From Micromonospora profundi (GTDB taxonomy: Bacteria; Actinomycetota; Actinomycetes; Mycobacteriales; Micromonosporaceae): DNA of 64,000 nt. A program made the position numbers and the translations under genes. The stretch is from assembly GCF_011927785.1 (NCBI RefSeq), contig NZ_JAATJK010000001.1, positions 496,001 through 560,000 on the forward strand, read 5' to 3'. This document shows positions 1 through 64,000 of this stretch, piece after piece. The notes below the pieces were generated by a model that saw only the letters and a list, made by a program, of their open reading frames with translations, was not told the DNA's origin and did not search any database. Positions within the stretch are counted from its first letter, which is position 1. Each line of letters starts with the position of its first letter.

Positions 1-1
1 T

Positions 2-400
2 GTGGTGGTCTGGCACTCGTTCCCGTTCATCGCGGTGAGCGTGCTCGCCGGCCTGAAGAGCGTGCCGAGTGAGCTGCACGAGGCGGCCCGGGTGGACGGC
101 GCGAGCCCGTGGCGGGTCTTCTGGAAGATCACGTTCCCGCTGCTGCGCCCGGTCTTCGGGATCCTGATCGTGCTCTCCACCATCTGGGACTTCAAGGTCT
201 TCACCCAGCAGTTCGTGTTGGCCGGCGGCACCCAGGACCGGCCGACGTTCATGCTCTCCATCTACTCGTACGCCGAGGCGTTCTCGCCACCTCCGAAGTA
301 CGGCCTCGGCGCGGCCATCGCGGTGATCCTCACGCTGATCCTGCTCGTCGTCACCGGCTTCTACGTACGGATGGTGCTCAGGCAGGAGGACGAGTCGTGA
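2..400 (+). CDS. Sugar ABC transporter permease (MalF-like), C-terminal part
   Basis: This is the tail of an inner-membrane permease of a binding-protein-dependent carbohydrate importer; the 5' end lies outside the window. The visible 132 residues hold the cytoplasmic EAA loop ([17 protein letters not shown], about residues 27-43), which docks on the ATPase, and the last membrane helices. The stop codon overlaps the GTG start of the next permease (GTGA), as expected for a MalF/MalG-type pair. The sugar cannot be told from sequence. Family assignment is firm. Confidence 0.93.
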
Positions 401-1227
401 AGAAGATCGCCCTGAACGGCGCCGGGCTGCTGGTCGCGCTCTTCGCGGCCTTCCCGGTCTACTGGATGATCTCCACCTCGCTCAAGCCGAGCAGCGAGAT
501 CTTCTCGTCCACCCCGCAGCCGGTGCCGGCCCATCCGACGCTCGCGCACTACCGGGAGATCCTGACCGGCAACCTCATCCCCGGCGTGAGCTTCCTCGAC
601 TTCTTCCTCAACAGCGCGCTGGTGGCGGTCGCGACGGTGCTGCTCAGTGGCCTGGTCGCCCTGCTCGCCGCGACCGCGGTGGCCCGCTTCCGGTTCAAGC
701 TGCGGACCAGCTTCCTGATCATGCTGCTGGTGGTGCAGATGATCCCGCTGGAAGCGCTCGTCATCCCGCTCTTCCTGATGATCCAGCGGCTCGGGCTCTA
801 CAACACGCTGCCCAGCCTGATCCTCACGTACCTGGGCTTCTCGCTGCCGTTCGCGGTCTGGATGCTGCGCGGCTTCGTCGCCGCGGTCCCCAAGGAGCTG
901 GAGGAGGCGGCGGCCATCGACGGGGCCAGCCGGGCACAGACGTTCCGGCTCGTGCTGTTCCCGCTCGTCGCGCCCGGCCTGGTGGCCACCAGCATCTTCT
1001 CGTTCATCACCGCGTGGAACGAGCTGATCTTCGCGTTGACGTTCATCAACGACCAGAGCCGCTACACACTGCCGGTGGCGATGACGTTCTTCTTCGGTCG
1101 CGACGACACCAACTGGGGTCCGGTCATGGCCGCCTCCACCCTGTTCACCCTGCCGGTCATCATCTTCTTCCTGCTGGTGCAGCGGCGAATGGTCTCCGGC
1201 CTGGTGGCCGGAGCCGTCAAGGGCTGA
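397..1227 (+). CDS. Sugar ABC transporter permease (MalG-like)
   Basis: Second permease of the carbohydrate importer, 276 residues, the usual length for this family. It opens with a membrane helix and carries an EAA loop ([18 protein letters not shown], near residue 168) facing the ATPase. The GTG at 397 overlaps the preceding stop by 4 nt, so the two subunits are probably translationally coupled. A longer reading frame runs upstream into the first permease, but it lacks a membrane start and is rejected. No ATPase or binding protein is visible here; they may lie upstream or be shared. Confidence 0.95.
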
Positions 1228-1282
1228 CCGGCCCACGGCCCGCCGCGTCAGGCCACGGCGCGACGCACATGAGCCGCCGCCC

Positions 1283-1288
1283 TAAGCT
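1283..1288 (+). promoter_or_regulatory. Likely -10 element of leaderless MOSC gene
   Basis: TAAGCT lies 7 nt before the ATG at 1296, and no Shine-Dalgarno sequence is present. This is the spacing expected when transcription begins at the start codon. Confidence 0.55.
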
Positions 1289-1295
1289 GGCGGCC

Positions 1296-1937
1296 ATGAC
1301 GGGCAGGGTGGCAGCGGTGAACCTCGGCATCGTGACCGAGGCGAAGTGGGCCGGCGACGCGAGCGGTCGCAGCGGCATCGACAAGCGTCCGGTCGACGGG
1401 CCTGTGTTGATCAGTGTCGACGGGGTGGCCGGCGACTTCATCGCCGAGCGGGCCCATCACGGTGGCCCCGACCAGGCGGTCTACGCCTACGCGGAGGAGG
1501 ACGCCGCGTGGTGGGCGGCCGACCTGGGCCGTGCCATCGGGCCGGGTGGCTTCGGTGAGAACCTGTCCACGTACGCGGTCGACGTGACGGGCGCGGTGAT
1601 CGGCGAGAAGTGGCAGGTCGGCTCCGCCCTGCTCCAGGTCACCAAGCCTCGGACGCCCTGTACCACCTTCGCCGGATTCTGGGGCGTGCCGGATCTGATC
1701 CGGCGATTCACGGTGCGGGCCACGCCGGGGGCGTACCTGCGGGTGCTGCGCGACGGTGAGGTCGGCGCCGGTGACCCGGTGGAGGTGGTGGAGCGGCCCG
1801 GGCACGGGGTGACAATCGGCGAGGTGTTCCGGGCGACAAGCCTCGAGCCGGAGCTGCTGCCCCGGCTGCTGGAGGCACCCGACCTGCCGGAGTCGATCCG
1901 GGACAAGGTCCGCCGCCGTCTCGCCACCCGCAGCTGA
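1296..1937 (+). CDS. MOSC domain-containing protein (YiiM-like)
   Basis: The 213-residue protein matches the MOSC fold used to handle molybdenum-cofactor-bound sulfur; YiiM-type members reduce N-hydroxylated compounds. Visible family marks are FGENL near residue 88 and the conserved cysteine in KPRTPCTTF near residue 122. The ATG at 1296 is preferred over the in-frame ATG at 1269 because a -10-like TAAGCT sits 7 nt before it. It is monocistronic and unrelated to the sugar permeases upstream. The substrate is unknown. Confidence 0.88.
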   Translation: MTGRVAAVNLGIVTEAKWAGDASGRSGIDKRPVDGPVLISVDGVAGDFIAERAHHGGPDQAVYAYAEEDAAWWAADLGRAIGPGGFGENLSTYAVDVTGAVIGEKWQVGSALLQVTKPRTPCTTFAGFWGVPDLIRRFTVRATPGAYLRVLRDGEVGAGDPVEVVERPGHGVTIGEVFRATSLEPELLPRLLEAPDLPESIRDKVRRRLATRS

Positions 1938-1992
1938 CGTCCGCCGGAGCCGGCCGCTGTTCGGAGCGCCACTCGACGATGGCGCTCCTTTA

Positions 1993-2014
1993 TTATCATT
2001 ATCAATAGTGATAA
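1993..2014. promoter_or_regulatory. AT-rich operator with three TTATCA half-sites
   Basis: In very GC-rich surroundings, TTATCA occurs at 1993-1998 and again at 1999-2004, and its complement TGATAA at 2009-2014, giving the tight palindrome TTATCA-N4-TGATAA. It ends 9 nt before the start of the ArsR-like regulator gene. It probably binds that regulator (autoregulation of the exporter operon); this role is inferred from position and symmetry. Confidence 0.6.
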
Positions 2015-2023
2015 CGTGTAGCC

Positions 2024-2626
2024 GTGGAGATGGCGAGAGAACGCTGGGCGGACCTGGCGCTGCACCCCGTGCGAATCCGGATCCTGCGTGCGGTCGCGGG
2101 CACACGTCTGACCACACAGGGCCTGCTGGAGCTGCTGCCCGATGTCCCGCAGGCCACGATGTACCGGCACCTGGCGATCCTGGTCAAGGCCGGGCTGGTC
2201 GAGGTGATCGATGAACGCAGGGTGCGCGGTGCCGTCGAGCGGGTGTACGCGTTGCCCGCGCGCGGCGCGACGCTCGACCCCGCGGCCCTCGCCACGGCTA
2301 CGCGGGAGGACCACGCGCGTTACTTCACGGCGTTCATGTCGAGTCTGCTGTCGGAGTTCTCCCGCTATCTCGGCCGGGAGCGGATCGACTTCAACGCCGA
2401 CGGTGTGGGCTACCAGCAACTCGTGCTGCACCTGACCGACGCCGAACTGGGCGAGTTCGCCGCCGGTCTCAACGCTCTGGTGGGTCCGTTGCTCGCCCAC
2501 CAGCCCGGCGGCGAACGGATACCGCGGCTGTTGGCGACCGTTCTGCTGCCCACCGATCCGCCGACGGTCGACAGGCACGCAGCGGCGCCGACGGACGACT
2601 CCGACACGACGAGAGGGGATGACTGA
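2024..2626 (+). CDS. ArsR-like winged-helix transcriptional regulator
   Basis: The first about 75 residues form a winged helix-turn-helix (recognition-helix region VPQATMYRHLAILVKAGLV, ending in a beta wing). The remaining about 125 residues form a helical domain that probably senses a ligand. Starting at the GTG at 2024, the 200-residue product is longer than simple metal-sensing ArsR proteins and shows no metal-binding cysteine or histidine cluster. It heads a tight operon with a small protein and an ABC-2 exporter, so it likely represses the exporter from the TTATCA palindrome just upstream. The inducer is unknown. Confidence 0.85.
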   Translation: MEMARERWADLALHPVRIRILRAVAGTRLTTQGLLELLPDVPQATMYRHLAILVKAGLVEVIDERRVRGAVERVYALPARGATLDPAALATATREDHARYFTAFMSSLLSEFSRYLGRERIDFNADGVGYQQLVLHLTDAELGEFAAGLNALVGPLLAHQPGGERIPRLLATVLLPTDPPTVDRHAAAPTDDSDTTRGDD

Positions 2627-2997
2627 TGGCATCGGTCATGGTGACCAACGATGTGATCGACATTCGGTTCACCGGATGGGAGCGTGTCTGGGTCGGGCGG
2701 GAGTGGTTCGCGCTGCCCCTCACCGCGGTGCGGAAGGTCGCCCTGGCGGACAACCCGCTGCGTCTGGCCCGTGGCGCCCGCCGGGGATATGTGGTGTCCG
2801 GCTTCGCCAAGATCGGAGTGTGGGGCCTGTACGGCGGTCCCCGGCAGCTCGTGGCGGCCCGACGGGCGGAACCAGGGCTGCACCTCGTCCTGGACCGGGC
2901 GGCGGCCGGCGGCGAGTTCGACGAGGTCGTGCTCTCCGGCCCGGCCGCGCCGGGCCTCGTGGAGACGATCACGCGTGCCATGGCGGCTCGCGCGTGA
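2626..2997 (+). CDS. Small conserved-type protein of the exporter operon
   Basis: A 123-residue soluble protein that I cannot name. It has alternating beta-strand-like stretches (ERVWVGREWFALPLTAVRKV and similar) followed by a C-terminal helix, reminiscent of bacterial PH-like folds, but this is only an impression. Its ATG overlaps the regulator's stop (TGATG), and its own stop overlaps the ATPase start (GTGA). It is therefore translated as part of the regulator-exporter unit and may modulate the transporter or the regulator. Confidence 0.75.
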   Translation: MASVMVTNDVIDIRFTGWERVWVGREWFALPLTAVRKVALADNPLRLARGARRGYVVSGFAKIGVWGLYGGPRQLVAARRAEPGLHLVLDRAAAGGEFDEVVLSGPAAPGLVETITRAMAARA

Positions 2998-3914
2998 CCG
3001 GCGACCACCTCGCGATCGAGGTGTCCTGCCTGACGAAGCGCTACGGTGACGTCACTGCCGTTAATGATCTGAGCTTCACCGTGCGACCCGGCGTGATCAC
3101 CGGCTTCCTCGGCCCGAACGGCGCCGGCAAGACCACCACGATGCGCATGATGACCGGGCTGGTGTCGCCGAGCAGTGGCACCGCCACGATCGGCGGGCAG
3201 CCGTACGGTCAACTGGCCCGGCCGTCGCGCACGGTGGGCGCGGTGTTCGACGGCAACGCGTTCCACCCTGGACACACCGCCCGCGACCACCTGCGCGTCT
3301 ACGCCGCGATGGGCGGATACCCGGACAGCCGCGTCGCCGACCTGCTCGACCTGCTCGGCCTCGCCGAGGCTGCGCACCGTCGTACCCGGGGATTCTCCAC
3401 GGGCATGCGGCAGCGGCTCAACCTCGCCACGGCGTTGCTCGGCGACCCCCGCGTCCTGCTGCTGGACGAGCCCGGCAACGGCCTGGACCCGGCAGGGGTG
3501 TCGTGGCTGCGCGGCTTCCTGCGCCAGTTCGCCGACCAGGGCCGCACCGTCCTGATCTCCAGCCATGCGCTCGGCGAGATCCAGCAGCTCGTGGATGACG
3601 TGGTGGTGATCCGGCGCGGCGAACTCGTCGCCGCCGGGCCCTGTTCCCGGCTCGCCGGTCCGCCCGCGGTGCTGATCACCTCACCCGACGCGGACGCGCT
3701 CGTTGCCGTTCTGGCGGCCCACCCGGCCAACGGCGGCACGGCACCGCACGTCGAAGCCGTCGGGCCCGACCGGCTGCGGGTACGCGGGCTGGACGCGCCG
3801 GGCGTCGCCGACCTCGCCGCGGCCCATCATGTTCGGGTGCACGAGCTGGTCGTCGAGACCACCGGCCTCGAAGAACTCTTCCTCGATCTCACCAGGGACA
3901 AGGCGGCCATCTGA
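2994..3914 (+). CDS. ABC transporter ATP-binding protein (ABC-2 exporter)
   Basis: A 306-residue ATPase with Walker A (GPNGAGKT, about residue 40), a signature variant (FSTGMRQRLNLA, about residue 134) and Walker B (VLLLDEPGNGLDP). It belongs to the CcmA/DrrA-like branch that powers export or membrane-lipid handling. The C-terminal about 90 residues are a typical poorly conserved extension. Start GTG at 2994 overlaps the preceding stop, and its stop overlaps the permease ATG, so regulator, small protein, ATPase and permease form one coupled operon. The substrate cannot be predicted. Confidence 0.93.
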   Translation: MTGDHLAIEVSCLTKRYGDVTAVNDLSFTVRPGVITGFLGPNGAGKTTTMRMMTGLVSPSSGTATIGGQPYGQLARPSRTVGAVFDGNAFHPGHTARDHLRVYAAMGGYPDSRVADLLDLLGLAEAAHRRTRGFSTGMRQRLNLATALLGDPRVLLLDEPGNGLDPAGVSWLRGFLRQFADQGRTVLISSHALGEIQQLVDDVVVIRRGELVAAGPCSRLAGPPAVLITSPDADALVAVLAAHPANGGTAPHVEAVGPDRLRVRGLDAPGVADLAAAHHVRVHELVVETTGLEELFLDLTRDKAAI

Positions 3915-4711
3915 TGAATCTCCTGATCAGAGCGGAGTTCCGCAGGCTTCTGGCCACCCGGATGTGGGGTGGCCTGCTGCTCGCCGCCGCTGCGCTGGGC
4001 GGCGGCATGTTCGGGGCCATGGCGCTGGTGGGGCCGGAGAACTTCGACCCGCCGATGCCCGGTCTGGACACCGAGGCCGGTCTCCGCGCGATCCTCGGCA
4101 TCCTCGGCTACACCGCCCTCGTGCCGGCCGCGGCCGGGGCCCTTGCGGCCACCTCCGAGTACCGACACGGCACCGCCGCGGTCACCTTCCTGTTCGCTCC
4201 GCGCCGTGGGCGGGTGCTCGCCGCCAAACTCGCCACGTACGCGGTCGTCGGTCTCGCGTACGGCCTCGTCCTCGCGGGCACCGCCGCGGTGGCGCTGTTC
4301 GCCGTCGCCGCCGCCCGCGGCGTCCCACTCGGTCTGCCGGCCACCACCGTGCTGGCGCTGTTCGGCCGCATCGCCGTCGCGATGGTGGTCTACCTGCTCC
4401 TCGGGGCTGGGGTGGGCGCACTCGTCCACCATCAGATCGCGGCGCTGTGCGTCGTGGTCGGCTATCTGTACGTGGGGGAGCCGGTGCTGATGATGATCCC
4501 GGGCGTCAACACGCTGTACCCGGTCCTGCCCGGCGGAGCCACCGCCGCGCTCACCGACTTCACATACGTCGCCGACGCCATCTCCGCGGAACTCGGCAGC
4601 GGCGCCGTCCACCTGCTCCCACCGGCGGCGGGCGCTCTCCTGCTCATCGCGTACGCGGTGGTCGCCGCGGCGATCGCCGTGCTGCTCCCGCTGCGCCGGG
4701 ACGTCAGCTGA
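3914..4711 (+). CDS. ABC-2 type transporter permease
   Basis: A 265-residue integral membrane protein with about six hydrophobic helices, the first at residues 18-37. It is the partner of the ATPase whose stop codon overlaps its ATG. ABC-2 permeases of this size export drugs, lipids or peptides, or tune the membrane in response to cell-wall stress. The gene closes the operon and is followed by a perfect hairpin terminator. Confidence 0.9.
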   Translation: MNLLIRAEFRRLLATRMWGGLLLAAAALGGGMFGAMALVGPENFDPPMPGLDTEAGLRAILGILGYTALVPAAAGALAATSEYRHGTAAVTFLFAPRRGRVLAAKLATYAVVGLAYGLVLAGTAAVALFAVAAARGVPLGLPATTVLALFGRIAVAMVVYLLLGAGVGALVHHQIAALCVVVGYLYVGEPVLMMIPGVNTLYPVLPGGATAALTDFTYVADAISAELGSGAVHLLPPAAGALLLIAYAVVAAAIAVLLPLRRDVS

Positions 4712-4788
4712 CCGTCCCCGGGACGACACGCCGATGAGAACAGGATGACGGGGTGGACCCCTGGTGGCCCGGAGGCGGATACGGAACA

Positions 4789-4813
4789 GCCTCCCGCCGC
4801 GATGGCGGGAGGC
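4789..4813. terminator. Bidirectional hairpin terminator
   Basis: GCCTCCCGCC (4789-4798) pairs perfectly with GGCGGGAGGC (4804-4813) across a 5-nt loop. It lies between the convergent exporter operon and the dioxygenase gene. There is no U-tract, which is common in actinobacteria. Confidence 0.8.
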
Positions 4814-4832
4814 CGTTCTCAGCCGCGGGTGA

Positions 4833-5777
4833 TCAGCGGAGCCAGGGGACGCTGCGGTCGAGCAGACCGCGCTCCTTGAGCTCCTTGCGCAGCGGGATCT
4901 CGTCGTCGACGTACCCGTCCCAGTTGATGCCCCAGTAGTTGGCGGTGTGGGTGCCCTCGCCGATCAGCTGGCGCTGCACGGGCGTGCGGTTCTGGTACCA
5001 CTCGCCGTTCACGTCGGGGTGCAGCTCGTCAAGCGGACGGATCCACCGGTAGGTGTAGCCGACGAACAGCATCTTGCGCGTGATTGTCGACAGGTTCGTC
5101 GACCGCGAGTGCCACTGCCGGCGGTCGAAGATGAAGGCGTCGCCCGGGTTGGCGGTGATCTCCACCGTGCCCTCCGGGTCGGGGTTGTGCACGCTCAGGT
5201 CCTTGGGCCGGTCCAGCGAGTTCCACAGGTGGCTGCCCGGGATGACCTTGGTGGCGCCGCGACCGGTCTCGGAGAGGTCGGAGAGCACGTACGCGACCTT
5301 GAGCGAGAACATCGGCCGGGGCAGGTTCGGGTCCATCGTCTCCGGGTCGGAGTTCTGGCGGTACCCGTCCTGGTGCCAACCCCAGTACGGCTTCTCCGGC
5401 TCGGCGGCCGGCGGGGTGACGTCCAGGTGGTTGTGGTGGGTGTAGATGTTCCAGCCGGCCAGCCCCCACATGTACGGGAAGGCGATCGGGTGGGTGAGCA
5501 GCTCACCGAAAAGCTCGTCGCGCTCCAGGAAGCCCAGCAGGTGCAGGGTGCCGTCCTTCTTGGTGGTGCCCTTGGCCTGCTCCTCCGCGTAGACGCGGTC
5601 GACCGCCGCCTCCAGCGCCGCCCGGTGGTCCTCCGTCAGGACGTTGCGCAGCAGGAGGAACCCCTGCTCATGGAACTCCTTGCGGTCAGTGTCGCTGATC
5701 GGTTCGTAGCCGGTCCGGTCGCCGTAATCGAACACCGCGTCGTACCCCTCCCCATGAGGTGAATCTGTTTCTGGCAC
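4833..5777 (-). CDS. Phytanoyl-CoA dioxygenase (PhyH) family protein
   Basis: A non-haem Fe(II)/2-oxoglutarate-dependent oxygenase of about 314 residues. The facial-triad His-X-Asp is visible in WGWHQDGY, and the distal His is probably in RRQWHSRST, with a following Arg for 2-oxoglutarate. Members hydroxylate small molecules (phytanoyl-CoA, ectoine, natural-product intermediates); the substrate here is unknown. The frame is open to 5837, but GTG at 5777 is favoured because TACGAT lies 9 nt before it, a leaderless arrangement. It is a single gene with no pathway partners nearby. Confidence 0.87.
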   Translation of the reverse strand: MPETDSPHGEGYDAVFDYGDRTGYEPISDTDRKEFHEQGFLLLRNVLTEDHRAALEAAVDRVYAEEQAKGTTKKDGTLHLLGFLERDELFGELLTHPIAFPYMWGLAGWNIYTHHNHLDVTPPAAEPEKPYWGWHQDGYRQNSDPETMDPNLPRPMFSLKVAYVLSDLSETGRGATKVIPGSHLWNSLDRPKDLSVHNPDPEGTVEITANPGDAFIFDRRQWHSRSTNLSTITRKMLFVGYTYRWIRPLDELHPDVNGEWYQNRTPVQRQLIGEGTHTANYWGINWDGYVDDEIPLRKELKERGLLDRSVPWLR

Positions 5778-5956
5778 AGGCCGCCGATCGTAACGCGGGT
5801 GTCCCGGCGGTGGGAGGGCGAGCGACGGGAAGTGCACCGGCGCCCGGACGGCTTGCAGCGAGGTGGGTGCCGAGAGTCACATTGGCGTTGCCGGCAGCAG
5901 GTATTGCGGGGATTTGCCCGATTGTGCGGTCACTGCCGGTAAAGAGATCCGGGAAC

Positions 5957-6811
5957 TCACCCCTCGGTGAACACCTCGGCCACGACCTGACCGGTCGGGC
6001 CCTGCTCGCCGGACGTCCGACCCCAGGTGCCGTTGCGGGCCGTCCACTCCTGGTCGCCGAAGCGGACCCGCTTCACGCCGTGGTCCTGGGCGTGCGACAC
6101 CAGCCAGTGCGCGTACCGCCAGCCGTCACGCTGGTCGCCCGCCGTCACCGTCAGCCCGATCTGGTCCGCCGGGTCGGTGCCCGACACACCCCAGTCCAAC
6201 ACCAGGTTGCGGGTCAGCTGCGCGGCCGCCGCCGCGCCGAACATCACCGGGGTACGCCCGACAGTGCAGGCCACCGCGCTCGTGACGTCGCCGAGCAGCG
6301 CCTTGCTGAGCACCTCGGACTCATCGGCCCACTTCTGGTACGCCTCGGGAAACGCCGAGCGCTGCACCCGCTGGGCGGCGTCGGTGACCCGCATCTCCTC
6401 CCAGCCGCGCACCTTCTTCAGCGCCGCGTAGAAACGGTTCGCCGCGTAGCGCTGGTCCCGGATCTGCGCCGGAGTGCCCCAACCCTGGCTCGGGCGCTGC
6501 TGGAACAGGCCCACCGAGTCGCGGTCACCGTCGGCGAGGTTGCGCAGCCCCGACTCCTGGTACGCGGTTGCCAGCGCGACCACCACGGCCCGCTCGGGCA
6601 TCCCGCGCTGGGCGCCGATCGCCGCGATCGTCGCCGCGTTGGCCATCTGGTCGGCGTCAAGCACGACCCGGCCGTCGGCCTGGACCGTGCAGGTCCGGCC
6701 CGCCAGCGGCAGCCGCAGTCGATCCCCGGCCTGCCGGACCACGACCCAGATCGCGATCACGGCGACGAGGATGAGCACCACACCACCCGACACGGCTGCC
6801 CGAGTCCGCAC
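5957..6811 (-). CDS. Membrane-anchored lysozyme/transglycosylase-like protein
   Basis: A 284-residue protein with an N-terminal hydrophobic anchor (residues about 9-26) and an extracytoplasmic domain. The stretch ATAYQESGLRNLADGDRDS followed by VGLFQQRPSQGWG resembles the substrate groove of lysozyme-like (SLT) proteins, where the Glu of QESG would be catalytic. It probably acts on peptidoglycan at the cell surface, but activity is not proven by sequence and such actinobacterial proteins are often simply called hypothetical. Confidence 0.72.
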   Translation of the reverse strand: MRTRAAVSGGVVLILVAVIAIWVVVRQAGDRLRLPLAGRTCTVQADGRVVLDADQMANAATIAAIGAQRGMPERAVVVALATAYQESGLRNLADGDRDSVGLFQQRPSQGWGTPAQIRDQRYAANRFYAALKKVRGWEEMRVTDAAQRVQRSAFPEAYQKWADESEVLSKALLGDVTSAVACTVGRTPVMFGAAAAAQLTRNLVLDWGVSGTDPADQIGLTVTAGDQRDGWRYAHWLVSHAQDHGVKRVRFGDQEWTARNGTWGRTSGEQGPTGQVVAEVFTEG

Positions 6812-6940
6812 TCACACCCCCAGATTCGACAGTCCGACAAGCGTACGTCCCCGTTGACGCCGTCCGGGCCGTCCGACCGGTTCCCGCCCCGGAGCGGAGA
6901 ACGTCGAAGTGACGTTCCCCGCGTTCACCAGGACAAACCG

Positions 6941-7726
6941 CTACTCGGCGGCCGGCACCCAGGCGGCGTCCCGCTTCTCCCGGAAGGCCATGATCCCCTC
7001 GCGTCCCTCGTCGGAGAGGAAGAAGCCCGTCGACAGGGCGGAGAGGCGGGCCAGCTCGTCGCGCAGCTCGGCGGTGCCCGGCCGGCGCAGCAGGTCCTTC
7101 GCCCCGGCCAGCGCCCGGGGCGCGCCGCGCACGAGCGAGTCGCAGTACCGGGCCACCGAGGCGTCCAGATCGTCGGCCGGCACGGCAGCCGTGACCAGGC
7201 CGATCTCGGCGGCCCGCCGGCCGTCGAAGGTGTCGCCGGTCAGGTACAGCTCGGCGGCGGCACGCGGGTGCAGCCGGGGCAGCACAGTCGCCGAGATCAC
7301 CGCAGGGATCACGCCGATCCGTACCTCGGTGAAGGCGAATGTCGCCTCCTCGGCGCACACCGCCAGGTCGGCGGCCGCGATCAGACCCAGCCCGCCCGCC
7401 CGGGCCGGACCGGAGACCTTTGCCAGCACCGGCTTCGGGCACTCCCACAGGGCGGTGAGCACGTCGCCGAGCATCGCCGCGGGCACCGTCCCACTGGCGT
7501 ACGCCATGGCGGTCTCCTTGAGATCCGCCCCGGAGCAGAAGACCGGCCCGGTGTGGTCGAGCACGATCACCCGAACCGTGTCGTCCGCGACCGCGTCGGC
7601 CAGGCCGGTCAGCAACTGGGTCATCAGAGCTGTGGAGAGCGCGTTGCGGTTGTGCGGACTGTCGAGGGTGAGGGTGGTCACCCCACGGGCCGTGGCGACA
7701 CGCACGAGGACGTCGGGAGAGGTCAT
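6941..7726 (-). CDS. Enoyl-CoA hydratase/isomerase family protein
   Basis: A 261-residue crotonase-fold protein. The CoA/oxyanion-hole elements are visible as FCSGADLKE and SGPARAGGLGLIAAADL. The usual catalytic Glu positions are only partly recognisable, so hydratase versus isomerase or another crotonase reaction is open. The ATG at 7726 is chosen because TAGTGT lies 7 nt upstream (leaderless); the frame stays open for another 28 codons. It is divergent from hemW, with only 19 nt between the two start codons. Confidence 0.88.
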   Translation of the reverse strand: MTSPDVLVRVATARGVTTLTLDSPHNRNALSTALMTQLLTGLADAVADDTVRVIVLDHTGPVFCSGADLKETAMAYASGTVPAAMLGDVLTALWECPKPVLAKVSGPARAGGLGLIAAADLAVCAEEATFAFTEVRIGVIPAVISATVLPRLHPRAAAELYLTGDTFDGRRAAEIGLVTAAVPADDLDASVARYCDSLVRGAPRALAGAKDLLRRPGTAELRDELARLSALSTGFFLSDEGREGIMAFREKRDAAWVPAAE

Positions 7727-7745
7727 GCCGGGCACACTAGTGGCC
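7727..7745. promoter_or_regulatory. Overlapping divergent leaderless promoters
   Basis: The minus-strand -10 TAGTGT (plus-strand 7734-7739) lies 7 nt before the hydratase ATG. The plus-strand CACACT (7733-7738) lies 7 nt before the hemW ATG at 7746. The two -10 elements share the palindrome ACTAGT, so only one RNA polymerase could bind at a time. Confidence 0.5.
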
Positions 7746-8969
7746 ATGCCCGGCGTCCTTCCAGATGGTGAGACCGTCCCCGTCGACGGATCTCTGCCCG
7801 CCACCGCCACCAGCGCTGTCGGTGCGCGCGGTTTCGGCGTGTACGTGCACGTCCCGTTCTGCGCCAGCCGCTGCGGCTACTGCGACTTCAACACGTACAC
7901 GGCCGCCGAACTGGGCGGAGGGGCCAGCCGCGAGGGGTACGCCGACACTGTGCTCGCCGAGTTGGCGCTCGCCGCCCGGGTGCTCGGCGACAGCCCGCCG
8001 CCCCGGGTCGACACGGTCTTCGTCGGCGGCGGCACACCAACCTTGCTGCCCGCCGACGACCTGGCCCGCATCCTGGACGGCATCGACCGCACCTGGGGGC
8101 TGGCCGCCGACGTCGAGGTGACCACCGAGGCCAACCCGGAATCGGTCACCCCGGAATCGTTGAAGCTGCTGCGCAACGCCGGCTACACCCGGATCTCGCT
8201 GGGCATGCAGTCCGCCTCCCCGGGCGTGCTGGCGATCCTGGACCGCAAACACAGCGCCGGCCGGGCCACGGCCGCAGCCCTGGAGGCGCGTGACGCCGGT
8301 TTCGAGCACGTCAACCTGGACCTGATCTACGGCACGCCGGGGGAGCGGGCCGAGGACTTCGCCGCCTCGCTGGAGCAGGTCGTGGCCGCCGGGGTGGACC
8401 ACGTCAGCGCGTACGCCCTGATCGTGGAGGACGGCACCCGACTGGCCGCGCGGATGCGGCGCGGCGAGCTGGCGTACCCCAGTGACGACGTGGCAGCGGA
8501 CCGCTACCTGGCCGCGGAGGCTGCCCTCGACGCGGCCGGCCTGTCCTGGTACGAGGTGTCCAACTGGGCCCGCACCGACGACGCCCGGTGCCGGCACAAC
8601 CTGCTGTACTGGACCGGCGCGGACTGGTGGGGGCTCGGCCCCGGAGCGCACAGTCACGTCGGCGGAGTGCGCTGGTGGAACGTGAAGCACCCCACGACGT
8701 ACGCCCAGCGGTTGGCCGCCGGCGAGTCACCCGGCCTGGCCCGTGAGGTGCTCACCGCCGACGAGGCGCACATGGAGGACGTGATGCTGCGGCTGCGGCT
8801 GGCAAGCGGCCTGCCGCTGGCGGTGCTCGACGCCGCAGGCCGGGCCGGCGCCGACCGTGCGCTTGCCGACGGACTGCTGACCGCCGACGACTACGCGGCC
8901 GGTCGGGCGGTGCTCACCCTGCGCGGCCGGTTGCTCGCCGACGCCGTGGTCCGTGACCTGCTGCCCTGA
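7746..8969 (+). CDS. hemW: Radical SAM heme chaperone HemW
   Basis: A 407-residue radical SAM protein with the 4Fe-4S cysteines of CX3CX2C at residues 39, 43 and 46 (FCASRCGYCDF), a GGGTPTLL motif and the HemN-type C-terminal region. HemW inserts heme into target proteins and is often mis-annotated as coproporphyrinogen oxidase HemN. The ATG at 7746 is preferred over a much longer open frame that is antisense to the neighbouring hydratase. In actinobacteria the gene often lies just upstream of hrcA-dnaJ, as here. Confidence 0.94.
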   Translation: MPGVLPDGETVPVDGSLPATATSAVGARGFGVYVHVPFCASRCGYCDFNTYTAAELGGGASREGYADTVLAELALAARVLGDSPPPRVDTVFVGGGTPTLLPADDLARILDGIDRTWGLAADVEVTTEANPESVTPESLKLLRNAGYTRISLGMQSASPGVLAILDRKHSAGRATAAALEARDAGFEHVNLDLIYGTPGERAEDFAASLEQVVAAGVDHVSAYALIVEDGTRLAARMRRGELAYPSDDVAADRYLAAEAALDAAGLSWYEVSNWARTDDARCRHNLLYWTGADWWGLGPGAHSHVGGVRWWNVKHPTTYAQRLAAGESPGLAREVLTADEAHMEDVMLRLRLASGLPLAVLDAAGRAGADRALADGLLTADDYAAGRAVLTLRGRLLADAVVRDLLP

Positions 8970-8976
8970 AAGAACC

Positions 8977-9027
8977 GACGCGCTGCCCCGGCCGGCGCGC
9001 TGCCCTGGCCGACGCGCTGCCCCGGCC
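8977..9027. repeat. 17-bp tandem repeat, three copies
   Basis: GACGCGCTGCCCCGGCC occurs at 8977-8993 and 9011-9027, with a two-mismatch copy between them at 8994-9010. It occupies the space just after the hemW stop. Confidence 0.85.
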
Positions 9028-9039
9028 GGCGACGGTGCG

Positions 9040-9069
9040 CCGGACCGGCCGGGGGAGCGGCCGGTCCGG
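9040..9069. terminator. Bidirectional hairpin terminator
   Basis: CCGGACCGGCC (9040-9050) pairs perfectly with GGCCGGTCCGG (9059-9069) over an 8-nt loop, directly against the stop codon of the convergent DUF4870 gene. Confidence 0.8.
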
Positions 9070-9070
9070 A

Positions 9071-9754
9071 TCACTTGATGAAGTTGGCCGACATCGGGTA
9101 GCGGTAGGACGCGCCCTCGTTGGCCTTCATGCCGGCGATGATCCCGAACAGGATCTGGATCACCACTACCGCGATGCTGGGCAGGAAGAGCAGGCACCAG
9201 CTCACGAATAGCAGCACGAACGCGATGATCGACCAGAGGATCTGGAAGTTGAGCGCGGCCAGGGCCTGCGCCCGTACGGTCGGCGACTGGTTGCCGCGGA
9301 CCAGGTAGGCGATGAGCGGGGCCACGAAGCCCAGCGGACCGAAGCTGATCAGCGCGCCGGCGGCACCGCCGAAGTGCGCGACAAGCGACCAGGTCTTGTC
9401 CTCGTTGTTGGCGTAGCCGCCGCCGGGGGCGCCGTATGCGCCGCCCGTCGGATAGCCGCCGGTGGGGCCACCCGGCGGGTAGCCACCGGGCGGGGGATAG
9501 TCGCCACCTGGGGGATAGTCGCCGGGCGGGGGATACCCACCCGGCGGAGGGTAGCCACCTGACGGCGGTTGGTCACCGGTGGGCGGCGGATAACCGCCGG
9601 CCGGGGGATAGCCGCCCGAGCCAGGTGCCCCGGACAGTGGTGCGGTGGGCGGCTCGGCCGAGTAGGGCGAGCCGGGGGCCGCCGGCGGGGAGGTCGGCTC
9701 CGGCGGATAGCCGCCAGGGTCTCCCGCGCCGGGTGGGCGAGGTGGTTCAGTCAT
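9071..9754 (-). CDS. DUF4870 membrane protein with Pro/Gly/Tyr-rich N-terminus
   Basis: The protein is 227 residues. Its N-terminal half is a low-complexity tail of GGYPPP-type repeats (roughly residues 10-115). The C-terminal half is a DUF4870 domain of about four membrane helices (KTWSLVAHFGGAAGAL onward). This is the Tic20/DUF4870 superfamily; its function is unknown in bacteria. TACCGT lies 6 nt before the ATG at 9754, so the mRNA is probably leaderless. The repeat tail is likely cytoplasmic and disordered and may vary in length between strains. Confidence 0.9.
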   Translation of the reverse strand: MTEPPRPPGAGDPGGYPPEPTSPPAAPGSPYSAEPPTAPLSGAPGSGGYPPAGGYPPPTGDQPPSGGYPPPGGYPPPGDYPPGGDYPPPGGYPPGGPTGGYPTGGAYGAPGGGYANNEDKTWSLVAHFGGAAGALISFGPLGFVAPLIAYLVRGNQSPTVRAQALAALNFQILWSIIAFVLLFVSWCLLFLPSIAVVVIQILFGIIAGMKANEGASYRYPMSANFIK

Positions 9755-9882
9755 GGTGTCACGGTAGGGGTGGCGGGCAACGCCGCACCAGAGCGACACC
9801 GCCGAGCCGACAGGCTGAACGGCCAACGGGGTACGAACAGCGACGCCCTTGATCATCGCGTCGGCGGGCGCGCCGACGTAGA

Positions 9883-9909
9883 CTGGCACTCGTTACAGTC
9901 GAGTGCCAG
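9883..9909. promoter_or_regulatory. CIRCE operator (HrcA binding site)
   Basis: CTGGCACTC (9883-9891), a 9-nt spacer, then GAGTGCCAG (9901-9909) form a perfect inverted repeat. It matches the CIRCE consensus TTAGCACTC-N9-GAGTGCTAA with changed outer bases. It lies 57 nt before hrcA, so HrcA should repress its own operon until heat shock. Confidence 0.95.
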
Positions 9910-9965
9910 GCGGCCCACCGGCCCCGTTCGGGTCGGTGGCCGACGTGCGACAGGAGGTGCGGAGG

Positions 9966-10988
9966 ATGGGTCTGGACGACCGGAAGCTCGCCGTGCTCCG
10001 CGCCATCGTCGAGGACTACGTCTCCACGCAGGAGCCGGTCGGCAGCAAGGCGCTGGTCGAGCGTCACCAGCTCGGTGTCTCCCCGGCCACGGTCCGCAAC
10101 GACATGGCCGTGCTGGAGGAAGAGGGCTACATCCGGCAGCCGCACACCAGCGCCGGGCGGGTGCCCACCGACCGTGGCTACCGGCTGTTCGTCGACAGGC
10201 TGTCCCGCGTCAAGCCGCTCAGCCCGGCCGAGCGCCGGGCCATCGAGCGGTTCCTTGTGGGCGCTGTCGACCTCGATGACGTGGTGCACCGCACAGTCCG
10301 GCTGCTCGCCCAGCTGACCCGCCAGGTGGCCGTCGTGCAGTACCCGAGCCTGGCCCGCTCCTCGGTGCGGCACCTCGAACTGGTGCCGATCTCCACCACC
10401 CGGCTGATGCTCGTCATGATCGCCGACACCGGCCGTGTCGAGCAGCGGCTCGTGGAGCTGCCCGGTCCGGTGCCCGCCGACGACGTCACCGACCTGCGCC
10501 GGATGATCAACGAAAAGCTCGCCGGTGAGCGGCTGTCCGACACCCCGCCGCTGGTGCAGGCGCTGGTCGAGGAGGTGCCGGCCGAACTGCGTCCGGCCAT
10601 GGCCACCCTCGCCTCCGTCCTGCTGGAGACGCTCGTCGAGCGGCACGAGGAACGCATCGCGCTTGCCGGCACCGCAAACCTCACCCGGGGCGGCCTGCTC
10701 GACTTCCAGGGCTCCCTGAGGCCGATCCTCGAAGCCCTGGAAGAGGAGGTCGTGCTGCTCAAGCTCATCGGCGAGACCGAGCCGAGCACGACCCGGGTGC
10801 TGATCGGCGACGAGAACGAGTTCGACAACCTGCGCGCCGCCTCGGTGGTGAGCACGGGATACGGCCCGGGCAGCACAATCGTCGGCGGCCTCGGGGTGCT
10901 GGGGCCGACCCGGATGGACTACCCCGGCACCATCGCCACGGTGCGCGCCGTGGCACGCTACGTGGGCGAGCTGCTGGCCCAGAACTGA
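9966..10988 (+). CDS. hrcA: Heat-inducible transcriptional repressor HrcA
   Basis: A 340-residue repressor with an N-terminal winged helix ([20 protein letters not shown] region) followed by a GAF-like dimerisation domain. HrcA binds CIRCE and is kept active by GroEL. The ATG at 9966 has AGGAGG 8 nt upstream; the slightly longer open frame has no better site. A CIRCE element lies just upstream and dnaJ follows after 73 nt, the classic hrcA-dnaJ heat-shock unit. Confidence 0.97.
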
Positions 10989-11061
10989 CAAGTCAGGGCC
11001 GACGGCCGGCTGCGGCCGCCGGTCGGCGCAACGCGAGACGAACATGAGGACACGGAACGCA

Positions 11062-12207
11062 GTGGCCAGGGACTACTACGGCATCCTCGGTGTCAGCCGG
11101 GAAGCCTCCGATGACGAGATCAAGCGCGCCTACCGCAAGTTGGCGCGCCAGTTCCACCCGGACGTCAATCCGGACCCGGAGGCTCAGGAGAAGTTCAAGG
11201 ACATCAACGCCGCGTACGAGGTCCTCTCGGACGACCGCAAGCGGCAGATCGTCGACCTGGGTGGCGACCCGCTCGCCCCGGGCGGCGGTGGCGCCGGCGG
11301 TCCGGGTGGCCCGGGCGGGGCCGGCCCGTTCGTCGGATTCCAGGACATCATGGACGCGTTCTTCGGCGGCGCGGCGGGCGGTGCCCGTGGCCCCCGCCCA
11401 CGGACCCGTCCGGGCTCCGACGCGATCCTGCGACTCGAACTGGACCTGCACGAGACGGCGTTCGGCGTCGAGGCCCCGATCACCGTCGACACGGCTGTGC
11501 TCTGCACCACCTGCTCGGGCGCCGGCACGGCAGCCGGCACCCACCTGGCCACCTGCGAGGCGTGCGCCGGTCGGGGCGAGGTGCAGTCGGTGCAGCGCAC
11601 CTTCCTCGGCCAGGTGGTCTCCGCCCGGCCGTGCACCGTCTGCCAGGGCTACGGCACCACGATCCCGCACCCCTGCCCCACCTGCGCCGGCGACGGCCGG
11701 GTGCGTACCCGACGCTCGCTGACCGTCAAGATCCCGGCCGGCGTCGAGGACGGCATGCGGATTCGCCTCGCCCAGCAGGGTGAGGTCGGCCCCGGCGGTG
11801 GCACCGCCGGTGACCTCTACGTCGAGATCCACGAGCGGCCACACGACGTCTACTCGCGCAAGGGTGACGACCTGCACTGCCGGGTCACCGTGCCGATGAC
11901 CGCCGCCGCCCTGGGCACCCGCCTCACCATCAAGACCCTCGACAGCGAGGAGACCGTCGACGTCAAGGCCGGCACCCAGCCGGCCAGCACGCTGCGGTTG
12001 CGCGCCCGTGGTGTGCCGCACCTGCGCGGCACCGGCCGGGGCGACCTGTACGTGCACCTCGACGTCCGGACGCCGACCAAGCTCGACCCGGACCAGGAGC
12101 GGATGCTGCGCGACTTCGCCAAGACCCGGGGTGAGGAGGTCGCCGAGCTGACCAAGCAGGGCGGCTTCTTCTCCCGGATGCGCGACGCGTTCAACGGGCA
12201 CGCCTGA
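11062..12207 (+). CDS. dnaJ: Molecular chaperone DnaJ
   Basis: A 381-residue type I J-protein co-chaperone of DnaK. It has a J domain (residues 4-70, HPD at 32-34), a Gly-rich linker, four CXXCXGXG zinc motifs ([32 protein letters not shown]) and C-terminal substrate-binding domains. GTG at 11062 gives the conserved opening [11 protein letters not shown]; an in-frame ATG at 11044 is possible. As part of the hrcA operon this is the DnaJ2-type paralogue, distinct from the dnaK-linked copy. Confidence 0.96.
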
Positions 12208-12208
12208 G

Positions 12209-12943
12209 GTGTCCGCACCGCTGTTCCTGGTCGACGCGCTGCCCACCGGCGACGCGCTGATCCTGGACGGCCCGGAGGGGCACCACGCCGCCACAGTGCA
12301 GCGGCTGCGCGTCGGCGAGGAGTTGCTGCTCGCCGACGGTCGAGGCGGCACGGCCGCCGCCGTGGTCACCGCCGTCGGCAGGGGCGTCCTGGAGGTCGCC
12401 GTCACCTCCCGGGGGTACGCGGACGCGCCCGTACCCCGGCTGGTGACAGTGCAGGGCATCGCCAAGGGCGACCGGGGTGAGCTGGCAGTGCAGGCGATGA
12501 CCGAGGTCGGTGTGGACGAGATCGTGCCCTGGGCGGCGTCCCGTTCGGTGACCCAGTGGCGTGGCGACCGGGGCGTACGCGCCCGGGAGAAGTGGGTGGC
12601 CACCGCGCGGGAGGCAGCCAAGCAGGCACGCCGGCCCTGGTTGCCGGTCGTGGCCGGGGCGCCGGACGAGTCCACGGCGACGGTGGCCCGCCGGATCGCC
12701 GGTGCCGCCGCCGGGTTCGTCCTGCACGAGGAGGCCGAGGAACGGCTCACCACCGCCGACCTGCCCAGCGTCGGGGAGATCGTGCTTGTCGTCGGCCCGG
12801 AAGGCGGCATCGATTCCGCCGAGCTGACAGCGTTCCGGGCAGCCGGCGGCCGACCGGTACGGCTAGGTGCGGAGGTGCTGCGCACCTCCACCGCGGGCGT
12901 GGCCGCGCTCAGTGTGCTCGCCACACGCCTCGGCCGCTGGTAG
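12209..12943 (+). CDS. rsmE: 16S rRNA m3U1498 methyltransferase RsmE
   Basis: A 244-residue SPOUT-class methyltransferase that methylates N3 of U1498 in 16S rRNA. The knot signature is clear: VVGPEGGIDSAEL followed by VRLGAEVLRTSTAGVAALSV. GTG at 12209 begins 1 nt after the dnaJ stop, so it is translated from the hrcA-dnaJ transcript. The frame ends just before a convergent SDR gene. Confidence 0.95.
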   Translation: MSAPLFLVDALPTGDALILDGPEGHHAATVQRLRVGEELLLADGRGGTAAAVVTAVGRGVLEVAVTSRGYADAPVPRLVTVQGIAKGDRGELAVQAMTEVGVDEIVPWAASRSVTQWRGDRGVRAREKWVATAREAAKQARRPWLPVVAGAPDESTATVARRIAGAAAGFVLHEEAEERLTTADLPSVGEIVLVVGPEGGIDSAELTAFRAAGGRPVRLGAEVLRTSTAGVAALSVLATRLGRW

Positions 12944-13011
12944 CCCGACCTTCACACCCGGCGGGCAGCAGGTGGAGTAGCTCGGCGCCTGCCGGTCAGT
13001 GGCCGGGTTGG

Positions 13012-13773
13012 TCAGCTGCGCAGGTAGGACGCGCCGTTGAGGTCGATGATGGTGCCCGAGGCCCACTCCGCCTCCGGCGACGCCAGCCAGTGCACGGCCG
13101 CGGCGATCTCCTCCGGCCGGGCCACCCGGTCGAACGGGCTCTGCGCCCGGATCGCCGCGCCGCTCTCGCCGCGAAGGTGCTCGGTGGTCATGTCGGTCGC
13201 CACGAAACCCGGCGCGACGGTGGCGACGGCGATCCCGTACGGCGCGAGCGCCACGGCGAGGGACTGACCCAGCGCGTTCAGCCCTGCCTTGCTGGCACCG
13301 TACGCCGGCTGGTGCGGCTCGCCCCGGAACGCGCCCCGCGACGACACGTTGACGATCCGACCGCCGCGCTCGCGCATGTGCTGGGCGGCGCACCAGGTGA
13401 CGTTGCCGGCGCCTGTCAGGTTGGTCTCCAGCACCTGCCGCCAGCGCCGCTGCCACTCCTCGTAGGAGGTGCCGAAGATCGGGTGCGGGTCGTCCCGGTC
13501 GCCGTACATCCCGGCGTTGTTGACCAGGACGTCCAGCCCGCCGAGCTGCTCGGCGGCCCGGTCGACCATGGCCCGGACGGCGTCCGGGTCGGTGAGGTCC
13601 GCGCGGACCACCACGTGCCCCGTACCCGGTAGTTGCGCGCGCAGTTCCTCGGCCGCGGCGGCGGAGTCGCGGTGGTGGATCGCCACCCGGTCGCCGCCGG
13701 CCGCGAACGCCGTCGCCACCGCCCTGCCGATGCCACGCGAAGAACCGGTCACCAGTACCGCCCGAGCCGTCAT
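13012..13773 (-). CDS. SDR family oxidoreductase
   Basis: A 253-residue short-chain dehydrogenase with the NAD(P)-binding TGSSRGIG at residues 9-16, NNAG, catalytic Tyr-Lys in AYGASK, and an ending (SGTIIDLNGASYL) like 3-oxoacyl-ACP reductases. Ketone or alcohol oxidoreduction is certain in kind, but the substrate is open. The ATG at 13773 is preferred over a start 3 codons upstream because a -10-like CAGGAT lies 7 nt before it. Convergent with rsmE, divergent from the HIT gene. Confidence 0.92.
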   Translation of the reverse strand: MTARAVLVTGSSRGIGRAVATAFAAGGDRVAIHHRDSAAAAEELRAQLPGTGHVVVRADLTDPDAVRAMVDRAAEQLGGLDVLVNNAGMYGDRDDPHPIFGTSYEEWQRRWRQVLETNLTGAGNVTWCAAQHMRERGGRIVNVSSRGAFRGEPHQPAYGASKAGLNALGQSLAVALAPYGIAVATVAPGFVATDMTTEHLRGESGAAIRAQSPFDRVARPEEIAAAVHWLASPEAEWASGTIIDLNGASYLRS

Positions 13774-13812
13774 GGCGGCCATCCTGCCCCAGGAGCCCCG
13801 TGTGCCCCGAGC

Positions 13813-13829
13813 GGCCCCTTCCTTACACT
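13813..13829 (+). repeat. Partial copy of the GGAAGGGCCC-type repeat
   Basis: The sequence ending in CTTCCTTACAC is the outer edge of the palindromic repeat that brackets the gene at 43871-44845. Its last bases make the TACACT -10 (13824-13829), 6 nt before the HIT-protein ATG. Confidence 0.6.
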
Positions 13830-13835
13830 GCCCCG

Positions 13836-14195
13836 ATGGGATCCGACTGCCTGTTCTGCCGCATCGTCGCCGGGGAGATCCCGGCCACAGTGGTCCGGGA
13901 AACCGCCACGACGCTCGCCTTCCGTGACATCGATCCGAAGGCGCCGGTGCACGTACTCGTCATTCCGAAGGAGCACTACGCCGACGTCGCCACCCTGGGG
14001 CAGGGCGACCCCGGGCTGGCCGGTGAGGTGCTGGCCACGGCCGCCGCGGTGGCCGAGGACGAGGGCCTGCTCGGCGACGGATTCCGGCTGATGTTCAACA
14101 CCGGGACGTACGGCGGGCAGGAGGTGTTCCACGTGCACGCGCACCTGCTCGGCGGTGCGCCGCTCGGCCCGATGCTCGCGCGGAGCCTGGCGTGA
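13836..14195 (+). CDS. HIT family (histidine triad) nucleotide-binding protein
   Basis: A 119-residue HIT protein, probably an HinT-like purine nucleoside phosphoramidase. It carries the zinc-like CLFC at the N-terminus and the histidine triad HVHAHL near the C-terminus. The ATG at 13836 is preferred over one 12 codons upstream because TACACT lies 6 nt before it. Its stop overlaps the start of the serine hydrolase gene by 4 nt, making a two-gene operon. Confidence 0.95.
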   Translation: MGSDCLFCRIVAGEIPATVVRETATTLAFRDIDPKAPVHVLVIPKEHYADVATLGQGDPGLAGEVLATAAAVAEDEGLLGDGFRLMFNTGTYGGQEVFHVHAHLLGGAPLGPMLARSLA

Positions 14196-15577
14196 CATCC
14201 GGCCCCGGCGCGCACGACCGGTTGGACCGGCTGGTCCGGCGGGTGCAGGCCGATGCCCGGGTGCCTGCGGTGTCGGCCGCGCTGCACAGGGTCGACCGGC
14301 CGCTGTGGACCCGCACCGTCGGCGGCACCGGCACCGACAGCGCGCTGGGGCCGCGTACCCAGTTCCGGATCGGCTCGGTCACCAAGACCTTCACGGCGGT
14401 GCTCACCCTCCAGTGCCGCGACGACGGCCTGCTCGACCTGGATGATCCGGTCGGTCGGCACCTGGAGCTGCCCGCGCACGGTGAGCTGACCGTACGACGG
14501 CTGCTGTCGCACACCGGTGGCCTGCAACGTGAGCCGTTCGGTGACGTCTGGGACACCTTGGCCGCACCCGACGCGGAGCGGCTGGTGGCCGAGCTGGCCC
14601 GGGCCGAGCGTGTCCTGCCGTCGGGCCGCCGGTTCCACTACTCAAACCTCGGGATGGCCGTACTCGGCCTGCTTGTCGCCCGGCTGCGCGGCGGCAGTTG
14701 GGCGGAGGTGCTCACCGAGCGGGTACTGACGCCGCTCGGGCTCACCGACACCACGGTGACGCCCCTGGAGGCGGCAGCGACAGGGTTCCTTGTCGACGCG
14801 TACTCCGACGAGGCCCACCCCGAGCCGCCGACCGACTTCGGCGCGGTCGGCCCCGCCGCCCAGCTCTGGAGCACCGCTACCGACATGGCCCGCTGGGCGG
14901 CGTTCCTCGCCGACCCGGCGGCGCTCGACCCTTCCGGTGCGGTGCTCGCCCCGGGCACCCTCGACGAGATGCGCTGGCCGCTTACCACTACCGACGAGAC
15001 GCTCTGGGCTGCCGGCTTCGGGCTCGGGCTGATCCTCATCCCGCAGGGCGAGCGGGTGGTGCACGTGGGGCACGACGGCGCGATGCCCGGGTTCCTGGCA
15101 GCCGTGTACGGCCGCCGGGGCGGCGACGGCACACCAGGCGCGATGGGCGCCGCCGTGCTCGGCTCCTCCGGAACGGCGACGGAACTGCTCGACCTGCCGC
15201 ACCGGCTGCTCGCCGAGGCCGTCGAGCACGACCCGGCCGAGATCGAGCCCTGGCGGCCCGGCGCACCCGCCCCGGCGGCCCTGCGAGGTGTGCTGGGTCG
15301 CTGGTGGGGCGAGGGCTTCGAGTACGTCTTCTCCTGGCACGACGGCACACTGCGGGCGCGCGGGGCAGGCGACCCGGCGGGGCGCCCACCTGCGGTCTTC
15401 GCCCCGTTGCCGGACCGGCCGGACGTGTTCCGGACCGTGTCGGGCCGGGAGGTGGGTGAGCTGTTGAGGCTGACCCGGGACGACGCCGGAACGGTGGTCC
15501 GGATGCACTGGGCGACCTACCGGTTCACCCGCCATCAGGAGACCTTCGACAGGTACGACTTCCGTGCCGGCGGTTGA
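14192..15577 (+). CDS. Beta-lactamase-family serine hydrolase
   Basis: A 461-residue class-C-beta-lactamase/DD-peptidase-fold hydrolase. The SXXK nucleophile motif is SVTK (about residue 62), the second motif is YSN (about residue 149), and a C-terminal extension of about 100 residues follows. No signal peptide is visible, so it is probably cytoplasmic and acts as an esterase or peptidase rather than a beta-lactamase. Start GTG at 14192 overlaps the HIT gene's stop. The substrate is unknown. Confidence 0.9.
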   Translation: MTSGPGAHDRLDRLVRRVQADARVPAVSAALHRVDRPLWTRTVGGTGTDSALGPRTQFRIGSVTKTFTAVLTLQCRDDGLLDLDDPVGRHLELPAHGELTVRRLLSHTGGLQREPFGDVWDTLAAPDAERLVAELARAERVLPSGRRFHYSNLGMAVLGLLVARLRGGSWAEVLTERVLTPLGLTDTTVTPLEAAATGFLVDAYSDEAHPEPPTDFGAVGPAAQLWSTATDMARWAAFLADPAALDPSGAVLAPGTLDEMRWPLTTTDETLWAAGFGLGLILIPQGERVVHVGHDGAMPGFLAAVYGRRGGDGTPGAMGAAVLGSSGTATELLDLPHRLLAEAVEHDPAEIEPWRPGAPAPAALRGVLGRWWGEGFEYVFSWHDGTLRARGAGDPAGRPPAVFAPLPDRPDVFRTVSGREVGELLRLTRDDAGTVVRMHWATYRFTRHQETFDRYDFRAGG

Positions 15578-15709
15578 TCGCGGCCAGCGGAAATGGGCGC
15601 GATGCGCTCCGCGTTGAACGGATACGATGGCTCCAACGTCCGCACGCCGTGCCAGCAGGGCCGGCGCCCGAGATCGAGAGCAGGTGCGCAGGGCCCTTCG
15701 GCCCAACTT
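15578..15709 (+). promoter_or_regulatory. Upstream region of phoH with a TACGAT -10
   Basis: TACGAT at 15622-15627 is a good -10 candidate on the plus strand. It would give a 5' UTR of about 75 nt before the phoH ATG. No known riboswitch was recognised. Confidence 0.4.
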
Positions 15710-16768
15710 ATGACCGGCACCCCACCTCCCGGCGCTCCCCGGGTGCAGACCAGGATCACCGTGCCCGACCCCAAGATCATGGTCAATCTGCTCGGCGCGG
15801 GCGATGAGATCCTGCGACTCGTCGAGCGTTCGGTCACGAGTGACGTGCACGTGCGGGGCAACGAGATCACCATCACCGGCGCTCCCGCCGACAACGCCCT
15901 TGCTGAGCGGGTCTTCAGTGAGCTGCTCGAACTCATCGAGAAAGGCGAGACCCTGACCACAGACGCCGTCCGGCGTACCGTCGGCATGCTCGAGCAGGGC
16001 AGCGCCGAGCGGCCCGCCGAGGTCCTGACCCTCGACATCCTCTCCCGTCGCGGCCGCACCATCCGTCCCAAGACGCTCGGGCAGAAGCGCTACGTCGACG
16101 CGATCGACTCGCACACCATCGTCTTCGGCATCGGCCCGGCCGGCACCGGCAAGACCTACCTGGCGATGGCGAAGGCCGTCCAGGCGTTGCAGGCCAAGCA
16201 GGTCAACCGGATCATCCTGACCCGGCCGGCGGTCGAGGCGGGGGAGCGGCTGGGCTTCCTGCCCGGCACGCTCAACGAGAAGATCGACCCGTACCTGCGG
16301 CCGCTGTACGACGCGCTGCACGACATGCTCGACCCGGAGTCGATCCCGAAGCTGATGGCCGCCGGCACGATCGAGGTCGCGCCACTTGCCTACATGCGTG
16401 GCCGTACGCTCAACGACGCGTTCATCATCCTGGACGAGGCGCAGAACACGACGCCCGAGCAGATGAAGATGTTCCTCACCCGGCTCGGCTTCAACTCCAA
16501 GATCGTCGTGACCGGTGACATCACCCAGGTGGACCTTCCCGGCGGGACGAGCAGCGGCCTGCGGGTGGTTCGGGAGATCCTGGAAAACGTCGAGGACGTG
16601 CACTTCTCCCAGTTGTCCAGCTCCGACGTGGTCCGCCACCGGCTGGTGGGGGAGATCGTCGACGCGTACGCCCGCTGGGATGCCGAGCGGGAAACCCAGC
16701 AGGCGCAGGCCGTTCATGCCGTACCCGGGCGACCTGCCCAGGGCGGCCGTGCCGGCCGCCGCCGCTAA
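15710..16768 (+). CDS. phoH: PhoH family protein (YbeZ-like ATPase)
   Basis: A 352-residue P-loop ATPase with Walker A GPAGTGKT (about residue 143) and Walker [10 protein letters not shown]. An N-terminal KH-like region precedes the ATPase, as in PhoH/YbeZ. It works with the RNase YbeY, encoded next, in rRNA maturation and ribosome quality control. The ATG at 15710 gives the usual family start; the frame is open upstream but without an RBS. It heads a phoH-ybeY-CNNM/CBS-deaminase-like-era cluster found across actinobacteria. Confidence 0.94.
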
Positions 16769-16783
16769 AGCAGAGGAAAGCAG

Positions 16784-17257
16784 TTGTCCATCGAGATCGC
16801 CAACGAGTCCGGTGCCGAGGTCGACACCGACGCCGTGCTCGCTGTCGCCAGGCACGCCCTCGACGAGATGGGGGTCAACCCCCTCGCTGAGTTGTCGGTG
16901 CTGCTTGTCGACATCGACTACATGACCGAGCTGAACCACCGCTGGATGGGTGGCGACGGCCCGACCGACGTGCTCGCCTTCCCGATGGACGAGGGAAGCG
17001 TCGACCACGGCCCGGGCGAGACCGCCCCCGCAGGCGGCGAGCCGGCGCTGCTCGGTGACATCGTGCTCTGCCCGGAGGTCGCGGCCAAGCAGGCGGCGAC
17101 CGCCGGGCATGCCACGGCCGACGAGTTGCACCTGCTCACCGTGCACGGGGTGCTGCACCTGCTCGGCTACGACCACGCCGAGCCGGAGGAGGAGCGGGAG
17201 ATGTTCGCGCTCCAGGCCCGACTGCTGGCGAGCTGGCGGTCGACCCGCAACCAGTGA
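16784..17257 (+). CDS. ybeY: Endoribonuclease YbeY
   Basis: A 157-residue zinc-dependent RNase needed for 16S rRNA 3'-end maturation. The zinc motif H-X3-H-X5-H is seen as [11 protein letters not shown] near residue 118. The start is a TTG at 16784 with AGAGGAAAG as RBS. It lies 15 nt after phoH and overlaps the next gene, so it is co-transcribed. Confidence 0.95.
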
Positions 17258-18654
17258 TGTCCACTTCGTTCCTTGCGGTCGGCCCTGCCGCCGGCCTTCC
17301 CGACCTGCAACTGATCTTCTTCGCGGCCGGCCTTGTGGTGCTTGCCGGTGTGATCGCGATGACCGAGGCGGCGCTCGCCGCTGTCTCCCCGGCGCGGGCA
17401 GCCGAGCTGGCCCGTGACGGCGTACGCGGTGCCCGCACCCTCCAGGTCGTGGCCGGCGACGTCGTCCGGCACCTCAACCTGCTCCTGCTGCTGCGGCTTC
17501 TCGCCGAGCTGACCGCGACGACGCTCGTGGCGTTGGTCGCTGTGGACAGCTTCGGCGCCGGCTGGCGTGCCGCGCTTGTCACCGCCGGCGCGATGGCAGT
17601 GGTCAGCTTCGTGGTGGTCGGTGTCGCTCCGCGCACCATCGGCCGGCAGCACGCGTACGCCGTGGGGCGTGCGGCGGCGCCGCTGGTCCGCTGGCTGGGC
17701 CGTGCGCTCAACCCGCTGGCGTCGCTGCTGATCCTGATCGGCAACGCGGTCACCCCGGGGCGCGGTTTCCCCGAGGGGCCGTTCGCCAGTCAGGTGGAGC
17801 TGCGTGAGCTTGTCGACCTCGCCGAGCAGCGCGGTGTCGTCGAGCACGGCGAACGCCAAATGATCCACTCGGTCTTCGCGCTCGGCGACACCATCGCCCG
17901 GGAGGTGATGGTTCCGCGTACCGAGATGGTGTGGATCGAGGAGGGCAAAACCCTCGAGCAGGCGCTGGCGCTCTTTCTGCGGTCCGGGTTCTCCCGCATC
18001 CCGGTGATCGGGGAGAGCGTCGACGACGTGCTGGGCGTGCTCTACCTCAAGGACCTGATCCGCCGGTCCCGAGGCGGCGACCCGGACGCCGAGCAGCTGC
18101 CGGTGGCCGAGCTGATGCGCCCGGCGACCTTCGTGCCGGAGTCCAAGCCTGTCGACGACCTTCTCTCGGAGATGCAGGCGGCCCGTAACCACCTGGTCAT
18201 CGTGGTCGACGAATACGGCGGCACCGGCGGCCTGGTCACCATCGAGGACATCCTTGAGGAGATCGTCGGTGAGATCACCGACGAGTACGATGTCGAACGC
18301 CCGCCGGTCGAACGCCTCGGGGAATCCTCGGTGCGGGTCACAGCCCGCCTGCCTGTGGAGAACCTGGGCGAGATGTTCGACACCGACCTGCCCACGGACG
18401 AGGTGGAGACGGTCGGCGGTCTGCTCGCCCAGTCACTGGGGCGGGTGCCGATCCCCGGAGCGCAGGCCGAGGTGGCCGGCCTCCGGCTGATCGCCGAGGG
18501 CACCACGGGCCGACGCAACCGGATCGACACCGTCCTGGTCAGCAAGGTGGAGTCGGGCGACGAGCAGGACACCGCGGGGCGCGGCCAGCAGGCCGGCCCC
18601 GGGGACGACCCAGATCATTATCGAGACGAGGAGAGGCAACCCGCCGATGCCTGA
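17257..18654 (+). CDS. CNNM/CBS-domain membrane protein (hemolysin family)
   Basis: A 465-residue protein with a CNNM-type membrane domain (residues about 15-180), two CBS domains ([15 protein letters not shown] region and following) and a C-terminal CorC/HlyC domain starting around residue 345. Such proteins are linked to Mg/Co ion export; the name hemolysin is historical. The ATG at 17257 overlaps the ybeY stop (TGATG); GTG at 17254 is an alternative. The C-terminus is a polar tail of about 25 residues. Confidence 0.93.
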
Positions 18655-19033
18655 CACACCCGCCGCGCCCGCCGCCCGGCCCACCCCCGCCGCACCGGCG
18701 CCGCTGAGTGCCGAGGACGGCAAGCTCGTCGTCCTGGCCCGGGGAGCCCGTGGGCGGGTCGGTGCCGTGGAAGGTGCCGCGGTCCGGGACCAGGACGGCC
18801 GGACGTACGCGGCGGCCAGCGTCGCGTTGCCGTCGCTGACGCTCACCGCACTCCAGTTGGCTGTGGCGTCGGCTGTGGCGGCCGGGGCGAGCCGGCTGGA
18901 GGCGGCTGCGGTGGTGACCGAGGCGTCCACGCTTGACGGTGCCGGGCACGCCGCGGTACGTGACCTCGCTGTGGATGCGCCGATCCACGTGGCCGCGCCG
19001 GACGGCACCGTGTTGGGCACGGTGACCGAGTGA
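18647..19033 (+). CDS. Cytidine deaminase-like protein without zinc-site motifs
   Basis: A 128-residue protein in the position where many actinobacteria carry a cytidine-deaminase-like gene next to era. The fold-like pattern is recognisable (VEGAAVRDQDGRTYAAASVA, then LTALQLAVASAVAAGAS). However, neither the HAE/CAE nor the PCXXC zinc-site motif is present, so it is probably catalytically inactive. It starts inside the end of the CBS gene (8-nt overlap), and its stop overlaps the era GTG. Confidence 0.8.
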   Translation: MPDTPAAPAARPTPAAPAPLSAEDGKLVVLARGARGRVGAVEGAAVRDQDGRTYAAASVALPSLTLTALQLAVASAVAAGASRLEAAAVVTEASTLDGAGHAAVRDLAVDAPIHVAAPDGTVLGTVTE

Positions 19034-19935
19034 GCTCCGTGCGGGATCCCGAGCCGCGCCCGTACCGGGCAGGGTTCGGCTGTTTCGTGGGCCGGCCCAA
19101 CGCGGGCAAGTCCACGCTGACGAACGCCATCGTCGGCACCAAGATCGCGATCACCTCGAACAAGCCACAGACCACCCGCCACGTCATCCGGGCGGTGCTG
19201 CACCGACCGGAGTCGCAGCTGGTGCTCGTCGACACGCCGGGTCTGCACCGTCCCCGGACGTTGCTGGGTGAGCGTCTCAACGACCTGGTCCGGTCCACGT
19301 GGACGGAGGTCGACGTGATCGGTCTGTGTATCCCGGCCGACGAGCCGGTGGGGCGCGGTGACCGGTTCATCAGCGGTGAGCTTGCCGAGTTGAAGGCGAC
19401 AGTGCTCGCGGTGGTCACCAAGACCGACCTGGTCGACAAGCGTCGGCTGGCCGAGCAGTTGCTCGCGGTAAGCGAGATGGGGGAGTTCGCCGAGATCGTG
19501 CCGGTGAGCGCCGTCTCCGGGCACCAGGTGGACACGCTCGTCGACGTGATGACGAGCTATCTGCCGCCGTCGCCGCAGCTCTACCCCGACGACATGCTCA
19601 CCGACGATCCGGAGCAGGTGCTTGTCGCGGAGCTGATCCGGGAGGCGGCCCTGGAGGGGGTCCGTGACGAACTGCCGCACTCCATCGCCGTGGTGGTGGA
19701 GGAGATGATCCCCGAGGGCCGGCTCACGAAGATCTACGCCGACCTGTATGTGGAGCGGCCCAGCCAGAAGGCGATCGTGCTCGGTCACAAGGCGAGCCGG
19801 CTCAAGGAGGTTGGCACCACCGCCCGCCGGCAGATCGAGGAGTTGCTGGGCACGCGCGTCTATCTGGACCTGCACGTCCGCGTTGCGAAGGACTGGCAGC
19901 GCGACCCGAAGCAGCTGCGCAAACTGGGGTTCTGA
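19030..19935 (+). CDS. era: GTPase Era
   Basis: A 301-residue GTPase of 30S ribosome assembly. The G motifs are GRPNAGKST (G1), DTPG (G3) and TKTD (G4), and the C-terminal KH domain that binds the 16S 3' end carries GHKASRLKEVGTTARRQIEE. GTG at 19030 overlaps the preceding stop. It closes the phoH-ybeY-era cluster and is followed by a hairpin terminator. Confidence 0.97.
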   Translation: MSSVRDPEPRPYRAGFGCFVGRPNAGKSTLTNAIVGTKIAITSNKPQTTRHVIRAVLHRPESQLVLVDTPGLHRPRTLLGERLNDLVRSTWTEVDVIGLCIPADEPVGRGDRFISGELAELKATVLAVVTKTDLVDKRRLAEQLLAVSEMGEFAEIVPVSAVSGHQVDTLVDVMTSYLPPSPQLYPDDMLTDDPEQVLVAELIREAALEGVRDELPHSIAVVVEEMIPEGRLTKIYADLYVERPSQKAIVLGHKASRLKEVGTTARRQIEELLGTRVYLDLHVRVAKDWQRDPKQLRKLGF

Positions 19936-19944
19936 CGACCGTTC

Positions 19945-19973
19945 GGTCAGCCCAGGCCGAGCCAGGGCTGACC
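19945..19973 (+). terminator. Hairpin terminator after era
   Basis: GGTCAGCCC (19945-19953) and GGGCTGACC (19965-19973) form a perfect 9-bp stem with an 11-nt loop, 10 nt after the era stop. Confidence 0.75.
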
Positions 19974-20120
19974 GGGCGATGGGTGCGCCACCGGACAAAG
20001 TCGTTTTCGGTCGGGCGTATGGGATGATTCACGTTTGGTCGGGGCCCGTACCGTTTGGCGGCGACACCGCGAAGGGTAGGGGAGTACAACCCCCCGCTTC
20101 CCCGACCCAGATGCAGGCTG

Positions 20121-21290
20121 ATGCGCAACCGGTATCTCGATCTGCTCCGTTTCCTGGCCATCGTCCGTGTTGTCGTCTACCACGTCACCGGATGGGCGTC
20201 CCTCACCCTCGTCTTCCCTGCCATGTCGGTGATGTTCGCGCTGGCCGGTTCGTTGATGGCCGCCTCACTCACCCGCTCCGGCCCGGCCGCTGTCGGTCGT
20301 CGGCTGCGCCGGCTGCTGCCGTCGCTGTGGGTGCTGGCGGTGGTCTTCGTGCCGGCCATGCTGTTCACCGGCCTGTCGCTGTCGCCCCGGGTGCTGCTGT
20401 GGCTGTTCCCGATCGCGGACCCGCCGGCAAACAACTGGGGTGCCCTTGCGCTGAGCGTCATCTGGTACCTGCGCGACTACCTGTGGTTCGTGCTCGCCTC
20501 GCCTATCGCGTTCTGGCTGTTCCGCAAGGCCCCGCTGCCGACACTGCTCGCCCCGTACCTGCTGCTGCTGGCGATCGAGGCCGGCATCTACCAGGCGCCC
20601 TCGCCGGTGCTGCGCGAGTTCGGGTTGTACTTCGGCGCCTGGATGCTCGGCTTCGCCCACCAGGCCGGCATGCTGCGACGGCTCGCCGGTCGCATCCTCT
20701 ACCCGCTGGCGTCGGTTCTCGCGCTGGCCGGCGGGGCCTGGCTGGTCACCCATCCAGGCCCCCGGGGGTACGACCTCAACGACAACCACCTCGGTAACGC
20801 CCTCTGGTCGGCGGCGTTCATCCTGATCGCCCTGGGTCGCGGGCCGGCCGGGATGGCCTGGTTGGAGCGCAGCCGGCTGGCCGACCGGGCGGTGACGGTG
20901 GTCAACCGGCGGGCGCTCACCATCTACCTCTGGCACATGCCGTTCGTGGTTGCCCTCACCCCGCTGGTCGACGTCGTCGGCTGGTCCCACCAGGACCCGC
21001 TGGGGCTCGCCATCCGGGTGTTGCTGGTCTTCGTGCTGGTCGGGCTCGTCACTCTGGCCGTCGGCTGGGTCGAGGACGTCGCCGCCCGCCGCCGCCCGGA
21101 GTTGATCCCCGCCGGCTCGCCGCAACCGATCGAGCCGTCGAGCCGGCCCAGCGCAGGCCCGTCGATCCCGGCCGGCGCAGGCTCGGCAGGCCCGCCAACC
21201 GCAGGCCTGCCGAGCCCGGGGACCGCCGAGCCGACGGGTCGGTCGCCTGTCCCGCAGCCGCGCTCCGGCGCCGAGATCAACGCTGGCTGA
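20121..21290 (+). CDS. Acyltransferase family membrane protein (acyltransferase 3)
   Basis: A 389-residue multi-pass protein of the acyltransferase-3 superfamily, opening with the typical RYLDLLRFLAIVRVVVYH, whose His is conserved. About ten helices are followed by a Pro/Ser-rich cytoplasmic tail of about 60 residues. These enzymes O-acylate cell-surface glycans or antibiotics. The ATG at 20121 gives the family-typical start. The C-terminus overlaps the convergent lipoprotein gene by 14 nt. Confidence 0.87.
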   Translation: MRNRYLDLLRFLAIVRVVVYHVTGWASLTLVFPAMSVMFALAGSLMAASLTRSGPAAVGRRLRRLLPSLWVLAVVFVPAMLFTGLSLSPRVLLWLFPIADPPANNWGALALSVIWYLRDYLWFVLASPIAFWLFRKAPLPTLLAPYLLLLAIEAGIYQAPSPVLREFGLYFGAWMLGFAHQAGMLRRLAGRILYPLASVLALAGGAWLVTHPGPRGYDLNDNHLGNALWSAAFILIALGRGPAGMAWLERSRLADRAVTVVNRRALTIYLWHMPFVVALTPLVDVVGWSHQDPLGLAIRVLLVFVLVGLVTLAVGWVEDVAARRRPELIPAGSPQPIEPSSRPSAGPSIPAGAGSAGPPTAGLPSPGTAEPTGRSPVPQPRSGAEINAG

Positions 21291-22083
21291 TCATGACGTT
21301 GCCGCTGCCTGTCGACCCGTCCAGCACCACCGACGAGTTCGGGTCGTTGACGACTGTGACCTCCGTCTCGCCGGAGCCGGTGCTGGTGCGGACGCGGTAG
21401 CTGCCGGAGGGCACCAGCAGCGTGGCGTTTCCGCTGGAGGTGTGCACCCGGGCCGAGACCTGCGTCTCCAACTCGATGGTGACGTTGCCCGAGCCGGCCT
21501 CGGCATCCGTGGCACCGCTGATCCTGCGGGCGTTGACGTTGCCGGACCCGGCACGCAGTCGTACCGACGTGCTGGCCTCGCTGAGCTCGATGTTGCCGGA
21601 GCCGGTCTCCACGTCGACCGCCCCGGAGACCCCGGCGACCCGCACCTCGCCCGAACCCCACCGCAGCTTCACCGCGCCGACCTGGCTCAAATCGACGTTG
21701 CCGGAGCCGCCCTCACCCTCCACGATCACGCCCGGCGGAGCGGTCACCTCGTAGGAGACGCTGCACCGGTTGCCGCAGTCGCTGTCGAGGATCAGTTCGC
21801 TGTCCTTGATCTCGTACCGCGCCTTGGGCTCGCCGCCCTGGTAACGCACCACCCGCTTGATCCGTACCTCGGTGTCCGGGCCGGTGCCCCGGACCACCAC
21901 GTCGCCGGAGCCACCCCGTACCTGGATGTTGGTGATCTTCGCGGCTTCGGTGTCGTCGAAGTCGAGCCGCCGGAAGGCCAGGTTGTCGCACCCGGCGAGC
22001 AGGATGAGGGTGGTGGCTAACCCCAATGAGACGGCCGTGGTGGTGCGGCGGCGAGGGGCAGCGATGATCCGTTGTGGTGCCAT
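21277..22083 (-). CDS. DUF4097-like beta-repeat lipoprotein
   Basis: A 268-residue exported lipoprotein with signal peptide and lipobox LLAGC (Cys32). It is followed by repeated short beta units with the recurring GSGNV/GSGEV pattern, as in DUF4097/DUF2807 right-handed beta-helix proteins. It is probably anchored on the outer face of the membrane; its function is unknown. The ATG at 22083 is chosen (TAGCGT 7 nt upstream, leaderless); the frame stays open 274 codons further, but that part is antisense to recO. Confidence 0.88.
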   Translation of the reverse strand: MAPQRIIAAPRRRTTTAVSLGLATTLILLAGCDNLAFRRLDFDDTEAAKITNIQVRGGSGDVVVRGTGPDTEVRIKRVVRYQGGEPKARYEIKDSELILDSDCGNRCSVSYEVTAPPGVIVEGEGGSGNVDLSQVGAVKLRWGSGEVRVAGVSGAVDVETGSGNIELSEASTSVRLRAGSGNVNARRISGATDAEAGSGNVTIELETQVSARVHTSSGNATLLVPSGSYRVRTSTGSGETEVTVVNDPNSSVVLDGSTGSGNVMISQR

Positions 22084-22185
22084 GGCGAGGACGCTACGGC
22101 CGGTGACCCGCCCTCCGCATCGGGGTTCGTCCGCGCTTCCACCCCGAACCAACCCTGATTTCGCACCCCGAGGGAGAATGGCCCG

Positions 22186-23064
22186 ATGGCCGGGTATCGC
22201 CGACAGCTCTACCGCGACGACGCGGTGGTGCTGCGTGTGCAGAAACTCGGCGAGTCCGACCGGATCATCACACTGCTCACTCGCCGGCACGGCCGACTGC
22301 GCGCCGTGGCCCGGGGCGTCCGGCGCACCACAAGCAAGTTCGGCGCCCGACTGGAGCCGTTCGGCCACGTCGACCTCCAACTCGCCGGTGACCCCAAGGG
22401 CAACCACGGCAGTTCGCTGCACACCGTCAGCCAGGTCGAGGGCATCGACCTCTACGGCAAGCGGTTCCTCGGCGACTATTCCCGCTACACGGCGGCAAGC
22501 GCGATCGCCGAGACCGCCGAGCGGCTGACGCCTGTCGAGCGGGAGCCCTCGCTGCGACTGTTCCAGCTCACAGTGGGCGCCCTGAAGGCGCTGTCCCGGG
22601 GCGAGCACGCCACCACCCTGGTGCTCGACGCGTACCTGCTGCGGGGTATGGCCCTTGCGGGCTGGGCGCCCGCGCTTGTCGCCTGCGCGGTCTGCGGCAC
22701 CCCCGGGCGGCACCGCGCGTTCTCCGTGCCGGCCGGCGGCGCCGTCTGCCCGGACTGCCGGCCACCCGGCGCGGCCCACCCCGCGCCGGCCACCATCGAC
22801 CTGATGTCCGCGTTGGCCACCGGCGACTGGGTGGTCGCCGACGCCACCGAGACCGGTGTACGCCGGGAGTGCAGCGGCCTTGTCGCAGCGCACCTGCAGT
22901 GGCACCTGGAACGCGCGCTACGCTCGCTGCCGCTGGTCGATCGGGGTCCCTCGGCGGCCGGCTCGGCCCCGCTGCCGGACGACGACGCCGGGGCCGTGGC
23001 GCCTCGGCCACGCCGTGACGGTGCGGCCGGGGTGGACGGTGCGAACAGGGAGAGAGCCGAGTGA
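22186..23064 (+). CDS. recO: DNA repair protein RecO
   Basis: A 292-residue recombination mediator that loads RecA with RecR. It has an N-terminal OB fold ([20 protein letters not shown]), a helical domain and a CXXC...CXXC zinc site (CAVCG and CPDCR). The C-terminal tail is polar. Its stop overlaps the uppS GTG by 4 nt, as in many actinobacteria. Confidence 0.96.
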
Positions 23065-23873
23065 TTCGATCGACGAGGGCCGGCCGGCGTGAGCCGACGC
23101 CACCGACACCGCACCCGTCGGGTGCCCGGCCGCCGGCGCTGCCCACCGAGGCGGTGCCGAAGCACGTGGCAGTGGTGATGGACGGCAACGGCCGGTGGGC
23201 CAAGGAACGCGGGCTGCCCCGCACCAAGGGCCACGAGGCGGGGGAGCACAGCCTCTTCGACACCATCGAAGGCGCCATCGAGATGGGCATCCCCTACCTG
23301 TCGGCGTACGCGTTCTCCACCGAGAACTGGCGGCGCTCACCGGACGAGGTCCGGTTCCTGATGGGCTTCAACCGCGATGTCATCCGCCGCCGCCGTGACC
23401 AGCTGGTCGACCTCGGTGTCCGGGTGGTCTGGTCGGGCCGGCCCGGCCGGTTGTGGAAGAGCGTCATCTCCGAGTTGCAGACCGCCGAGGAGATGTCCCG
23501 GGGCAACTCGACGCTGACCCTCCAGTTCTGCGTCAACTACGGCGGGCAGGCCGAGATCGGCGATGCCGCCGCCGCGATCGCCCGGGACGTGGCCGCCGGC
23601 CGGCTCGATCCGGCGAAGGTCTCCGAGAAGACCGTGGCGAAATACCTGTACCACCCGGAGATCCCGGAAGTGGACCTGTTCCTGCGCCCCTCCGGGGAGG
23701 AACGGATCTCCAACTTCCTGCTCTGGCAGACCGCGTACGCCGAACTGGTCTTCCTGGACACGCTCTGGCCGGACTTCGACCGCCGACACCTCTGGTACGC
23801 CTGCGAGCTGTACGCCCAGCGGGACCGCCGCTTCGGAGGCGCGCTGCCCAACCCTGTCGCCCCGGTGGGCTGA
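23061..23873 (+). CDS. uppS: Isoprenyl transferase (undecaprenyl diphosphate synthase type)
   Basis: A 270-residue cis-prenyltransferase that builds the polyprenyl diphosphate carrier for cell-wall synthesis. The signatures [15 protein letters not shown] with GHEAG and [15 protein letters not shown] are intact, including the catalytic Asp. Start GTG at 23061 overlaps recO. The product chain length is not predictable. Confidence 0.95.
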
Positions 23874-23939
23874 GAGGCTTACCGGCACGTCACAGTGGGT
23901 ACCAGGAACGTTAGGAGCCACTGACGGAGGTGAACCCAC

Positions 23940-24125
23940 ATGATCCAGAAGCGCATTGCACAGTGGGCGGTGATGGCGATCGCGGTGCCAGTGGCCGCGG
24001 CCGGTGCCCGCCGCCTCAGCCACACCCTGGAGGCCCGGCGCGGTTCCTCCGGCCTGACCCGGATGCTCACCAAGGGCGCCGACATGATCCGCCCGCAGAA
24101 GGCGAAGCGCCGCCGCCTCTGGTGA
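23940..24125 (+). CDS. Small basic protein with one hydrophobic segment
   Basis: The product is 61 residues: a hydrophobic N-terminal helix (about residues 9-23) followed by a strongly basic tail ending in KAKRRRLW. I do not recognise the family. A good RBS (GGAGGTG, 8 nt before the ATG) and the terminator right after it support a real gene. It could be a small membrane-associated protein. It lies 66 nt after uppS and may be co-transcribed with it. Confidence 0.78.
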   Translation: MIQKRIAQWAVMAIAVPVAAAGARRLSHTLEARRGSSGLTRMLTKGADMIRPQKAKRRRLW

Positions 24126-24137
24126 CCCCTCTACCCC

Positions 24138-24170
24138 CGGCGCCGCCCCCGCACCACGGAGGCGGCGCCG
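24138..24170 (+). terminator. Hairpin terminator
   Basis: CGGCGCCGCC (24138-24147) pairs perfectly with GGCGGCGCCG (24161-24170) over a 13-nt loop, 13 nt after the small-protein stop. Confidence 0.8.
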
Positions 24171-24485
24171 CACCATATCCCCCAAGCCGCGTGTCCACCT
24201 CGTGCGTCCACCTCGCGTGTCCACCTCGCGTGTCCGCGACTCGAACGATGCCGACCTTCCTCACCGCGCGGCCCCGCCCCTGTGCCTCACTCGCCCGCGC
24301 CTGCTCGTGCCCCGCGCCTGCTCGTGCCCCGCGCCTGCTCGTGCCCCGCGCCTGCTCGTGCCCCGCGCCTGCTCGTGCCCCGCGCCCGCTCCGCTTGCAC
24401 TCGCGCCCGCTCTCGGTCGCGCTCCCGTCCTCGCTCGCGTCCACTCGTCCGCCCCGCCCCGCCCCGCCCCGCCCCACCACGCACG
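24171..24485. other. Non-coding, repeat-rich stretch
   Basis: No supported gene. It holds imperfect GTGTCCACCTCG repeats (about 24190-24235), the 17-bp tandem array at 24296-24380 and a GCCCC run (about 24451-24475). Several reading frames are open only because of the low complexity. Confidence 0.7.
24296..24380. repeat. 17-bp tandem repeat, five exact copies
   Basis: CGCGCCTGCTCGTGCCC is repeated head to tail five times without change (24296, 24313, 24330, 24347, 24364), then decays. Identity between copies suggests recent slippage expansion. Confidence 0.95.
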
Positions 24486-24560
24486 GTCGATCATGGAGTT
24501 GTGGTGCCTCACAAAAGCCCTTTATAGCCTTGAATCAGGCACCACAACTCCATGATCGAC
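24486..24560. repeat. Perfect 24-bp inverted repeat (palindrome A)
   Basis: The arms at 24486-24509 and 24537-24560 are perfectly complementary around a 27-nt AT-rich loop. The outer end GTCGATCATG matches palindrome D at 30913-30967. It lies between two plus-strand genes. Possible roles are RNA hairpin, terminator or REP-like element. Confidence 0.95.
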
Positions 24561-24719
24561 GCCGTGAGGGCTTGGCGCGGGCCTGGGGCGCGGGTCGGGG
24601 TCGAGGGCGAGGGCGGGTTTGCTTCTTTGGCGTTCGGGGTGGTCGGTTGTTTCGAGGTGGGGGGCGGTGGGGCGGAGGTAGGGTCGGGCGGAGACGTACG
24701 CCGTCGTGCGGGGGTGGAG

Positions 24720-24947
24720 ATGCGGGATCTCCGGTACAAGATGATCATGGCGTTGAACGCGGCTGACCTGGGTGATCCGCTCTGCGAGCAGGTGGCCGAG
24801 ATCTGCGCCGAGATCGCCGAGCAGCACTGCGCGGAGTTCGGCCACACGCCCCAAGTGCGTACCGGTGAGATTGCCGAGCTGGCCACCGGCGACCCGGCGC
24901 TGACCTGGGCGCCGTCGACCCCGGACGCCGGTCAGCGGGCCTGGTGA
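24720..24947 (+). CDS. Small hypothetical protein
   Basis: A 75-residue acidic, helical protein with three cysteines (DPLCEQVAEICAEIAEQHC). I do not recognise the family. The start is chosen at ATG 24720; GTG at 24714 is possible. TAGGGT at 24679-24684 could be its -10. Its stop overlaps the pirin GTG by 4 nt, which supports it as a genuine coupled gene. Confidence 0.7.
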   Translation: MRDLRYKMIMALNAADLGDPLCEQVAEICAEIAEQHCAEFGHTPQVRTGEIAELATGDPALTWAPSTPDAGQRAW

Positions 24948-25705
24948 CCGCGCCCGCACCTGCGGTCGACCTGCGCCGCGCCGAAGACCGCTTCGCCACC
25001 CGGATCTCCTGGCTGGACTCCAAGCATTCGTTCTCGTTCTCCCGGCACTACGACCCGGCCAACACCCACCACGGTCTGCTGCTTGTCAACAACGACGACG
25101 TCGTCCACCCCGGCGCCGGCTTCGAGACGCACCCACACCAGGACATGGAGATCATCACCTGGGTGCTGCGCGGCTCCCTGGTGCACCAGGACTCCACAGG
25201 CCACTCGGGAGTGATCTACCCGGGTCTGGCGCAGCGGATGAGCGCGGGCACGGGCATCCTGCACTCGGAGAAGAACGACGCCTGGCGGCTCAACCACCAG
25301 GAGCCGCACAACGACCCCGTGCACTTCGTGCAGATGTGGGTGCTCCCCGACGAACAGGGCATCGAGCCTGGCTACGAGCAGCTGGAGATCGAGGACGAGT
25401 TGCTGCGGGGCGGTCTCGTGCCGGTCGCCTCCGGGATGGACCGCTACGACGGCGCGTCCGCCATCAGGATCCGCAACCGGTACGCCACCCTGCACGCCGC
25501 CCGGCTCACCCCCGGCGACGAGGTCACCCTCCCGGACGCGCCCTTCGTGCACCTGTACGTGCCCAACGGCACGGTGACCCTGGAGGGCAGCGGTCCGCTA
25601 GGCACCGGCGACGCGGCCCGACTCACAAGGACCGGCGGCCGGAGGGTAACCGCCGACGAGCCAGCCGAAATCCTGGTCTGGGAAATGCACGCAACTCTTG
25701 CCTGA
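24944..25705 (+). CDS. Pirin family protein
   Basis: A 253-residue bicupin. The N-terminal cupin shows the metal ligands of pirins (FETHPHQDMEIITWVLRGS, then TGILHSEKN). Pirins act as quercetin dioxygenases or as redox-sensitive regulators of transcription or metabolism; which applies is unknown. GTG at 24944 overlaps the small gene before it. A long palindrome follows the stop. Confidence 0.92.
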   Translation: MTAPAPAVDLRRAEDRFATRISWLDSKHSFSFSRHYDPANTHHGLLLVNNDDVVHPGAGFETHPHQDMEIITWVLRGSLVHQDSTGHSGVIYPGLAQRMSAGTGILHSEKNDAWRLNHQEPHNDPVHFVQMWVLPDEQGIEPGYEQLEIEDELLRGGLVPVASGMDRYDGASAIRIRNRYATLHAARLTPGDEVTLPDAPFVHLYVPNGTVTLEGSGPLGTGDAARLTRTGGRRVTADEPAEILVWEMHATLA

Positions 25706-25712
25706 GGCCCGT

Positions 25713-25792
25713 CCCCGCGATCTTGCACTTTCTGCCCGGTCATAACGGCGCATAGGCCGCGTTCCGAGGTCCGAAAGTGCAAGATCGCGGGG
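25713..25792. repeat. Perfect 20-bp inverted repeat (palindrome B)
   Basis: CCCCGCGATCTTGCACTTTC (25713-25732) is perfectly complementary to 25773-25792 across a 40-nt loop. It lies between the convergent pirin and gnd genes and could terminate both. Confidence 0.93.
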
Positions 25793-25846
25793 AGCGGGGA
25801 GCGGGGAGCAGGGAGCGGGGAGCAGGGAGCAGGGAGCAGGGAGCGG
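25790..25846. repeat. 7-bp tandem repeat (GGGAGCR)
   Basis: About eight head-to-tail copies of GGGAGCG or GGGAGCA directly follow palindrome B and run up to the gnd stop codon. Confidence 0.85.
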
Positions 25847-25849
25847 TGG

Positions 25850-27292
25850 TTACGCCGGGGACTCGGTGTGGTCGCCTGCCCAGAGGGTGTGGAACGAGCC
25901 TTCGCGGTCGACGCGCTGGTAGGTGTGCGCCCCGAAATTGTCCCGCAGGCCCTGGATCAGCGCGGCGGGCAGCCGCTCGGCGCGCAGCGCGTCGAAGTAC
26001 GCAAGCGACGACGAGAACGCCGGCGTCGGCACCCCGGCCCGGGTCGCGTCGGCCACCACCCGGCGCCAGCTCGGCACGCCGGCACCGACCGCCTCGGCGA
26101 AGTACGGCGCCACCAGCAGCGTCGGCAGGTCGGGCTGCTCGTCGTACGCCTCACGGATCCGGTCGAGGAAACGGGCGCGGATGATGCAGCCGCCCCGCCA
26201 GATCGTCGCCGTGCCGCCGAGGTCGATGTTCCAGTCGTACTCCTGGCTGCCGGCGCGGATGTGGTCGAAGCCCTGCGCGTACGCGACGATCTTGGAAGCG
26301 AGCAGCGCCCGGCGGACGTCCTCGACGAAGGCGTCCCGGTCGGTCACCTGCCACTGGTCACCGGTGTCGGGGAACGCCCGACGTGCCGCCTCGCGCTGGT
26401 CGACGTGCCCGGACAGCGAGCGGGCGAACGTCGCCTCGGCGATCCCCGTGATCGGGATGCCCAGGTCCAGGGCGCTCTGCACGGTCCACCGTCCGGTGCC
26501 CTTCTGCTCCGCGCGGTCCTGCACGACGTCTACGAAGGGGCGGCCGGTGGCCGCGTCGGTGTGCGCGAGCACATCGGCGGTGATCTCGATGAGGAACGAG
26601 CCCAACTCGCCCTCGTTCCAGTCGCGGAAGATCTGCGCGATCTCCGCCGGCTTCGCGCCCAGACCGGCCCGGAGCAGGTCGTACGCCTCGGCGATGAGCT
26701 GCATGTCGGCGTACTCGATGCCGTTGTGCACCATCTTGACGAAGTGCCCGGCGCCGTCCGGCCCGACGTGCACACAGCACGGCACGCCCTCCACCTGGGC
26801 GGCGATCTTTTCGAACATCGGACCGAGCTTGGCGTACGACTCGTCGGAGCCGCCCGGCATGATGCTCGGCCCGAGCAGCGCGCCCTCCTCGCCGCCGGAA
26901 ACGCCGGTGCCGCTGAAGTGCAGCCCCTTCGCGCGCAGCGCCTCCTCCCGGCGGCGGGTGTCGGCGAAGTGGGCGTTGCCGCAGTCGACGATGATGTCGC
27001 CCTCGTCCAGCAGCGGCACCAACTCGTCGATCACCGCGTCGGTGGGCGCACCCGCCTTGACCATCACGATCACCGCGCGGGGCCGTTCCAGCGACGCCAC
27101 GAAGTCGGCCATCGACTCGCCGGGAACGAAGGTGCCCTCGTCACCGTGCTCGGCGACGAGGCTGCGGGTGCGCTCGGGTGAACGGTTGTGCACCGCCACG
27201 GTGAAACCGTTGCGGGCCAGGTTGCGGGCCAGGTTGCGACCCATCACCGCCAACCCGGTCACGCCGATCTGCGCTGTCGCCTGCTGAGCCAT
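25850..27292 (-). CDS. gnd: 6-phosphogluconate dehydrogenase, decarboxylating
   Basis: A 480-residue oxidative pentose-phosphate enzyme making ribulose 5-phosphate, CO2 and NADPH. The Rossmann motif GLAVMGRNLARN lies at about residues 13-24, with the signature SGGEEGALLGPSIMPGG and the substrate segment KMVHNGIEYADMQ. The length is that of the long homodimeric form. The ATG at 27292 is preferred because AGAGGTGG precedes it by 8 nt; an in-frame ATG 4 codons upstream is weaker. Confidence 0.97.
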   Translation of the reverse strand: MAQQATAQIGVTGLAVMGRNLARNLARNGFTVAVHNRSPERTRSLVAEHGDEGTFVPGESMADFVASLERPRAVIVMVKAGAPTDAVIDELVPLLDEGDIIVDCGNAHFADTRRREEALRAKGLHFSGTGVSGGEEGALLGPSIMPGGSDESYAKLGPMFEKIAAQVEGVPCCVHVGPDGAGHFVKMVHNGIEYADMQLIAEAYDLLRAGLGAKPAEIAQIFRDWNEGELGSFLIEITADVLAHTDAATGRPFVDVVQDRAEQKGTGRWTVQSALDLGIPITGIAEATFARSLSGHVDQREAARRAFPDTGDQWQVTDRDAFVEDVRRALLASKIVAYAQGFDHIRAGSQEYDWNIDLGGTATIWRGGCIIRARFLDRIREAYDEQPDLPTLLVAPYFAEAVGAGVPSWRRVVADATRAGVPTPAFSSSLAYFDALRAERLPAALIQGLRDNFGAHTYQRVDREGSFHTLWAGDHTESPA

Positions 27293-27574
27293 CCGTGCTG
27301 CCACCTCTCGCCGTCGTGCAGTCCTGCTGCGACGGTATCGCGCTGCGCGCAGTGCGGGAACGCTGGTCGACAGGCGGTCACTGATTGATACCGCTCAGCT
27401 TCCGCCGTTGCCTAACCCGGCGCTCAACCGCACGACACGCACTCCCGGCGTCGCGCCGCCATCGGTCGCGTCAGGAACCGTGACTGATCGCGCCAGACAG
27501 CCACTACCGATCGTGCAGGGCGCCTGTCACCGGTCGCGCCAGGAAAACCGGTCGTGCCGACCTCCAGCACCGGA
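27293..27574. other. Intergenic stretch upstream of gnd
   Basis: No supported gene. It must contain the gnd promoter on the minus strand. Around 27465-27555 there are degenerate repeats of the type RTCGCGCCAGRMA. I see no terminator or RNA gene. Confidence 0.5.
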
Positions 27575-27598
27575 TAGTGTGCGGTCATGCGCTACTGA
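27575..27598 (+). promoter_or_regulatory. Leaderless promoter with three-codon ORF (Met-Arg-Tyr-stop)
   Basis: TAGTGT (27575-27580) is followed after 6 nt by ATG CGC TAC TGA (27587-27598). The -10 spacing is the same as for leaderless genes here, so the transcript would begin at this minimal ORF. It would carry a UTR of about 210 nt before the gene at 27808. Confidence 0.4.
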
Positions 27599-27718
27599 CG
27601 CCCCGTTTCCGAGCCGGCCCGCCGCCCCGCGTCGCGGTCCGTGCGCTCCCGGGCGTCCGCGTACTCGCCATCGCATTCGGTGGTTGGCGGTCCCGGTGAG
27701 CTGTCTCTTCCCCATCTC

Positions 27719-27739
27719 GACCGTCGAGCTGCGACGGTC
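27719..27739 (+). promoter_or_regulatory. Hairpin in the 5' UTR of the gene at 27808
   Basis: GACCGTCG (27719-27726) and CGACGGTC (27732-27739) form a perfect 8-bp stem with a 5-nt loop, about 70 nt before the start codon. Its role is unknown. Confidence 0.45.
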
Positions 27740-27807
27740 ACCAGCCGATCCGACCGACCGCCGGAGCGCGGGACCGGCCGTGACGGTCGGCACCGAAGGA
27801 GGCCCGG

Positions 27808-28218
27808 ATGCCTGCCAGGCGCAACCCGAAGAAGTCCCGTACCCCCAGAGCAACGCCGCTCGGCACCGACCCGGCGGCCAAGCGCGGCCCGCTCCAGCCG
27901 ACCCGCTCCGACCTCGGCCTCGCGGTCGAGCCGGCGCTTGTCGACCCGGCGGTGCCGGCACTGCTGGTCGAGCCGGCGGTGTCGAACGACCCGGCGGTGC
28001 TGGTCGAGCCGGCGGTGCCGGCGGTGGCGCTGGGTGAGCTTGTGCCGCCGGTCGACGTGCCGGCCGCGGTCGACGCGCCGACGGTGGCCGACCTGCCGAA
28101 GGCGGCCGGACGACCTGCGGCACCGACGGCCGGACCGCCGCACGGCGGCGGAGGCCGCTCCGGTGGCAAGAGTCAGCAGGCCGGCCAACCGCGCCGCTAC
28201 GCCTTCCGCCGCAGCTGA
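27808..28218 (+). CDS. Low-complexity Ala/Val/Pro-rich protein
   Basis: The predicted 136-residue protein has a basic N-terminus (MPARRNPKKSRTPRATP), a central Val/Glu/Pro/Ala repeat (VEPAV and DPAVPAL variants), a Gly-rich stretch and a basic end (QPRRYAFRRS). No family is recognised. Coding is supported by an ideal RBS (AAGGAGG, 6 nt before the ATG) and by sensible charged termini. The overlapping minus-strand frame (27592-28188) has no such support. The repeats suggest a disordered, possibly nucleic-acid-associated protein. Confidence 0.65.
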   Translation: MPARRNPKKSRTPRATPLGTDPAAKRGPLQPTRSDLGLAVEPALVDPAVPALLVEPAVSNDPAVLVEPAVPAVALGELVPPVDVPAAVDAPTVADLPKAAGRPAAPTAGPPHGGGGRSGGKSQQAGQPRRYAFRRS

Positions 28219-28266
28219 CCGATCCCGCCCCGCCGCGCGCTGTCCGGCGTGGGCCGCCCACTGCGG

Positions 28267-28308
28267 GCCGTGCGTCGCGTGCCGTGCGTCGCGTGCCGCG
28301 CGTCGGGG
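28267..28308. repeat. 14-bp tandem repeat, three copies
   Basis: GCCGTGCGTCGCGT occurs exactly at 28267-28280 and 28281-28294, with a diverged copy at 28295-28308. Confidence 0.85.
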
Positions 28309-28371
28309 ACGCCGCCCGCCGCGCTTCGCCCGCGCGCAGCGGACGCGGACGCCGCCCGGCGGACGGTGACG

Positions 28372-28431
28372 ACAACATCAGGGATGTAGTGGCCTCGTCT
28401 GGCAGCGAGGGCACTACATCCCTGATGTTGT
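28372..28431. repeat. Perfect 20-bp inverted repeat (palindrome C)
   Basis: ACAACATCAGGGATGTAGTG (28372-28391) is perfectly complementary to 28412-28431. CCTCG/CGAGG (28393-28397 and 28406-28410) extend the stem after a one-base mismatch, closing an 8-nt loop. It lies between the convergent genes ending at 28218 and 28463. Confidence 0.94.
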
Positions 28432-28462
28432 GCGGATCTTGGAGCGCGATGCAGCGGCGCGC

Positions 28463-29263
28463 TCAGCTGATCAACGGGCGGAAGGTGCCGAGCAGGACGC
28501 TGACGGTCAGGGCGCCGCCGGCCAGGACGACAGCCACGGCGATGAGCAGTCCGTCGGCGGGGCCGAAGCGCTGGCGGCGGGCGACGGTACGTGGTGTGTC
28601 GGCGTCGAACCCGCGCGCGTCCATCGCGACGGCCAGCCGGGTGCCTCGGCGGATCGCCCCGACCAGCAGCGCGAACGCGGTGGAGGCGAACAGTCGCAGC
28701 TTCGCCACGGGATTGCGCCCGGCGTCGACGCCGCGTGCCCTCCGGGCCATGCTGATCATCTGCCACTCCTGGCCGAGCAGCGGCACCAGCCGGAATGCGG
28801 CCAGCGCCCCGATGGCGAACCGGGGCGGCGCCTTCGCGTTCTGGATCAACGAGTCGGCGAGGTCGGTGGGGTCGGTGGTGGCGAAGACGATCACGCCGGG
28901 CAGGGCCACCGCGAACACCCGCAGGATAAGGCCGAGCGCGGTGAGCAGGACGCCGGTGGTCACCATCACCGGTCCGACGTCCAGCAGGACCCGGCCGGAC
29001 CTGTCGGCGGCGAACAGCACAAGGGTGACGAGGATGCCGGCGCCGCTGAGCAGCAGTGGCAGGGCCCGCCGGGCCAGCACCCGGTAGCGGACGCCGAACA
29101 GCGGCAGCACGGCGAGTTCCACGGCGATGGCGATGGCCGGGGCCACCGGGTCCAGGGTGGCCAGCAGGGTGAACGAGAAGACCAGCGCGGCGGCGACCTT
29201 CGCCACCGGGTTCCGCCGGGCCAGCGGCGCGCCGGGAGCGGCGACCGGCTCGATGCTGATCAT
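28463..29263 (-). CDS. ykoC: ECF transporter transmembrane protein EcfT (YkoC-like)
   Basis: A 266-residue T component with about five helices. It carries the two Ala-Arg-Gly-type coupling segments that touch the ATPase (MARRARGVD and AMDARGF). It is the membrane scaffold of an energy-coupling-factor importer. It follows the fused ATPase gene and the S component on the same strand. The TPP riboswitch upstream of the S gene points to thiamine or its HMP precursor as the substrate. Confidence 0.9.
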   Translation of the reverse strand: MISIEPVAAPGAPLARRNPVAKVAAALVFSFTLLATLDPVAPAIAIAVELAVLPLFGVRYRVLARRALPLLLSGAGILVTLVLFAADRSGRVLLDVGPVMVTTGVLLTALGLILRVFAVALPGVIVFATTDPTDLADSLIQNAKAPPRFAIGALAAFRLVPLLGQEWQMISMARRARGVDAGRNPVAKLRLFASTAFALLVGAIRRGTRLAVAMDARGFDADTPRTVARRQRFGPADGLLIAVAVVLAGGALTVSVLLGTFRPLIS

Positions 29264-29408
29264 CGGATGTCACCTCGGGTCGGCGCGGTCGCTCCTGGGT
29301 CGCGCGGTCGGGCAGCGCCGTCGAGATCGGCGTCCTGGGTGGTCGCGGTCGCTACCGGGTGGCGGTGCGGCCGGGCAGGGCCGCCGCCGAGGTTCCCACC
29401 CCACGTGG

Positions 29409-30827
29409 TCACTGTCGCTCCAGGGTGACGGTGCGGTCGGCGAGCGCGGCGACGAAGTCCGCGTCGTGGGTGACCGTGACGATGCCGTGCCCGGCGTCGC
29501 GCAGGTCGGCGAAGAGGTCGACCAGTTCCCGCCAGGTCCGCCGGTCCTGACCGAAGGTGGGTTCGTCGCAGATCACCAGGCGTGGCGCGGTGGCCAGGGC
29601 CGTCGCGACGCTCAGCCGCCGCGCCTCCCCACCCGAGAGGGTGTACGGGTTGGCAGCGGCGAGCCGGGTCAGCCGCAGCCGTTCCAGCAGTTCTGCCACG
29701 GTGTCCTTGACGGCCGCCTCCTGTTGACCGGTCCGGCGCGGACCCAGCGCCAGCTCGTCGAAGACGGTGCTCGTGACGAACTGGTGCTCCGGGTCCTGGA
29801 AGACCGACCCGATCCGCTTGGCGAGCGCGGGTGCCCGCCAGCGGTGCGGGGGAGTGCGGTGGTCCGACCCGGCCAGCTCGGCGGACGCGGTTACCCGGCC
29901 GGTGCCCGGCTTGAGCAGACCGCCGAGCAGCAGCGCCAGGGTCGACTTGCCGGCGCCGTTCGGTCCGCGTACGGCGAGTGCTTCGCCGGCGCGTACCCCC
30001 AGATTGGTGGGGCCCAGCCGGGGTGGCAGGCCGAGCCGGTCGGCGGTGAGCAAGAGATCCCCCGGGGTGGCGGTCGCTGGCCGGGGCACGACAGGGTGAC
30101 CCGGCACCCAGACGCCCTCGTCGGCGAGGGTGGCGCCGTGCGCGGCGAAGATCTCCTCGGGTGGGCCGTCCGCGCGGACTCCGCCGCCGGGTTCCAGGAC
30201 GACTACCCGGTCGACTAGTGGCAGCGCTTCGGCGACCCGGTGCTCGACCAGGATCAGCGTGGTGTCCGCGTCGAGGGCGCCGGCCACCGCCTGTCGGATC
30301 AGGTCGGCGCCGGCCGGGTCGAGGTTGGCGGTCGGTTCGTCGAGCAGCAGCAGGCCGGGGCGCAGGGCCAGGGCGCCGGCCAGGGCGAGGCGTTGCTGCT
30401 CGCCGCCGGAGAGTGCGGCGGTGTTGCGGTCCCGGGAGTACGGGAAGCCGACGCGACGCAGCGCCTCGTCGACCCGGGGCCAGATCTCGGCAGTCGGTAC
30501 GCCCCGGTTCTCCAGACCGAACGCGACGTCGTCGCCGCAGCGGGCCATCACCAACTGGGTCTGCGGGTCCTGGAAGACGATGCCGACGCGTTCCCGGCCC
30601 TTGCGCGGGTCGAGCCCGTCGATCTCGACGGTGCCCTCCTGCTCGCCGGAGTCCTCGGGCAGCAGCCCGGCCAGGGCGCTGAGCAGCGTGCTCTTGCCGG
30701 CCCCCGATGGTCCGAGCAGCAGCACCCGTTCCCCGGCCTCCACCCGCAGGTCAACCCCGCGCACGGCCCAGGCGCGCCGCCCAGCGTGCCGCCACCCGAA
30801 CCCGCGCAGCAGAACCGCGCTCACCAC
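29409..30827 (-). CDS. ykoD: ECF transporter ATPase, two fused ABC domains (YkoD-like)
   Basis: A 472-residue fusion of two ABC ATPase domains. The first has GPSGAGKS, LSGGEQQRLALA and LLLLDEPTANLDP; the second has GPNGAGKS, LSGGEARRLSVA and a Walker B VICDEPTFGQD. This is the YkoD arrangement. It powers uptake by the YkoE S component with the EcfT partner. Tandem GTG codons at 30827 and 30824 follow a GGGGGTGG RBS; the longer open frame is low-complexity and rejected. Confidence 0.93.
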   Translation of the reverse strand: MVSAVLLRGFGWRHAGRRAWAVRGVDLRVEAGERVLLLGPSGAGKSTLLSALAGLLPEDSGEQEGTVEIDGLDPRKGRERVGIVFQDPQTQLVMARCGDDVAFGLENRGVPTAEIWPRVDEALRRVGFPYSRDRNTAALSGGEQQRLALAGALALRPGLLLLDEPTANLDPAGADLIRQAVAGALDADTTLILVEHRVAEALPLVDRVVVLEPGGGVRADGPPEEIFAAHGATLADEGVWVPGHPVVPRPATATPGDLLLTADRLGLPPRLGPTNLGVRAGEALAVRGPNGAGKSTLALLLGGLLKPGTGRVTASAELAGSDHRTPPHRWRAPALAKRIGSVFQDPEHQFVTSTVFDELALGPRRTGQQEAAVKDTVAELLERLRLTRLAAANPYTLSGGEARRLSVATALATAPRLVICDEPTFGQDRRTWRELVDLFADLRDAGHGIVTVTHDADFVAALADRTVTLERQ

Positions 30828-30912
30828 CCACCCCCTACCCGCCCCGACCCTGCCCAGCCCTCCCCGCCCCCTGCCCCCGCCCGCCTCCTGCACCCCTTCC
30901 ACCCTGCCCGGT

Positions 30913-30967
30913 GATCATGAGGTTGACGGGGGCTTGGGCGATCCATCCGCCCGTCAACCTCATGATC
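30913..30967. repeat. Perfect 18-bp inverted repeat (palindrome D)
   Basis: GATCATGAGGTTGACGGG (30913-30930) is perfectly complementary to 30950-30967 over a 19-nt loop. The outer sequence CATGATCGACG is shared with palindrome A. It sits inside the ykoE-ykoD interval of one operon. Confidence 0.95.
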
Positions 30968-30970
30968 GAC

Positions 30971-30997
30971 GTGAGTGAGTGAGTGAGTGAGTGAGTG
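30971..30997. repeat. GTGA microsatellite
   Basis: About six to seven head-to-tail GTGA units directly follow palindrome D. Confidence 0.9.
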
Positions 30998-31029
30998 GGT
31001 GGGACGGGAGGGGCGGGGAAGGTGAGGGA

Positions 31030-31617
31030 TTAGACGAGGGCTCGGTTCCGGCCTGCTGGGAAGCGGTCCAGGACGCCGGTGTTGGCAAGGGCCCGGGTGA
31101 GCAGCCAGCCGCCGATGCCGGCGATCACAGTGGCGCTGACGATGGTGAGCAGCGCGTACGGGATGCGGTAGTTGACCAGTTCGGTTTCGACATTCCAGAC
31201 GAAGAAGTCGAACAGCGCGGCGCTGAGACCTGTCAACGCGCCGGCCAGCGCCGCCGTCGGCAGCCGGAACGACCGGTAGCGGAAGGCGGCGAAGGCCAAC
31301 TCGGCGCCGATGCCCTGAACGATCCCCTGCGGAATCACAGTGCCGGCCCACTGGCTGCCCAGCAGCGCGGAGACGACCGCCGCCACCGTCTCGCAGTAGA
31401 GCGCCGCGCCGGGCTTGCGGATGACCAGGCCGCCGACGACGGCCGGCATCAGCCAGACGCCGTAGATCAGCGTCTGCGCCGGCGGGAAGAAGGCGAACGC
31501 GCCCTCGGTGGCACTCCAGACCAGGCCCCAGGCCCAGAAGATGACGCCGAAGGCGACAGCGATCACCGAGGCGACCACGATGTCGATGGTCCGCCATCGG
31601 TTGGTGGTGTTGTCCAT
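31030..31617 (-). CDS. ykoE: ECF transporter S component, thiamine/HMP (YkoE-like)
   Basis: A 195-residue membrane protein with about five helices, matching YkoE: FWAWGLVW early, then WLMPAVVGGLVIRKPGAALY. YkoE binds thiamine or hydroxymethylpyrimidine and docks to the YkoC/YkoD module encoded downstream. The ATG at 31617 has a GGGAG RBS, which lies in a hairpin downstream of a TPP aptamer. The intervening palindrome D may cause differential expression of the subunits. Confidence 0.92.
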   Translation of the reverse strand: MDNTTNRWRTIDIVVASVIAVAFGVIFWAWGLVWSATEGAFAFFPPAQTLIYGVWLMPAVVGGLVIRKPGAALYCETVAAVVSALLGSQWAGTVIPQGIVQGIGAELAFAAFRYRSFRLPTAALAGALTGLSAALFDFFVWNVETELVNYRIPYALLTIVSATVIAGIGGWLLTRALANTGVLDRFPAGRNRALV

Positions 31618-31623
31618 GCTTTG

Positions 31624-31650
31624 CTCCCAGTTCAGTGAACGAACCAGGAG
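31624..31650 (-). promoter_or_regulatory. Hairpin sequestering the ykoE ribosome binding site
   Basis: On the minus strand CTCCTGGTTC pairs with GAACTGGGAG (10 bp with two G-U wobbles, 7-nt loop). The 3' arm contains the ykoE Shine-Dalgarno GGGAG. It is the probable expression platform of the TPP riboswitch (translation control). Confidence 0.6.
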
Positions 31651-31708
31651 AAGACGCACGCCGCGCGCCCGGTGGCACCGGACGACGGCGCGGCTGGAGG
31701 TCGACCGA

Positions 31709-31793
<85 letters not shown>

Positions 31794-31895
31794 TGTGAAG
31801 TTGTCTCGCTGACGCTAGCACCGACCTGGGGTGACAGCCCAGCAGGGAGTCCCGGCAGCCGGCCGGCCCGGCGTCGGCTCGGTAGGCTCACGATC

Positions 31896-32726
31896 ATGCA
31901 GGTCGACGCGCGAGGTCTCACCTTCGAGGTACGCACCGGTGGTCCGGCAGACGGCGCGCCCGTCCTGCTGCTGCACGGCTTCCCGCAGCACAGCGGCGAG
32001 TGGGACGAGGTCGTCCCGGCGCTGCACACCGCCGGGCTGCGCACGTACGCGCTGGACCAGCGTGGCTACTCGCCGGGCGCGCGGCCGGAGGCGGTGGCCG
32101 ACTACCGGATCCCCGAACTGGCCGCCGACGCGGTGGCAGTGCTCGACGCGCTCGGGTTGGACGCCGTCCACCTGGTCGGACACGACTGGGGCGCGATCGT
32201 TGCCTGGGCGCTGGCGGCCGAGCACCCCGAACGGGTCCGTACGCTCACCGCCGTGTCAGTGCCGCATCCGGCGGCCATGGCCCACGCCCTCGGCACCGAC
32301 ACGGAGCAGAAGGCCCGCTCGTCGTACATCGCGCTGTTCCGCCAGCCCGGCAAGGCCGAGAAGGTGCTGCTGGCGTTCAACGCGACGGCGCTGCGCAAGA
32401 TGCTCGGCGGGGTGGGCGACGCGCCCCGGGTGGACCGCTACGCCGATCCGATGCGCGAGCCGGGTGCCCTGACCGCCGCGCTGAACTGGTACCGGGCCAT
32501 GTCCCGGGCCGACCTGGCCGCCGTCGGCCCGGTCGCGGTGCCCACCACCTATGTGTGGAGTGACCGGGACATCGCCATCGGCCGGACCGCCGCCGAGGCG
32601 TGCGCCGCCAACGTCACGGGTGACTACCGCTTCGTACCGCTGCCCGGGGTGACCCACTGGATCCCGGACGCCGCCCCTGGCCCGCTCGCCGAGGCGATCC
32701 TGGCCCGGGTCGCCGGGACGGCCTGA
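31896..32726 (+). CDS. Alpha/beta hydrolase (epoxide hydrolase-like)
   Basis: A 276-residue alpha/beta hydrolase. The nucleophile is an Asp in VGHDWG (about residue 96) as in epoxide hydrolases and dehalogenases, preceded by the oxyanion HGFPQHS. The final His is probably in GVTHWIP. The ATG at 31896 has TAGGCT 7 nt upstream, so it is probably leaderless. The substrate is unknown. Confidence 0.92.
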   Translation: MQVDARGLTFEVRTGGPADGAPVLLLHGFPQHSGEWDEVVPALHTAGLRTYALDQRGYSPGARPEAVADYRIPELAADAVAVLDALGLDAVHLVGHDWGAIVAWALAAEHPERVRTLTAVSVPHPAAMAHALGTDTEQKARSSYIALFRQPGKAEKVLLAFNATALRKMLGGVGDAPRVDRYADPMREPGALTAALNWYRAMSRADLAAVGPVAVPTTYVWSDRDIAIGRTAAEACAANVTGDYRFVPLPGVTHWIPDAAPGPLAEAILARVAGTA

Positions 32727-32749
32727 GCCGTGCCGATCGAAGGAGCGCC

Positions 32750-33556
32750 GTGACGACGTACCCCGGCGGGCCGGGCACCCGGCGCTCGGTCGCCGCGCAG
32801 CTGCGCCTGCTGGGCGTACGTCCCGGCTCGACAGTGCTTGTGCACGCGGCCCTGCGCCCGCTGGGTTTCGTCTGCGGTGGACCGCACGCGGTGGTGCTCG
32901 CCCTGCGTGACGCGCTCGGCCCGGACGGCACGATCGTGGTGCCGACCCACACGCCCGACAACAGCGACCCCGCGCAGTGGCGCAACCCGCCGGTTCCGGT
33001 GGACTGGTGGCCGCTGATCCGGGCCGAGATGCCGGGGTTCGACCCGGCGGTCACCCCCAGCCGCTACATGGGCGTGCTCGCCGAGACGGTTCGCGGCTGG
33101 CCCGGCGCGTTGCGCAGCGCGCATCCCCAGGTGTCGTTCGCGGCGCTCGGCCCGGCCGCCGAGCAGGTCGTCGCAGGGCACGGCCTGGCCGACATGCTCG
33201 GCGCACAGTCTCCGCTGGACCGGCTCTACGACCTGGACGCCGACGTGCTGCTGCTCGGGGTGGACCACAGCGTGAACACGTCGCTGCACCTGGCCGAGTA
33301 CCGTCGTCCCGCGCCGGTCCGTGAGCGGCTGGGCGCGGCGGTGCGGATACCCGACGGTGGCCGCGAGTGGGTGTGGTGGCAGGACATCAGGCTCGACGAG
33401 AGCGACTTCGGCACGCTGGGCCAGGCCCTGGAGGCCACCGGCGTGGTCCGCGTCGGCTCGGTGGGCGCCGGAACCGCGAGGTTGGTACGCCAGCGGGCGG
33501 CTGTCGACTTCGCGGTGCAGTGGATGGCCCGCAACCGGACGACGGAGGACACATGA
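32750..33556 (+). CDS. AAC(3) family aminoglycoside N-acetyltransferase
   Basis: A 268-residue antibiotic N-acetyltransferase-fold protein. Family marks are SVAAQLRLLGVRPGSTVLVH at the start and RSAHPQVSFAALG in the middle. AAC(3) enzymes acetylate N3 of 2-deoxystreptamine, but chromosomal members may have other substrates. The GTG start has AAGGAG 5 nt upstream. It sits between a hydrolase and a SIS protein, overlapping the latter by 4 nt, with no antibiotic cluster nearby. Confidence 0.88.
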   Translation: MTTYPGGPGTRRSVAAQLRLLGVRPGSTVLVHAALRPLGFVCGGPHAVVLALRDALGPDGTIVVPTHTPDNSDPAQWRNPPVPVDWWPLIRAEMPGFDPAVTPSRYMGVLAETVRGWPGALRSAHPQVSFAALGPAAEQVVAGHGLADMLGAQSPLDRLYDLDADVLLLGVDHSVNTSLHLAEYRRPAPVRERLGAAVRIPDGGREWVWWQDIRLDESDFGTLGQALEATGVVRVGSVGAGTARLVRQRAAVDFAVQWMARNRTTEDT

Positions 33557-34302
33557 GCGTGAGCGCCGACGACTTTCTGGCAGTGGTGACCGAGACGATC
33601 GGCCGGGTGGCCGCCAGTCAGCGGGAGGCGGTGGGGCGGGCCGCCGACCTGATCGCCGACGCCGTACGCGCCGACGGGGTGGTGCACGCCTTCGGGACGG
33701 GCCACTCGGAGGCCCTCGCCATGGAGATCGCCGGCCGGGCGGGTGGCCTGGTGCCGACCAACCGGATCGCGTTGCGCGACCTGGTGCTGATCGGTGGCGA
33801 GCCGGCCGAGCGGCTCGGCCCGCTGCTGGAACGGGACCCGGCCGTGGCGCACCGGCTCTACGAGCTGGCCCCGGTACGCCCCACCGACGTCTTCGTGCTC
33901 GCCTCGAACTCCGGGGTCAACGGCGCCATGGTCGAGTTCGCCACGCTCGTCAAGCAGCGGGGGCATGGGCTCGTGGCGATCACCTCCGTGCAGCACTCCG
34001 GCCGGATGACCTCCCGCCACCCGTCCGGTCGCAAGCTGGCCGACCTGGCCGACGTGGTGCTCGACAACGGCGCACCGTACGGCGATGCGACGCTGCCGCT
34101 GCCCGGCGGTGGCGCTGTCGGCGCGGTCTCCTCGATCACGGCGGCACTGCTGGCCCAACAGGTCACCGTGGAGGTGGTTGCTCGGTTGCTGGCGGCGGGG
34201 GAGCGGCCCCCGGTCTACCTGTCGGCGAACATCCCGGACGGCGACGCGCACAACACCGAGCTCGAAGCCCGCTACGCGGGCCGCATCCGCCGCGGCTCCT
34301 GA
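33553..34302 (+). CDS. SIS domain-containing phosphosugar-binding protein
   Basis: A 249-residue SIS protein of the UPF0309 type. The phosphosugar loop is visible in HAFGTGHSEALAMEIAGRAG, and a second Ser-rich motif in LASNSGVNG. Such proteins isomerise or sense phosphosugars. ATG 33553 overlaps the acetyltransferase stop (ATGA), so the two are co-translated. Confidence 0.9.
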   Translation: MSVSADDFLAVVTETIGRVAASQREAVGRAADLIADAVRADGVVHAFGTGHSEALAMEIAGRAGGLVPTNRIALRDLVLIGGEPAERLGPLLERDPAVAHRLYELAPVRPTDVFVLASNSGVNGAMVEFATLVKQRGHGLVAITSVQHSGRMTSRHPSGRKLADLADVVLDNGAPYGDATLPLPGGGAVGAVSSITAALLAQQVTVEVVARLLAAGERPPVYLSANIPDGDAHNTELEARYAGRIRRGS

Positions 34303-34468
34303 ACGCCCGCGTGGGCGGCGCTCGGCGAGGGCGGTGGCGTGACCAGCGGAGTGTCCTGGCGGTGACCGGCAGATGTCGTGAACCTGTTTCGCGCTCAGTC
34401 GTGTGGGGCATTGGCGTTGCTGCCGGCGGACCGCTCCGTCGGCAGTAGCGTCTCACCGGAGGTAGCGC

Positions 34469-34972
34469 GTGTCGACGGAGACCGAGAAGCAGCGTTGGCA
34501 GCGCAACTTCGCCGATCTGCTACAGGAGCTGCGGGTCGCCCAGACGGGCGTGCAGATCCTGTTCGCCTTCCTGCTGACCCTGCCGTTCAGCAACGGATTC
34601 ACCCGGACCAGCGAGTTCCAGCGGGATGTCTACATCGTCGCCCTGATCGCCGCGGCCGCCGCCACCGCGATGATCATTTCGCCGGTGGCGTTCCACAGGG
34701 CGCTGTTCCGGCAGGGGCGCAAGCCGGAGCTGGTCCGCTTCGCGCACCGGATGGCCAGCGGCGGGCTCGCCTTCATGCTGATCTCGATGGTCAGCGCGGT
34801 TCTGCTGATCACCGACTTCGTGCTGGACCGGCCGATCGCCTTCATCCTCAGCGGCCTGACCGGGCTCTGGTTCCTCACGTTCTGGGCGATCCTGCCGTTC
34901 TCCCGGCGTAGCTGGGGCGAGGACGACATCGACGACGACGATGACGACCCGGAGATGCTCAGCGGTCGCTGA
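34469..34972 (+). CDS. Four-helix membrane protein (DUF6328-like)
   Basis: A 167-residue protein with four predicted membrane helices (about residues 27-43, 53-75, 96-118, 125-145) and a very acidic C-terminal tail (DDIDDDDDDPE). It resembles an actinobacterial family of unknown function. GTG 34469 has GGAGG 6 nt upstream. A possible -10 (TAGCGT, about 34445) follows a GC-rich hairpin. Confidence 0.8.
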   Translation: MSTETEKQRWQRNFADLLQELRVAQTGVQILFAFLLTLPFSNGFTRTSEFQRDVYIVALIAAAAATAMIISPVAFHRALFRQGRKPELVRFAHRMASGGLAFMLISMVSAVLLITDFVLDRPIAFILSGLTGLWFLTFWAILPFSRRSWGEDDIDDDDDDPEMLSGR

Positions 34973-35080
34973 GGACGGCGATCCGGACGTACGCTGCGCT
35001 ACCCCTTGGTAACAAGCGGAGGTAGCGTGGCGGTAGTCGCGCACGTCGACGCAGCCGCACCGAGGTTCGAGGGGGCAGCC

Positions 35081-37102
35081 GTGACCACGACGCAGAACGG
35101 CCGACCGGCACCGGACGGTCCTGACTCCAACCCCGCAGTCGACGCGGCCCAGGCGGGCACCGCCGGTGCGGCCGCGCCGCTGCCCGAGGAGGCCGGGCAG
35201 GTCTCCGAGAAGGAAGCCCGGCAGGTCGCCGAGGCGGCCCGGGAGTCCACCTGGGACCGGCCCAGCTTCGGCAAGGAGCTTTTCCTGGGGCGGTTCCGGC
35301 TCGACCTCATCGACCCGTGGCCGCGCTCCGATCCGGACGACGAGGCCCGCGCCGAGGACTTCCTCGGCCGGTTCCGCGACTTCCTCGCCTCCGAAGTGGA
35401 CGGACAGGCCATCGAGCGGGACGCCTCCATTTCGGACTCGGTGTTCCACGGCCTTGCCGACCTCGGCGCGTTCGGCATGAAGATCGACCGGAAGTACGGC
35501 GGCCTGGGCCTGAGCAACCTGCACTACTGCCGGGCGCTGATGCTCGCCGGCTCGGTAAGCCCGGCGATCGGCGCGCTGCTCTCCGCGCACCAGTCGATCG
35601 GCGTGCCGCAACCGCTGAAGATGTTCGGCACCGCCGAGCAGAAGCAACGCTTCCTGCCTCGGCTCGCCGCCGGTGAGGTCTCCGCGTTCCTGCTCACCGA
35701 GCCGGACGTCGGCTCCGACCCGGCCCGGCTCGCGACCACCGCCGAGCCGACCGAGGACGGCACCGGCTACCGGCTCAACGGGGTGAAGCTGTGGGCCACC
35801 AACGGCATCGTGGCCACCCTGCTCGTGGTGATGGCCCGGGTGCCGGCCGGCGAGGGTCGGCGCGGTGGGATCACCGCGTTCGTCGTGGACGGTGACAGCG
35901 CGGGCATCACAGTGGAGCGGCGCAACGAGTTCGTCGGTCTGCGCGGCCTGGAGAACAGCCTGACCCGGTTCCACGACGTGTTCGTACCGGCCGAGAACGT
36001 CATCGGCGGCGAGGGTAAGGGCCTCAAGATCGCCCTGACCACGTTGAACACGGGTCGGCTCTCGCTGCCTGCCATGTGCGTGGGCGCTGGCAAGTGGGCG
36101 TTGAACGTGGCCCGGGGGTGGGCCGCCGACCGGGTCCAGTGGGGCCGGCCGGTGGGGGAGCACGAGGCCGTCGCCCAGAAGCTCTCCTTCATCGCGGCCA
36201 CCACGTACGGCATGGAGACCATGCTCGACCTGTGCTGCCTGCTCGCCGACGACGACCGCAACGACATCCGGATCGAGGCGGCGCTCGTCAAGCTGTACGC
36301 CAGCGAGATGGCCTGGAAGATCGCCGACGAGCTGATCCAGATCCGGGGCGGGCGCGGCTACGAGACGGCCGACTCGCTGGCAGCCCGTGGCGAGCGCGCC
36401 GCAGCCGTCGAGCAGATGATGCGTGACCTGCGGATCAATCGGATCTTCGAGGGCTCGACGGAGATCATGCACCTGTTGATCGCCCGGGAGGCGGTCGACG
36501 CCCACCTGTCGGTGGCAGGCGACATCATCGACCCGGATGCGGGGCTCGGCCGCAAGGCCCGAGCGGGCGCCCGAGCGAGCGCCTTCTACGCGAAGTGGCT
36601 CCCCACGCTCGCGGTCGGTCGGGGGCAGAGCCCTTCGGCGTACGCCGAGTTCGGGCCGCTGGCCGCACACCTGCGCCAGGTGGAGCGCTCGTCGCGCAAG
36701 CTGGCCCGGTCGACGTTCTACGCGATGTCCCGCTGGCAGGGAAAGATGGAACGCAAGCAGGCGTTCCTCGGCCGCATCGTGGACATCGGCGCGGAGCTGT
36801 TCGCGATGTCGGCGGTCTGCGTCCGGGCGACGGCCGAGCGCGGCAGCCGACCGGAGAACGTGGAGCTGGCCGACCTGTTCTGCCGGCAGGCACGGGTCCG
36901 GGTGGACGCGCTGTTCGCCGCCCTGTGGGACAACACCGACTCGGTCGACACCACCGCCGCGAAACGGATCCTCGCCGGCCGCTACGCCAGCTTGGAGGAG
37001 GGCGTCATCACCCCGTCCGACGAGCTGCCCTGGGTGGCCCGTTGGACGCCCGGCCCGTCCACGGCCGAGGACGTCCGCCGCCGCATCCCGCCGAAGCCCT
37101 GA
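35081..37102 (+). CDS. Acyl-CoA dehydrogenase (large form)
   Basis: A flavoprotein of about 673 residues, much longer than the usual 380. The core has LLTEPDVGSDPARL (FAD/substrate region), the C-terminal helical domain with IRGGRGYETADSLAARGE, and FEGSTEIMHLL, where the catalytic Glu is expected. It is followed by an extra about 180-residue helical extension. It oxidises acyl-CoA esters in beta-oxidation or related pathways. GTG 35081 has GAGGGGG upstream; GTG 35027 (GGAGG) is an equally plausible start giving 18 more residues. Confidence 0.92.
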   Translation: MTTTQNGRPAPDGPDSNPAVDAAQAGTAGAAAPLPEEAGQVSEKEARQVAEAARESTWDRPSFGKELFLGRFRLDLIDPWPRSDPDDEARAEDFLGRFRDFLASEVDGQAIERDASISDSVFHGLADLGAFGMKIDRKYGGLGLSNLHYCRALMLAGSVSPAIGALLSAHQSIGVPQPLKMFGTAEQKQRFLPRLAAGEVSAFLLTEPDVGSDPARLATTAEPTEDGTGYRLNGVKLWATNGIVATLLVVMARVPAGEGRRGGITAFVVDGDSAGITVERRNEFVGLRGLENSLTRFHDVFVPAENVIGGEGKGLKIALTTLNTGRLSLPAMCVGAGKWALNVARGWAADRVQWGRPVGEHEAVAQKLSFIAATTYGMETMLDLCCLLADDDRNDIRIEAALVKLYASEMAWKIADELIQIRGGRGYETADSLAARGERAAAVEQMMRDLRINRIFEGSTEIMHLLIAREAVDAHLSVAGDIIDPDAGLGRKARAGARASAFYAKWLPTLAVGRGQSPSAYAEFGPLAAHLRQVERSSRKLARSTFYAMSRWQGKMERKQAFLGRIVDIGAELFAMSAVCVRATAERGSRPENVELADLFCRQARVRVDALFAALWDNTDSVDTTAAKRILAGRYASLEEGVITPSDELPWVARWTPGPSTAEDVRRRIPPKP

Positions 37103-37117
37103 CCCCGTCGGCCGGGC

Positions 37118-37726
37118 TCAGCGGGCTCGGCCGCGCAGGCCGAGCTGGCGCAACTCCAGCGCGGCCAGGGCATCCACTGTGTCGTCGTCACCGCGCCGCC
37201 AGGCCTCGGCGACGTCCGGCGCGATCCGGGTCAGACGGCCCAGCGGCTGGGTGGCCAGCGCGCGCAGGGCGAGCAGGTCCCGACCGGCCGGCCCGTCGGC
37301 CAGTTTCGCGGCCGATCCGGCGCGGCGCATCCACCGCAGCCGCAGCGGCAGCCAACCGAACAGCACGATGCCGAGCGGAAAGATGAGCACCGCGACGGCG
37401 AGCGCCAAGGCGAGCTGGTCGACCAGGTGCTGCTGGTCACGGCCGGCGTCGGCGAGCCCCCGGGCCGCGTCGGCGGCCCGCTGGAAGGGCGCGGTCAGCT
37501 CATCGCCGACAAGCGGGACCCGCCGAACCTTGCCGCCGGCGTCGGCGAGGTTGTCGGCGAGGCCACCGCCGGCGCCCTCCAGTTTCTGCCCAGGTACGGC
37601 GAGTTTCTGCACAAGGTCGTGCAGCCAGAGCGCGCCGCGGATCGCGACGTACACCCAGGCGACGACGAGGAGGTCGGTGAGCAACTGGCGGGCGGCGGTC
37701 GGAAAGCGATCAGCGTAGATCTTCAC
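37118..37726 (-). CDS. Hypothetical membrane protein
   Basis: A 202-residue protein with two membrane helices (about residues 16-36 and 105-127). They enclose an about 65-residue amphipathic helical segment, and a cytoplasmic C-terminal helical domain follows. The family is not recognised; similar proteins occur in actinobacteria without known role. It is convergent with the acyl-CoA dehydrogenase, 15 nt away. Confidence 0.78.
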   Translation of the reverse strand: MKIYADRFPTAARQLLTDLLVVAWVYVAIRGALWLHDLVQKLAVPGQKLEGAGGGLADNLADAGGKVRRVPLVGDELTAPFQRAADAARGLADAGRDQQHLVDQLALALAVAVLIFPLGIVLFGWLPLRLRWMRRAGSAAKLADGPAGRDLLALRALATQPLGRLTRIAPDVAEAWRRGDDDTVDALAALELRQLGLRGRAR

Positions 37727-37801
37727 GCCGGACAGCGTGCCACGAACGGCCCGACTAATGCAGATGTGGAGGCACGATCTACGAGGGCCGGGACGCGGCT
37801 T

Positions 37802-38200
37802 TCAACGCACGCAGGTCGGGCAGGTGCCGAAGATTTCCAGTGTGTGGCTGACTTCTGCGTAGCCGTGCTCTGCGGCAACCCGGTCGGCCCAGCTCTCCAC
37901 CGCAGGCCCGGCCACCTCGACGGTACGCCCGCACACCCGGCACACCAGGTGGTGGTGATGGCCCTGGCTGCACCGGCGGTAGAGGTGCTCGCCGCCCGGC
38001 GGGCGCATCACGTCGATCTCGCCCGCGTCGGCCAGCCCCTGCAACGTCCGGTAGACGGTTGTCAGGCCGACCCGCTCACCGCGTTGCCGGAGCATCGCGT
38101 GCAGGTCCTGCGCGCTGTGGAAGCCCTCCATCTCGCCCAGCAGGGCGCTCACCGCCGAGCGCTGCCGGGTGTTGCGCACCGCGGCGCCGCTCTCGTTCAT
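37802..38200 (-). CDS. zur: Zinc uptake regulator Zur (Fur family)
   Basis: A 132-residue Fur-family repressor. It has an N-terminal winged helix (TRQRSAVSALLGEMEGFHSA...VGLTTVYRTLQGL), His-rich regulatory sites (CSQGHHHHLVCRVCG) and a C-terminal CPTC that with CRVCG forms the structural Zn site. The operon partners (znuABC and an SmtB sensor) make Zur far more likely than Fur. Its ATG overlaps the smtB stop by 4 nt. Confidence 0.93.
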   Translation of the reverse strand: MNESGAAVRNTRQRSAVSALLGEMEGFHSAQDLHAMLRQRGERVGLTTVYRTLQGLADAGEIDVMRPPGGEHLYRRCSQGHHHHLVCRVCGRTVEVAGPAVESWADRVAAEHGYAEVSHTLEIFGTCPTCVR

Positions 38201-38496
38201 GATCCCTCCCCGGCGTGGCTCACCGCGTCCGCCACAATGTGCGCCACGTGCTCGTCGACCAGGCTGTAGGCGATCTCCCTGCCCCGGCGGGACCCCCGCA
38301 CCACGCCCGCGCCGCGCAGCACCCGCAGGTGCTGGGAGACCAGCGGTTGCGCGGCACCGAGCTTCTCCACCAGCTCATGCACACACCGCTCGCCGCCGGC
38401 GAGCTCGCTGACGATGGCCAGCCGGATGGGTGCGGAGAGGGCGCGGAGCAGTTCGCTCGCCCCGTCGAAGCCCTCGTAACCCGTAGCGGTGGTCAT
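38197..38496 (-). CDS. smtB: SmtB/ArsR-family zinc sensor repressor
   Basis: A 99-residue winged-helix repressor. The last helix carries exactly the alpha5 metal site D-X-H-X10-H-X2-E (DEHVAHIVADAVSHAGE) known from SmtB and CzrA, which senses zinc or cobalt. Recognition helix: GAAQPLVSQHLRVLRGAGVV. It is encoded between znuB and zur in one operon, recalling the SmtB-Zur pair of mycobacteria, where SmtB is released by high zinc so that Zur can be made. Confidence 0.92.
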   Translation of the reverse strand: MTTATGYEGFDGASELLRALSAPIRLAIVSELAGGERCVHELVEKLGAAQPLVSQHLRVLRGAGVVRGSRRGREIAYSLVDEHVAHIVADAVSHAGEGS

Positions 38497-38514
38497 TCTG
38501 CAACGGTAACCAAT

Positions 38515-39381
38515 TCAGCCGAGCACCACCTCGTGCGGCTCGGCGGGCGCCACGGAGGCCGGTGCGGCCCGGCGACGCAGCGTCCGCCAGATTCCCGCGC
38601 CCACTGCCACCACCAGGAAGGAGGCGATCGCCACAAGCACCACCGAGGCGCCCGGCGCGGTGTCCGCGGTCGCCGCCACCCAGACACCGGTGCCGGCGGC
38701 GAAGAGGCCGAGCGCCATCGCGGCGGTCATCGTGCTGCGGAAGCCACGGGTGACCTGCTGCGCGGTGGCCACCGGGACCACCATCAGCGCACTGATCAGC
38801 AGCACTCCGACGGCCCGCATCGCGATGGTCACGGTGATCGCCGTGGTCACCGCGATCAGCAGATTGAGGGTACGCACCGGCAGGCCGGAGACCCTGGCGT
38901 ACTCCTCGTCGTGGCTCACCGCGAAGAGCGCCGGCCGCAGCGCGATCATGGCGACGAGGATCGCCCCGCCGAGGATCACGATGGTGGTCAGGTCGGTGGC
39001 CGAGATGGTGGTCAGCGACCCGAACAGGTAGGCGTTGAGATTCGCGCTCGTCGCGTCGGAGAGCCCGACCAGCAGCACACCGCCGGCGATGCCGCCGTAG
39101 AACAACAGAGCCAGGGCAAGGTCGCCGGACGTACGCCCGCGGGCGCGCACCAGCTCGATGGCGACCGCACCGGCGGTGGCAACGATCACCGCCACCAGCA
39201 CCGGCGAGCGGTTGAGCAACAGGCCCGCGCCGACGCCTGTCAACGCCACGTGCCCGATGCCGTCGCCGATCAGTGTCAGCCTGCGCTGCACCAGGTAGAT
39301 GCCGAGCGCTGGCGCGGCCAAGCCGATCACCAGCGCGGCGATCAGGGCGCGCTGCATGTAGGGGTACTGGAAGAGTTCCAT
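38515..39381 (-). CDS. znuB: Zinc ABC transporter permease
   Basis: A 288-residue permease of the metal ABC-3 family with about eight helices and the conserved GIYLVQRRLTLIGDGIGHVA segment near the N-terminus. It imports Zn2+ together with the ZnuC and ZnuA products encoded upstream. ATG at 39381 is 2 nt after the znuC stop. An 18-nt gap separates it from smtB. Confidence 0.94.
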   Translation of the reverse strand: MELFQYPYMQRALIAALVIGLAAPALGIYLVQRRLTLIGDGIGHVALTGVGAGLLLNRSPVLVAVIVATAGAVAIELVRARGRTSGDLALALLFYGGIAGGVLLVGLSDATSANLNAYLFGSLTTISATDLTTIVILGGAILVAMIALRPALFAVSHDEEYARVSGLPVRTLNLLIAVTTAITVTIAMRAVGVLLISALMVVPVATAQQVTRGFRSTMTAAMALGLFAAGTGVWVAATADTAPGASVVLVAIASFLVVAVGAGIWRTLRRRAAPASVAPAEPHEVVLG

Positions 39382-39383
39382 GC

Positions 39384-40145
39384 TCAGCTGCTCCACAGCC
39401 CGGCGGGCTCGTCGGGACCGTGCGGGTGCACGTGGTCGTGGTCGGGCTCCGCGTGGTGGCCGGCCGGGTCCGGCACCGGGCCGTCGTGACAGATACCACC
39501 CTCGTGTACGACGACAGCCCGGCTGATCACCGGCCGCAGGGGGCCCAACTCGTGGGCCACCAGCAGCACCGTCCCGCCGTCGCCGACGAAGTCGCGCAGC
39601 GCGCCGGCGAACGCCTCCTGGCTTGCCGCGTCCACGCCGGCGGTGGGCTCGTCGAGGATCAGCAGCTCGGGTCGGCCCGCGAGCGCACGGGCAATCAGTG
39701 TGCGCTGCTGCTGGCCGCCGGAGAGTGTGGCAACCGGGTCGGCGGCCCGGTCGGCGAGCCCGACCGCGCGCAGCGCGGCGTCGACGGCGGCCCGATCGGC
39801 AGCGCCCGGAGGGCGCAGCAACCCTCGACGGGCCAGCCGGCCGGAGCCCACGACCTCGCGGACCGTCGCCGGTACGCCGCCGCCCGCGCCGAGGCGCTGC
39901 GGGACGTACCCGATGCGCTGCCACTGCCGGAACCGGCGCAATGGCTGGTCGAAGAGGCTGATCGAGCCGGTGCTCAGCGGCACCAGCCCGAGCACGGCGC
40001 GGATCAACGTGGACTTGCCGGAGCCGTTGGCGCCGAGCACCGCGACCACCTCACCGGCGGTCACGTTGAGCGAGACATCCCGCAGCACCGGGCGGCCGTC
40101 GTAGCCGACCACCGCGTGCTCGACGCTGATCACGGGCGCGCTCAC
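39384..40145 (-). CDS. znuC: Zinc ABC transporter ATP-binding protein
   Basis: A 253-residue ATPase with Walker A GANGSGKS, signature LSGGQQQRTLIA and Walker B LLILDEPTAGVD. The C-terminal tail is His-rich (HHAEPDHDHVHPHGPDE), a likely zinc-binding or buffering tail. GTG 40145 overlaps the znuA stop by 4 nt. Confidence 0.95.
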   Translation of the reverse strand: MSAPVISVEHAVVGYDGRPVLRDVSLNVTAGEVVAVLGANGSGKSTLIRAVLGLVPLSTGSISLFDQPLRRFRQWQRIGYVPQRLGAGGGVPATVREVVGSGRLARRGLLRPPGAADRAAVDAALRAVGLADRAADPVATLSGGQQQRTLIARALAGRPELLILDEPTAGVDAASQEAFAGALRDFVGDGGTVLLVAHELGPLRPVISRAVVVHEGGICHDGPVPDPAGHHAEPDHDHVHPHGPDEPAGLWSS

Positions 40146-41095
40146 GAGCAGCTCAACGCCGTCCGCAGGGTCTCCAGGTTGGTACGCATCACCGAAAGGT
40201 AGTCGGCGTCGCTGCCGGCGGCGAGTCCTTCGAGCGGGTCGAGCACCGCGGTCTTGGCGCCGACCTGACCGGCGATGGTCTCGGCCACCTTGGGGCTGAC
40301 AAGGGTCTCGAAGAAGATCGTGGTCGCCTGGTGCTCCTTGGCCTCCTCGATGACCTGCGCGAGCCGCTGCGGCGAGGGCTCGACGTCCGGGCTCAGCCCG
40401 GTGATGCCGATCTGTTCGAGCTGGTAGCGGTCGGCCAGGTAGCCGAACGCGGTGTGGCTGGTCACGATCTCCCGCCGCTGGCAGGTCCGCAGGCCCTCGG
40501 TGAACTCGCCGTCCAGCCGCGTCAGGTCGGCGCGCAGCGCGGCGGCGCGGGTGGTGTAGTCGGCGGCGTGGGCCGGGTCGGCCTCGCCGAGCCGCTTGGC
40601 GAGTTGATCGCCGATGCCGGCCAGCCGGGTCGGGTCGAGCCAGACATGCGGATCCTTGCCGCCGCCGTGCTCCTCCTCGCCCTGCTCGTCGTCCCCGTGG
40701 TCGTGGTCGTGGCCGCCGGCGCTCACGTCCAGCAGCGGCTGCACGCTAGCCACGTCGAACACCCGGTCGCCGCCGCTCTGCGCGATCGCCTCGTCGACCG
40801 CGGGCTGGAAACCCTTCAGGTAGACGATCAACTCCGCGTCGCTTACCTGGCCGACCTGCTTCGGGCTCAGCTCCAGGTCGTGGGGCTCGGCGCCGGGCCG
40901 GGCCAGGTTGGTCACCCGGACCGCGTCACCGCCGATCCTCTCGGCGAGGAACTGGAGGGGATAGAACGCGGCCACCACGTCGACCCGTTGCGGATCGGCG
41001 CCGGCCGGACCGCCGTTGGAGCAGCCGGCCCCCGCGCCCAGGACGAGCAGGGCGGTCGCGGCGGCCAGGACACGGGACGTGGTGCGGTTGCTCAT
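40142..41095 (-). CDS. znuA: Zinc ABC transporter substrate-binding lipoprotein
   Basis: A 317-residue cluster A-I binding protein. It has a signal peptide with lipobox-like GAGC (Cys25), a His/Asp/Glu-rich loop (GGHDHDHGDDEQGEEEHGGG) typical of zinc-specific ZnuA, then KDPHVWLDP and TSHTAFGYLADRY carrying ligand His residues. It captures zinc outside the cell. It is the first gene of the zinc operon, 23 nt downstream of a Zur-box-like palindrome. Confidence 0.95.
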   Translation of the reverse strand: MSNRTTSRVLAAATALLVLGAGAGCSNGGPAGADPQRVDVVAAFYPLQFLAERIGGDAVRVTNLARPGAEPHDLELSPKQVGQVSDAELIVYLKGFQPAVDEAIAQSGGDRVFDVASVQPLLDVSAGGHDHDHGDDEQGEEEHGGGKDPHVWLDPTRLAGIGDQLAKRLGEADPAHAADYTTRAAALRADLTRLDGEFTEGLRTCQRREIVTSHTAFGYLADRYQLEQIGITGLSPDVEPSPQRLAQVIEEAKEHQATTIFFETLVSPKVAETIAGQVGAKTAVLDPLEGLAAGSDADYLSVMRTNLETLRTALSCS

Positions 41096-41117
41096 GCCCC
41101 CAACTGTCCGTGGCAAC

Positions 41118-41130
41118 GACAATGATTGTC
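41118..41130. promoter_or_regulatory. Zur-box-like operator upstream of znuA
   Basis: GACAATGATTGTC is a perfect 13-bp palindrome matching the core of Zur boxes (TGAAAATGATTTTCA-like). It ends 23 nt before the znuA start, at a natural site to block the promoter of the zinc operon. Confidence 0.85.
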
Positions 41131-41149
41131 AAAAACGCATAGCTGCATG

Positions 41150-41407
41150 TCAGAGCAGCTTCGCGAGGCCCACAGTCACCAGCAGGGTCAACATCAACAG
41201 TCGGATGAGCCGGGTCTGCGGCGCCTGAACCGCCCAGGTGGTCGCCAACAGGGCGATCAGGGCAGCGGCGAGCGCCAGCGTCAAGAGCCCGCCGATCACG
41301 CCTGGCGTGAAGAACGCGATCAGCACCACCACCAGGGTGAGCAGAAACACCGATGTCGGGTTGGCCCCGGCCAACCGGGCCAGCAGAGGGCGCTGCGTAC
41401 GCTGCAT
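41150..41407 (-). CDS. Small two/three-helix membrane protein (DUF6703-like)
   Basis: The 85-residue protein is almost entirely hydrophobic after a basic N-terminus (MQRTQRPLLARLAGANP), with two to three helices. It resembles a small actinobacterial family of unknown function. ATG 41407 is preceded by TAGAGT with 7 nt spacing (leaderless); the longer open frame is antisense to the monooxygenase gene. Its stop lies 20 nt from the Zur box, upstream of znuA in the same orientation. Confidence 0.72.
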   Translation of the reverse strand: MQRTQRPLLARLAGANPTSVFLLTLVVVLIAFFTPGVIGGLLTLALAAALIALLATTWAVQAPQTRLIRLLMLTLLVTVGLAKLL

Positions 41408-41434
41408 CCCACAGACTCTACGAGGAGGCGCCCG

Positions 41435-41776
41435 GTGCTGGTGACCAACCGGTTCGTGGTCGACGTCGATGTCGCCGACGACTTCACCGAACGGGCCCAC
41501 GCGGCCCTCACCGCGCTGGCCGCCCGCCCCGGCTACCTGCGAGGTCAACTCCTGCGGGCGCTTGACGACCCCCGGCACTGGACACTGCTCACCGAGTGGG
41601 AGTCGGTAGGCACCTACCGGCGTGCCCTGGGCGCCTTCGAGGTCAAGGTCAGCGCCGTGCCGCTGCTCGCCGAATCGGTCGACGAACCCTCCGCGTACGA
41701 GGCGCTTGCCAACGCCGCGCCCGGCGGGGCAGTGGTGGTCGCCGAGAGTGATCGGGCTGCTGGTCCTTACCGCTGA
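41435..41776 (+). CDS. Antibiotic biosynthesis monooxygenase-fold (ABM) protein
   Basis: A 113-residue dimeric alpha/beta-barrel-type protein (FTERAHAALTALAARPGYLR, then LLTEWESVGTYRRALGAFEV). ABM-fold proteins include heme-degrading and quinone-forming oxygenases, but many are uncharacterised. GTG 41435 has GAGGAGG 6 nt upstream; the upstream open frame is antisense to its neighbour. Divergent from the small membrane protein. Confidence 0.85.
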   Translation: MLVTNRFVVDVDVADDFTERAHAALTALAARPGYLRGQLLRALDDPRHWTLLTEWESVGTYRRALGAFEVKVSAVPLLAESVDEPSAYEALANAAPGGAVVVAESDRAAGPYR

Positions 41777-41800
41777 GCCGTCGGGCACTACCCTGCTCCT

Positions 41801-42280
41801 ATGACCGCACCCGCCCCGCCGCCCGGTCCCGGTGTGGCTCCGCCGTTCGCCGCGCCGCCCACCGAGGGCCGCCGGACCCGGCTCTGGATCGGCCTCGGCG
41901 TCGGCGCTCTCGCCATCCTGCTCTGCTGCGGCGGGGGAGGCGCGGCCGTCGTCGGCCTGGCCGTCAGCGGCGTGCAGGCGATCCGGGAGCAGGGGCGCAC
42001 GGTCACCGGCGACTACTACCAGGCCCTCGTCGATCGGAACTACGGGCGGGCGTACGACCAGCTCTGCGACGACGCGCAGCGGCGCGAGTCACGCCCCGAG
42101 TTCGAGCGCAGGGCCGCCGCCGAGCCGCAGGTAACCACGTTCCGGGTCGGTGAGGTCGACACGACAAACCTGACAGTGCCCGTCGACGTGACGCTCTCCG
42201 GCGGCGGCCGGGAACGACAGCAGGTCACACTGGGTCAGGACGGTCAGACCGGCAGCATGGAGGTCTGCGGGGTGAGCTGA
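41801..42280 (+). CDS. Single-pass membrane protein with extracellular NTF2-like domain
   Basis: A 159-residue protein: a Pro-rich cytoplasmic start, one helix (about residues 27-55, with CC-GGGG), then an extracytoplasmic domain (DYYQALVDRNYGRAYDQLCD) that looks like the DUF4878/NTF2-like lumazine-type fold of secreted actinobacterial proteins. Function unknown. TACCCT lies 6 nt before the ATG, so it is probably leaderless. Confidence 0.82.
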   Translation: MTAPAPPPGPGVAPPFAAPPTEGRRTRLWIGLGVGALAILLCCGGGGAAVVGLAVSGVQAIREQGRTVTGDYYQALVDRNYGRAYDQLCDDAQRRESRPEFERRAAAEPQVTTFRVGEVDTTNLTVPVDVTLSGGGRERQQVTLGQDGQTGSMEVCGVS

Positions 42281-42395
42281 CCCGCCCCCGGTATTCTGCT
42301 GTCGCTCGGGGTGACGGTGGACGTACCGTTGTCCCGAACCGCCCGATCCATCCATATCTCGCCCCCGCCGACCGCCAGCCGGCGTAGGAGGAAAC

Positions 42396-43775
42396 ATGCC
42401 AGCAGACCGTATCGACGCCGTCGTCAGCCTCGCCAAGCGCCGAGGCTTCGTCTTCCCCTCCAGCGAGATCTACGGAGGCACCCGATCGGCGTGGGACTAC
42501 GGTCCGCTCGGCGTGGAGCTCAAGGAGAACGTCCGCCGGCAGTGGTGGAAGACGATGGTCCAGCAGCGCGACGACGTGGTCGGCCTCGACTCCGCAGTGA
42601 TCCTGGCCCGCAAGGTGTGGGAGGCGTCCGGCCACATCGCCGAGTTCGTCGACCCGCTCACCGAGTGCCAGTTCTGCCACAAGCGGTTCCGGGCGGACCA
42701 CATCGAGGAGGCGTACGAGGCCAAGCACGGCCACGCGCCGACCTCACTCGCCGAGGTCAACTGCCCCAACTGCGGCAACAAGGGCACCTTCACCGAGCCG
42801 AAGATGTTCAACGGCCTGATGAAGACGTACCTGGGCCCGGTGGAGAGCGACGAGGGCATGCACTACCTGCGCCCCGAGACCGCGCAGGGCATCTTCGTCA
42901 ACTACAAGAACGTCGAGACGGTCGCCCGCAAGAAGCCGCCGTTCGGTATCGCCCAGACCGGCAAGTCGTTCCGCAACGAGATCACCCCGGGCAACTTCAT
43001 CTTCCGTACGCGTGAGTTCGAGCAGATGGAGATGGAGTTCTTCGTCGAGCCGGGCACCGACGAGCAGTGGCACGAGTACTGGCTCCAGGAGCGCTGGAAC
43101 TGGTACCTCGACCTGGGCCTCTCGGCGGACAACCTGCGTCTCTACGAGCACCCCAAGGAGAAGCTCTCCCACTACTCGAAGCGGACCGTCGACATCGAGT
43201 ACCGCTTCCAGTTCGGCGGCACCGAGTTCGCCGAGCTGGAAGGTGTCGCCAACCGCACCGACTTCGACCTCTCCACGCACAGCAAGCACTCCGGCGTCGA
43301 CCTGTCGTACTTCGACCAGACCAAGAGTGAGCGCTGGATGCCGTACGTCATCGAGCCCGCCGCCGGTCTGACCCGGGCCGTGCTCGCCTTCCTGCTGGAG
43401 GCGTACGACGAGGACGAGGCGCCCAACACCAAGGGCGGCGTGGACAAGCGGACCGTGATGCGGTTCGACCCGCGGCTGGCCCCGGTCAAGGTGGCGGTGC
43501 TGCCGCTGTCGCGCAACGAGGCGCTGTCGCCGAAGGCCAAGGACCTCGCCGCGCTGCTGCGCAAGCGTTGGGTGGTGGAGTTCGACGACTCGCAGGCGAT
43601 CGGCCGCCGCTACCGCCGGCAGGACGAGATCGGCACCCCGTTCTGCGTCACCGTCGACTTCGACACGCTCGACGACAACGCCGTGACGGTCCGCAACCGG
43701 GACACCATGACCCAGGAGCGCGTCTCCCTGGACCAGGTGGAGCGCTACCTGATCGAGCGCCTCCCCGGCTGCTGA
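42396..43775 (+). CDS. glyS: Glycyl-tRNA synthetase (alpha2 type)
   Basis: A 459-residue class II aminoacyl-tRNA synthetase of the homodimeric form. It has an N-terminal catalytic region ([19 protein letters not shown]), a four-cysteine zinc insertion (CQFC...CPNC, residues about 90-130), motif 2 ([17 protein letters not shown]) and a C-terminal anticodon-binding domain. ATG with strong RBS GTAGGAGG. It is followed at once by the palindromic repeats bracketing the next gene. Confidence 0.97.
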
Positions 43776-43776
43776 G

Positions 43777-43835
43777 GTGTAAGGAAGGGCCCCTTTCTAA
43801 CGCCTCAGGTATAGAAGGGGCCCCTTCCTAACTCC
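43777..43835. repeat. Left inverted repeat flanking the AbiEi-like gene
   Basis: The first 17 nt (GTGTAAGGAAGGGCCCC, 43777-43793) are the exact reverse complement of 44999-45015. Over 56 nt the two ends are about 82% identical in inverted orientation. The unit itself is also quasi-palindromic (AGAAGGGGCCCCTTCCTAAC, 43813-43832). Confidence 0.92.
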
Positions 43836-43870
43836 GTTGTTCCGCAAGCTGAGCGGAGCGCCGTACTCGA

Positions 43871-44845
43871 TCAGGCCCTCGCATGCTCCGGGCCGGCTGG
43901 ATCGACCCGGACCCGGAGCGTGGCACCGACGCCCTGCCGGGACTCGTACGCATCCTCGACAGTTCGTCGGATGCCGTCCGGATGGCGCCGGAGCTGTGCA
44001 GGCGTGACGTGCAGAACCAGGACACCGTGCCGACTCAGCTCGTTGTGCCGCTCCAACGTCCGAGCCCAGTCGCCCGGGCTGAAGTGGTACTCCTGCGAAT
44101 CGACCTCCAGCGCCACCGCCGAGTCGGTCAGGTACCCGTCCGGCGTCGGCAGCACCGCCCCGTCAAGCGTACGAAGACGGGGATTCCACCGGATCTGCGG
44201 CAGGATCGGGCTGCCCGCCAGGCATTCGCGCAGCTCCGCCTCCGGAGCCGACCGGGTGCCGGCCACGACCTCCGCGTACGCCATCCTGATCAGCGCGGTG
44301 CGACTGCGCCGCGCCCGACGGATCTCCTCGTCCAGCCTGGCGAGGTCGGTGAAACCGCGCTGGACAGACTCGGCGAGGATGGCCCGCACCGGGCGAAGCT
44401 GCCCAAGGTCGCGGGCCGCGTCCACCACCGCCCGCGCCGGCGAGCAGACGGGGTACGGCGCGCTCGACCGCGCCCGGGCGTCCAGGGTCAGGGCTCGCCG
44501 AACAAGGGCGTAGCCCGCCGACCGGCGCCGCGCGTGGTGCGGCACCACCAGGTGTACGTCGGTGTTGCGCGGAATCTGCCGGAACCCGTACCAGGCGAGC
44601 GCGGCCAAGCTGGTGAGCTGCGCCTGCGGCCCGGCGTAGAGCGCTGCGGAGATCCGCCGTTGTTCATCGGTCAGTACGCCCGTGAACAGGGCGTACGTCG
44701 CTGGCAGGACGCGTTGCCACTGGCCGCGCCGGGCCTGGCGGTACAGGTACATGTCGTCGTAGCCAGCGGCGAGCAACTGAGCCCGGGTGGCGATCTGCTG
44801 TTGCCGCTCGACCGTTGCCGTCAGCTCAGGTGGATGTTCACGCAT
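43871..44845 (-). CDS. AbiEi antitoxin N-terminal / DUF559-like protein
   Basis: A 324-residue protein with two parts. Residues about 10-60 look like the AbiEi antitoxin winged helix (RAQLLAAGYDDMYLYRQARR, then WQRVLPATYALF). The C-terminus resembles DUF559/Vsr-like PD-(D/E)XK nucleases (PDGYLTDSAVALEVDSQEYH, then WARTLERHNELSRHGVLVLH). No AbiEii toxin is beside it. Members of this group are frequent, scattered genes of unknown role. ATG 44845 may be leaderless (CAGGCT 6 nt upstream). It is bracketed by 56-58 bp inverted repeats, suggesting mobility. Confidence 0.83.
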   Translation of the reverse strand: MREHPPELTATVERQQQIATRAQLLAAGYDDMYLYRQARRGQWQRVLPATYALFTGVLTDEQRRISAALYAGPQAQLTSLAALAWYGFRQIPRNTDVHLVVPHHARRRSAGYALVRRALTLDARARSSAPYPVCSPARAVVDAARDLGQLRPVRAILAESVQRGFTDLARLDEEIRRARRSRTALIRMAYAEVVAGTRSAPEAELRECLAGSPILPQIRWNPRLRTLDGAVLPTPDGYLTDSAVALEVDSQEYHFSPGDWARTLERHNELSRHGVLVLHVTPAQLRRHPDGIRRTVEDAYESRQGVGATLRVRVDPAGPEHARA

Positions 44846-44957
44846 GACCGCAGCCTGACCGTCGGAACCAGGCCGTGTCCCGCCCGGCCGCGCGGCCTGT
44901 GGAAATCCTGCCGGCTGTGGACAACACCGTCGATCATCGCGCGGTGTGATATGCGTC

Positions 44958-45015
44958 GTGTTAGGAAGGGCCCCTTCCTATGCACTAGGCGTTAAGCAGG
45001 GGCCCTTCCTTACAC
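44958..45015. repeat. Right inverted repeat flanking the AbiEi-like gene
   Basis: Mirror copy of 43777-43835. It is internally palindromic: GTGTTAGGAAGGGCCCC (44958-44974) opposes GGGGCCCTTCCTTACAC (44999-45015) with one mismatch. Its last bases form TACACT, the probable -10 of dusB. Confidence 0.92.
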
Positions 45016-45016
45016 T
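45011..45016 (+). promoter_or_regulatory. -10 element of dusB, formed by the repeat edge
   Basis: TACACT lies 6 nt before GTG 45023 and no RBS is visible, so dusB is probably leaderless. Five of its six bases belong to the inverted repeat. Confidence 0.55.
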
Positions 45017-45022
45017 TGGGCG

Positions 45023-46195
45023 GTGACTGCCTTGACCGCGCCTGTTTTGAGCCCTTTGACTCTGGGGCCGTACCAGGTGTGGCCGCCTGTGGTGCTCGCG
45101 CCGATGGCCGGCATCACGAACGTCGGGTTCCGCCGGCTCTGCCGGGAGCAGGGCGGCGGCATCTACGTCTGCGAGATGATCACCACTCGGGCGCTTGTCG
45201 AGCGCAACCCGAAGACCCTGCGCATGATCACGTTCGGTGACGACGAGAAGCCGCGCAGCCTCCAGCTCTACGGCACCGACCCCGAGATCACCGCAGCCGC
45301 CGTACGGATCGTCGTCGAGCGCAACCTGGCCGATCACATCGACCTGAACTTCGGCTGCCCGGTCCCCAAGGTCACGCGGCGTGGCGGCGGTGCGGCGCTG
45401 CCGTGGCGGCGCCGGCTCTTCGCCCGGCTGGTCAAGGCCGCGGTGGCTGCCGCGTCACCCGCCGGCGTGCCGGTCACCGTCAAGATGCGCAAGGGCATCG
45501 ACGACGACCATCTGACGTACGTCGAAGCAGGGCTCGCAGCCCAGGACGCCGGCGTGGCGGCGGTGGCCCTGCACGGGCGGACGGCCTCGCAGCGCTACTC
45601 GGGCACCGCCGACTGGGACGCGATCGCCACGTTGAAGCAGGCCCTCGACGTGCCGGTGCTCGGCAACGGCGACATCTGGGAGGCCGACGACGCGCTGCGG
45701 ATGGTCGCGCACACCGGCGTCGACGGGGTTGTCATCGGGCGCGGCTGCCTCGGCCGGCCGTGGCTCTTCGCCGACCTGGAGGCCGCCTTCAACGGTCGCC
45801 CCGAACGGCGGCTGCCCAGCCTCGGCGAGGTGGCGGTGACCATGCGCCGGCACGCCGAGTTGCTCGTCGACCAGTTCGTGGCGGGCGCGCGCAACCCCGC
45901 CCGGGGTGAGCGGGACGGCTGCACCGACTTCCGCAAGCACGTCGCCTGGTACCTCAAGGGCTTCCCCGTCGGCGGCGAACTGCGCCGGTCCCTGGCGATG
46001 ATCGAAAGCCTGGCCCAGCTCGACGACCTACTCGGCAAGCTCGACCCGGCCGAGCCGTTCCCGCTTACCGCCCTCGGTCAGCCGCGTGGCCGGACGAACT
46101 CCCCGGGCAAGGTCTTCCTGCCGGACGGCTGGCTGGCCAGCCGGGACGACGACACCGTGCCCGAGGGCGCCGAGATGGACGACTCCGGCGGCTGA
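45023..46195 (+). CDS. dusB: tRNA-dihydrouridine synthase
   Basis: A 390-residue FMN-dependent enzyme that reduces uridines in the tRNA D-loop. The TIM-barrel start is VVLAPMAGITNVGFRRL, and the catalytic Cys lies in LNFGCPVPKVTRRGGGAAL. Later come ALHGRTASQRYSG and the phosphate-binding GVVIGRGCLGRPWLF. Its start is set by the TACACT -10 of the adjacent repeat. The C-terminal 60 residues are an actinobacterial extension. Confidence 0.95.
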   Translation: MTALTAPVLSPLTLGPYQVWPPVVLAPMAGITNVGFRRLCREQGGGIYVCEMITTRALVERNPKTLRMITFGDDEKPRSLQLYGTDPEITAAAVRIVVERNLADHIDLNFGCPVPKVTRRGGGAALPWRRRLFARLVKAAVAAASPAGVPVTVKMRKGIDDDHLTYVEAGLAAQDAGVAAVALHGRTASQRYSGTADWDAIATLKQALDVPVLGNGDIWEADDALRMVAHTGVDGVVIGRGCLGRPWLFADLEAAFNGRPERRLPSLGEVAVTMRRHAELLVDQFVAGARNPARGERDGCTDFRKHVAWYLKGFPVGGELRRSLAMIESLAQLDDLLGKLDPAEPFPLTALGQPRGRTNSPGKVFLPDGWLASRDDDTVPEGAEMDDSGG

Positions 46196-46547
46196 CCCGC
46201 ACCGGCCGGCGCTGATGGGTAGCCGGCGTCGACGTCACCGCCTCGGCGCCGACGGGTGGGTGGCGTCGACTGGTCACTGGCCCGGGGCTGTTGGGTGGGT
46301 GGCGTCGACTGGTCACCGGCCCGGCGCTGTTGGGCGGGTGGCGTCGACTGGTTACCGCCTCGGCGCTGGTGGGTGGGCGGCCTCGATCGGTCACCGGCTC
46401 GGCGCGCTGGTGGTGGCTGGTGTCGGCGGGTCGGCGCCCGGGTCGGCGCCTCGGCCGGTGTGCTGAATTGCTGAGGGCGTCAGTTCCGAAGTGTCGGCGA
46501 ACCGCGTGATGCCTGCCCGGGCTTCTGGCCGCCGCCGGTGGCATGGC
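46196..46547. other. Non-coding stretch with 39-bp minisatellite
   Basis: Between dusB and the peptidase terminator I see only the minisatellite at 46225-46420 and flanking GC-rich sequence. Open frames on both strands exist because the repeat length is a multiple of three; none has an RBS. Confidence 0.65.
46225..46420. repeat. 39-bp minisatellite, about 4-5 copies
   Basis: Units opening GGCGTCGACTGGTCACYGGC and ending with TTGGGTGGGT start at 46262, 46301, 46340 and (diverged) 46379. A shorter related copy starts at 46225. Confidence 0.9.
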
Positions 46548-46582
46548 GAAGGGCCGGGCCCCTGGTGGGGGTCCGGCCCTTC
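46548..46582 (-). terminator. Strong hairpin terminator
   Basis: GAAGGGCCGGGCCCC (46548-46562) pairs with GGGGTCCGGCCCTTC (46568-46582): 15 bp with one non-Watson-Crick position (a G-U wobble or A-C mismatch depending on the strand read), over a 5-nt loop. It lies 28 nt after the C39-like peptidase stop. Confidence 0.85.
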
Positions 46583-46610
46583 GGTGGTGCGTGGTGCGTG
46601 TTGGGTGGGG

Positions 46611-47255
46611 TCAGCTGGTGGCGTAGCCGCGGGTGGCGATCCAGTCGGCGAGGTGCTCGACGGTGATGTCGTAGGAGGCGGTGTTGGGGTTGGCGGAGTC
46701 GGCGATGGTGACGGTGTTGCCGTTGTCGGTGTAGCCGACGACGCTGATGTAGTGGCCGCCTTCGAAGGAGTGGGTGTTGCCGTCGGTGTCGGTGGTGGTG
46801 CCGGCGATGTTGGCGACTACGGCGCGGCCGTCGTCGACGGTCTTGACCACATCGGTGCGGAGTTTGTCGGTCTGCTTGTCGTCGGCGGCGGGGGTGCTGA
46901 TTTCGACCGAGCGGTAGGCGTTGTTCTTGCCGGTTTCCTTGTTCAGGACGGGGGTGATGTCGTTGATGCTGTTGGTGCCGGCTTCGGTGGTGCCCATTTC
47001 CTTGGCCATGGCGTCGACGCTGATGTTCTTGCCCTGTACGGACAGGGCGTTGCGGGCGGCGGCGGGGCCGCAGTAGTAGAAGTTGGGCTGGGCTTCGTAG
47101 CGGACGTCGAGGTGCCGCTCGCCCTTGTTCTGGGTCTGGCCGGTGGGCTTGGCGTCGGCGGCGTAGGCGGTGGTGATGGGGCCGGCGATGGCGCCGCCGG
47201 TGACGGCGAGGCCGGCAGCGGTCAGAGCGGTCTTACGAATCAGATCGGTACGCAT
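46611..47255 (-). CDS. Secreted C39-like cysteine peptidase
   Basis: A 214-residue exported protein. The signal peptide ends near TAYA-AD (residue 32). The papain-like C39 domain has the catalytic Cys62 in PNFYYCGPAAARNAL, the His in GGHYISVVGYTD and the following Asp region (VTIADSANPNT). There is no ABC transporter domain, so it is a stand-alone secreted peptidase-like protein. ATG 47255 has AGGAG about 9 nt upstream. Single gene with strong terminator and repeated motifs in its upstream region. The target is unknown. Confidence 0.88.
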   Translation of the reverse strand: MRTDLIRKTALTAAGLAVTGGAIAGPITTAYAADAKPTGQTQNKGERHLDVRYEAQPNFYYCGPAAARNALSVQGKNISVDAMAKEMGTTEAGTNSINDITPVLNKETGKNNAYRSVEISTPAADDKQTDKLRTDVVKTVDDGRAVVANIAGTTTDTDGNTHSFEGGHYISVVGYTDNGNTVTIADSANPNTASYDITVEHLADWIATRGYATS

Positions 47256-47336
47256 GATGGCGTGCTCCTCTGCAATTCGGGGGCGGCCCGCGTAACGCAC
47301 CAATAGGGGGACGGTGCGCGCGAGCAGGGGGAAGAA

Positions 47337-47482
47337 GTTCCAGGGATCTCACCCGGCGGCTCTGCCTGCTCGGGGTGGTCCAGGGATGTAACCAGCCGGG
47401 CCGGCGACTCATTCCACCGCGCTCCGGGGGACCTGCCCGACAGCCACGGGAGGCCGCTCGGGTCGTCCGGGGGGATGTAACC
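47337..47482 (-). promoter_or_regulatory. Three degenerate direct repeats upstream of the C39-like gene
   Basis: Plus-strand copies: TTCCAGGGATCTCACC (47337-47352), GTCCAGGGATGTAACC (47378-47393) and a version with two extra G at 47465-47482. On the peptidase strand they read roughly GGTTACATCCCTGGAC. They could be binding sites of an unknown activator or repressor. Confidence 0.5.
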
Positions 47483-47807
47483 GTGGCGGCCGGGCGGGTG
47501 TTCCCGGATACCGGGGGACCGTCGAGCCAGCGGGGCCGCGACCTGTCGTCGGTTACCCCCTGTACAACCACCCGGCCCGGCCCATCATTCCGCCGCCAGA
47601 GTGCCCCCGACCACGCCGCAGCCGAGCCGATACCAGACATAACACCCAGCATTGCCCCGACAGTCGGCCCAGACGGGTGTGATCGACTCGGCTTCATGGA
47701 AACCGGGGTATCCGCGCGACCCGGACACCTCGATATCAAAGGAACCCGAGTCGATCAACCCGCGACTGCCTGAAATGCCTATTCTGGGCGTCTACCGTGC
47801 GCCCGAC

Positions 47808-47924
47808 GAGCGTGCGACGGCCACGCCGAAACCGGACGCCCCGCCCGAGCGTGCGACGGCCACGCCGAAACCGGACGCCCCGTCTGAGGGTGCGGCGGAC
47901 GCGGTGAAACCGGACGCCCCGCCC
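47808..47924. repeat. 39-bp tandem repeat, three copies
   Basis: Copies start at 47808, 47847 and 47886 (GAGCGTGCGACGGCCACGCC at the start of each of the first two). The first two are nearly identical and the third has diverged. It abuts the hexosaminidase stop codon. Confidence 0.93.
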
Positions 47925-47925
47925 G

Positions 47926-49617
47926 TCAGGGGATTATCGGGTCGGGGTGGGGCACGCCGTGTTGTTGGGGGATGGCGGGTACCGCCGGCCAGGGGATCTC
48001 CGGTGCGGCGTGGAAGGTGATGCCGGCGGTTGCCCAGCGTGGCCCGTGCCCAGCCAACCGCGAACGGAACCCGGCCCAGTCGTGCGTCGCGCGGGGTGAC
48101 CAGCCCAGCTCGGCGATCGCCGGGAGTCGGGGTAGGAGCAGCAGTTCGATCTCCGCGAGGGAGGTGACCGATTCGGTCCAGAGCGGTGCCTCCACGCCGA
48201 GCACCGCCTCCTCGGGTACGTCGGCGACGTGCGTGCCCGGATCCCAGTCGTAAGCCTTGCGTACGTCGATCAGGCCGGCCCAGTCGTGTCCGATCGGGGT
48301 GTCCGGCGCGTACTTCATGTCGAGGTATGCGTGGTTGCCAGGGGAGATGACCAGCCGGGCGCCTCGGCGGACCGCGTCGGCGGTCGTGGGGTCCTCGCCG
48401 TTGGTGCCCCACCACTGGAGGACCCGCCCGTCGACGTGGGCGGCAGGTGCGACCTGGTGCCAGCCGACCACTGTCTTTCCGAGCTCGGCCACGATGCGCT
48501 GGACCCGCTCGACGAAACCGGTGTAGAGCTCGCCCTTGACCTTGAACGCCTCGTCGCCGCCGATGTGCAGCAACCGCCCGGGTGTGATGGCGGCCAGTTC
48601 GCCGAACACGTCGGCGACGAAGTCGTACGTCCGCTCGTCGGTCGGGTCGACGTAGCTGAAGCCGACATCGGTGCCTGTGTACGGCGGAGGTGCGATCTTG
48701 TCCGGTGCCAGTTCCGGGTACGCGACGAGCGCCGAGTTGGTGTGCCCCGGCAGGTCGATCTCCGGGACGACAGTGATGTGACGGTCGGCGGCATAGGAGA
48801 CGATCCGCGCGTAGTCGGCCTTCGTGTAGAAACCGCCCGGGCCGTCACCGACCTCGGTCGCGCCGCCCACGGTGGTCAACTTCGGGCGGGAGTCGACGGC
48901 GATCCGCCAGCCCTGGTCGTCGGTGAGGTGCAGGTGCAGGTGGTTGAGCTTGTAGCGGGCCAGGTGGCCGATGACCCGCAGCACGTCCTCGACGGCGAAG
49001 AAGTGCCGTGCCACGTCGAGCATCGCACCCCGGTACGGGAAGCGTGGCGTGTCGGTGATGGTCCCGCCGGGCAGGATCCACGCTTCGGTGACCGGGACTG
49101 TGCTCTCGATCGCCGGCGGGAGCAGTTGGCGCAAGGTCTGCACGCCGTGGAAGAGGCCTGTGGCGGTGACGGCGCTGAGGCGTACCCCGGAGGTGGTGAC
49201 GTCGAGTCGGTAGCCCTCCGTGCCGAGGCCGACGGCCTGGTCCAGCACGAGCGCGATGCCGTCGTCGGCCTGCGGCGTGGCGGCGTCGGTGACCGGCAGC
49301 GGGTATCCGGTGGCGGGCCGCAGCAGCTCGGCGAGGTGGACGGCGGCGGCCAGCGCGGCGGGTTCGGTGCTTGCCACGATGACCGCGTCGGGGGAGAGCC
49401 GCCAGTTTCCGGCCGGGTTCGGCCGCACGTCCCGCGGAGCGGGTACGACGTCGGCGAGCTGGATGGGGGCGGGCGCGGCGAGCAGGTCGGTGGCGGCCCG
49501 CTCGGCAGCCCGGGCCAGCGCGGCGGCGGTCGGTTCCTGAGTCGGCAGCGGGATCGGACCGGCGGCTCCGGCCACCTCGGGGGTGGTGGCGGGGCCGGGG
49601 GAGGGGTTGGTCGACAC
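47926..49617 (-). CDS. Beta-N-acetylhexosaminidase (GH20)
   Basis: An about 563-residue glycoside hydrolase family 20 enzyme releasing terminal GlcNAc/GalNAc from chitin fragments or glycans. The catalytic Asp-Glu pair is in LLHIGGDEAFK (about residue 320), preceded by the GH20b domain and HLHLTDDQGWRI. GTG 49617 has GGAG 8 nt upstream. No signal peptide is visible from this start; the open frame upstream to 49788 does not supply one either, so cytoplasmic or leaderless export is unclear. Confidence 0.92.
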   Translation of the reverse strand: MSTNPSPGPATTPEVAGAAGPIPLPTQEPTAAALARAAERAATDLLAAPAPIQLADVVPAPRDVRPNPAGNWRLSPDAVIVASTEPAALAAAVHLAELLRPATGYPLPVTDAATPQADDGIALVLDQAVGLGTEGYRLDVTTSGVRLSAVTATGLFHGVQTLRQLLPPAIESTVPVTEAWILPGGTITDTPRFPYRGAMLDVARHFFAVEDVLRVIGHLARYKLNHLHLHLTDDQGWRIAVDSRPKLTTVGGATEVGDGPGGFYTKADYARIVSYAADRHITVVPEIDLPGHTNSALVAYPELAPDKIAPPPYTGTDVGFSYVDPTDERTYDFVADVFGELAAITPGRLLHIGGDEAFKVKGELYTGFVERVQRIVAELGKTVVGWHQVAPAAHVDGRVLQWWGTNGEDPTTADAVRRGARLVISPGNHAYLDMKYAPDTPIGHDWAGLIDVRKAYDWDPGTHVADVPEEAVLGVEAPLWTESVTSLAEIELLLLPRLPAIAELGWSPRATHDWAGFRSRLAGHGPRWATAGITFHAAPEIPWPAVPAIPQQHGVPHPDPIIP

Positions 49618-49930
49618 GGCGGCGGCTCCGGGGGTGTATTCGCGTCGGTTATGGCAAAAGTGAGGTTCACCGGCTGGCGTTGTCGTCAAGGGTACGGCGA
49701 CAGGTCGGAATGCGTGATCGTGCGCATGGAAGCGTTCCCAACAACCCGTACGAACGCGGATAGTCGTGATAGCTGTGCCGATTGTCACCGAACGGGCCCA
49801 GGTCGCTCGATGTTCGCTTAACCTTCGCCCACCGATCGACGTCGACGCCGGATTACCGGAGGTCCGTCCCGGGGTACCAGCAAACTGAACCTTCGTTAAG
49901 TGTCCATTCCGGCGCGCGTGGGAGGCTCTG

Positions 49931-52639
<2,709 letters not shown>

Positions 52640-52787
52640 CGAGGAGCAGGCGGCGGCTCGGGGCGGGCCGCCGCCTGCACCCCGGACGTCTCCCCATCGC
52701 GGTCACGCCGAGGCGCATCGGCGGGCGTAATCTAGCTCCCTCACATGCGGCTGATTGCGTTCGCCGTCGACTGGGAAAGGTGACTGA

Positions 52788-53141
52788 ATGACCAGCGTCT
52801 GGGAGAGCCTGACCATCGACGCCCGCGATCCGGGCCGGCTGGCCCGCTGGTGGGCCGAGGCGCTCGGCTATCAGGTCGTCACCGACAAGCCGGACGAGGT
52901 GGAGATCCGGCAGAGCGCCGACCGTCTCCCCGGCCTGGTCTTCGTGCCGGCGGTCGGCGGCAAGGAGCACAAGAACCGGCTGCACCTCGACCTGCGCCCC
53001 GCCGACCAGGAGGCCGAGGTCGAGCGGCTTGTCGACATGGGCGCCCGGCACGTCGACATCGGCCAGGGCGACGTCGAGTGGACGGTGCTGGCCGACCCGG
53101 AGGGCAACGAGTTCTGCGTCCTCCGTCAGCGCAAGGAGTGA
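52788..53141 (+). CDS. VOC family (glyoxalase-like) protein
   Basis: A 117-residue vicinal-oxygen-chelate fold protein (VWESLTIDARDPGRLARWWA, ending in DPEGNEFCVLRQ). These are glyoxalase/dioxygenase-like domains, and many actinobacterial stand-alone members have no known substrate. ATG with AAAGG about 8 nt upstream. A TAATCT -10 lies near 52728. The next gene starts 6 nt after it. Confidence 0.88.
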   Translation: MTSVWESLTIDARDPGRLARWWAEALGYQVVTDKPDEVEIRQSADRLPGLVFVPAVGGKEHKNRLHLDLRPADQEAEVERLVDMGARHVDIGQGDVEWTVLADPEGNEFCVLRQRKE

Positions 53142-53147
53142 GCCGGG

Positions 53148-54401
53148 TTGGGAGACCCGCAGTCCCGACTGGTCGAGGAGCCACCCAAGGACACCGGGCA
53201 TCGCCGTTCACCGTACGAGCGTGACCGGGCCAGGGTGCTGCACTCGGCAGCGTTCCGTCGACTCGCCACCAAGACCCAGGTGCACACCGCCGGCAGTGAC
53301 GACTTCCTGCGTACCCGCCTGACGCACTCCCTTGAGGTGGCCCAGATCGCCAGGGAGATGGGCGCGCGGCTGGGCTGCGACCCGGACGTGGTGGACGTCG
53401 CCGGGCTGGCCCACGACCTCGGGCACCCTCCGTTCGGGCACAACGGCGAGGCCGCGCTGGACCTGCTCGCCACGCCCTGCGGCGGCTTTGAGGGCAACGC
53501 GCAGACCCTGCGCGTCCTGACCCGGCTTGAGGCGAAGGTGCTCGCCCCGGACGGCTCGTCCGCCGGGCTCAACCTGACCCGCGCGTCGCTCGACGCGATC
53601 GGAAAATATCCCTGGCCGCGCCGCCCCGGGCAGCGCAAATTCGGGGTGTACGCCGACGACACGGCGGTCTTCGACTGGATCCGAGCTGGCGCGCCCGGCG
53701 ACCGGCGCTGCCTGGAGGCGCAGGTGATGGACTGGGCCGACGACGTCGCGTACTCGGTGCACGACGTGGAGGACGGCATCCACGGCGGGTACGTCACGCT
53801 GCGCCCGCTGCTCACCGACGCCGACGAGCGTGCCGCGCTCTGCGCCGACGTGGCCACCGCCTATTCCTCGGAGCCCGCGGACGACCTTGCCGAGGTGCTT
53901 GTCGAGCTGCTGGCCGACCCGCTGCTCGCCCCGCTCGCCGGGTACGACGGCAGCCACCGCGCCCAGGTGGCGTTGAAGACCACCACGAGCGGCCTGACCG
54001 GCCGGTTCGTGTCGGCGGCGGTGACCGCCACCGAGGAGCGGTTCGGCCCCGGCCCGCACCGCCGTTACGCCGCCGACCTGGTGGTGCCGAGGCGGGTACG
54101 GGCACAGTGCGCGCTGCTCAAGGGCATCGCCCTGCGCTACGTGATGCGCCGTACCGGCTTCCGGGGTCGCTACGAGGGGCAGCGCACGATGCTCGCGGAG
54201 CTGGTGGCCGCACTGGTGCGGCGGGCGCCGGACGGGCTCGACCCGGTCTTCGCCCCGCTGTGGCGGGCCGCGCCCGACGACGCCGCCCGGCTGCGCGTGG
54301 TGATCGACCAGGTCGCGTCGCTCACCGACCCGGCGGCGGTGGCCTGGCACACCCGGCTCGTCGCGGGGAGAACGCCAGCGGTGGACAACGCAGCTACTTA
54401 G
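53148..54401 (+). CDS. dgt: Deoxyguanosinetriphosphate triphosphohydrolase
   Basis: A 417-residue HD-domain dNTPase that cleaves dGTP to deoxyguanosine and tripolyphosphate. HD motif residues are seen in TRLTHSLEVAQ and LAHDLGHPPFGHNGE, with a further Asp in MDWADDVAYSVHD. The start is TTG 53148. In actinobacteria dgt commonly precedes dnaG, as here with one gene inserted. The stop codon lies inside an iron box. Confidence 0.95.
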   Translation: MGDPQSRLVEEPPKDTGHRRSPYERDRARVLHSAAFRRLATKTQVHTAGSDDFLRTRLTHSLEVAQIAREMGARLGCDPDVVDVAGLAHDLGHPPFGHNGEAALDLLATPCGGFEGNAQTLRVLTRLEAKVLAPDGSSAGLNLTRASLDAIGKYPWPRRPGQRKFGVYADDTAVFDWIRAGAPGDRRCLEAQVMDWADDVAYSVHDVEDGIHGGYVTLRPLLTDADERAALCADVATAYSSEPADDLAEVLVELLADPLLAPLAGYDGSHRAQVALKTTTSGLTGRFVSAAVTATEERFGPGPHRRYAADLVVPRRVRAQCALLKGIALRYVMRRTGFRGRYEGQRTMLAELVAALVRRAPDGLDPVFAPLWRAAPDDAARLRVVIDQVASLTDPAAVAWHTRLVAGRTPAVDNAAT

Positions 54402-54412
54402 GCTAGCCTAAG
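54397..54412. promoter_or_regulatory. DtxR/IdeR-type iron box overlapping a -10 element
   Basis: CTTAGGCTAGCCTAAG is a perfect 16-bp palindrome matching iron boxes (TTAGGNNAGCCTAA-like). It contains TAGCCT (54404-54409), 7 nt before the next ATG, so the repressor would cover the -10 directly. It also overlaps the dgt stop codon. Confidence 0.93.
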
Positions 54413-54416
54413 CAAC

Positions 54417-55247
54417 ATGTCAGATCGCCCCAGGAACGTCACCTCGGTTCGGGTGCTGCGCATCGAGCGGCCCACCCCGCACCTGATCCGGCTCGTCCTC
54501 GGCGGAGATGAGTTGGCGGGTCTGCCGGTCGGCGAGCACACCGATCACTACATCAAGATCGTGTTTCCGGTGCCCGGGGTGGAATACCCCCGGCCGCTGG
54601 ACCTTGCCGCGATCCGCCGGGACCTGCCCGCGCAACACTGGCCCCGGCTGCGCGCGTACACCGTGCGGCGCTGGGATCCCGTGGCCGGGGAACTCACCGT
54701 GGACGTCGTGCACCACGGCGACGAAGGGCTGGGAGGGCCGTGGGCCGCCGCGCTGCGGCCGGGCGACCCGGTGCACTTCGTCGGGCCGGGTGGGGCGTAC
54801 GCGCCGAGCCCGGACGCGGACTGGCACCTCCTGGTCGGCGACGAGAGCGCACTGCCGGCCATCGCCGCCGCCCTGGAGCGGCTGCCGTTCGGCGCGCCGG
54901 CCCACGTCTTCGTGGAGATCGCCGACCCGGCCGACGAGCAGAAGCTGCTCAGCCCGGGCGCGGTCGAGCTGACCTGGCTGCACCGGGGCGACCGCCCGGT
55001 GGGCGAGGCGCTGGTGGCGGCGGTCCGGGCGCTGGAGTTCCCGCCGGGCCAGGTGCACGCCTTCGTGCACGGCGAGGCGACATTCGTCAGGGAGTTGCGC
55101 CGACTGCTGCGCGCCGAACGCGGCGTACCGGCCAGCCAGCTGTCCATCTCCGGCTACTGGCGGCGCGGCATGGACGACGAGGGCTGGCGCTCCACGAAGT
55201 CGGACTGGAACCGCCAGGTGGCCGCCGAGGAGCCGACCGCCGCCTGA
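54417..55247 (+). CDS. Siderophore-interacting protein (ferric-siderophore reductase family)
   Basis: A 276-residue flavoprotein of the ViuB/SIP family that reduces ferric siderophores in the cytoplasm to release iron. FAD-binding RAYTVRRWDP lies near residue 79, the NAD(P)H domain has LLVGDESALPAIAAAL, and the ending is SISGYWRRGMDDEGWR. ATG 54417 is leaderless behind an iron box. It is probably made only under iron starvation, unlike its dgt and dnaG neighbours. Confidence 0.95.
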   Translation: MSDRPRNVTSVRVLRIERPTPHLIRLVLGGDELAGLPVGEHTDHYIKIVFPVPGVEYPRPLDLAAIRRDLPAQHWPRLRAYTVRRWDPVAGELTVDVVHHGDEGLGGPWAAALRPGDPVHFVGPGGAYAPSPDADWHLLVGDESALPAIAAALERLPFGAPAHVFVEIADPADEQKLLSPGAVELTWLHRGDRPVGEALVAAVRALEFPPGQVHAFVHGEATFVRELRRLLRAERGVPASQLSISGYWRRGMDDEGWRSTKSDWNRQVAAEEPTAA

Positions 55248-55345
55248 GGCAGCCGGCGAGACGAGCCGGACCGGTCTGCCCGACCGTCCCCCGCTCGGTG
55301 CGTCGTCAGTCCCGCAGGGCAGGATGTACGCGGAGGGGGTGGCGC

Positions 55346-57226
55346 ATGGCTGGGCGGATCCGGGACGAGGACATCGCACTGGTCCGGGAACGCACCTCGA
55401 TCTCGGACGTGATCTCCGAGACGGTCACCCTGAAGTCGGCCGGCGGCGGCAACCTCAAGGGCCTGTGCCCGTTCCACGACGAGAAGAGCCCGTCGTTCAA
55501 CGTCTCGCCGGCCCGCAACGTCTGGTACTGCTTCGGCTGCGGGGCGGGCGGCGACGCGATCAAGTTCCTGATGGACGCCGAGCACCTCAGCTTCGTCGAG
55601 TCCGTGGAGCGGCTTGCCGGGCGCGCCGGCATCCAACTGCGCTACGTCCAGGACGACGGCAACACCCCGCGCCCGCGCCCCCAGCAGGGCCAGCGGCAGC
55701 GCCTGGTCGCCGCGCACGCCGCAGCCGTCGAGTTCTATCGGGCCCAGCTCAGCACGGCAGGTGCCCGGCCGGCCCGGGAGTTCCTGGCCCAGCGGGGCTT
55801 CGACCGGGCCGCCGCCGAGCGCTACGGCTGCGGCTTCGCGCCCGAAGCGTGGGACCTGCTCACCAAGCACCTGCGCCAGCAGGGCTTCACGCACCAGGAG
55901 TTGGTGACCGCCGGGCTGTCCCGCGAGTCCCGCTCCGGCACGCTCATCGACCGGTTCCGCCGCCGGCTGCTCTGGCCGATCCGCGACCTCACCGGCGACG
56001 TCATCGGTTTCGGCGCGCGCAAGCTCTTCGACGACGACGACGGCCCGAAATACCTGAACACCCCCGAGACGCCGATCTACAAGAAGTCGCACGTGCTCTA
56101 CGGCATCGACCAGGCCAAGCGGGAGATCGCCAAGCAGGGCCGGGCGGTGATCGTCGAGGGCTACACCGACGTGATGGCCTGCCACCTGGCCGGCGTGACC
56201 ACAGCCGTCGCGACCTGCGGCACCGCCTTCGGCGCGGACCACATCGGTGTGCTGCGCCGGCTCCTGCTGGACACCGACTCGGTGGCCGGCGAGATCATCT
56301 TTACCTTCGATGGGGACGCCGCCGGGCAGAAGGCCGCGCTGCGCGCCTTCTCCGACGACCAGCGCTTCGTCGGCCGGACGTTCATCGCCGTCAGCCCCGA
56401 CAACATGGACCCGTGTGAGCTGCGGCTGGCCAAGGGCGACCTGGCCGTGCGGGACCTGGTCGCCCGCCGTGAGCCGCTCGTCGACTTCGCCCTGCGGCAC
56501 GTGATCAGCCGCTACGACCTGGACACCGTCGACGGCCGGGTCGAGGCCATGCGCCGGGCCGCGCCGCTTGTCGCGCAACTCAAGGACCGGGAAAAGCGTC
56601 CCGAGTACGTCCGCAAGCTCGCCATGGATCTCGGTATGGAGATCGAACCGGTGCAGCGGGCGGTGCTTGCCGCCGCCAACGCCCCGCCACCCGGTGCCCG
56701 TGACTCCGCGCCTGCGGCCCGCCCCGCACAGGCCCGCCCCGAATCTGCTGTGGACAGCCCGCAGTCGATGGTCGAGCGGGAGGCGCTGAAGCTCGCCCTC
56801 CAACAGCCGGTGCTGGCCGGGCCGATGTTCGACGCTGTCGAGGCGACCGAATACCGGCACCCGGTACACGTGGCGGTGCGTACGGCAATCGCAGCCGCCG
56901 GTGGTGTCGTGTCGGCGACCGGCGGCGCGGTCTGGATCGAGTCGGTCCGCGACGCCTGCGACGACCTGGCGTCGGCGGCGCTTGTCGGCGAGTTGGCGGT
57001 GGAGCCGCTGCGGATCGATGGCGAGCCGGACCCCCGCTACGTGTCGATCACCATGGCGCGGGTGCAGTTCGGGTCGGTGACCGCCCGGATCCGGGATCTC
57101 AAGTCGCGGATCCAGCGGATCAACCCGGTCAACAACAAGGACGAATACTTCGCCGCCTTCGGCGAGCTGCTGTCGCTGGAGCAGCACGCCCGGGCGCTGC
57201 GCGAGCAGGCCGCGGGAGGGCTGTGA
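55346..57226 (+). CDS. dnaG: DNA primase DnaG
   Basis: A 626-residue replication primase. It has a CHC2 zinc finger ([11 protein letters not shown] ... [11 protein letters not shown]), a catalytic N-domain, a TOPRIM core ([21 protein letters not shown]) and a C-terminal DnaB-interaction domain. ATG 55346 has GGAGGGGG about 6-8 nt upstream; a long frame extension upstream is antisense-like shadow over the siderophore gene. Confidence 0.96.
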
Positions 57227-57762
57227 TGGGACTGTTCAGTCGTAAGCCGAAACTGCCTCCGGCGGACCGGCCGCCGCTGGTCCGCGACGAGCGGGTGCTC
57301 GCCTGGGCGGCGGTGGGCAACGGCGAGGGCGACGGCGTGGTGGTGGCCAGCAACCTCGGGCTGTGGCTGCCCGGCCGGGGTGACCGTATCGGCTGGCACG
57401 ACATCCTCAAGGCGGTGTGGTCAGGTCGGGAGTTGACAGTCACGCTCGCCGAGACCGTCGTCGACCGCGACGACTACACGGTGGTCGTCGACGGCACGGC
57501 CGAGACGTACCTCCTGCTCGACCCGGGCGAGCTGCCGCACCAGGTGCGGGCGCGGGTGACCCGCTCGGTCGCGTACACCGAGCACCACCGACTGCCCGGC
57601 GGCGCGGCGCGGGTCGCGGCCCGCCGCGTGGCCGGGGCCGACGGTCTGACCTGGACGGTCCGACTCGACCCCGGCACCCCCGCGGACGACGAGGCCCTGC
57701 TCGTCGAGACCGACCGTCTGGTCGGTGCGGCCCGTGCCGCCACCGCGCCGGCCGATCTCTGA
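57226..57762 (+). CDS. Hypothetical soluble protein downstream of dnaG
   Basis: A 178-residue protein with alternating beta strands (ERVLAWAAVGNGEGDGVVVA, later EAYLLLDPGELPHQVRARV) and a C-terminal helix. A family of unknown function commonly follows dnaG in this group of bacteria, by my recollection. ATG 57226 overlaps the dnaG stop (TGATG). Confidence 0.78.
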   Translation: MGLFSRKPKLPPADRPPLVRDERVLAWAAVGNGEGDGVVVASNLGLWLPGRGDRIGWHDILKAVWSGRELTVTLAETVVDRDDYTVVVDGTAETYLLLDPGELPHQVRARVTRSVAYTEHHRLPGGAARVAARRVAGADGLTWTVRLDPGTPADDEALLVETDRLVGAARAATAPADL

Positions 57763-57771
57763 CCGGTTGGG

Positions 57772-58791
57772 TCAGTTGGCGCCGAGATCCGTCAGCGCCT
57801 TCTCCGCGCCGCGGTGCAGCGGCACCGGCAGGGTCCTGCGGGCCTTTTCCAGCGAGATCCCCTTGGCCGCCGGGTTGGCCTGGGCCAGGGCGTCGCGCTT
57901 TTCGAACACCGTCCGGGTGATCGCGCAGGCGACATTGGCGTCCAGGTCCTTGCGGACCAACAGCACATTCGGCACGACGATTGTCCGGGTGTCGGCTGCC
58001 GTCCCGTACGCGTCCCGCCCGATAGTGCCTTCCTGGTAGCCGGGGCTCGACGCGGTCATCTTCGGCAGCAACGGCGCGATGTCGACGAACTTCACCGAGT
58101 CGCCGGCGGTGGTGAACAGGTCGGTCAGGCCCCCGGTGGGCAGACCGCCGGACCAGAAGAGACCGTCGACGCTGCCGTCCTTGATCCCCTCGACCGTCTT
58201 GGTCAGGTCCAGCCGCTGTGCCCGGATGTCCTTGGCAGGGTCGAGGCCGGCGGCCTGCAGCAGCCGGTTGGCGATCACCTCCGTTCCGGACTTCGGGGAG
58301 CCGGTGGAGATCCTCTTGCCGCGCATGTCAGCCACCGACGTGATCCCAGAGTCTTTGCGGACCACCACCTGGGTGTAGTTGTCGTAGATGCGCGCGAGCG
58401 CCTCGACCGGCTGCGGCGCGCTGAAGCTGCCCTTGCCCTCGACCGCGTTGACCGCCGTGTCGAACAGCGAGAACGCCACGTCGTACTGCCCATTGACCAG
58501 CTGCTCGACGTTTTGCACCGACGCACCGGTCTCGGCGGCGGTGCCGGTGAGCTTGCCGCCGGTCGCCTCGGACAACTGCCCGGCCAGGGCATTGCCGACC
58601 ACGTAGTAGACGCCTGTCGCGTTGCCGGTGGCAATGCCGACGCGAGTCTCCCGGGTCACCTCGCAGGTGACCTCGCTGGCCGCGTCGTCCTTGTCCGCGC
58701 CGCCTTGCTGACCGCCGCAACCCGTGGCGCCGACCGTGACGATGGCGAGCAGGCTCAGGCCCGCCGCGAGCCGTACGTCGATTCGTCTCAC
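57772..58791 (-). CDS. TAXI-family TRAP transporter solute-binding lipoprotein
   Basis: A 339-residue exported binding protein of the TAXI type. It has a signal peptide with lipobox-like ATGC (Cys25), TRVGIATGNATGVYYVVGNAL at the start of the mature domain (reference motif GGTGGVYYPLG-like) and KRISTGSPKSGTEV further on. It feeds the fused TRAP permease encoded just upstream, with which its GTG overlaps by 4 nt; RBS GGAGG. Substrates of TAXI systems include glutamate and other carboxylates; not determinable here. Confidence 0.92.
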   Translation of the reverse strand: MRRIDVRLAAGLSLLAIVTVGATGCGGQQGGADKDDAASEVTCEVTRETRVGIATGNATGVYYVVGNALAGQLSEATGGKLTGTAAETGASVQNVEQLVNGQYDVAFSLFDTAVNAVEGKGSFSAPQPVEALARIYDNYTQVVVRKDSGITSVADMRGKRISTGSPKSGTEVIANRLLQAAGLDPAKDIRAQRLDLTKTVEGIKDGSVDGLFWSGGLPTGGLTDLFTTAGDSVKFVDIAPLLPKMTASSPGYQEGTIGRDAYGTAADTRTIVVPNVLLVRKDLDANVACAITRTVFEKRDALAQANPAAKGISLEKARRTLPVPLHRGAEKALTDLGAN

Positions 58792-61097
58792 AGTTTTTCC
58801 TCCACAGGGCTGGCTGGTGATCCGGACGTTGGGCGACCGGTGGATCCGCGTCGGACGAACACACCCGCCGCCGCGACGGCGGCCAGTGCGACGCCGACCG
58901 TGACAGGCACGGGTTCGAGCCAGAGCAACGTGACGCCAGCGAGGGCACCGAGCACGCGCTCCGGTGCGCCGGCAGGGCCCACACCGGGCAACCAGCCACC
59001 GGCGGCGACGGCGAGCACCGCCACGCTGAGCGCGGTGACCACGGCGGCGAAGGCGATCCGCTGGACGCCACCGATACCCAGCAGACCCAGCCCGGCCGGC
59101 GTGATGACGAACGCGATCGGGGTCAGGTAGGCAGGCAGCGCGTACCGCAGGGTCTGCCACATGGTCGGCACCAGCCGGCCGCCGGTGACCGCGGCGGCGG
59201 CCACCGCGGCGAGCGCGGTCGGCGGGGACACCTCGGACAGGACCGCGAAGTAGAAGACGAACATCGCCGCGGCGGGCGCGGTCACGCCCAGGTCGAGCAG
59301 GGCCGGACCGACGATCACCCAACCGATCACGAACGAGGCGGTGACCGGCACGGCCAGACCCAACAGGCTGAGCGCTACGGCGGCGAGCAGCGCGGTGAGC
59401 ACCAGCACCAACGTCGGATCCGAGGTGGCCGCCTTGGCGCCGCCGATCAGCAGCGCCGCCGCCTGCGGCCCGAGACCGGTCTTCGTGGTGGTCGCCGTGA
59501 TGATGCCGGCGGCGGCGCAGACCGCCGTCACCGCGAGCACGCCGCGTACACCGGTGACGAGCGCGGTCACGAGCCGCGCCGGAGTGAGCCGGTGCGCACG
59601 GTCCAGGAAGGACAGCGCGGCGGCGAGGACGGTGGCGAAGACGACAGCCCTCGTCGCGGACACGCCGACAGCGAGGAACACGATGATGGCGATCAGCGAG
59701 GCGAAGTGGTAGCCGAAGCGGGTCAGCAGACGCCAGGGCGAACCGACGTCGATCACCACCGGACGGACGCCGGAACGGCGAGCGTCGATCTCCACGGAGA
59801 GCAGGATGCCGAGGTAGTAGAGCACCGTCGGCACCGTGGCCCAGCCCAGCACCTGTAGGTACGAGACGCCCAGGTATTCGGCGATGATGAACGCCGCCGC
59901 ACCCAGGGTGGGCGGGGAGAGGATCGCACCCACACCGGCTGCGGCCAGCATGCCGCCGGCCCTCTCCGGGGGATAGCCGGCGCGGCGTAGCAGCGGCCAG
60001 GTGACAGCGCCGATGCTCACCGTCGTCGCCGCACCGGAACCGGAGACGGTGCCGAGCAGGAACCCGGAGGCCACCGCCGTCCGACCGGCTGCGGTACGCG
60101 AGCGGCGGAACGCGGCGGCCGACAACTCGACGAAGAACCGCCCGGCCCCGGACAGCTCCAGGACCGCGCCGTAGATGGTGAACAGCACGATGTACGAGGC
60201 GGCCACGTCCAGTGGGGTGCCGTAGAAGCCGCTGTCGGAGTTGTAGAACGCGTCGATCAGTTGACTGAAGTCGAGCCCGCCGTGGGCGACCGGCCAGGAC
60301 TGCGGTAGCAGCCCTCCGTAGTAGCCGTAGCCGAGGAACAGCAGGCAGACCGCCGGCAGGATCCACCCGGTGGTACGTCGGCACGCCTCCAGCAGCAGCA
60401 GGAGCAGCACGGTGCCAAGCACCAGATCCATTGGTGCCAGCAGTCCCTGCCGGTCGAGGAACGCGTTGTAGCCACCGCCGCCCGACCCGATGGTGACCGG
60501 CAGGACGGGGTAGAGGCAGGCGGCCACCGCCAGGACGACCAGGACCCAGTCCGGCACGGTGGGTCCCGACGAAGCCGGCAGCGCGACGGTGCGGTCCCCG
60601 TCGCCTCGTCGCGAGCGCAGGCGGGCCGGCAGCCGCAGGTCGGCTGGGTAGGCCAGGAAAACCAGCGGGAGTACGCCGGCCAGGAAGATGATCAGGTAAT
60701 ACTTGCTGCCCTGCGACAGAGGGCGGAACACCTGCCAGAGGGCGAGCCCGCCGATCGCCAACGTCGCGGCGGTGAGGAGCCAACCCGCTGGCCCGGACAA
60801 AACCCGGCCCGGCTTCTCGTCCTCGAACTGGGCGGCCAGGTCCCGGGTCGCCCGCTCGGCAACGGAGCTGTCGTCGTCGGCGTTACGCGCTGTCGTGTCG
60901 GTGCTCGCGTCGCTCGTGTCGGTGCTGTGTGCCGTTGTGGTGCTTTGCGCGGTCGTGTCGGCGCTGGGGGTGGGCTCGGCTGTCGGCCGAGGTCGGGGCG
61001 GCAGGCCGCCCGTGCCCGACGCGGGCTCCTCGGCGGGAGAATTGGCTGTTCGGGCGGGTGGGAACGAACCGTCGGGCAAGCTGATGGGCGGCGGCAC
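58788..61097 (-). CDS. TRAP transporter fused permease (DctQM type)
   Basis: A 769-residue membrane protein with about 18 helices. The small (DctQ) and large (DctM) subunits are fused, as is usual for TAXI systems. Conserved DctM features include GTVSGSGAATTVSIGAVTWP and LSPPTLGAAAFIIAEYLGVS. An about 100-residue Ser/Thr/Asp-rich cytoplasmic N-terminus precedes the first helix and is unusual. GTG 61097 is favoured (TATCGT 6 nt upstream, leaderless) over GTG 61112. Confidence 0.93.
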   Translation of the reverse strand: MPPPISLPDGSFPPARTANSPAEEPASGTGGLPPRPRPTAEPTPSADTTAQSTTTAHSTDTSDASTDTTARNADDDSSVAERATRDLAAQFEDEKPGRVLSGPAGWLLTAATLAIGGLALWQVFRPLSQGSKYYLIIFLAGVLPLVFLAYPADLRLPARLRSRRGDGDRTVALPASSGPTVPDWVLVVLAVAACLYPVLPVTIGSGGGGYNAFLDRQGLLAPMDLVLGTVLLLLLLEACRRTTGWILPAVCLLFLGYGYYGGLLPQSWPVAHGGLDFSQLIDAFYNSDSGFYGTPLDVAASYIVLFTIYGAVLELSGAGRFFVELSAAAFRRSRTAAGRTAVASGFLLGTVSGSGAATTVSIGAVTWPLLRRAGYPPERAGGMLAAAGVGAILSPPTLGAAAFIIAEYLGVSYLQVLGWATVPTVLYYLGILLSVEIDARRSGVRPVVIDVGSPWRLLTRFGYHFASLIAIIVFLAVGVSATRAVVFATVLAAALSFLDRAHRLTPARLVTALVTGVRGVLAVTAVCAAAGIITATTTKTGLGPQAAALLIGGAKAATSDPTLVLVLTALLAAVALSLLGLAVPVTASFVIGWVIVGPALLDLGVTAPAAAMFVFYFAVLSEVSPPTALAAVAAAAVTGGRLVPTMWQTLRYALPAYLTPIAFVITPAGLGLLGIGGVQRIAFAAVVTALSVAVLAVAAGGWLPGVGPAGAPERVLGALAGVTLLWLEPVPVTVGVALAAVAAAGVFVRRGSTGRPTSGSPASPVEEKL

Positions 61098-61264
61098 GAG
61101 GGGACGATACACGTCGATCGTGCGGGCCGTGGGGCATCGATCGGCGTTTCGCTGTCACCGGCTCGGGCGGTGGGGCCGGAGTCTCACCCCTGGCGCCCGG
61201 CGCAGCCTGCCCGGTGCGCGTATTTGCGTGGAGGGGTGTCGGACCCGGCGGTTAGGGTCGGGCG

Positions 61265-62197
61265 GTGACTTCGGGGCGATCACTGATTCAGGCTCGTGGG
61301 CTTGTGAAACGGTTCGGTGATTTCACCGCCGTGGACGGCATCGACGTCGAGGTGCGCTCGGGTGAGGCGTTCGGCTTCCTCGGTCCCAACGGCGCCGGCA
61401 AGTCCTCCACCATGCGGATGATCGGCTGCATCTCCCCGCCGAGCGGCGGTGAGCTGCGCATCCTCGACATGGACCCGGTGGCTGACGGGCCTGCCATCCG
61501 GGCTCGGCTCGGCGTGTGCCCGCAGATGGACAACCTCGACCCGGAGCTGACCGTTCGGGAAAACCTCACCGTCTACGCGCGCTACTTCGGCATCCCGCGC
61601 CGGGTGGCAAAGGAGCGGGCCGCCGAGCTGCTCGACTTCGTCCAGCTCACCGAGCGGGCCGACAGCAAGGTCGAGCCACTCTCCGGCGGGATGAAGCGCC
61701 GGCTGACAATCGCCCGCGCGCTTGTGAACGACCCGGAGATCGTGCTGCTCGACGAGCCGACCACCGGCCTGGACCCGCAGGCCCGGCACCTGGTGTGGGA
61801 GCGGCTGTTCCGGCTCAAACAGCAGGGCGTCACGCTGGTGCTCACCACGCACTACATGGACGAGGCCGAGCAGCTCTGCGACCGGCTGGTGGTGATGGAC
61901 GGCGGGCGGATCGTCGCCGAAGGCTCACCTCGGGAGCTGATCGAGCAGCACTCCACCCGCGAGGTGGTCGAGCTGCGCTTCGCCGCCGAGTCGCAGGAGC
62001 CGTTCGCCGGCAAGCTCGCCGGGCTGGGGGAGCGGGTCGAGGTGTTGCCCGACCGGGTCCTGCTCTACGTGCCCGACGGCGACGCGGCGGTCGTCGAGGT
62101 TTCCGCGTCGGGGCTCACCCCGGCAAACGTGCTGGTGCGGCGCAGTGGCCTCGAAGATGTCTTCCTGCACCTGACCGGCCGCACCCTTGTCGACTGA
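61265..62197 (+). CDS. ABC-2 exporter ATP-binding protein (DrrA-like)
   Basis: A 310-residue ATPase with Walker A GPNGAGKS (about residue 41), signature LSGGMKRRLTIA and Walker B IVLLDEPTTGLDP, plus a C-terminal regulatory region typical of DrrA/NodI exporters. GTG 61265 has TAGGGT 6 nt upstream (leaderless). Two permease genes follow on the same strand; together they form an efflux pump for lipid-like or drug-like substrates. Confidence 0.94.
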   Translation: MTSGRSLIQARGLVKRFGDFTAVDGIDVEVRSGEAFGFLGPNGAGKSSTMRMIGCISPPSGGELRILDMDPVADGPAIRARLGVCPQMDNLDPELTVRENLTVYARYFGIPRRVAKERAAELLDFVQLTERADSKVEPLSGGMKRRLTIARALVNDPEIVLLDEPTTGLDPQARHLVWERLFRLKQQGVTLVLTTHYMDEAEQLCDRLVVMDGGRIVAEGSPRELIEQHSTREVVELRFAAESQEPFAGKLAGLGERVEVLPDRVLLYVPDGDAAVVEVSASGLTPANVLVRRSGLEDVFLHLTGRTLVD

Positions 62198-62310
62198 CGG
62201 GCCGATCAAGGGAGCGAAACCCGGGCGACACGTCGAAGGCGTCGCCGTAGGGTGACCGCGGCCTGTCGTACCCCCGGGGTAGGAAAGGTCGGGACACGGG
62301 GGTGGTCATT

Positions 62311-63099
62311 GTGAGTGTGGCGGGGCGGGCGCGGGCTCCCTGGGTGCCGGCGTACGCAGTGTTCGAGCACTATCTGGTCGGTCTGCGACGCACCTGGCGG
62401 GCGGGGGTGTTCTCCTCGTTCCTGCTGCCGGTGTTGACGGTGCTCGGCTTCGGGCTCGGCGTCGGCGCGTACATCGACCAGGGCGTCGGCGGTGTGCGGT
62501 ACCTCGACTGGCTGGTCCCTGGGCTGATCGCCTCGACCGCGCTCCAGGTGACTGTCGGTGACTCGACCTGGCCGGTGTTCAGCAACTTCCAGTGGGTCAA
62601 GACCTACTTCGCGCAGAGCGCGTCGCCGCTGCGGGTGGGCGACATACTGGCCGGGCACCTGGCCTTCGTGCTGTTCCGGGTGCTCACGACGATCGTGGCG
62701 TTCCTGCTGGTCACCGGGTTGTTCGGGGCGTTGCGGTCACCGTGGGCGGTGGCCACCCTGCCGGTGGTGGCGCTGCTCGCGCTGGGGGTGGCCGGGCCGA
62801 CCTTCGCGTTCTCCGCGTCGGTGTCCACCGACAGTTGGCTGGCGATGCTGTTCCGGTTCGCTGTCATCCCGATGACGCTGTTCGCCGGGGTCTTCTTCCC
62901 CGTCGAGTCGCTGCCCGACGCGCTGCGCTGGCTGGCGTACGCGACGCCGCTGTGGCACGCCGTCGACCTGTGCCGGGCGGCCACTCTCGGTGTCGCCCCA
63001 CAGTGGTCGGTCGTCGGGCACCTGCTCTACCTGGGGGCGTGGGCGGTCGCCGGTTGGCTGCTGGCGCTTCGTGCCTTCCGCCGCAAGCTCGTCGTCTAG
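62311..63099 (+). CDS. ABC-2 type permease (first)
   Basis: A 262-residue permease with six helices and the NodJ/DrrB-like pattern (ASTALQVTVGDSTWPVFSNF; FAGVFFPVESLPDALRWLAY). It is the partner of the preceding ATPase. GTG 62311 is preferred to GTG 62302 because GGGGGTGG lies 5 nt upstream. The palindrome TACCCCCGGGGTA (about 62269-62281) lies in the leader. Confidence 0.91.
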   Translation: MSVAGRARAPWVPAYAVFEHYLVGLRRTWRAGVFSSFLLPVLTVLGFGLGVGAYIDQGVGGVRYLDWLVPGLIASTALQVTVGDSTWPVFSNFQWVKTYFAQSASPLRVGDILAGHLAFVLFRVLTTIVAFLLVTGLFGALRSPWAVATLPVVALLALGVAGPTFAFSASVSTDSWLAMLFRFAVIPMTLFAGVFFPVESLPDALRWLAYATPLWHAVDLCRAATLGVAPQWSVVGHLLYLGAWAVAGWLLALRAFRRKLVV

Positions 63100-63112
63100 G
63101 GGAGGAGGTTTC

Positions 63113-63922
63113 GTGGTCACGCTGATGCTGCCCCGGATGGTCGATGTCTCGGCCGCGTCCCGGCGGTCGGGCTCGGTGGTCGAGCGCAACGTCGCGGCGC
63201 TGAAGTCCGTCTACTGGCTGCTGCTGATCTCTGGCTTCGTGGAGCCGCTGCTCTACCTGCTGTCCATCGGGGTGGGCGTCGGATCGCTGGTCGGTGACCT
63301 GCCGCTGCCCGACGGGCGCCTCGTGTCGTACGCCGCGTTCGTCGCTCCGGCGATGCTCGCCTCGTCGGCGATGACCGGGGCGCTCGCGGAGACCACATTC
63401 AACTTCTTCGGCAAGATGAAATACATGAAGCTGTACGACGGGATGATCGCCACCCCGGTACGGCCTTTCGAGATCGCCGTCGGTGAGTTGAGCTGGGCGA
63501 TGCTGCGGGGCAGCGCGTACTCGGCGGCGTTCCTCGCGGTGATGGTCGCGCTGGGCCTGACAAACGTCGCCCACGCGGTGACTGCCTTTCCGGCGGCGGT
63601 GCTTGTCGGGTTCGCGTTCGGTGGGCTCGGCATGGCGCTGTCCACGTTCATGCGTAGCTGGCAGGACTTCGACCTGATGGGCTCCGCCCAGTTCACGCTC
63701 TTCCTCTTCTCGGGCACGTTCGTGCCGGCGCAGGCGTACCCGACGCTGTTGCACTGGCTGATCGAGGTCACGCCGTTGTACCGGGCGGTGCACCTGATCC
63801 GCGGTGTCACGCTCGGCGGCGTCGGGTGGTCCTGGCTGCTCGACGTGCTCTACCTGCTGGTGATGCTGGCGGTCGGCCTGCTGGTGGCGTCGCGCCGGAT
63901 GGGCAGGTTGCTCTACAGGTAG
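63113..63922 (+). CDS. ABC-2 type permease (second)
   Basis: A 269-residue six-helix permease homologous to the first (FNFFGKMKYMKLYDGMIATP; FLFSGTFVPAQAYPTLLHWL). GTG 63113 has a strong GGAGGAGG RBS and follows the first permease by 13 nt. The two different permeases probably form a heterodimer around the single ATPase. Confidence 0.92.
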   Translation: MVTLMLPRMVDVSAASRRSGSVVERNVAALKSVYWLLLISGFVEPLLYLLSIGVGVGSLVGDLPLPDGRLVSYAAFVAPAMLASSAMTGALAETTFNFFGKMKYMKLYDGMIATPVRPFEIAVGELSWAMLRGSAYSAAFLAVMVALGLTNVAHAVTAFPAAVLVGFAFGGLGMALSTFMRSWQDFDLMGSAQFTLFLFSGTFVPAQAYPTLLHWLIEVTPLYRAVHLIRGVTLGGVGWSWLLDVLYLLVMLAVGLLVASRRMGRLLYR

Positions 63923-63985
63923 GGGTTACCGGCCGCCGCCCACGGGGCATGTCGGAGGTGACACCACCGACGATGAGGAGGGGCG

Positions 63986-64000
63986 ATGGCCTCCGACGAG
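63986..64000 (+). CDS. Start of a further gene (cut by window end)
   Basis: ATG 63986 follows GAGGAGGGG at good spacing and opens MASDE before the window ends. Nothing can be said of function. Confidence 0.5.

Follow-up and report, generated by a model that had tools for sequence, protein, structure and literature searches.

The glyS–dusB interval of the window (the whole 64 kb stretch of Micromonospora DNA analysed here) holds a single gene bracketed by two copies of one palindromic element in inverted orientation (Table 1). The sequence GTGTAAGGAAGGGCCCC, at 43777–43793, has an exact inverted second copy at 44999–45015, and the arms 43777–43832 and 44960–45015 match as inverted repeats at 82% over 56 nt, longer than any other inverted repeat reported in the window. 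Each arm is part of an element of ~58 nt that is built from two GGAAGGGGCCCCTTCC-type palindromes, 31 nt from each other and separated by a short spacer, and folds into a single long hairpin (−31.1 and −35.7 kcal/mol for the two elements, z −5.0 to −6.4). The sole ORF between the arms encodes 324 aa on the minus strand. The initial annotation had claimed the exact inverted recurrence at these positions, the inward similarity over 56 nt, a single gene between glyS and dusB, and the lack of a clear target-site duplication. These observations hold, with no target-site duplication seen by eye at the compared loci.

Table 1. Features of the glyS–dusB interval, with positions in the window
Feature	Position	Strand	Remarks
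glyS, upstream neighbour	42396..43775	+	Pfam HGTP_anticodon, tRNA-synt_2b
Left element	43777..43834	+	Two GGAAGGGGCCCCTTCC-type palindromes; begins 2 nt after the glyS stop codon
Gene, 324 aa, AbiEi-type N-terminal region and Vsr/DUF559-type nuclease domain	43871..44845	-	
Nuclease domain, residues 196-305	43931..44260	-	
AbiEi-like region, residues 1-194, winged helix and second domain	44264..44845	-	
Right element, inverted copy of the left element	44958..45015	-	Outer end overlaps the -10-like TACACT before dusB
TACACT, -10-like box 6 nt ahead of the dusB GTG	45011..45016	+	37/37 cassette loci, 60/60 short gene-less intervals
dusB, downstream neighbour	45023..46195	+	Pfam Dus, E 2.8e-88

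The TACACT box is probably a promoter element for dusB. An Rfam search of 43000–46000 returned no family at E up to 1. Elsewhere, the window carries tandem repeats at 24277–24408 and 47807–47923, with units of 17 bp and 39 bp.

Pfam scans of six members of the gene family gave matches to AbiEi and weak to moderate ones to DUF559/MTES_1575, with no transposase domain and no Y1 transposase among them. The defence-library AbiEi models match the gene product at E 9.6e-17, and an AlphaFold model of the protein (input alignment of 30 sequences, window gene first) matches the AbiEi fold as well as Vsr/I-Bth0305I-type nuclease folds. AbiEi-type proteins autoregulate through inverted repeats, according to excerpts of PMC7319586; by analogy, the N-terminal region likely binds the repeats, while the modelled C-terminal domain likely cuts DNA. 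Full-length orthologues, 34 of the 37 examined, harbor the predicted nuclease residues E202, D236, E247, D249, and H254 without exception (34/34). Comparison of the coding sequences indicates that the protein is under purifying selection, with dN/dS of 0.11–0.27 across 14 orthologue pairs.

Gene and elements across Micromonospora

The sample comprised 121 Micromonospora genomes, i.e., the source genome (G000, 6.93 Mb) and 120 drawn genomes. DusB is present in all 121, and homologues of the window gene at ≥70% identity occur in 38, all of which adjoin dusB. Read by eye, elements lie on both sides of the gene in 37 of the 38 carriers. The remaining carrier, G081, retains only the dusB-side element; its locus (L061) was inspected apart and left out of the 37-locus counts, which comprise the cassette loci with glyS in the fetched stretch and in which the inverted-repeat score reaches ≥44 at 36 loci and 41 in G006. 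The joint maintenance of repeats and gene proposed in the initial annotation is thus supported, and a gene conserved without its repeats was not found (0/38 gene loci lack elements altogether).

In G000, the core 18-mer has 95 matches at ≤3 mismatches (reversed control, 0), which group into 57 sites, a few of which, at three mismatches, may be chance or remnants. A chance origin of the inverted arms is excluded by these 95 matches against 0 in the control together with the bracketing in 37/38 carriers. Because four pairs of neighbouring sites fall within 2 kb among the 57 (0.9 expected if uniform), two element sites lying close together are unremarkable by themselves. The stretch from 1.35 to 4.2 Mb, which may be the chromosome's accessory half, is strongly depleted of elements, with 4 sites found against 23 expected if uniform. 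A gene 3′ end lies within 60 nt at 15 of the 21 sites with fetched context, on crude gene calls.

Across the sample, elements were counted with an element-specific pattern whose reversed control gave 0 in every genome. At least five copies were found in 37 of the 38 carriers (range 5 to 209), the exception being G100, which has 0 pattern matches and divergent flanking elements. Most non-carriers (75/83) have 0 or 1 copies, and the others have 73 (G005), 68 (G063), 52 (G050), 29 (G065), 12 (G091), 7 (G009), 3 (G046), and 3 (G048); the repeats are therefore not equally common with and without the gene. Three carriers with a broken gene, G064, G080, and G104, still hold 66, 89, and 105 elements, respectively, as would follow from loss of the gene before that of the elements. 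A glyS tree was built for 108 genomes, omitting 12 of the 121 without glyS in the fetched stretch as well as G012 (too little glyS). Gene presence needs 21 changes on it, of which at least 12 are forced by well-supported branches; the tree is of a single gene that is itself linked to the cassette. With the threshold set at 1, 3, or 10 copies, elements follow the gene in 5 to 10 of 12 independent pairs and go the opposite way in 0; raising it to 20 copies yields one opposite pair, in 2 of 200 pairings. The element family is thus shown to be tied to gene presence across genomes. The initial annotation had offered two independent copies of a palindromic repeat as an alternative; a dispersed repeat is a fitting description, but the gene-element association contradicts independence.

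The suggested comparison of the glyS–dusB interval separates 38 carriers with the cassette from 83 gene-less genomes, in which the interval is shorter than 120 bp in 60 and longer in 12, while no glyS turned up in the stretch fetched for the other 11. A strong hairpin and TACACT are present in 60/60 short intervals, such that 60 of the 72 readable gene-less sites hold one hairpin. The outer arms are still element-like in G005, G078, and G082 and not obviously so in the other 57. The gene may have been removed, or not yet have been acquired, with a single hairpin in place; an ordinary glyS terminator would have the same appearance. The 12 long intervals (L087, L089, L095, L096, L099, L103, L116, L121, L122, L127, L131, and L134) were considered as alternative cassettes and rejected, since they hold unrelated, unbracketed genes (MFS-like, alcohol-dehydrogenase-like, TPR-like, and others, named from reading the translations) with no such repeats in their printed ends. 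The glyS–dusB gap thus takes varied insertions.

Four G000 element sites were compared with the syntenic 20 kb stretches of 20 genomes, some of which were unplaceable at some sites. At sites one and two, the carriers G066, G088, and G093 retain elements at the same place. At site three, G066 and G088 retain the element and G103 and G073 have it further off, while the element at site four is found in G000, G103, and G073 and is absent in G066, G088, and G093. No element was seen in the compared 20 kb of the carrier G022. The gene-less G105, G102, G047, and G079 have degenerate versions of the element at site one or two, G091 has partly decayed copies, and further gene-less relatives show either clean absence or another palindrome family, the latter in G039, G119, G075, and others. 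At the orthologous site near G000 658819, gene-less relatives carry GATCATGAAGTTATTGCC... and GATCTTGCAGTT... palindromes (L155–L170), as if this site were a landing place for hairpins. The close pairs G120/G061 and G021/G019 have 7 sites in common and differ at one, a G120 site without an element in G061 (2 sites unplaced), suggesting that copying is slow or absent today. No clean insertion with target duplication was seen among the compared genomes.

Paralogues and further gene-element pairs

The source genome encodes two distant paralogues with 29–30% identity to the window gene. Both are bracketed by inverted hairpins whose sequences are unlike the window element, over 48 nt at 94% in L032 and over 89 nt at 79% in L033. 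Among 22 paralogue loci (the 2 from the source genome and the first 20 of 24 weak-match places), 18 have an inverted-repeat score of ≥44, compared with 14 of 3000 random windows (0.5%). An ORF control gave 1/59 high scores and included the window, so that the high scorer may be the gene itself. In a set of 75 named loci, 46 reach 44 and 5 of the 29 misses have a flank of <400 nt; this set overlaps the 22 loci (some contigs are the same), and the counts are not independent. Related genes elsewhere are therefore bracketed by repeats too; the initial annotation had named the same repeats around related genes as support for mobility, whereas the paralogues have their own unrelated hairpins. Bracketing hairpins are also still present at L182, where the gene is apparently interrupted, and at L184 and L185, where no sensible frame was read; L182, which has an internal stop, was excluded from the protein set, and L184 and L185 were not used.

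Across Actinomycetota, members of the gene family occur in 89 of 296 genomes and in 68 of 198 genera. In other families, 11 of 39 loci, hand-picked from the match list, reach a score of 44, compared with 0 of 1482 mismatched left-right flank pairs, and their hairpins are unlike those of Micromonospora in sequence. In G241, the cognate element occurs at 5 sites besides the two arms, versus 1 control match. A member in another actinobacterial family (L324) is bracketed by an inverted repeat of ~236 bp (1734–1969 and 2935–3173), far longer than the others.

The gene-element association recurs in the paralogues to different degrees, with gene classes set by hand from identity lists. Counting 5 partial genes as carriers, all 43 carriers of the L032-type gene have at least four matches to its element (median 23), while the 73 non-carriers have a median of 0, yet 18 of them have at least four (p 7e-16). 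Independent pairs at a threshold of 4 go the same way in 6 to 8 and the opposite way in 0 (median p 0.016); at a threshold of 10 the result is weaker, with a median p of 0.07 and up to 2 opposite pairs. Crossed tests between the window and L032 types, with the same 5 partial genes as carriers, show no association (p 0.37 and 0.47). For the L033 type, at least four matches were found in 36 of 47 carriers, full or split, versus 17 of 74 others, with median p of 0.06–0.125 in pair tests. Recounts with full genes only (33/44 vs 20/77) and with partial genes (39/56 vs 14/65) gave median p of 0.25 and 0.06, respectively. The L033-type element is associated with the L032-type gene as well (p 0.003, partial matches included unevenly), so that shared ancestry may contribute to its association, and G093 holds 47 L033-type element matches without an L033-type gene. 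The gene-element association is specific in two of the three pairs and weaker for the L033 type.

The window subfamily is found at a single address, beside dusB, in 38/38 carriers. Sorted by flanks, 48 bracketed loci form 8 groups with shared flanks and 20 singletons; L196-type loci share one address, as do L255-type loci, and the L032-type cassette occupies two or more. The L196-type site has one orientation in 10 genomes and the flipped one in 5, for which the protein tree requires two flips or more. Near-palindromic elements could pair as inverted repeats, flipping the cassette, or as direct repeats, deleting it and leaving one hairpin. Recombination between the paired elements would thus be the mechanism of flip and deletion, and both outcomes are seen by comparison. 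The description of the window locus as a non-autonomous mobile cassette is not supported, given the one address in all carriers, the absence of a visible target-site duplication, and a gene that encodes its own predicted DNA-binding nuclease.

Proposed mechanism and rival explanations

The favoured reading, held with slightly better than even confidence, is that the gene and its palindromic elements form one co-evolving system, REP/RAYT-like and built on an unrelated nuclease, in which the elements are actively spread or maintained. Comparison shows bracketing, family-specific association, flips at one site, gene-less sites with a single hairpin, degenerate remnants in some gene-less genomes, and purifying selection on the protein; to these, the reading adds copying or maintenance of the elements by the nuclease. 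The AbiEi-like region, as suggested by AbiEi proteins, would bind the inverted-repeat element, and the bound protein would direct the Vsr/I-Bth0305I-type nuclease to nick or cut the hairpin or a related site. Repair could then copy the element into other intergenic places, or re-copy decayed elements from intact ones by gene conversion. The gene would have one or a few addresses, each with an element on either side, and upon gene loss, the dispersed elements would no longer be renewed and would decay. A broader proposal, to which we give a little less than even credence, is that the hairpin populations within Actinomycetota genomes include a class independent of RAYTs, each population being under the control of a dedicated AbiEi-Vsr fusion nuclease that recognises its cognate palindrome, copies or repairs it along the chromosome, and is encoded between two of its copies. 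The home address could flip or collapse to a single hairpin, and several subfamilies with different palindromes would coexist per genome. Such coexistence, if true, would account for many of the GATC(T/A)TG-type palindromes that abound in Micromonosporaceae.

Alternatively, the protein may be a global DNA-binding regulator, terminator, or chromosome organiser, the elements being binding sites under selection and the flanking pair serving autoregulation, with no copying. The autoregulation of AbiEi-type proteins through inverted repeats, as excerpted from PMC7319586, is consistent with such a role, as are the hairpin nature of the elements, their position near called gene 3′ ends (15/21 within 60 nt on crude calls), the degenerate copies kept by some gene-less relatives, and the mostly orthologous element sites. 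A pure regulator, however, would not need the five predicted nuclease residues that are invariant in 34/34, and the cassette flips and the different palindrome of each subfamily fit recombination better; this explanation is considered unlikely. A selfish or addictive nuclease, restriction- or toxin-like and possibly anti-phage, is quite improbable. Its elements would mark self DNA or protect the chromosome, and gene and elements would be lost together because of that protection. The defence-library AbiEi match and the conserved predicted nuclease residues speak for it, but it would be strange for a protection code to consist of dozens of intergenic copies, the three broken-gene genomes retain their 66–105 elements, and the gene lies between glyS and dusB, not beside an AbiEii toxin gene.

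Inverted termini around one gene, dispersed MITE-like copies of the termini only, and an L032-type cassette at two or more addresses would suit a classical insertion sequence or transposon, now nearly immobile, with the gene as transposase and the elements as terminal repeats. The single address of the window subfamily in 38/38 carriers, the lack of a target duplication at the loci seen, and the absence of a transposase domain among the Pfam matches make this highly improbable. Terminator-like dispersed palindromes that landed independently on both sides, with the association due to ancestry or to selection on glyS/dusB transcription, would account for the 57 sites in G000, the neighbouring pairs within 2 kb elsewhere, and the hairpin that gene-less genomes also keep at glyS–dusB. 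They would not account for an association that holds in independent pairs, for gene specificity of two of the three element families when crossed, or for paralogues flanked by unrelated hairpins of their own at a rate far above that of controls, and this explanation is disfavoured as extremely improbable.

Relation to known systems and significance

In REP/RAYT systems, as described in portions of PMC8049555 and PMC3733652, the enzyme gene is flanked by palindromic repeats, with cognate hairpins dispersed; the gene is long inherited, and its carriers have more repeats. The window gene is likewise flanked by a palindromic repeat family whose cognate copies are dispersed and commoner in carriers, as in REP/REPIN–RAYT arrangements (REPtrons). 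However, RAYTs are HUH tyrosine transposases, whereas the window protein combines an AbiEi-type region with a Vsr/I-Bth0305I-type nuclease, and by eye the ends of the window elements are without the GTAG or CGTC tag given in the portion of PMC3733652 considered. Since the tyrosine transposase feature is not found, the system is not a RAYT member, though REP/RAYT-like in layout.

The AbiEi fold is shared with the antitoxin of the AbiE type IV toxin-antitoxin system (AbiEi, Rv2827c). In contrast to that system, the window protein has an extra nuclease domain, its repeats are dispersed genome-wide, and the adjacent genes are glyS and dusB, with no AbiEii (DUF1814) toxin gene. A Vsr-like catalytic domain links the protein to the I-Bth0305I homing endonuclease and the Vsr mismatch endonuclease, but the window gene is free-standing between housekeeping genes, fused to an AbiEi region, and linked to hairpin repeats. 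An enzyme of the I-Bth0305I type would be expected to cut alleles without the element and so drive its copying; sites with a single hairpin do exist among the compared genomes. The weak to moderate Pfam matches to DUF559/REase_MTES_1575 supply domain labels. Searches of open-access (PMC) text found nothing linking AbiEi/DUF559 genes to palindromic repeats. Because the known kinds considered fail, or from sequence cannot show, a defining feature, and because no report was found in PMC open-access text, the partnership is regarded as a new kind.

Dispersed palindromes are common in bacterial genomes. Outside the RAYT families, few are known to have a partner enzyme. The present comparison points to an enzyme paired with a DNA repeat family of its own, a partnership without an earlier report, one such family comprising some 3,700 copies in the 121 genomes. 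The repeats and a widespread gene family, whose only matches are to "AbiEi" and "DUF559" models, seem to account for one another, and each genome names both the enzyme and its candidate DNA target, making the pairing directly testable. If confirmed, the partnership would represent a second, independent origin of a REP-like lifestyle and would yield an assortment of nucleases whose natural hairpin specificities differ. Labelling these genes as components of toxin-antitoxin or defence systems would then call for caution.
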